A DNA stretch of 23,789 bases, taken from NCBI GenBank assembly GCA_005801425.1, contig SYDY01000009.1, forward strand, positions 1 through 23,789, in the 5' to 3' direction. The position numbers were made by a program, and so were the translations under genes. The notes beneath the pieces were generated by a model. That model did not search any database, was not told the origin of the DNA, and was given only the letters and a program-made list of their open reading frames with translations. This document shows positions 1-23,789 of the stretch, piece by piece. How positions within the stretch are numbered: position 1 is the first letter of the stretch; every line of letters starts with the position of its first letter. Source of the DNA: Bdellovibrionales bacterium (GTDB lineage Bacteria > Myxococcota > XYA12-FULL-58-9 > SYDY01).

Positions 1-1848
1 CGGCACGAAGTGCCGGGTGGGGGTCGGTGGGGGTGTTCTTACGATGGGGATATGCTTAGCTGGCGCGGCCAAAATTTCAGCTTGCACCGTCGCGATGATG
101 AGATCTTCGGGGCACGTGACATTGGGTGGCGCAAATCCAAAGCGCGTACGATGCGCAGCGATAAAATCGGTGAAAAGCCTGGGAGCGCGGGCATCCTGCC
201 CGCCTATGTCATGCAAACAAATCGGTGTATCCGATCCACGAACACGCAAGAACCAATGATGCTGCGCCGTTGCATCGGGATATCCCGCATTTTCAAGCGT
301 TGTTTTTCCCTGGTGTGAAAGTTCATCAAGTGCGCGTTGGCTGTGTTGCGTGTTTTCTGTATTAAGCGGCAATTCGATAGCACGCGTGAGCAATTGGCTT
401 TGCGATGCGAGTCCCATGCCATAGGCCGAAAGAACGCCTGCAAGGGGGTGAATCAATATCGTTTTTATTTCGAGCGCATCGGCGAGCAAACATGCATGCT
501 GTCCTCCTGCACCACCAAAACACACAAGGGCGGCATCACGGGGGTCAGAACCGCGCTTTTGTGAAACATGCCTAATGGCTGTGGCCATGTTTTCAACGGC
601 GACATCAATAAATCCTTGCGCCACCTCTTCGGATGTATAGAGCCGTCCTGTTTCGTGTGTGATTTTTTTTGTAAGTTCTTCAAATTTTATTTTCACACAA
701 TCCACATCGATGGGTTCGTTGGCGCTCGGCCCAAAAACTTGTGGAAAAAACTCAGGGGGAAGTTTACCCAGAAGAACATTGCAATCGGTGATGGTCAGTG
801 GACCGCCGCGTCGATAACACGCAGGCCCTGGGTTTGCGCCTGCGGATGCAGGACCGACCTGAAATCGTCCTTGTGCAAAACGAACAATCGAACCACCGCC
901 AGCGGCAACGGTGTGAATATCGAGCGTGGGAACTTGCAAAAGAATACCGGCGGTGCGTGTTTCTTCCGTGCGCGACAATCGTCCATCGTACAAGGCAACA
1001 TCGGTGGATGTGCCGCCCATATCAAAGCCAATGATATGCGTGTATCCCATGCTTTTACTGGTTTCACTTGCAGCGACGATACCGCCGGCAGGACCTGATA
1101 CAATCGCATCTTTGCCTTGAAACAATGCTGCGTCGGTGAGACCGCCATAGGATTGCATGAACGACACACGTGTCTTTGGCAAATACGATGTGACTTTATC
1201 GACATAGCGTCGCAATACAGGCGAAAGATAGGCATCAACCACGGCGGTTTGCCCGCGCGCAATGAATTTTCGCATGGGACTTGCACGATGGGATGGCGTG
1301 ACGTGAATGAATCCAAGGGCTCGTGCGATCTGTTCGATCTGCTCTTCGTGGACAGGATTTATCACCGCATGCATGCAGGCGATGGCGCAGCTTGTGCAGC
1401 CGTTTTTATGGGCTTGCGCAAGCGCCTCGTGTATTGCCTTGGCATCAAGTTCGACGAGCACTTGGCCGCAACGGTCCATGCGTGCATTGACTTCAATTAC
1501 TTGGGTGTACAACACATCGGGGCGCTTGATGTGAAGCGCGAAAATATCGGGCCGCGTTTGGTCGCCGATCATGAGCGCATGGCGAAATCCCTGTGTGATC
1601 ACAAGAACCGTGGGCTCGCCTTTGCGTTCAAGCAAGGCGTTGGTGGCCACGGTGGTTCCCATTTTGACGTGTGCAATATGTTCAGGCGTGATGGTGCCGC
1701 CAAGAAGACGTCGTATACCTTCGATGGCGGCGTCGTCGTATTGCTCAGGATTGTCGCTCAAAAGTTTTTGGGTATGCAAAGCCCCATGAGGATCGCAGCC
1801 AATAATATCTGTAAAAGTCCCGCCGCGATCGATCCAGAATTGCCACAT
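1..1848 (-). CDS. oplA: 5-oxoprolinase (ATP-hydrolysing), N-terminal two thirds of the gene, cut by the window edge
   Basis: The reading frame is open from ATG at 1848 down to base 1 (616 codons) with no stop, so the gene continues outside the window. The protein opens with [24 protein letters not shown] is the ATPase phosphate-binding signature of 5-oxoprolinases, whereas hydantoinase A proteins usually have DVGGTFTD. Further family blocks follow in order: [60 protein letters not shown] and [11 protein letters not shown]. These are the Hydant_A_N and Hydantoinase_A domains of the ~1200-residue fused enzyme; the hydantoinase B half should lie beyond base 1. The known reaction is 5-oxo-L-proline + ATP + water to L-glutamate, in the cytosol. 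A D-glutamate cyclase family gene starts divergently 2 bp away. I see no clear Shine-Dalgarno before the ATG. Family assignment is firm; substrate is by homology. Confidence 0.93.
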
Positions 1849-1850
1849 TG

Positions 1851-2657
1851 ATGTTAAATAGGCATGATTACAAAATGTTGCCAGATGAGATCCGTACCGC
1901 ATGTCGCGAAGGCCGTCATCATGGGCCCACAGCCCATCTTGCGCCGGGATTTGTGCAGGCGAATCTTGTGATTGTGCCGGAGGCGTTTGCCGAAGACTTC
2001 GCCGGTTTCTGTGCGGCCAATGCCAAAGCATGTCCATTGCTTGAGCGTCTTGCGCCGGGATCTCCGTTTACAAAGCGTCTTGCCGCCCATGCCGATGTTC
2101 GTTGCGATTTACCTGGCTATCGGATCTTTACCCGTGGTGAACGCTCCGATGTGGACAACATCAGGGATCGTTTTACAGCCGATGCCACCGCCTTTTTACT
2201 GGGTTGCAGTTTTAGTTTTGAAGAAGGATTGAAAGAGGCTGGGATCGGTGTTCGCCATGTGGAACTTGGTTGCAACGTGCCCATGTACCGCACTACACGC
2301 GATGTGCATGGCGTGGGGCCTTTTTGCGGCAAACATGTTGTATCGATGAGGCCCATTCCCGAAGCTTTGCTGGAACGAGCCTATGCGGCCACACGGCCCT
2401 ATGCGGCCGTTCATGGCGAGCCTGTGCATCATGGTGATCCAAACGCATTGGGGATCGCTGATTTGGCGGATCCAGACTACGGCGACGCGGTTCCTCTTTA
2501 TCCGGGCGAAGTCCCCGTTTTTTGGGCGTGCGGTGTGACGAGCCAAGAAGCGGTGGAAGGCGCCGTCAATCGGGGCGAACTCCCATGGGCGATCACCCAC
2601 CAACCGGGCATGATGTTTGTTGGCGATTTGTGCGTAGAAACGCTTAAAATTTTGTAG
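1851..2657 (+). CDS. D-glutamate cyclase family protein (DUF1445, YcsI-like)
   Basis: A 268-aa protein with the hallmark blocks of the DUF1445/YcsI family: [19 protein letters not shown] near residue 25, [59 protein letters not shown] and [13 protein letters not shown] at the end. The length is normal for the family. The mammalian relative DGLUCY turns D-glutamate into 5-oxo-D-proline, though DGLUCY has a second domain and it is not certain which one is catalytic. In Bacillus subtilis ycsI sits among the 5-oxoprolinase genes, and here the gene is divergent from a 5-oxoprolinase, which supports a role in pyroglutamate/glutamate turnover. ATG 1851 lies 2 bp from the oxoprolinase start; ATG 1875 is an alternative that loses eight residues. 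Neither has a good Shine-Dalgarno. The stop TAG is the first part of a palindromic repeat. Confidence 0.88.
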
Positions 2658-3801
2658 GGGCGCTGCTTGCTGCGCCTTGCGCCCCTACAGTTGCGCCCTT
2701 AATCCAACGCTTAAGTTCATCAACCACAGAAGCAGGCAAGGTGCAGTGGTTTGTTTTCCATGCGCCAAACCAAACTTTGATCATGTTTTCATAGGTGCGT
2801 TTGACCAAAAAATCTCGTACGTATTCCTCGGGGGCATGGTAAATATCACCGTTGCACTCAACAACCAGGGTGTGTTTTTTGCCCAGGCTATCGATTGCGG
2901 TGATGAGAATATCGATCCGGTAATCGTACAAAGGCACCTGCATGGCGATGCTGAATCGTGCAGGGTGCTTGGCGAGTATTTCTTTGACTTGTCGCAGTAT
3001 TGTATATTCCCACACCGAAGATCGCATGGTTGGCTGGGTGATTGTCGCGGCGCTTTGGATCCATGGTTGTGATTCAGGGAGTGATTCGAGGCCCCAATAG
3101 ACCAAACCCTTTCTTATTTGCATCCAAGAGCTGGCATTGGCTTGATTGAATGTATTTGGTTTTTTTAGCCAATCGGCAAAAAGCGCTTTAAACATATCGG
3201 GCTGATCTTGAAATAAACCCAATCCACCCACATCAATCACAACACTGGACATGGTATTGGGGGATAACGTGATGTTTTTGAGCGCATGGGTTGCCCATGT
3301 GGTTAAGTGATCGCGAAAAGATGCCGAGAGATGGGTCCCGAAAAGACCAAAGACACCGTGCAACAAGAGCGAAACTGTTTTTTCGTTGGCTGGTTTTTGG
3401 GCTTGATGACGTATCGCATAATTTGCCCATGTTTGTAGTTTTGTTTTGCAGGCATACGACAGTGGTAATGCCATCTTTGCGAGTGCCGCAAGGGTCGTGG
3501 CGAGATGTTCCGCATTGGGATCCCAAGCAGAGCCTCGAGGTTCATGAATGGCTTTGCAAACCCAAGTTCCAAATTTTTTTGCTCTGTCTGGCAGAATTAA
3601 TTTTTGTTTTTGGCATGTGCTCACGATGGACGAGAGCGACTGCGCGTCGACAGCTTGAAGCAGGTCGATAGAAGGCTTCGCGGGGACCCAGGGCTCATTT
3701 GCCGCTGTTCCTAAGTTCCTTACTTTTGCGATCGTTGCCATGGTTTGTGTTTCTTTTTTATGATGCCAAGGTAAGACGTTCTCGTACCTTGTTCTCGTCA
3801 T
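2644..3801 (-). CDS. RAP-domain-like protein with helical N-terminal repeats
   Basis: A 385-aa protein. Residues ~45-265 are predicted mainly helical, with repeated segments such as TTLAALAKM, SLLLHGVFGLFG and VVIDVGGLGLF. These resemble the loose repeats of FASTK, heptatricopeptide or octotricopeptide RNA-binding proteins. The C-terminal part (~285-350) has YRIDILI followed by LVVECNGDIYH and a conserved-looking VRDFLVKRTYEN segment. This is the layout of RAP domains (Asp, then E-x-[DN]-G, then H and R), which share the PD-(D/E)xK nuclease fold. RAP proteins mostly act in organelle RNA metabolism; bacterial ones are sporadic. The last ~15 residues ([17 protein letters not shown]) come from a palindromic repeat and are probably not original. 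The start is unsure: ATG 3801 or ATG 3741 (MATIAKV), both without a clear Shine-Dalgarno. The gene overlaps the convergent cyclase gene by 14 bp. Function is not established. Confidence 0.72.
   Translation of the reverse strand: MTRTRYENVLPWHHKKETQTMATIAKVRNLGTAANEPWVPAKPSIDLLQAVDAQSLSSIVSTCQKQKLILPDRAKKFGTWVCKAIHEPRGSAWDPNAEHLATTLAALAKMALPLSYACKTKLQTWANYAIRHQAQKPANEKTVSLLLHGVFGLFGTHLSASFRDHLTTWATHALKNITLSPNTMSSVVIDVGGLGLFQDQPDMFKALFADWLKKPNTFNQANASSWMQIRKGLVYWGLESLPESQPWIQSAATITQPTMRSSVWEYTILRQVKEILAKHPARFSIAMQVPLYDYRIDILITAIDSLGKKHTLVVECNGDIYHAPEEYVRDFLVKRTYENMIKVWFGAWKTNHCTLPASVVDELKRWIKGATVGAQGAASSAPTKF
2654..2688. repeat. Palindromic repeat, GTAGGGGCG family, copy 1
   Basis: Arms GTAGGGGCGC (2654-2663) and GCGCCCCTAC (2679-2688) are perfect inverted repeats around a 15-base loop. 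The GTAGGGGCG head recurs at 21370 and 23576. This copy supplies the TAG stop of the plus-strand cyclase gene and, on the minus strand, the last codons of the RAP-like gene. It could also act as a two-way terminator hairpin between convergent genes, although no long T-run follows. Confidence 0.8.
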
Positions 3802-3863
3802 CTTACATCAGATGTCCTCGGTATTTCGTATGTTCAAATTGATAATATAGAGATAACTCCATG

Positions 3864-3888
3864 CGTCAGATCGCTTTGACTTCTGACG
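3864..3888 (+). promoter_or_regulatory. Inverted repeat just before the 3890 gene
   Basis: CGTCAGA (3864-3870) and TCTGACG (3882-3888) can pair as a 7-bp stem with an 11-base loop, ending 2 bases before the first ATG. It lies in the AT-rich divergent space between the RAP-like gene and the CsgG-like gene. It could be an operator or an mRNA hairpin that limits ribosome access. The role is inferred. Confidence 0.35.
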
Positions 3889-3889
3889 G

Positions 3890-4648
3890 ATGATGCATGT
3901 GATGTTTACAACGTTATTGATGCTGCAAGTTTTCTTGGGTTCCACCGAACGTGTGGCGGTGATGCCGCTGGTGGTGAAGTCGGGTGTACAGCCTGATGTT
4001 GCATTATTTTTGTCCGCGAAGCTTCAAGAGTCGTTGCACGGACTTGGACGTGAAACCATTGGTCTCGATGATATCCAAGCGATTTTAGGCGTGGAGCGCA
4101 TCAATGAAAATTTGGGTTGTGACGACCCAAGCTGCCTTGCGGAGCTTGCCGGTTTGCTTGGTGTTGATGAAATCATTCACGGCAGCATGGGTCGTGTGGA
4201 TCAATCACTTTTTGTGTCGCTGAAACGTTTGCGTCGCAAAGATGGCAAAGTGCTGGCCACGTTCTCAAAGAATTTTGACAATAAACACGCTGCGCAGGTG
4301 TTGGCATCGGCCGATGTCATGATCCGGCAATTGTATGGGATCAAAGAAACAAGCATCAAGCAAGGGGGAGAAGAACCGTGGCTTCTCTCAAAGCCCTGGG
4401 ACATCGGTCTGTGGTCGTCTGCGGGCGCTACGGCAGCCATGGGTGTGGGATTTGGCATTGCCGCTTTGAATATGCAGGACAGCGCCCATGCACGTGGTCT
4501 TGAAATCACCGCTATCACAGCCGCATCGATATCGGGTGCACTTCTGGTCACGCAACTTTGGCGCGTGTGGATGCGAGATCATGCGAACAAAACAAAAACT
4601 GCGTTTGTTCCCACAGGCTTGGGGCTTGCGGTGGTGGGGCAGTGGTAG
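3890..4648 (+). CDS. Exported CsgG/TolB-N-like protein with C-terminal membrane segments
   Basis: A 252-aa protein. Residues 1-18 look like a signal peptide or membrane anchor (MFTTLLMLQVFLGS after the first ATGs). Residues ~20-145 follow the pattern of CsgG, LpoB and TolB N-terminal-like domains: RVAVMPLVV, an L-x-x-x-L-Q-E-S-L helix, then CDDPSCLAELAGLLGVDEIIHGSMGRVDQSLFVSLKRL. The C-D-D-x-x-C pair followed by LGVD and a beta strand is common in myxobacterial periplasmic proteins of this kind. Residues ~175-252 hold two hydrophobic segments (ATAAMGVGFGIAAL and ITAASISGALLVTQLW). This suggests an envelope protein, function unknown. The start could be ATG 3890, 3893 or 3902. It is flanked by genes on the other strand, so it is probably transcribed alone. 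Confidence 0.7.
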   Translation: MMHVMFTTLLMLQVFLGSTERVAVMPLVVKSGVQPDVALFLSAKLQESLHGLGRETIGLDDIQAILGVERINENLGCDDPSCLAELAGLLGVDEIIHGSMGRVDQSLFVSLKRLRRKDGKVLATFSKNFDNKHAAQVLASADVMIRQLYGIKETSIKQGGEEPWLLSKPWDIGLWSSAGATAAMGVGFGIAALNMQDSAHARGLEITAITAASISGALLVTQLWRVWMRDHANKTKTAFVPTGLGLAVVGQW

Positions 4649-4663
4649 GGGCTCTTTAATGCT

Positions 4664-4687
4664 CAGACCCACGTGGCTGTAATTTTT
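4664..4687 (+). terminator. Possible weak terminator after the CsgG-like gene
   Basis: A short imperfect stem (CAG-a-CC ... GG-CTG) lies at 4664-4679 and is followed by TAATTTTTT. The stem is only about 5 bp, so this is a weak call. The rest of 4649-4751 between the two convergent genes shows nothing else I recognise. Confidence 0.3.
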
Positions 4688-4751
4688 TCAAATGGAACGA
4701 ACACTTCTCCGCCTTGCCTTGGCCGATCGGGTGTGTCCCCATGAAACGCTC

Positions 4752-6014
4752 TTATTTCTGCAACACCTTGCGTAAAATCGACGAATGCGTTGAGTAACTG
4801 CTTTTGTTTGGCCGTCGTGGCGGTGGGTTCTTGTTCCGCAAGTGTTCAACGATGATATTTAATTCATTGATAAACTCGCCGAGTTTTGCTGATGAAAGAC
4901 CATGTTTCCCAAACTCGTGCTTTGCCGCTTCTTTGAGGGCAGGCGGAATCGTCTTGGTGTCCTCCACCAAGCTACAAAGTGCTTCAAATTTTGTTTTGAG
5001 ATCCTTGGGCAAGGTTTCGCGAAACTGACCAACACCCGTGCTTTCTAGTGTGCTGTTGGTGCTACGTGTTCCAAAATTAACGAAATGTCGCGCAAATCGT
5101 AAGGCACTTTTTGGGCCGACAATCGTGGGAAGGCCCGCGGGTTCTACTTTTATAAACGAAGTGCCGTCTTTGAGTTGAGCAAATACGATGCATCCACCGG
5201 GCTTATCTCCATTGCAAGGCAGGAGACACTTGTAATCTTCAAAGCCAATTTGTCCTGGATTTCTTGTAAGAAGTCCCATCACGCTTTGACCATGATGTCT
5301 GCTGAGGGTGTTGAAGTGCGAAGAAATGCGGTTTTCATTGAGAGGACATTTTTCCATGTAAGCGATGATGCGGCCGTTGGGATCCGGAAAACGAATACTG
5401 CCCGTTTCCATGACCATTGAAACACCACGCGTAAGGTAATCAACGGTTGATCGTGCATTCATATACCATGTGATGGCGCGCATATCTTCTTTTGTTGGCG
5501 GTGGTGCGTTAGGGCCAGAAATGGAAGGATGATTCTCTTGTATGCGTTTTATAAGGTCTTCACCTTTGGCAATATACCCGTGAATGACCTCGGGACTGAG
5601 TGCTTTGGTTGTGATCATTTTTTCGAAATAGGTTGAAATAGGCGGCTCTTTTTCTAGAGTTTTCATGGTTTCGGATACAAACGTATCGGGTTTGTCTTTT
5701 TTATTTTGGGCGGCAATTTCTGTGCTTCTTGGAGGTGCAGATGTGTCTACGCTTGGTGAGGGGGGCGGCATTGCGCGTGACGACGAGGTTGCTCTGGAAA
5801 GTGTGCCTGTACTGCTGGTTCTATGGGCTAAAGCTGGCAGTGAACCGGATGACGAGGATACGTGTAGTGAGGTGTAACCAGAGTCAATTGAGTCAGTTGG
5901 CGATGAGGGTAGTGGTGATGTTGGGGATGGGGGTGGCGATATTACAGAATCGTGTTGCGACGGTATGGATGTAGACTGTTTGGGTAGGGCAGGCAGTCCG
6001 GAGGGGGGAGACAT
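4752..6014 (-). CDS. Protein of unknown function with Ser/Pro-rich disordered N-terminus
   Basis: A 420-aa protein I do not recognise. Residues 1-~105 are low complexity, dominated by Ser, Pro and Thr with many SP/TP pairs (SPPPSPTSPLPSSPT, SIDSGYTSL), and should be disordered. Residues ~110-395 look folded. They are rich in charged helices and contain five Cys, four of them in a C-x4-C-x7-C type patch (KCLLPCNGDKPGGC) before a beta segment (FAQLKDGTSFIKVEPAG). The end (~395-420) is basic (NPPPRRPNK). There is no signal peptide or membrane segment. ATG 6014 sits one base after GGAGG, unusually close, but an in-frame TGA lies just upstream, so no longer start exists. It is 51 bp downstream of udk on the same strand and may be co-transcribed. 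It shares N-terminal composition with the genes at 10531 and 11911. An effector or surface role is only a guess. Confidence 0.7.
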   Translation of the reverse strand: MSPPSGLPALPKQSTSIPSQHDSVISPPPSPTSPLPSSPTDSIDSGYTSLHVSSSSGSLPALAHRTSSTGTLSRATSSSRAMPPPSPSVDTSAPPRSTEIAAQNKKDKPDTFVSETMKTLEKEPPISTYFEKMITTKALSPEVIHGYIAKGEDLIKRIQENHPSISGPNAPPPTKEDMRAITWYMNARSTVDYLTRGVSMVMETGSIRFPDPNGRIIAYMEKCPLNENRISSHFNTLSRHHGQSVMGLLTRNPGQIGFEDYKCLLPCNGDKPGGCIVFAQLKDGTSFIKVEPAGLPTIVGPKSALRFARHFVNFGTRSTNSTLESTGVGQFRETLPKDLKTKFEALCSLVEDTKTIPPALKEAAKHEFGKHGLSSAKLGEFINELNIIVEHLRNKNPPPRRPNKSSYSTHSSILRKVLQK

Positions 6015-6065
6015 ACCTCCATTAAATCATGAAATGTCATATGATAATTTAATTTTTGTCTTTTC

Positions 6066-6662
6066 CTACACCCACCCACAAATCGTATCGACCCAATCGG
6101 CCACATGGTGTCCATTGCACACAAGATCAGCAAAGATTTTGCTGGGCTCAACGTACTGGTTGTGCATGGGAGCGACTTGTTCTGAGAATTGGGTGAACAC
6201 GCCGTCGGGGGTTCGGCCGCGTTCACGGATATCGCGATCAAGGCGGCGTTGATAGCGCAGCGATTCAGGGGCTTCCACAAAGACTGTGCGATCAGCCAAA
6301 GCACGAATACGCGGCAGGGTGAGCAATAAAATACCTTCCACGAGGATCACGGGACGCGGTTCAATGGTGCGTGTGTCTTCACTGCGCGTATGGGTCACAA
6401 AATCATAAATGGGAATGCGCACGGTTTTTCCATTGCACAGTGATTCAAGTTGGCATGCCAGCAAATCAAAATCGATGCTTGATGGATGGTCAAAATTAAC
6501 GCTGCGACTGTCCTTGGCGAATTGTTCGCTTAAATCGTGAAAATAACTGTCTTGGCACAAATACGCGCAGCGCTCAGGGCCAAGACGTTCGCGTACCAAA
6601 CGTGCCAGTGTTGTTTTACCCGAACCACTTCCGCCGCTGATGGCGATCACAAACGGTTTCAT
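6066..6662 (-). CDS. udk: Uridine kinase
   Basis: A 198-aa cytosolic kinase phosphorylating uridine (and usually cytidine) to the monophosphate. The Walker A loop GGSGSGKT is at residues 10-17, and the substrate-site blocks follow: QDSY (37-40), NFDHP (56-60), PIYDF (84-88), VEGILL (108-113) and the lid-like RDIRERGR (143-150). All are standard for bacterial Udk, and the length is normal (about 200-215). Its ATG directly follows the TAG of upp with no spacer, so translation is probably coupled. It is the last gene of the urc1-urc4-upp-udk block, where it would feed uridine into the UMP pool used by the URC route. Phosphoribulokinase shares the fold, but the NFDHP and PIYDF blocks favour Udk. 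Confidence 0.95.
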   Translation of the reverse strand: MKPFVIAISGGSGSGKTTLARLVRERLGPERCAYLCQDSYFHDLSEQFAKDSRSVNFDHPSSIDFDLLACQLESLCNGKTVRIPIYDFVTHTRSEDTRTIEPRPVILVEGILLLTLPRIRALADRTVFVEAPESLRYQRRLDRDIRERGRTPDGVFTQFSEQVAPMHNQYVEPSKIFADLVCNGHHVADWVDTICGWV

Positions 6663-7289
6663 CTACGACACCCCGTAAATTCGTTCGCCCACATCACCAA
6701 GACCAGGAAGAACCATACCCTGTGCATCGAGTGTGGCATCGACGCCAATGGTGATGATCTGAATGTCAGGATGGACTTCAGCTAGATTTTGAAGACCCGG
6801 TTGTGCGGCGAGAAAACAGACAAACGTCAGATCCTTGGCGCCTGCATCTTTGAGGCGATTCACGGCGGTGATGGCGGTGGCACCCGATGCCAGAATGGGA
6901 TCCACAAGAAACGTGTGATGTTCGCTGATGTTGTTGGGCAATCGGTTGTAATATTCCACCGTCGCTTTCACAAAACTATCGCGGTAGATCCCAAGATGGC
7001 CCGCGACGGATCCTGGAATGATATCGAGAAACGCTTCTTGCATGAGAATACCCGCACGCAAAATGGACACCACCAACACGGGCTTTGAGAATTTGTTCCC
7101 TACGGTATCGCCCTGAGGCGTTTGGACGCGCCATGGCTCGGTGGGAAGTTCTCGACACAATTCATAGGCAAGCATTTCTGCGATTTGCCGTGCGACGGCG
7201 CGAAAGCGCCCGGTGGATGCGGCCTCACGTCGAAGATCGGTGAGTTTGTGTTGCAAAAGTGGATGCTGCAAATGGACAATGTTGCTCAT
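6663..7289 (-). CDS. upp: Uracil phosphoribosyltransferase
   Basis: A 208-aa enzyme making UMP from uracil and PRPP. Evidence includes SILRAGILM near residue 76, the PRPP loop VDPILASGATA (canonical DPMLATGG) near residue 131, and the C-terminal uracil-site block PGLGDVGERIYGV (canonical PGLGDAGDRIFGT). Start: ATG 7289 shares one base with the TGA of urc4 (TGATG), a typical reinitiation junction; a TTG at 7292 is in frame but unnecessary. In the fungal URC pathway a UPRT homologue (URC6) is required for uracil breakdown, so this gene may serve catabolism as well as salvage. Confidence 0.95.
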   Translation of the reverse strand: MSNIVHLQHPLLQHKLTDLRREAASTGRFRAVARQIAEMLAYELCRELPTEPWRVQTPQGDTVGNKFSKPVLVVSILRAGILMQEAFLDIIPGSVAGHLGIYRDSFVKATVEYYNRLPNNISEHHTFLVDPILASGATAITAVNRLKDAGAKDLTFVCFLAAQPGLQNLAEVHPDIQIITIGVDATLDAQGMVLPGLGDVGERIYGVS

Positions 7290-8452
7290 CAAAAAACCGT
7301 CCCATCGCTGATGATTGACAAAGGGGGTGCCCCGTTGCGCAAACGTGCCGCACGCTCACGTCCCATGGCCCAGGTGCCTGCTTGTAAAATGCCGCCCATG
7401 GGCAGATCTTCCGAAGACGTTTCTAGGATATCGCGCACGAGATCTGCGAGGCACTCGATCAAACCCACAGTCAATGCGCGCCATGCAATGATCACATCGC
7501 TTCCAGGGTGGTGTTGTTCTTCGATAAGATAGGGCTCACGCAGTTTCAAAACGCCAGCGTCCATCAAAAGACCGCCATTGCGATATTCTGCCAATGCGGT
7601 GAGACTGTCATCGCGCTCAAGATGCACGTTCACGTAGGCCAGCGGTTCAATGCACGAATAGCTAAGCCATTGGGGAAGTTTGTGAAGCGCCACAGGCTCA
7701 TTCCATGGGCCGTAGTGCCACACATCACCCATGGGGATCCCGTCGAGTGTTAATCGACTTGGAAACACAAAACCAAGCACACACAAAAATCGTTCGAGTA
7801 CATCGGACGCTTCTTCAAGCGTTCGATAGGGTTTGAGAATATCAGCACAACGGGAAAGGCCATGATCATTAAGCGTATGGCCTAAGGCATTGAGCATTGC
7901 ACAGCGGCCTTCAAAGCCTGCCAGGGCATTGTCACTGCGGTGTTGAAGCCCTTCGGCGAGTTGTTCAGGTTTTAAATTAATCAAGGCATGGGCATCGACG
8001 CGATTGGGATCGTCCTCGGTGGCTGCAAAAATCCCCTGCATGAACATTTCAAGGCTTGCGACGGCCAATCCTTCGCTGCGTCCGATGATGCCTGCTTCAG
8101 GCGAATGGTAGCGCCATGCTTTTCCTGCACCGGCATCGAGCAATACGCTGACCACCGCAAGATCGATCAGGGCCTCCGCGGTGCCGATGTCCGATGTTCC
8201 CTGAAGCCGTTCCATGAAGATCATGAATGTTTCAGGACATGCGGTTTCAAAATGACGCCAGCGTGCGTGCAATGGCACGGCTTGACGTCCGTATTGGGTG
8301 CGTATGCGCTCGGCCAATTCGCGTGCAAGCGCATTGAGTGCGTCTTCGTCGACAGAAAATGGCGTCCCGCCGTGCTGTGCTTCTTGCAGCATCCGATCAG
8401 AGGCATCGAGTACCGCGTCCACGCAAAGAAGTGATTTTACATCAGTACTCAT
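7289..8452 (-). CDS. urc4: Urc4/Urg3-type uracil catabolism protein (DUF1688)
   Basis: A 387-aa protein matching the DUF1688 family (URC4 of Lachancea kluyveri, urg3 of fission yeast). Recognisable parts are the N-terminal helix with RIRTQYGRQAVPLHARWRHF, then LLDAGAGKAWRYHSPE (~110-125), GRSEGLAVASLEMF, the middle YRTLEEASDVLERFL, and the C-terminal FVFPSRLTLDGIPMGDVWHY and GVLKLREPYLIE. The biochemical step is not settled. Yeast urc4 mutants are reported to accumulate ribosylurea, so it probably acts after ring opening. Start: ATG 8452 has AAAGGA about 10 bases upstream and overlaps the end of urc1 by 11 bp; an ATG at 8473 lies further upstream in frame without a better site. It overlaps upp by one base. 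Confidence 0.9.
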   Translation of the reverse strand: MSTDVKSLLCVDAVLDASDRMLQEAQHGGTPFSVDEDALNALARELAERIRTQYGRQAVPLHARWRHFETACPETFMIFMERLQGTSDIGTAEALIDLAVVSVLLDAGAGKAWRYHSPEAGIIGRSEGLAVASLEMFMQGIFAATEDDPNRVDAHALINLKPEQLAEGLQHRSDNALAGFEGRCAMLNALGHTLNDHGLSRCADILKPYRTLEEASDVLERFLCVLGFVFPSRLTLDGIPMGDVWHYGPWNEPVALHKLPQWLSYSCIEPLAYVNVHLERDDSLTALAEYRNGGLLMDAGVLKLREPYLIEEQHHPGSDVIIAWRALTVGLIECLADLVRDILETSSEDLPMGGILQAGTWAMGRERAARLRNGAPPLSIISDGTVF

Positions 8453-9698
8453 GAATGCTTCGTCCTTTAACATGCGTGAGATCTAAGTCGGTTTTATCAT
8501 CACTGAAATAACCCGCAGCCTTTTTGGCTTCCATTTCCACCGATGCGTCGTGTGGAATACGATCAGCAGGAATGGTGGTGCGTTTGCCCACGGTAATACC
8601 TGCTTTGATCAGTGCACCATGCTTCATGTCGCTCATGGAAACGAGTTCGTGAATGTGCTGTATGCCAAACCACGTAAAAATATCAGGCATAAATTCTTGA
8701 AAACGAACATCTTGTACGCCCGCAACGCATTCGGTGCGGGTGAAATAGGTTGCGGCTGTATCACCGCCAGGTTGACGTTTGCGGGCATTGTACACCAAAA
8801 ATTTGGTGACTTCGCCCAAGGATCGTCCCTCCTTGCGATAATACACCACAAGGCCAGCGCCACCTTTTTGCGCCGATAAAATAGCGCGTTCGATGCCGTA
8901 GAGAAGATAGGGCCTGCATGTGCAAATGTCTGAACCGAAAACATCGGATCCGTTGCATTCATCGTGCATGCGTACCGCAAGCGGTTTTTTGGGATCGGAA
9001 AACCCTTGGGGATCGCCAAAAATATAGGCCGTCGCGCCGCCAATGGGCGGCAGCATCACTTTAAGATCGGGGCGGGTGATAAGCTCTGGGTACATGCCGC
9101 CTGTGCGTTGAAACAAATTGCGGCGCAAATCGCCTTCGTCGATACCGAGGCGTGCAGCAATGCCAGGCAAATACCACACGGGTTCCATCGCCACTTTGGT
9201 GACCACCACATCGCCGGTGGATTTAACCACGGTGCCATCGACGGGGATGATCCCTTTTCGGATCGCGTCCATCAATTCAGGCATTTGAATGCTGGCGCGT
9301 GTGATGGCGATGGTGGGGCGAATGTCGATGTCTTTTTCCAGAAGATGGGCGAAATCCTGTTGGATGCGCGCGCCGTAGGGATCCATGCTCACAATGCGTG
9401 TGGGATCGTGCCACGCGGGGTTGGGCGCGATATCAACCACAGGCGAGGTATTGGTTAGATCAGGCCTATGGTTGTGTTTGAGGCTTCCTGCAGCTTCTGC
9501 AAGCGCGCGATACACGGTGTAACTTCCACTGTGTGCGCCGATGGCATTGCGCATTTTCGTATCTGCAAACGTCGCGATAATAGGACCGCGTTCATGGGCG
9601 GAGGCCGCTCCCCAATGAATGGCGGGCGCTTTGTTGGCAATGCGCGGATGTGACGTCAGCACCACATGATCATGAAGATCCCACATGGCATGTTTCAT
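8442..9698 (-). CDS. urc1: Urc1-type GTP cyclohydrolase II homologue, uracil catabolism
   Basis: A 418-aa protein. The C-terminal ~220 residues are GTP cyclohydrolase II-like: MHDECNGSDVFGSDICTC keeps the three zinc cysteines (C248, C259, C261, spacing C-x10-C-x-C as in RibA), and YYRKEGRSLG (286-295) replaces the RibA QEGRGIG block. D330-x-R332 appears to match the catalytic Asp-x-Arg of RibA. Residues 1-~195 form an extension absent from RibA (~200 aa total), typical of the Urc1 branch. No DHBP synthase or other riboflavin gene is nearby; instead urc4, upp and udk follow. In the fungal pathway Urc1 is needed to open the pyrimidine ring, probably on a uridine nucleotide. ATG 9698 lacks a purine-rich ribosome site. 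A barrel protein gene ends 29 bp upstream, so the promoter may lie before that gene. Confidence 0.92.
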   Translation of the reverse strand: MKHAMWDLHDHVVLTSHPRIANKAPAIHWGAASAHERGPIIATFADTKMRNAIGAHSGSYTVYRALAEAAGSLKHNHRPDLTNTSPVVDIAPNPAWHDPTRIVSMDPYGARIQQDFAHLLEKDIDIRPTIAITRASIQMPELMDAIRKGIIPVDGTVVKSTGDVVVTKVAMEPVWYLPGIAARLGIDEGDLRRNLFQRTGGMYPELITRPDLKVMLPPIGGATAYIFGDPQGFSDPKKPLAVRMHDECNGSDVFGSDICTCRPYLLYGIERAILSAQKGGAGLVVYYRKEGRSLGEVTKFLVYNARKRQPGGDTAATYFTRTECVAGVQDVRFQEFMPDIFTWFGIQHIHELVSMSDMKHGALIKAGITVGKRTTIPADRIPHDASVEMEAKKAAGYFSDDKTDLDLTHVKGRSIHEY

Positions 9699-9727
9699 TG
9701 CACATAGAGGGGGGTAGGGTCACGTGT

Positions 9728-10423
9728 TTAAAACGTCTTCCCCACTTGGAAATAGCCCGTAGGCAAGATCCCTTTGCTGTTGACCCCTAGACTGTAATCG
9801 TCAGGTTTTCCGCTGATAAATGTAAATTGAAGTCCTGCTGCAAGCGCAACGTTCCATCCACCGTCCCAAATCCAATGCCAACCCGCCAACATCTCGGGGC
9901 CGCCCGCTACGAGATCAGTGCTGTCTACATTCACGTATGCAATACGGGCACCCGGTTGGATGAAAAAGCCACTCCACACTTGCCGGAAGTAAATGGGAAG
10001 CCCCATCGCAAGGCCTGCGCTGAAACCATCACCGAAATAGTTTTTGTAAAACATGGTATCAAAACGAATGGCGACATGGCGATGCAGTGCAATCGCAGTG
10101 CCAAGGGTAAAGCTACCGTAGATGTAACCGATGGGATTGGTGGATATATTGATCTTGGGATAATCGTACAGATAACGATTTTTTTCTCCCACGGGCACGA
10201 CCTGGCCGTTGAGTTTTGACACATTTTTATCATCGATAAGCGCAGGAGCTGGTGTTTCTGCGACGGGTACAGGCGCAGGGATGGGCACGATGACAACGGG
10301 GGCTGGCACGGGTTCAACAGGGACTGGCACGATGACAGGTGTGGGTAACGGGACTGGCGTGGGCGCGGGTTGATTGGTTTGGGAAAATAGAAGTGCTGCG
10401 GTGAGTGCGATGGAATTCAGCAT
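9728..10423 (-). CDS. Outer-membrane beta-barrel protein with Pro/Val-rich linker
   Basis: A 231-aa protein from ATG 10423, preceded by AAGGAG (10435-10440) at 11 bases; this start leaves a clean signal peptide (MLNSIALTAALLFSQ). A longer frame back to 10498 exists but would bury the signal. Residues ~18-62 are a Pro/Val repeat (PVPLPTPVIVPVPVEPVP and similar), likely an extended periplasmic spacer. Residues ~85-231 alternate polar and hydrophobic/aromatic residues with Gly turns and end in QVGKTF; a terminal Phe is the usual barrel-assembly signal. It resembles small 8-strand barrel proteins of unknown function. It lies 29 bp upstream of urc1 on the same strand, so it may head that transcript. 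A role in substrate uptake is only an inference. Confidence 0.8.
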   Translation of the reverse strand: MLNSIALTAALLFSQTNQPAPTPVPLPTPVIVPVPVEPVPAPVVIVPIPAPVPVAETPAPALIDDKNVSKLNGQVVPVGEKNRYLYDYPKINISTNPIGYIYGSFTLGTAIALHRHVAIRFDTMFYKNYFGDGFSAGLAMGLPIYFRQVWSGFFIQPGARIAYVNVDSTDLVAGGPEMLAGWHWIWDGGWNVALAAGLQFTFISGKPDDYSLGVNSKGILPTGYFQVGKTF

Positions 10424-10530
10424 ATAAACAACAACTCCTTGGGAGTGGAAAACGCAATGATATAGATGTTGTTTATTGCAATAACCTTGCTGTCGCAAAT
10501 ACGAGTGATGTTTGGGGATATGACTTGTTA

Positions 10531-10869
10531 TTAGATTTTGTCTTCGTATGATTGACCATTGCCGATAAGCGTTTTTGAAGGTTCTTCAGAAACGCACACT
10601 CCGGTCATGGGCGCTTGTTCTGCAGGTGATAATGGCGGCGGAATTCTTGATGATGATGGCGATGCTGTTTTTCGCTCACTGGTGGGGGCTCGAATGCTCA
10701 CCTCCAATTTTTGATTGTTCTTATTCAGCGCGACCGGGCCCTTATCCTCCCCATCGACGGGTTGCAGAGGACTTTTTCGTATCGGCGGTGTCTGGTCCGT
10801 GTCCGCAATCTTCGCAGCATCCTTAGCACGGACAGGCGTTGGCGGTGTTCTCGAAAGTGGTACACTCAT
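10531..10869 (-). CDS. Small Ser/Pro-rich disordered protein
   Basis: A 112-aa protein I do not recognise. It is entirely low complexity, rich in Pro, Ser, Thr, Lys and Glu with repeated SP/TP/PP pairs (SRTPPTPVRAK, RIPPPLSPAEQAP), and has no signal peptide or membrane segment. ATG 10869 has AGGTGG six bases upstream, a good ribosome site, which supports a real gene. The composition is like the N-terminal regions of the proteins at 4752-6014 and 11911-13059. It could be a stand-alone disordered protein or the remnant of a longer one; no continuation is visible downstream, where the barrel gene begins after ~107 bp. The next gene rightwards diverges from it. Confidence 0.6.
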   Translation of the reverse strand: MSVPLSRTPPTPVRAKDAAKIADTDQTPPIRKSPLQPVDGEDKGPVALNKNNQKLEVSIRAPTSERKTASPSSSRIPPPLSPAEQAPMTGVCVSEEPSKTLIGNGQSYEDKI

Positions 10870-10964
10870 TCACTACCACCTACTCCCGAAGCCTCATTCT
10901 TGGCTAACCCTTGACATTCTGCGTCCTGCACGCACATGTCGAAGGGTACACGATCGGGGGTACG

Positions 10965-11981
10965 ATGTTACGCTACATAATAGTTTTAAGCAGCTTGTTC
11001 GGTGGGATAGCACAGGCGCAAACCTACAACGATTGGGAGTCCTATGTGGGGGCCCATCGTTACAGTTGTCCTGGGCCTTTTGCCGATTTGGCGACGCCAA
11101 GAACCATCAGTCTTGGCGGTAAGCAATATTTGCACAGCGGTTATCGCATGCGTGTGCAGACCCATGATGCAGACAAGCGCATCGTGTTTGGTGTTTTGGG
11201 CGCCATCAAAGACTCCGCACCGGCCACGTTGGTGAATATCAAAGAAAGCATTGCGTGGTTTCGTCACAAAGGCGTGGAGTGGGTGATCGGCAATGGCGAT
11301 GTGGTGGGCAATGAACTTGATGCCGATGCGGTGCTCACAGCCCTTGGCGAAACAGGCATGCCGACGTTGCTTATTGTAGGCAACAGCGACAGCACCGCCG
11401 GTTTTTCGCGTGCCATCCAAAAAGCGAGTGTTCGTTATCCCAATTTGGTGAGCGGCGTGTGGGTTCGTCAGCTCGAATTGGACGATGCAGAAATTTGGAC
11501 GTTGCCTGGCTATCATGATCGCCGTTTTGTGCACGGGACAGGAAGCTGTGTGTACAAAAACGAGGATCTGCATGACATGAAACGCAAGCTTGAGCCGCTT
11601 GGTTCTGAGCCGGTTGTGCTTGTGGGGCACGGTCCTCCCCGTGCCCATGGCAACGTGGGCGTGGATCAACTTTACGATGGCACCCATGTTGGCGATGCTT
11701 CGATCAATAAGCTGATCAGCGCGCGCCATATTCCGTTTGGAATTTTTGGTCATATTTTAGAATCGGGTGGGACGGCAGTGGGTGGCGAGATGCACACGTC
11801 GATCAAGCCTGATGTACTTAGCGATAAACTTTATGTGAACGTCGGCAGCGTCGCCGGTGATGCATGGAAAATGCGTGATGGATCATTGTCCTGGGGTATG
11901 GCCACGGTGGTTACCATTGACCATGGTAAGGGTAAGTTTGAGGTGAAACGCTTCCGGGCGCGGGATACCGCTGAGGATTAA
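10965..11981 (+). CDS. Exported metallophosphoesterase-like protein
   Basis: A 338-aa protein from ATG 10965, preceded by GGGGG at four bases; residues 1-18 form a signal peptide (MLRYIIVLSSLFGGIAQA, then QTYND). An in-frame TTG at 10911 would hide the signal and was not chosen. Calcineurin-like motifs: IGNGDVVGNELD (108-119, motif GDxxx), VGNSDS (138-143, in place of GNHD/E), LVGHGPPRAHG (219-229) and FGHILESGG (261-269, in place of GHxH), then NVGSV. The first motif, normally DxH, reads GVLGAIKDS (76-84), so the usual Asp and His are absent. Activity is therefore uncertain; it may bind one metal, use other ligands, or be non-catalytic. The periplasmic location is inferred from the signal. 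It overlaps the convergent gene by 71 bp. Confidence 0.78.
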   Translation: MLRYIIVLSSLFGGIAQAQTYNDWESYVGAHRYSCPGPFADLATPRTISLGGKQYLHSGYRMRVQTHDADKRIVFGVLGAIKDSAPATLVNIKESIAWFRHKGVEWVIGNGDVVGNELDADAVLTALGETGMPTLLIVGNSDSTAGFSRAIQKASVRYPNLVSGVWVRQLELDDAEIWTLPGYHDRRFVHGTGSCVYKNEDLHDMKRKLEPLGSEPVVLVGHGPPRAHGNVGVDQLYDGTHVGDASINKLISARHIPFGIFGHILESGGTAVGGEMHTSIKPDVLSDKLYVNVGSVAGDAWKMRDGSLSWGMATVVTIDHGKGKFEVKRFRARDTAED

Positions 11982-13059
11982 ACTGCACGGGATATGCTCC
12001 CCACTGCTGCGGAGGGGCATAACTTACTGGATAAGGTGATGTGCCCATCGGGTATCCCCACGGCGATTGTGGTGGTGAGGGATAATAGAAATGGGTCGTG
12101 TGCATATATGGCGAAAGTTGTGGTTGTGCAGGGTATTGGACAGGCGTTTCATACGCGGGCGCGTGAGGATTGATCGAGAGTGTTTTCTGCAAAAGCCAAA
12201 TCGCTTGACCTTCGTCGGAAACGATCGCTGGAAGAGGTGTATCGCGTCTTAGGCGGGTGACTGAGCGGAGTGGATCAGTGCTTTCATCTCGCCGATAGGC
12301 AGTGATGACACGTGCGGTTTCGATAGGCTCATCTGTCGTAATGATCACCATGTCATGTGTTTTGTAACGGCGCACGACTTCTTTGCCAGTACTGCTGCCT
12401 GGGTAAGAAGATTCATATCTTTTGTCGGGTGTTCTTCTTCCGCTTCGTATCGCTGCCAACGCGCCGACGACCGATGCATTGTAATCTTCCACATTGCTGC
12501 CATGTCGAAGCGCGTGATGCAGCATGTTTCCTACAGGACTGCGTCCATGACGTCCGTCCCATTGTCCATGGGCCGCCAAGGTTTCGAGATGGGTTTCAGG
12601 CCTTGCGATACCTGCGTAACCCTCTGAAAATACCACGACATGTGTATCGCCCGTGAACCCTCTCGCATGTGCTTGAAGCCACGATATTGGAGAAAAAGCA
12701 CCGCTGCTTAGGGTTAGCGGTGGTGTGTAGGGTGATGATGCAGTTGGCGAAGTATTCGGCGATGGCGTTACAGGTCCAATAGGCAGAAAAATAGCTGCAT
12801 GTTTGCTTAGGGGTTTTATCGCCGCTTCTTTGTCTTGTGGGAGCAAGAGTGGGGATATCGACAAAGTTGAATCAGAACGTGCCTCACTGGACGTGCGTGG
12901 GCTTACCGAGAATGTGCCTGAGTCCGGACTGATAGGACTTCCAAGATCTGATGCTTTGCCTCTTTTGGCCGGGCTACTGAGATCATCATGCCCATGTTTG
13001 TTTTCCAGTGGAGGAGGTTGCACCAGCAGCAGATCTGCTACCTTTTTGGTACTTGCCAT
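11911..13059 (-). CDS. Unknown protein with Ser/Pro-rich N-terminus and Tyr/Pro/Gln-rich tail
   Basis: A 382-aa protein I do not recognise. Residues ~1-125 are Ser/Pro/Thr-rich and probably disordered (SPISPDSGTFSVSPRTSS, SPNTSPTASSPYTPPL). Residues ~128-300 look folded, with WLQAHARGFTGDTHVVVFSEGYAG, HGQWDGRHGRSPVGNMLHHALRHG and a beta-rich stretch (HDMVIITTDEPIETARVITAYRR). Residues ~305-382 are a Tyr/Pro/Gln-rich prion-like tail (PYMHTTHFYYPSPPQSPWG). No signal peptide is visible. ATG 13059 lacks a ribosome site, but the upstream space is AT-rich and holds a palindrome at 13102. Its last 71 bp lie inside the 3' end of the opposite-strand phosphoesterase gene; the tail composition continues to the stop, so I keep this end. 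Related in style to the gene at 4752-6014. Confidence 0.68.
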   Translation of the reverse strand: MASTKKVADLLLVQPPPLENKHGHDDLSSPAKRGKASDLGSPISPDSGTFSVSPRTSSEARSDSTLSISPLLLPQDKEAAIKPLSKHAAIFLPIGPVTPSPNTSPTASSPYTPPLTLSSGAFSPISWLQAHARGFTGDTHVVVFSEGYAGIARPETHLETLAAHGQWDGRHGRSPVGNMLHHALRHGSNVEDYNASVVGALAAIRSGRRTPDKRYESSYPGSSTGKEVVRRYKTHDMVIITTDEPIETARVITAYRRDESTDPLRSVTRLRRDTPLPAIVSDEGQAIWLLQKTLSINPHAPAYETPVQYPAQPQLSPYMHTTHFYYPSPPQSPWGYPMGTSPYPVSYAPPQQWGAYPVQFNPQRYPAPGSVSPQTYPYHGQW

Positions 13060-13101
13060 TCATAATGATACATAGTAACCGATATTTATTCTTATGTTTT
13101 T

Positions 13102-13117
13102 TACGTGTTGACACGTA
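13102..13117. promoter_or_regulatory. Operator-like palindrome
   Basis: TACGTGT-TG-ACACGTA is a perfect 7-bp inverted repeat with a 2-base centre, 43-58 bases upstream of ATG 13059 and downstream of the TPR gene. The size and symmetry suit a dimeric repressor or activator site overlapping the promoter of the minus-strand gene. The stem could also form in RNA, but a 2-base loop makes that unlikely. No regulator gene is adjacent. Confidence 0.4.
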
Positions 13118-13156
13118 TTGGGTGGGACTATGTGGGTGTCAGGCCACTGGGGTGGT

Positions 13157-13849
13157 CTAAAGTAAATTCAATTCATTGCGAATGGCTATAGCCTGTTCGT
13201 TTTGCCCAAGCACTTCGAGTGTTGATGCAAGTCGTGCAAGTGTTTCTTGGGTATGTTCGTGCTCTGCGCCGAGCATACGGAGTTGCTGCTTGCTTGTAAG
13301 TGTCAGTATCTCGCAGGCTTTTTCAAAATCACCGGATTCATGAAGCAATGCGGCCAAGTCGGCGTAGCCGCGCAAGGTTGCAGGGTGCTCATGGCCTAAG
13401 TGTCGAATCATAATGGCGAGATTGCTGCGCAAGAGGGTTTTTGCCTGTTCCGTATGCCCTTTTTTAAGAAGAACCTGTGCGAGTCCTGCGGCGGCGGTGA
13501 GCAATTCTTCAAAAGCTGTTGTGTCCATATTGTCAGTGCGTTGATGACGAATGGCACATTGGTAGGCGACAGTGGCCTCATCGAGACGTCCCAAGCGCAA
13601 GAGAATATCGCCATGTTGGCGCTGTGCACGCATGACTCCGATGCCTGTGATCTTTTCGTGATCAACACCGATCAGTGCATGGCGAAAAGCGATTTCGGCG
13701 AGTTCAAGATCGCCTTGTGCGATCAATTGCTCTGCAGCATGAATACGGCACTCAAAAAGTGCTGGTTTTTGAAAAACCTGCGAAAGACAATTAGCGATGT
13801 TAAATTGGTCGACCGAATAAGAAACAGAAAAACTCATGGGACCATCCAT
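13157..13849 (-). CDS. Tetratricopeptide repeat protein
   Basis: A 230-aa all-helical protein with tandem TPR units, for example AEQLIAQGDLELAEIAFRHAL, LLRLGRLDEATVAYQCAI, VLLKKGHTEQAKTLLRSNL, LLHESGDFEKACEIL and LEVLGQNEQAIAIRNEL. The ~42-residue spacing and the sequence HEHPATL/HEHTQETL resemble kinesin light chain or NPHP3-type TPRs. There is no signal peptide, so it is probably a cytosolic scaffold for protein contacts with an unknown partner. The start is either ATG 13849 or ATG 13837 (MSFSVSY); neither has a strong ribosome site. It diverges from glpD; if glpD starts at 13998 there is a ~150-bp AT-rich shared promoter region. Confidence 0.85.
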   Translation of the reverse strand: MDGPMSFSVSYSVDQFNIANCLSQVFQKPALFECRIHAAEQLIAQGDLELAEIAFRHALIGVDHEKITGIGVMRAQRQHGDILLRLGRLDEATVAYQCAIRHQRTDNMDTTAFEELLTAAAGLAQVLLKKGHTEQAKTLLRSNLAIMIRHLGHEHPATLRGYADLAALLHESGDFEKACEILTLTSKQQLRMLGAEHEHTQETLARLASTLEVLGQNEQAIAIRNELNLL

Positions 13850-13997
13850 GCAGGCTTTAAGTCATGTGGGCTGCCTGCGAAAAAAAGATACGCACACCGT
13901 GTTTTTTTTTCCGCATAAAATTTTGTTGATTGCAATAGATGAAGGGACATGTGTGCATTTGCTGGCCAAAGAACACATCCATGGGCATAGTGATCTT

Positions 13998-15539
13998 GTG
14001 AAACGCGAAATAGGAACAGCAGCACTCGAGAATCGACGGGATGTTTGGGATGTTGTGATCATCGGTGGGGGCGCCACAGGGCTTGGATGCGCTGTGGAGG
14101 CCGCCACACGTGGTTACCGCACACTGCTCCTTGAGCAATGTGATTTTGCCAAGGGCACTTCAAGCCGCAGTACCAAATTGGTACACGGCGGTGTGCGCTA
14201 TCTCAAGCAGGGCAATGTTTCTTTGGTGATGGAGGCGTTGCGTGAACGGGGTCGCCTTCTGCGCAATGCGCCACATCTTGTGCACAATTTGCGCTTTGTG
14301 GTGCCAAGCTTTGATTGGTGGGAGGGGCCTTTCTACGGTATCGGCATGCGTCTTTACGACATGTTGGCGGGGAAGTTGGGCCTTGGTCCGTCGCGTATGT
14401 TGAGTTTTGCGGACACCGTCGAACGCATTCCTACCATTGAACGGCATGGTCTTCGTGGGGGTGTGGAATATTACGATGGACAATTTGACGATGCACGTTT
14501 GGCGATAAGCCTTGCGCAAACGGCGTGTGACCATGGTGCGGTGCTTGTTAATTATATCCCTGTGATGGGCATTTTAAAACGAAGTGATTTGGTGTGTGGT
14601 GTGCTGTGTCGCGATCTTGAAACGGGACGCGAGTTTCAGATCCGCGCAAAATCGGTAATCAATGCCGCAGGCGTGTTTGCCGATGCGGTATCCGCATTGG
14701 ATGACCCCCGAACACCGCCTACGATGAAACCCAGCCAAGGCATTCACATTGTTTTGGAACGGCGTTTTTTGCCGGGCGATGCTGCGATCATGGTGCCACA
14801 AACCGACGATGGTCGTGTCTTGTTTGCTATTCCGTGGCACAATCGTGTGGTGGTGGGGACCACGGACACACCGGTCTCTAAGCTCTCTTTGGAACCGCGT
14901 CCATTGCCGGAGGAGCTTGAATTTGTACTGACCCACGCACGCCGTTATCTCTCTGAAGATCCCACCGATGACGATGTTCTTTCGACATTTGCCGGTTTAA
15001 GGCCACTGATCGCTGGGGGAAATGGAAATACGGCAGCGGCAAGCCGTGATCACAATATTTTTATTTCGAGCAGTGGTCTTATTACTGTGGTGGGCGGCAA
15101 GTGGACCACCTATCGCAAAATGGGCGAGGACGCCGTCGAAAAAGCGATGATGGTGGGTGGTTTGCGTGAGTCCGAAAGCAAAACAGCGGCTCTGCCTGTG
15201 CACGGTGCCCATACGGCTGCGGTGCCGGAACCGTGGTGTGTTTACGGCTCGGATGCGCGTGCGGTGCGTAAATGTGTTGGGCACGATCCTGTCATTCTCC
15301 ATCCCCGTTTGCCCTATACCGATGCCCATGTGCACTGGGCGGTCACCCAAGAAATGGCCAGAACTGTGGACGATGTGCTTGCGCGCCGAACTCGTGCTTT
15401 GCTCCTTGATGCCCGTGCCGCACGCGATTGTGCGAACAAAGTGGCCAAACAGATGGCCCCTTTGCTTGGGCGCACTGACGCATGGGTGCAGGAGCAAGTG
15501 ACGGAATTTAAGGCGTTGGCTGAAGGCTACATCGTTTAA
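13998..15539 (+). CDS. glpD: Aerobic/respiratory glycerol-3-phosphate dehydrogenase (FAD)
   Basis: A 513-aa flavoprotein oxidising sn-glycerol 3-phosphate to dihydroxyacetone phosphate at the inner membrane, passing electrons to quinone. The FAD-binding Rossmann motif VVIIGGGATGLG is near residues 19-30, followed by GTSSRSTKLVHGGVRYL (the GlpD signature), VVGTTDTP in the middle, and FAGLRPL and GGKWTTYRKM in the C-terminal half. GTG 13998 gives an N-terminus (MKREIGTAALENRRDVWDVV) and length usual for the family. GTG 13953, with GAAGGGA five bases upstream, is a real alternative adding 15 residues; the longer frame from 13836 overlaps the divergent TPR gene and has no homologous extension. 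No glpK or glpF is nearby. A hairpin terminator follows. Confidence 0.94.
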   Translation: MKREIGTAALENRRDVWDVVIIGGGATGLGCAVEAATRGYRTLLLEQCDFAKGTSSRSTKLVHGGVRYLKQGNVSLVMEALRERGRLLRNAPHLVHNLRFVVPSFDWWEGPFYGIGMRLYDMLAGKLGLGPSRMLSFADTVERIPTIERHGLRGGVEYYDGQFDDARLAISLAQTACDHGAVLVNYIPVMGILKRSDLVCGVLCRDLETGREFQIRAKSVINAAGVFADAVSALDDPRTPPTMKPSQGIHIVLERRFLPGDAAIMVPQTDDGRVLFAIPWHNRVVVGTTDTPVSKLSLEPRPLPEELEFVLTHARRYLSEDPTDDDVLSTFAGLRPLIAGGNGNTAAASRDHNIFISSSGLITVVGGKWTTYRKMGEDAVEKAMMVGGLRESESKTAALPVHGAHTAAVPEPWCVYGSDARAVRKCVGHDPVILHPRLPYTDAHVHWAVTQEMARTVDDVLARRTRALLLDARAARDCANKVAKQMAPLLGRTDAWVQEQVTEFKALAEGYIV

Positions 15540-15564
15540 TCCCCAAATGGCGCTTTTTAATGAA

Positions 15565-15592
15565 CCTCTCCGCTTGCGGGGGGGCTCTTTTG
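15565..15592 (+). terminator. Rho-independent terminator of glpD
   Basis: CCTCTCCG (15565-15572) pairs with CGGGGGGG (15577-15584) in a GC-rich stem with two G-U pairs and a CTTG loop, followed by CTCTTTTG. It lies 26 bases after the glpD stop and separates glpD from the sigma-54 promoter downstream. Confidence 0.65.
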
Positions 15593-15650
15593 TCATGATG
15601 CGTCAATAAAATGTTGTTAAGCTCTCTCTATCCATAGCGGCCAATTCACT

Positions 15651-15666
15651 TGGCACGACCCTTGCA
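15651..15666 (+). promoter_or_regulatory. Sigma-54 (-24/-12) promoter of the sigma-factor gene
   Basis: TGGCACG-ACCC-TTGCA matches the sigma-54 consensus TGGCACG-N4-TTGCW at every fixed position, with the invariant GG at 15652-15653 and GC at 15664-15665. Transcription should start about 12 bases after the GC, near 15676-15678. No enhancer-binding site is obvious between the glpD terminator and the promoter. Confidence 0.85.
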
Positions 15667-15676
15667 TATCCTTCTG

Positions 15677-15836
15677 TGTCCGTCGGCGACGGTAAGTTCT
15701 TGCTTAAGAGAAATCTTAAGGAAAACAAGGGCTTAGCGTTGCCGACGGAATAATAAAGCGCCTCCCAGGCAAGACAACCCCGCAAAAAGGTTGTCCGACA
15801 TGTTGGGGCGCTACGCAAACTTTGCGGAGGCTGCAG
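15677..15836 (+). ncRNA. Highly structured leader RNA or sRNA before the sigma-factor gene
   Basis: The predicted transcript begins 1-3 bases before a long hairpin. Stem segments: 15679-15691 with 15737-15749 (13 bp, one G-U), 15693-15702 with 15726-15735 (10 bp, two G-U), and 15703-15709 with 15714-15720 (7 bp) closed by a GAAA tetraloop; there is one G-G mismatch and one 5-base bulge. A second domain pairs 15757-15764 with 15805-15812 and, inside it, GACAACC (15773-15779) with GGTTGTC (15789-15795). A small GCAA/TTGC hairpin (15815-15825) touches the GGAGG ribosome site (15826-15830). I do not recognise a known riboswitch. It may be a cis-acting leader, a processed sRNA, or both. Confidence 0.7.
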
Positions 15837-17006
15837 ATGGATAAGCTAGGAATGGAAAACAATATCAGCGAAACCACCACCAAAAGCACCGGGGAATGCA
15901 AAGATCTGCTTGAGAAATATCTCGGTAGTCTTGGGGTTACAGGCGAGAAGGCATCCGCTGAACGTGAACAGTACCTCGCACAAAAGCTTGAGCAAGCGAC
16001 CCGCAAGGTCTGGAGCTTGGTGCTTGCAAGCAAAATTGCGCGTCAAGCAACCATCCGTCGTGGCAGCGAGTTGCCAGCAGCAATCATGGCAAGCCTTGGC
16101 AACGGATCGCGCCAGCCAACCTTTGCGGGCGAAGAAGACGCCATTGCGCAGATCATCAAAGCAGACGTCGATCGTATCGTTCTTGAAGCGGTTGTGAAAG
16201 ATACCGTGCGTGAGGGGGCTGGTGCAGCGGCAGCGCTTGAAGAGGCATTTCGCCGTATGTTGCAGGTTCGCAATCGTTTTGTGCGCGTGAATTTACCATT
16301 GGTGGTGAGTGTTGCGCGCAGATTGCGCCGCAGCGGCATGCCTTTTGTGGATCGTATTCAAGAAGGCAATATGGGTCTTTTGAAGGCCGTGCATCGTTTC
16401 GATTATACCCGTGGCTATCGTTTTTCGACCTATGCCCATTGGTGGATCCGTCAAGGCATCGAGCGTGCTGTCGATAACACCGGCAAGCATGTACGTGTGC
16501 CTGTGCGAACATTGATCCAACGCCGTGAGCTTGAAAAACAACGTCAAGCCTTGGTGAATCTCAATGGTCGTGAACCTACGCGCATGGAATTAACAACAGC
16601 CCTTGGTTGGGATGTTGAACGTGTGGATGAGATCCTTGCCGCGGGTGAAGGTGCGCTGATTAGTTTTGAAGGCAGCAGCGATGATGACACAGCGTTCGCG
16701 CCTGCGGAAAGCATTGCCGACGAAACACAACCACGCATTGATGAAGAACTGTGCCGTCGTGAGTTGCGTGAACGTGTCGCCGGTTTCATGAATACATTGT
16801 CGATTACGGAGCGTGAAGTTCTTAAACGTCGCTATGGTCTTGAAAGCGATACCACGGAAACGCTGCAAGATGCCGCATTGGCGTTGAAGGTTTCTCCCGA
16901 AACGGTTCGTCAGGCGCAACTTCGTGCCATTAAGAAAATCCGAAGCGCCTGCAAGCGCAGCGGTATTGCAACATTGTTTGCATCACCGGCGCGCGCGTCG
17001 GTTTAA
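15837..17006 (+). CDS. Group-2 sigma-70 family RNA polymerase sigma factor
   Basis: A 389-aa sigma factor. Region 1.2-like segment at ~22-55 (DLLEKYLGSLG ... AEREQYLAQKLE); a non-conserved insert at ~56-140; region 2 at ~145-215 (NLPLVVSVARRL, IQEGNMGLLKAVHRFDYTRG, FSTYAHWWIRQGIERA); region 3 at ~225-275; region 4 at ~310-372 (LSITEREVLKRRYGL, then the helix-turn-helix ETLQDAALALKVSPETVRQAQ). Region 1.1 of the housekeeping RpoD is absent, which points to an alternative (RpoS-like or group-2) factor that recruits polymerase to a stress or developmental regulon. The start is ATG 15837, six bases after GGAGG; a TTG at 15822 is in frame but would overlap the ribosome site. It is transcribed from a sigma-54 promoter through a structured leader. 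Its stop is one base from the convergent lipoprotein stop. Confidence 0.93.
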   Translation: MDKLGMENNISETTTKSTGECKDLLEKYLGSLGVTGEKASAEREQYLAQKLEQATRKVWSLVLASKIARQATIRRGSELPAAIMASLGNGSRQPTFAGEEDAIAQIIKADVDRIVLEAVVKDTVREGAGAAAALEEAFRRMLQVRNRFVRVNLPLVVSVARRLRRSGMPFVDRIQEGNMGLLKAVHRFDYTRGYRFSTYAHWWIRQGIERAVDNTGKHVRVPVRTLIQRRELEKQRQALVNLNGREPTRMELTTALGWDVERVDEILAAGEGALISFEGSSDDDTAFAPAESIADETQPRIDEELCRRELRERVAGFMNTLSITEREVLKRRYGLESDTTETLQDAALALKVSPETVRQAQLRAIKKIRSACKRSGIATLFASPARASV

Positions 17007-17007
17007 G

Positions 17008-17745
17008 TTAGGGCACGACATAATCAGCGGCCCAGATCTGCGAGAGGGTGGTGGTGACTCCCGTGATATCCTGCGCTGTGGCGGTCAGGTTTTTTTCAAA
17101 CGCCGTGTTATTGCATGGGGTGGCTCTCACTTGACCTGAAAATACGCCATCCCGTGCGGTTTCATCGCCGCCGGCAACACCATCATCATACAGCCGAATG
17201 GGATCGGGCACGCCAATAGGGCGACCATCAATGCTCACTTGGGCAATATGATTGAGTTTGTCCGGTGTGGTCGCACGCAAGCGAAAACGCAATTCAGCAG
17301 TACGATCCCGTGCCAAGATGCTTATGCTAGAATTTTTTTCAGCAGGTGCATTTCGAGTGTCAACAGCACGTACCGACACTGTTCGGGATCCAGCACGCAA
17401 AAATTGGTGCTGTACGGTGACACCGGATGCCGTTTCTCCATCGTCAAACGTCCATGTATATTGCACGTCGCCTACCGCGTTGCTTGCAACGGCTGTAAAT
17501 GTCCCTTGATTGCAAACATCAAAGGGATCAGGTGTTGTGATGCTGACTGTCAGGGCTTCGACCGTGCCGCCACCATCTCCACTGCCTCCGCCATCACCTC
17601 CGTCGCCACCATCTCCACCACCTCCGCCATCACCACCTCCGTCCCCGCCATCGCGTGGATCGTCGGTTGGTGTGGTTGTACTGCTTGATTTGCATGCAGC
17701 ACATGCAATGCTCATCATAAAAATAATGCGTGTCAATTTGCGCAT
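17008..17745 (-). CDS. Lipoprotein with Asp/Gly linker and PKD domain
   Basis: A 245-aa protein from ATG 17745, with GGAGG nine bases upstream. A longer frame to 17961 would overlap the preceding gene and bury the signal. The N-terminus is a lipoprotein-type signal (MRKLTRIIFMMSIACAAC) with acylation likely at C15 or C18. Residues ~30-60 are a Gly/Asp linker made of DGG units. Residues ~66-145 form a PKD-like beta domain (YTWTFDDGETASG, VQHQFLRAGSRTVSVRAVD). The C-terminal part (~150-245) carries RLYDDGVAGGDETARDGVFSG, a motif seen in surface-anchored adhesive or 'choice-of-anchor' type domains. Likely at the cell surface or outer membrane. It follows the M6 protease gene by 28 bp and is probably co-transcribed, so it may act as partner or anchor of the protease. 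Confidence 0.83.
   Translation of the reverse strand: MRKLTRIIFMMSIACAACKSSSTTTPTDDPRDGGDGGGDGGGGGDGGDGGDGGGSGDGGGTVEALTVSITTPDPFDVCNQGTFTAVASNAVGDVQYTWTFDDGETASGVTVQHQFLRAGSRTVSVRAVDTRNAPAEKNSSISILARDRTAELRFRLRATTPDKLNHIAQVSIDGRPIGVPDPIRLYDDGVAGGDETARDGVFSGQVRATPCNNTAFEKNLTATAQDITGVTTTLSQIWAADYVVP
17566..17652 (+). repeat. Low-complexity triplet tract coding the Asp/Gly linker
   Basis: Imperfect tandem triplets and hexamers (CCATCT, CCACCT, CCTCCG on the plus strand) encode the DGG-type linker of the lipoprotein on the minus strand. Tracts of this kind change length by slippage in multiples of three, so the linker length may vary between strains without frameshift. Confidence 0.7.
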
Positions 17746-17773
17746 GAATGCGATCCTCCAAAAATGAAATCGA

Positions 17774-20700
17774 TCACTGTTGTACTTTTTGAAGCACCGG
17801 TTTTTCGCTCGCCTTGGTGCTGTGCTTGAGAACAATGAGATCACCACTTTGTGTTCCGAGAAGAATTTCGTCGGAACCATCGCCATCGACATCGCCTGTG
17901 GTGATTGCAAAAACACCCATACCTTCAACGTCTTCACTGCTATCTGTAATTCCGTTGCCATTGAGATCGGGAAGTTTCATCACCATGCCGTAACCGTAGA
18001 CGTAAACACCATCTCCTACGGTGGGCCGTGAACAATGGCCTCCCATGCCGAGAACCATGTTGGGTGTGCCATCGCCATCCACGTCGCCTACGGCAATGGC
18101 GGGGTTGTAGCCTGTGCCTGTGTACCCGCCGAAGCTATCGGAGAATACGCTTTCATAGCGATCGGGCAATGTTTCATCGCCTTTTACAAATTTGAATACG
18201 TTGAGACTGTTGTCTTTGTTGTCGCCCACGATGATTTCAAGTTTTCCATCATCGTCGAAATCATGGGGCAAAAGTGCTGATTTGTTGTTGCCCCATTTCT
18301 CGCGCACTTTAAAAACTTCTTTGTGGGATGCATTTTCGCCCCATGTAAAAACAAGCAAACGACCCGTTTGAAAACCGTTGCCATCGGCGAAAACAATTTC
18401 GGGTCCTGCAGTATCATCCATGTCTGCGATGAATGCTTTGGGTGACAAATACGCCCATGAGGATTGACTGTTGCTTGATGAGTCCCACCATTCTGTCAGG
18501 GGCGATGTTTGGTTGTTGAGAAGCGTCAACGATGCGCTGGTGATTGCATCGGTGAACACATCTTTTAATAGGCTGTTGCCTGTGAATGAGGGGGTGTGCT
18601 CCGGAGTACCCAGCGTAAACATGGTCACTTGGTCTGTATAATTTAGATCTGGGTTGTAAGGTTTGACCGCGATGATTTGAAACTGTGTGCTTTGTGTATT
18701 GTTTGGCAATAGACCATGGGCAAGCGTTTGATGGGCAGAGAACCGAATTTTATCGCTGCCGTCAATCCTGCCGTAAGGTCTTTCAATAGGATATAGGATG
18801 GAATTCATCGTGCCATTTTGACCCGTGAATAAAACGCCCGCGCCACCGCATAAACCTGTGACAAGAATGCTGTTGGGTCGACCCGGCAAATCAAGAACGG
18901 TGGCAGAAATACCTAAACCGCCACCGCACGCATAAACTTGATAGGCAAACGAGAGGTTATCGCCCTGCGTATAATGATCAGGTATTGTTTGTGGTGAGGT
19001 AATTTTTGCAGGCACAAAATCCCAAATGGATGCTCCGAGCTTTCCATTCTCACCGATGCGGTACATACTTAAATACGATAATCCCACAGGATTGACGCTG
19101 CTGGGACATGGCGATGATTGATCATTCCGATGCACGATGCACCACGCGTCGTGCAGAATATCCCGATAGGCCACCAAAATTTCGTTGCCATTGTCGTCAT
19201 CACCATCAAAATTGCGTACCCAAACCTGGGTAATTTCACCACGACATGCGTTGTAGCCACCGCCGCGATAACACAATGCTTTGCCTGAGGTGTTAGGATT
19301 GTTAGGGGTGCTAGGATTGAGATCTGTCCACGAGCTGTCATTCGCGGGGGCCGCAAAAAACGCGTTGGATGCGCCAAGTGTAACGCAGTCCTCGGCGTAA
19401 GGGTTGCCTGTGCAATTGTAATGTTCAAAGGCCCACGATTGAGCCGTAAATTCGGCGGCTTTTTCTCCCATACGAATGTGATCCACAATGGCGAACGCGC
19501 TGATTTGTCCGTTGATATACGCACGATCGCGAATTGTGAGATCGGGTGCATTTTTCGACGTGACGCTTGCAAAAAGGTCCACATTGCCTGCTGCTGCGGT
19601 GGTCATGTCCCACGTGAATGTTTTTGTGTCACCGGGTGCAATATCATCGTTGCCGTCGATGATGGGCGATGTGTTGCTCCAGGGGTTGCTGGGGACATCG
19701 GCCATGGTGGCTTGAACGTCGGTGGCGGCCACACCGCCTACGTTGGTGACTTCTACACGAACCGATAGGCTTTCTCCTAGACTGTGCGGATCGTGCGTGA
19801 TGCGCACCAATGCAATGTTAAGTTCAGGCTGGACGTGACTGTTTTTGATGACCGAGATGGTATGGCTACTTTTGTTGATTTCACTGAGTATGTTGAGTGT
19901 GATGCCACGTGCGCGATAAATACTTTGGCCCACTTGATCTTCACCCGCTGGACGCGTGCCGGGCCTTCCTGAAAGTGGCGGGATGAACGGGGCATCGGCG
20001 AGCAATGCTTCGGGTGAAATACCGCGTACGGCTTCATTGGGATAGGCATCGGCAAGCTGCACCAAAGGCCGTGGTGATCCATCGTAATTGGCGCCGTATT
20101 CGTCAATTTCCCACACGAGAACACCGTTGGATGGCAAGTAGGCATCGATCCCCGCACTGGCGTTGTTAACGCCGCGTCCTGCTGCATTAAAACGCGATTC
20201 CACAAGCAAGTAATGATTGGGATCATTGGCATCGTTGGGATTGAGCGACGGCAAAGGAATGCGAACAACACTGGGTGATCCCAAAAGAGGACTGGATGTT
20301 TGTAAGGGATCTGTGTTTGCGAATGTTGTTGTGATCTCAGTTGCCCAGCCGAGCACTGTCAATCCGTAGGCATCAATCCCTGTCGGTTTTTCTCCAGCGT
20401 GTTTGGGTGGCCCACTCCATGTTCCCAAATCCATCAGTGACCAGTAGCCCACCATACTTTTGTTGGGAGGGCCGTAGGAATAAAGATCAGGAAGCCCAAG
20501 ATTGTGGGCAAATTCGTGGGCATAAATACCGATGGGGGAACGTGCACTGATGATGCTGCCGCCATACAATATTTTGTCGTCGAAACTGTGGCGTGCATCG
20601 GCGCTGTACCATTCAAAGTGGGACCAAATATCGGTGGGATTGCGTGTGATCGCTTGATCCATCCCCGAGTGCACAATCATGACAAAATCGATGCATCCGT

Positions 20701-21271
20701 CGTTGTTTTTGTCGTATAGCGAATAATCGATATCCTCATCAAAAGCGGCAAGTGTGGCTTGAACAATGGGATCCGCTTTGGGTGTAAATTCGCTACCATC
20801 GGTTTTGTTGGTGGCGCTGCTGGAATGGGTGATGCGTTTCCAAGGCTTAACGTCTCCCGTAAGCGTAAGGGGGGTGTTGATGGAAGATTGCGCGTAGTAG
20901 GTCGTAAGTGTCACGGCCCCATCATTGGGTGTTCCAAACAAAAAGGCAGATAATTTTTCAGGGGTGTCTCGATCAGCGGGAGGATCTTGCGCTTCATCGA
21001 TGATGACAGGAAGCACAAGGATTGTTTGGTTACCACTTGTGGGTACTGTGCAATCGTTTTCCAACGCTTGTGCATTGCTGGAAAAAAGTGTTTGAAAAAA
21101 TCCACGTTGTGTCTTTGATTGTTCAATGGCTTGTCGTGGATAGTAGGAAACAGGCCCTGGGAAGTGTTCTGAGAGGGTTTGGAGCGGGGTGGGTTCAATT
21201 TCAGTTTTGCAAGCTACAAGGCTTAAAAGCAATGTGACAAAAAGATAAGTTGATTGCTTGCGTGATCCCAT
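17774..21271 (-). CDS. M6-family (immune inhibitor A-like) metalloprotease lipoprotein
   Basis: An 1165-aa protein. A lipoprotein signal has LVAC ending at C21. The M6-like peptidase domain spans ~80-430, with the zinc motif HEFAHNLGLPD (HExxH at 252-256), an Asp-rich, probably Ca-binding loop DKNNDGCIDFVMIVHSG before it, and LMDLGTWSG and AYGLTVLGW after it. A CARDB-like adhesive domain follows (~480-600: LNIALVRITHDPHSLG, VRVEVTNVGG). A long middle region has many Cys and aromatic residues. FG-GAP/VCBS repeats start around residue 970, with Ca-loops DFDDDGKLEI, DVDGDGTPN, DLNGNGITD and DVDGDGSDE. ATG 21271 has ACGGAG three to four bases upstream. Likely secreted or held at the outer membrane to degrade extracellular protein. 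No cysteine-switch propeptide is evident. Confidence 0.88.
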   Translation of the reverse strand: MGSRKQSTYLFVTLLLSLVACKTEIEPTPLQTLSEHFPGPVSYYPRQAIEQSKTQRGFFQTLFSSNAQALENDCTVPTSGNQTILVLPVIIDEAQDPPADRDTPEKLSAFLFGTPNDGAVTLTTYYAQSSINTPLTLTGDVKPWKRITHSSSATNKTDGSEFTPKADPIVQATLAAFDEDIDYSLYDKNNDGCIDFVMIVHSGMDQAITRNPTDIWSHFEWYSADARHSFDDKILYGGSIISARSPIGIYAHEFAHNLGLPDLYSYGPPNKSMVGYWSLMDLGTWSGPPKHAGEKPTGIDAYGLTVLGWATEITTTFANTDPLQTSSPLLGSPSVVRIPLPSLNPNDANDPNHYLLVESRFNAAGRGVNNASAGIDAYLPSNGVLVWEIDEYGANYDGSPRPLVQLADAYPNEAVRGISPEALLADAPFIPPLSGRPGTRPAGEDQVGQSIYRARGITLNILSEINKSSHTISVIKNSHVQPELNIALVRITHDPHSLGESLSVRVEVTNVGGVAATDVQATMADVPSNPWSNTSPIIDGNDDIAPGDTKTFTWDMTTAAAGNVDLFASVTSKNAPDLTIRDRAYINGQISAFAIVDHIRMGEKAAEFTAQSWAFEHYNCTGNPYAEDCVTLGASNAFFAAPANDSSWTDLNPSTPNNPNTSGKALCYRGGGYNACRGEITQVWVRNFDGDDDNGNEILVAYRDILHDAWCIVHRNDQSSPCPSSVNPVGLSYLSMYRIGENGKLGASIWDFVPAKITSPQTIPDHYTQGDNLSFAYQVYACGGGLGISATVLDLPGRPNSILVTGLCGGAGVLFTGQNGTMNSILYPIERPYGRIDGSDKIRFSAHQTLAHGLLPNNTQSTQFQIIAVKPYNPDLNYTDQVTMFTLGTPEHTPSFTGNSLLKDVFTDAITSASLTLLNNQTSPLTEWWDSSSNSQSSWAYLSPKAFIADMDDTAGPEIVFADGNGFQTGRLLVFTWGENASHKEVFKVREKWGNNKSALLPHDFDDDGKLEIIVGDNKDNSLNVFKFVKGDETLPDRYESVFSDSFGGYTGTGYNPAIAVGDVDGDGTPNMVLGMGGHCSRPTVGDGVYVYGYGMVMKLPDLNGNGITDSSEDVEGMGVFAITTGDVDGDGSDEILLGTQSGDLIVLKHSTKASEKPVLQKVQQ

Positions 21272-21369
21272 GCGCTCCGTTCTTTCGTCGGGTGGTTACG
21301 CAAGGATCACGTGAAATAGGAGCAACGTCAAAAGAACGGTGATTTCTTTCTCTTGTCTTGTTGTTGCCT

Positions 21370-21393
21370 GTAGGGGCGGTTCGCGAACCGCCC
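21370..21393. repeat. Palindromic repeat, GTAGGGGCG family, copy 2
   Basis: GTAGGGGCGG opens at 21370, and GGGCGGTTCGCGAACCGCCC (21374-21393) is a perfect 20-base palindrome. It lies between the GNAT stop (21398) and the start of the protease gene. The adjacent stretch 21272-21369 contains a T-rich run but no gene. As the RNA hairpin follows the GNAT stop directly, it may also help termination of that minus-strand transcript. Confidence 0.8.
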
Positions 21394-21397
21394 TGTT

Positions 21398-21847
21398 TTA
21401 ACCTTCAAACCGCATCAGTGCATTGCGGATCGATTTAAAACCGAGTTGTTCATACAACGCCCGTGCGCGTTTGTTTTTGGGTGAGACTTCTAAATCGACG
21501 GCTACCGGTTTTTCGGGCCAAACGCCGCTGCCTTGTTTTACCATTTCAATAAGTACGCGACCGTGACCGTGGCTGCGCAAGGCTGGCATGACAAAGATCT
21601 CATCGATCACGCACACATCACCCCCCAACTCGTTGGACCAAAAGGGGATCAGAAAGGCATAGCCTTGGGGACCTTGATCGGTGTCCAGCAGCGCAATGGT
21701 ACCGCGTGTCGGTTCGTGGTGGAGTTTGGCAATGGTTTGCCGGGTGTATTGCTCAGGCACGGGATGGGTGCCTGGATCTTCTTCATTGAGGGCTTTGCAC
21801 ATGGCCACAATACTATCGGCATCATCTAAAGTCGCACGTCTCCACAT
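21398..21847 (-). CDS. GNAT-family N-acetyltransferase
   Basis: A 149-aa protein from ATG 21847 (MWRRATLDDADSI), the usual opening of the family; a TTG at 21871 would add eight residues. Motif A with the acetyl-CoA loop is IDEIFVMPALRSHGHGRVLIEMV (81-103, R-x-x-G-x-G as RSHGHG), and motif B is VSPKNKRARALYEQLGF (121-137). The substrate is unknown. It starts 26 bases after the stop of the 2OG oxygenase gene on the same strand, so the two are likely co-transcribed. Neither start has a clear ribosome site, which would fit translational coupling. Confidence 0.9.
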   Translation of the reverse strand: MWRRATLDDADSIVAMCKALNEEDPGTHPVPEQYTRQTIAKLHHEPTRGTIALLDTDQGPQGYAFLIPFWSNELGGDVCVIDEIFVMPALRSHGHGRVLIEMVKQGSGVWPEKPVAVDLEVSPKNKRARALYEQLGFKSIRNALMRFEG

Positions 21848-21873
21848 GCGAGGGAGAATTAAGACAATCAAGT

Positions 21874-22581
21874 TTAAGAAACAACCCCAAGTGCGTGTTG
21901 ACGCATGTGCTCGCGCAAAACGGCTGCAAACTGCCCCTTGGATTGCACATGCATGGGACGCATGGCGCGCAGCGATGGGGCGTCAAGTTGGTATTGCTCG
22001 CACACCAGACTGACCCGGAGATCCTTGCCGTGATACGGTGTGACCTCATGCGGCAGATCGCCACGAAAAACCACATAATGCCCTTCGGTGGGCGTCAGCA
22101 TGATTTTCTTTTTTTCGTGGGGATGCAGCACCAAAGCGCCTCCAGCGGGCTTCGATGGCACTTGCACGTAATACACCGAGACTGCTTTTGGGATCACACC
22201 GGGATTTTTACAATGGGCGCCGAGGGTTGCATCTATGTGCGCGCCAACATGGGCACCGGGCGGAATAGCCAGCACATTGAGATAAAATGCATTGGGTCGA
22301 AACGAAAATCGACGCATCCATGGAAGTACCGGTTTTGTTTGGGCTGTTTGAAGGATCATGGCACAAAACGGCGCAAAAAACGGGTATTGCTGAAGCAAAG
22401 CATCGATGCCGGGGCGGGTGAAGCTTACGGCAAAGCCATAGGTTGCAGCAAACGTGCCAAGCAATGGACTTGTTCCTAGCAATTTGGGGCTTAAACACGC
22501 GGTGCGCAGCGCCTCATGAGCATGGGGGTCGAGGTGGGCGGCGTTTGATGTGTACAGGGCCATATCATAGATGACTTGCAT
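21874..22581 (-). CDS. 2-oxoglutarate/Fe(II)-dependent oxygenase (prolyl 4-hydroxylase-like)
   Basis: A 235-aa protein with the jelly-roll iron site: HID (H115, D117), distal H178 in LPHEV, and R189 in LRVSLVCEQY as the probable 2-oxoglutarate ligand 11 residues later. FYLNVLAIPPGAHVGAHID and GGALVLHPH are the flanking strands. The substrate is unknown: a protein residue or a small molecule are both possible. The start is ATG 22581 or ATG 22563 (residue 7). It diverges from htpX across ~31 bp, so the two promoters must overlap or lie within the coding sequences. Confidence 0.85.
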   Translation of the reverse strand: MQVIYDMALYTSNAAHLDPHAHEALRTACLSPKLLGTSPLLGTFAATYGFAVSFTRPGIDALLQQYPFFAPFCAMILQTAQTKPVLPWMRRFSFRPNAFYLNVLAIPPGAHVGAHIDATLGAHCKNPGVIPKAVSVYYVQVPSKPAGGALVLHPHEKKKIMLTPTEGHYVVFRGDLPHEVTPYHGKDLRVSLVCEQYQLDAPSLRAMRPMHVQSKGQFAAVLREHMRQHALGVVS

Positions 22582-22612
22582 AAGTTGTGTGCGAGCACCA
22601 TCATATGGCGGT

Positions 22613-23464
22613 ATGAAAAATCAAATCACAACGATTTTACTTCTTGGTGTGATGTCCTGTGCGCTTGTGGCGTTCGGTAGTATGTTTGGACCTGGTTTTG
22701 CGGGGATCGCACTCATTTTGGCATTGGGCATGAACTTTTTCGGATATTTTTATTCGGATCGTTTCGTGCTGCGTTACAACCATGCCCGTGAGGCGTCTCC
22801 GGTTGAAGATCCGGGTTTGCATCGTATGGTTGAAGAATTGGCCACTGCGGCAGGCCTTCCCAAGCCCAAAGTGTACATCATTGACGAACATGCACCCAAT
22901 GCATTCGCCACCGGCCGCAATGCTGAACATGGGGCTGTGGCTGTGACCACGGGTTTGCGTCGCATGTTGAGTGAACGTGAATTGCGCGGTGTGTTGGCCC
23001 ATGAAATGGCGCATATTAAAAATCGCGATATTTTATTGGCAACGCTTGCAGCCTGCATTGCCAGTGCGGTGATGCATATGGCCAGTATGGCCCGTTTTTC
23101 TGCGATGTTTGGAAGTTCGCAGCAGGATGATGACGAAGGCGGTTTATCGATGGTTGGAACTATTTTGATGAGTCTTTTGGCCCCTGTGGCCATCATGATG
23201 GTTCAAATGGGCATTTCTCGTTCCCGCGAATATTTGGCCGATGCCACGGGGGCACGTCTATCGGGCGATCCTGCTGCTTTGGCCAGTGCGCTCCAAAAAA
23301 TTCATCATGGTGCCGAAATGGAAACCGGCAATTTTGAACCTGCGACAGCAAGTTTGTTTATTGCAAATCCGTTTTTAGGAAGCCGTGGTTCTTGGATGAA
23401 TTTGCTTTCCACCCACCCCGACATGAACGAACGCATCCGCCGCTTAAACGCCATGACTTTGTAA
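22613..23464 (+). CDS. htpX: Membrane zinc protease HtpX (M48B)
   Basis: A 283-aa inner-membrane protease of the M48 family that degrades misfolded membrane proteins. Two N-terminal membrane segments (~5-20 and 24-46), catalytic HEMAHIKNRD (HExxH at 130-134), two further hydrophobic segments (~140-160 and 178-200), the third zinc ligand in SREYLAD (E206), and the terminal STHPDMNERIRRL block are all canonical. The length is normal. The start is ATG 22613; an in-frame start at 22571 would overlap the divergent oxygenase gene and add a non-homologous segment. The upstream GGCGG is a weak ribosome site. In other bacteria htpX is a heat- or envelope-stress gene; no such signal is seen here. Confidence 0.94.
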   Translation: MKNQITTILLLGVMSCALVAFGSMFGPGFAGIALILALGMNFFGYFYSDRFVLRYNHAREASPVEDPGLHRMVEELATAAGLPKPKVYIIDEHAPNAFATGRNAEHGAVAVTTGLRRMLSERELRGVLAHEMAHIKNRDILLATLAACIASAVMHMASMARFSAMFGSSQQDDDEGGLSMVGTILMSLLAPVAIMMVQMGISRSREYLADATGARLSGDPAALASALQKIHHGAEMETGNFEPATASLFIANPFLGSRGSWMNLLSTHPDMNERIRRLNAMTL

Positions 23465-23575
23465 ACTTCTCCCGCTTGCGCTGTCGCTTGGTCACATCTG
23501 AAAACATACAGCCCAATCCTCTCAATATGTCATCCCCGCCTTCCTAAGAAACTTGAATTAAGCAGGTGTTCTCTT

Positions 23576-23599
23576 GTAGGGGCGGTTCGTGAACCGCAC
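23576..23599. repeat. Palindromic repeat, GTAGGGGCG family, copy 3
   Basis: GTAGGGGCGGTTCGTGAACC continues to GCAC at 23599. It is nearly identical to the copy at 21370 but with one arm decayed (GCGGTTC/GAACCGC still pairs). It lies inside the inverted-repeat element that ends the window. Confidence 0.75.
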
Positions 23600-23626
23600 G
23601 ATAAGACTTTGATTCAAAGGCAGCAC

Positions 23627-23647
23627 GGGCGCTTCGCGAAGCGCCCC
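23627..23647. repeat. Palindrome GGGCGCTTCGCGAAGCGCCC
   Basis: A perfect 20-base palindrome (23627-23646) with the same GGGCG...CGCCC frame and TTCGCGAA centre as the repeat at 21370. It is probably the right half of a related repeat whose left half is the copy at 23576, separated by ~27 bases. Confidence 0.7.
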
Positions 23648-23789
23648 AACATAAAAAAATAAGTAGAATCGTTGCGCCACAAGTTTCTCGACTACCGGGT
23701 TGGCCCAAAGGGAAGTCATGAGTTCGCGGGGATGACGAATATAGAAAAACGAGATTTTTATAAAAAATGAGATGTGACCAAGAGCCAGC

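What the first reader, a model, noticed from the sequence alone, without database searches (positions are those of the whole stretch)
15677..15836. Undescribed structured RNA between a sigma-54 start site and a sigma-factor gene
The predicted +1 lies within three bases of the foot of a 30-bp hairpin with a GAAA tetraloop; a second two-part domain and a small hairpin abutting GGAGG follow. A start site at the stem foot is what one expects of a functional RNA. It could be a cis regulator of sigma-factor translation, a processed sRNA, or both. From memory, Myxococcus Pxr is a sigma-54-linked structured sRNA; I cannot show homology.
Basis: partly seen in the sequence, partly recalled or inferred. 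Interest (0 to 1): 0.72.

Follow-up and report, generated by a model that had tools for sequence, protein, structure and literature searches.

The report
Sigma-54 leader RNA shared by two genes
A strongly folded RNA stretch lies between a switch-type (sigma-54) promoter and a gene for a sigma factor, and a diverged second copy with the same layout sits in front of an unrelated protease gene of the same bacterium, so it is probably a reusable regulatory leader known so far from this one genome only.

Summary
A near-consensus sigma-54 site (15651-15666) places +1 at about 15677. A 30-bp hairpin starts two bases later, followed by a two-part domain, a small hairpin and GGAGG six bases before the ATG of a sigma-70-family gene. 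The fold is far stronger than shuffles (z -7.1) and matches no Rfam family.

New evidence: a diverged second copy of the whole cassette exists in the same genome (G000:C31), from sigma-54 site to start codon, in front of an unrelated secreted trypsin-like protease. Upstream of -26 the two loci share nothing. The 3' domain is conserved by sequence (22 identical bases running through both hairpin strands and the loop). The 5' hairpins keep pairing while their sequence changes. No third copy was found in 195 genomes of the phylum, GTDB species (exact motif), phages or plasmids.

Best reading: a lineage-specific, sigma-54-transcribed 5' leader acting in cis on two genes, with a 5' stabiliser hairpin plus an RBS-proximal recognition domain. 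Two copies cannot give covariation proof. The 30-bp outer stem is not kept in the second copy. No terminator supports a discrete sRNA, and the Pxr link is not supported. Mechanism of translational control remains inference.

The parts
15650..15666 (+). sigma-54-type promoter (-24 GG at 15652-15653, -12 GC at 15664-15665)
   Evidence: exact match to YTGGCACGNNNNTTGCW; same site at the homologous place in the C31 copy
15677..15678 (+). predicted transcription start
   Evidence: 12 bases after the -12 C; inference from sigma-54 spacing
15679..15749 (+). 5' domain: 30-bp hairpin (13+10+7 bp) with GAAA tetraloop; C31 has two hairpins (P1 with GCGA loop, P2 of 12 bp) in its place
   Evidence: 5' domain of the copy folds better than neutrally mutated versions, 21/1000
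15757..15812 (+). 3' domain (P3): outer stem 15757-15764/15805-15812 and inner hairpin 15773-15779/15789-15795 with loop CCGCAAAAA
15775..15796 (+). 22-base block identical in both copies (CAACCCCGCAAAAAGGTTGTCC), stem and loop together
   Evidence: run length reached in 15 of 20000 permutations
15760..15765 (+). GCCUCC, possible anti-Shine-Dalgarno, paired inside P3 in the ground state
   Evidence: constrained fold -26.4 vs -31.5 kcal/mol; inference
15814..15826 (+). small hairpin CGCAA/UUGCG abutting the ribosome-binding site
   Evidence: GCAA/UUGC kept in the copy
15826..15830 (+). Shine-Dalgarno GGAGG, 6 bases before ATG (same spacing, TGAGG-6-TTG, in the copy)
   Evidence: sequence
15837..17006 (+). 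sigma-70-family sigma factor gene (regions 2, 3, 4; 389 aa)
   Evidence: Pfam, NCBIfam
15800..15844 (+). conserved ACATG opening a 14-codon ORF that overlaps the sigma start; frame not conserved in the copy

Best explanation
A lineage-specific, sigma-54-transcribed structured 5' leader that works in cis on the gene behind it. RNA polymerase with sigma-54 starts at about 15677 when an enhancer-binding protein is active. The hairpin beginning two bases from the 5' end shields the 5' end and stabilises the message. The conserved 3' domain next to the ribosome-binding site is the recognition part: a trans factor (protein, small RNA or ligand) reading the CCGCAAAAA loop and hairpin would shift the balance between the P3 fold, which leaves GGAGG largely free, and a fold in which GCCUCC in P3 or the small hairpin covers GGAGG. 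The same leader is fitted to a secreted protease gene, so the two genes form a small regulon controlled at both transcription start and translation. Shown: two genomic copies with the same layout, strong fold, sequence-level conservation of the 3' domain. Inferred: start site, RNA function, cis action, translational control and its direction.
For: The second copy at G000:C31 reproduces promoter, leader, SD-to-start spacing and the first bases of the reading frame before an unrelated gene (blastn 80% over about 70 bases, E 8.7e-11). Homology stops just upstream of the promoter core. Folding z is -7.1 and -4.5 for the two copies. The 22-base identical block covers both hairpin strands and the loop. 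The 5' domain of the copy folds better than 98% of neutrally mutated versions, and the window's better than all 1000. RpoN and activators are present. The only recognisable promoter on this strand is sigma-54.
Against: Only two copies exist, so there is no statistical covariation: 0 pairs with both sides changed in the 3' domain. The 3' domain of the copy folds no better than neutral mutants of the window's (421/1000). The 13-bp base of the 30-bp hairpin has no counterpart in C31, which lacks its 3' strand. SD accessibility in the predicted ensembles swings with the 3' end chosen and differs between copies. The anti-SD pairing is weaker in C31. Relatives' sigma genes carry no such leader.
Confidence: 0.58

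Rival explanations
1. A duplicated promoter cassette without an RNA role: a segment from promoter core to start codon was copied to give a second gene sigma-54 control, and the remaining likeness is ancestry while structures are incidental.
For: Only two copies in one genome; the 3' domain's fold is no better than expected from neutral change; no pair with both sides changed.
Against: Conservation is uneven, with 22 identical bases inside a 69%-identical domain (15/20000 permutations); the 5' hairpins stay perfectly paired with different sequences; the fold is far stronger than shuffles in both copies.
Confidence: 0.2
2. The leader is processed, or transcribed separately, into a stable trans-acting small RNA, with the downstream gene as a by-product or second output.
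For: Very stable 5' hairpin starting at +1 to +3; the highly conserved CCGCAAAAA loop could be a seed; Pxr is a precedent for a sigma-54-driven structured sRNA (PMC5684412).
Against: No intrinsic terminator after the structure on the + strand; conservation runs to the RBS and start codon with fixed spacing; both copies are followed directly by a gene in the same orientation.
Confidence: 0.12
3. The conserved stretch acts as DNA: the dyads downstream of +1 are binding sites of a regulator, and the RNA fold is a side effect.
For: TTAAGA-GAAA-TCTTAA and its C31 counterpart are good dyads; upstream of the promoters no shared activator site was seen.
Against: The most conserved part lies 98-120 bases downstream of the start, against the RBS, and includes a non-palindromic loop; the dyads differ in sequence between the copies.
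Confidence: 0.06
4. A conserved upstream reading frame (AAAAAGG-N9-ATG at 15800) couples translation to the sigma gene, and coding rather than RNA structure is conserved.
For: ATG and the AAAAGG before it are conserved in both copies; in the window the 14-codon ORF ends 8 bases inside the sigma gene.
Against: A one-base indel changes the frame between the copies: in C31 the ATG is in frame with the protease, so the peptide is not conserved.
Confidence: 0.04

Closest known systems
RpoN-to-RpoS cascade of Borrelia burgdorferi with 5'-UTR control of rpoS by DsrA/Hfq (PMC3037356, PMC3966842)
   Same: a sigma-54 promoter drives a sigma-70-family gene whose 5' UTR structure is thought to tune translation
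   Different: no sequence or positional relation tested or expected; there a trans sRNA is known, here none; here the leader also precedes a protease gene
Pxr sRNA of myxobacteria (PMC5684412, PMC5568312)
   Same: predicted sigma-54 promoter, several stable stem-loops, about 108-160 nt
   Different: Pxr lies between nla19 and an NADH dehydrogenase gene and acts as a free, processed sRNA; here the RNA abuts the RBS of a sigma gene, in a glpD neighbourhood
5'-terminal stabiliser hairpins (ompA/papA 5' UTR type; cited in PMC3997798)
   Same: strong hairpin with only one or two unpaired bases at the 5' end
   Different: those lack the conserved RBS-proximal second domain (own knowledge); stabilisation not measured here
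Translational riboswitches and protein-bound RBS leaders in general
   Same: conserved recognition hairpin next to an RBS, reused before unrelated genes
   Different: no match to any Rfam family; no ligand or protein known; only two members

Membership tests
any Rfam family | covariance-model match at the curated cut-off | tested here: not met
   no hit in the window at gathering score; best chance-level hits 20 and 17.7 bits against cut-offs of 62 and 32; none for the copy
Pxr | locus between nla19 and an NADH dehydrogenase gene (PMC5568312) | tested here: not met
   neighbours are glpD (13836-15539) and a sigma-70-family gene
Pxr | sequence and structure of SL1-SL3 | not tested
   the Pxr sequence was not at hand; indirectly, the 3'-domain model hits nothing else in 195 genomes of the phylum
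sigma-54-dependent promoter | GG at -24, GC at -12 with consensus TGGCACGNNNNTTGCW | tested here: met
   exact match at 15650-15666; the relaxed motif occurs 421 times against 271 for the reversed control genome-wide, while the exact 17-base motif occurs 3 times against 3
sigma-54-dependent promoter | genome encodes RpoN and enhancer-binding proteins | tested here: met
   one Sigma54_DBD match, E 7.5e-61; four strong Sigma54_activat matches
structured cis-regulatory leader | fold stronger than shuffled sequence | tested here: met
   z -7.13 and -4.47
structured cis-regulatory leader | compensatory changes across homologues | tested here: inconclusive
   two sequences only; 5' domain keeps pairing beyond neutral expectation, 3' domain does not
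structured cis-regulatory leader | reuse before unrelated genes | tested here: met
   sigma factor and trypsin-like protease
intrinsic-terminator attenuator or free sRNA | hairpin followed by a run of U | tested here: not met
   no + strand terminator between 15600 and 17200

The most novel reading that the evidence does not exclude
A new RNA family: a sensor leader that reads a specific protein or small molecule through the CCGCAAAAA hairpin and gates translation of a sigma factor and a secreted protease, giving a sigma-54-to-sigma-70 cascade a second, RNA-level checkpoint.
Probability: 0.2. Interest if true: 0.7.

Novelty: new member of a known kind. Interest (0 to 1): 0.45.

Why it matters
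If right, it adds an undescribed leader RNA to a lineage whose post-transcriptional control is little studied, and links a sigma-54 signal to a second sigma factor and a secreted protease through one shared RNA module. Two natural copies before different genes make reporter tests easy.

Tried and rejected
Rfam at gathering and at E<=10: only chance matches. Blastn in 38 relatives. 3'-domain model R1 in the 97 nearest genomes, in all 195 held of the phylum, and in 39 with laxer filters: five weak hits of 15-20 bits; the four full-length ones were inspected and rejected because they lack the loop block and a convincing promoter. Exact motif in GTDB r220: none. IMG/VR 17-mer: three chance hits. 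Phages and plasmids: none. C89:16288 (3 mismatches) lies in what looks like coding sequence without a promoter. C75:9800 shares only a promoter-like string before a comEA-like gene. Small-ORF reading rejected because the frame shifts between the copies. CsrA-type GGA sites were considered; the bulge GGA of the window is absent in C31. Loop-to-RBS pseudoknot (CCGCAAA with UUUGCGG): 7 bp in the window, weakened in C31; not separable from the local small hairpin with two sequences.

Full report
Observation. The window holds a sigma-54-type promoter TTGGCACGACCCTTGCA at 15650-15666. By standard spacing the start is 15677 or 15678. The transcript 15677-15836 folds at -75 kcal/mol against -46 for shuffles (z -7.13). 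The second domain is 15757-15812 and the small hairpin 15814-15826. GGAGG at 15826-15830 and ATG at 15837 begin a sigma-70-family gene with regions 2, 3 and 4. The genome encodes RpoN and four strong enhancer-binding-protein matches. No sigma-70-type promoter was found on this strand and no terminator follows the structure. The relaxed sigma-54 motif is commoner than its reversed control genome-wide (421 against 271), but the exact 17-base motif is not (3 against 3), so the case for this site rests on its place and on the second copy.

A second copy. A blastn search of the own genome with the leader gave one further place, G000:C31. Reading it (L003:2865-3045) shows the same order: CGGCACGATTCTTGC, then GGCGACGG at nearly the same distance from the start, a hairpin, the block CAACCCCGCAAAAAGGTTGTCC, TACGCAAA..TTGC, GAGG, six bases, and a start codon (TTG). 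Behind it is a secreted trypsin-like protease (PF00089, E 1.8e-47) that is unrelated to a sigma factor. Upstream of the promoter core the two loci share nothing recognisable. So the shared unit runs from promoter to start codon.

How the copies differ. Over the aligned leader 98 of 135 positions are identical. In the 3' domain 22 identical bases run through stem, loop and stem of the inner hairpin; only 15 of 20000 permutations of the same identities give such a run. This points to recognition of the sequence itself, not of the fold alone: changing the window's 3' domain at random by the same amount gives folds as good as C31's in 421 of 1000 trials. In the 5' domain the opposite holds. C31 has a short hairpin with a GCGA loop and a twelve-pair hairpin GGUUUUAUUAAG/CUUAAUAAAACC, while the window has UAAG..CUUG..UUAAGA/UCUUAA..CAAG..CUUA plus a 13-pair base. 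Neutral change from the window yields a fold as good as C31's in 21 of 1000, and from C31 a fold as good as the window's in 0 of 1000. The 13-pair base of the 30-bp hairpin is private to the window, because C31 lacks its 3' strand. Counted pair by pair, the 3' domain has no pair changed on both sides, so formal covariation is absent.

Distribution. A covariance model of the 3' domain (R1) finds the two copies (E 3.9e-23 and 8.8e-21; they match by construction) and no third in the own genome, and no credible hit in the 195 held genomes of the phylum. The genome has no held relative nearer than its order. The exact 20-base motif is absent from GTDB r220, and phages and plasmids have no match. 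Sigma-gene homologues of relatives (about 40% identical) have neither the leader nor a clear sigma-54 site. Metagenomes could not be searched.

Mechanism. The evidence fits a cis-acting leader. The 5' hairpin starting one or two bases from the 5' end is of the kind known to protect messages (stabiliser hairpins cited in PMC3997798). The conserved 3' domain touches the RBS. In the predicted ground state GCCUCC (15760-15765) is held in P3; when it is paired with GGAGGC instead, the fold costs 5.1 kcal/mol (-26.4 against -31.5). The predicted openness of the RBS changes with the 3' end used and differs between the copies, so the direction of control is not settled. A cascade from sigma-54 to a second sigma factor with RNA control at the 5' UTR has a precedent in Borrelia (PMC3037356, PMC3966842), as an analogy only. 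The Pxr lead fails on synteny; its sequence was not compared.

Verdict. A real, strongly folded, twice-used leader, new to Rfam and so far unique to one genome. It is probably a cis-regulatory RNA of a known general kind. Its trigger and mode of action are open.

Noticed in passing
window 6066-9698: Three or four adjacent minus-strand genes (uridine-kinase-like, uracil phosphoribosyltransferase-like, a long unknown, GTP-cyclohydrolase-II-like) look like a uracil catabolism (URC-type) cluster; named by eye only.
   Followed up: no
window 17774-21271: Large secreted protein that looks like a metallopeptidase with FG-GAP-like repeats (by eye), next to a PKD-domain protein (17008-17961).
   Followed up: partly
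L047, L052, L062 (G000:C23, C56, C1): Repeats of the form AGGCCCTTTTTAGGCACG...CTTGC, an inverted repeat that mimics the sigma-54 motif; one copy lies just before a gene that looks like a REP-associated transposase. They inflate sigma-54 motif counts in this genome.
   Followed up: partly
L202:805-830 (G000:C75:9800): Promoter-like GGTACGATTCTTGCTT directly before a small comEA-like gene.
   Followed up: partly
window 15800-15844: Conserved ACATG with AAAAGG before it; opens a 14-codon ORF overlapping the sigma start, in frame with the protease in the C31 copy.
   Followed up: yes
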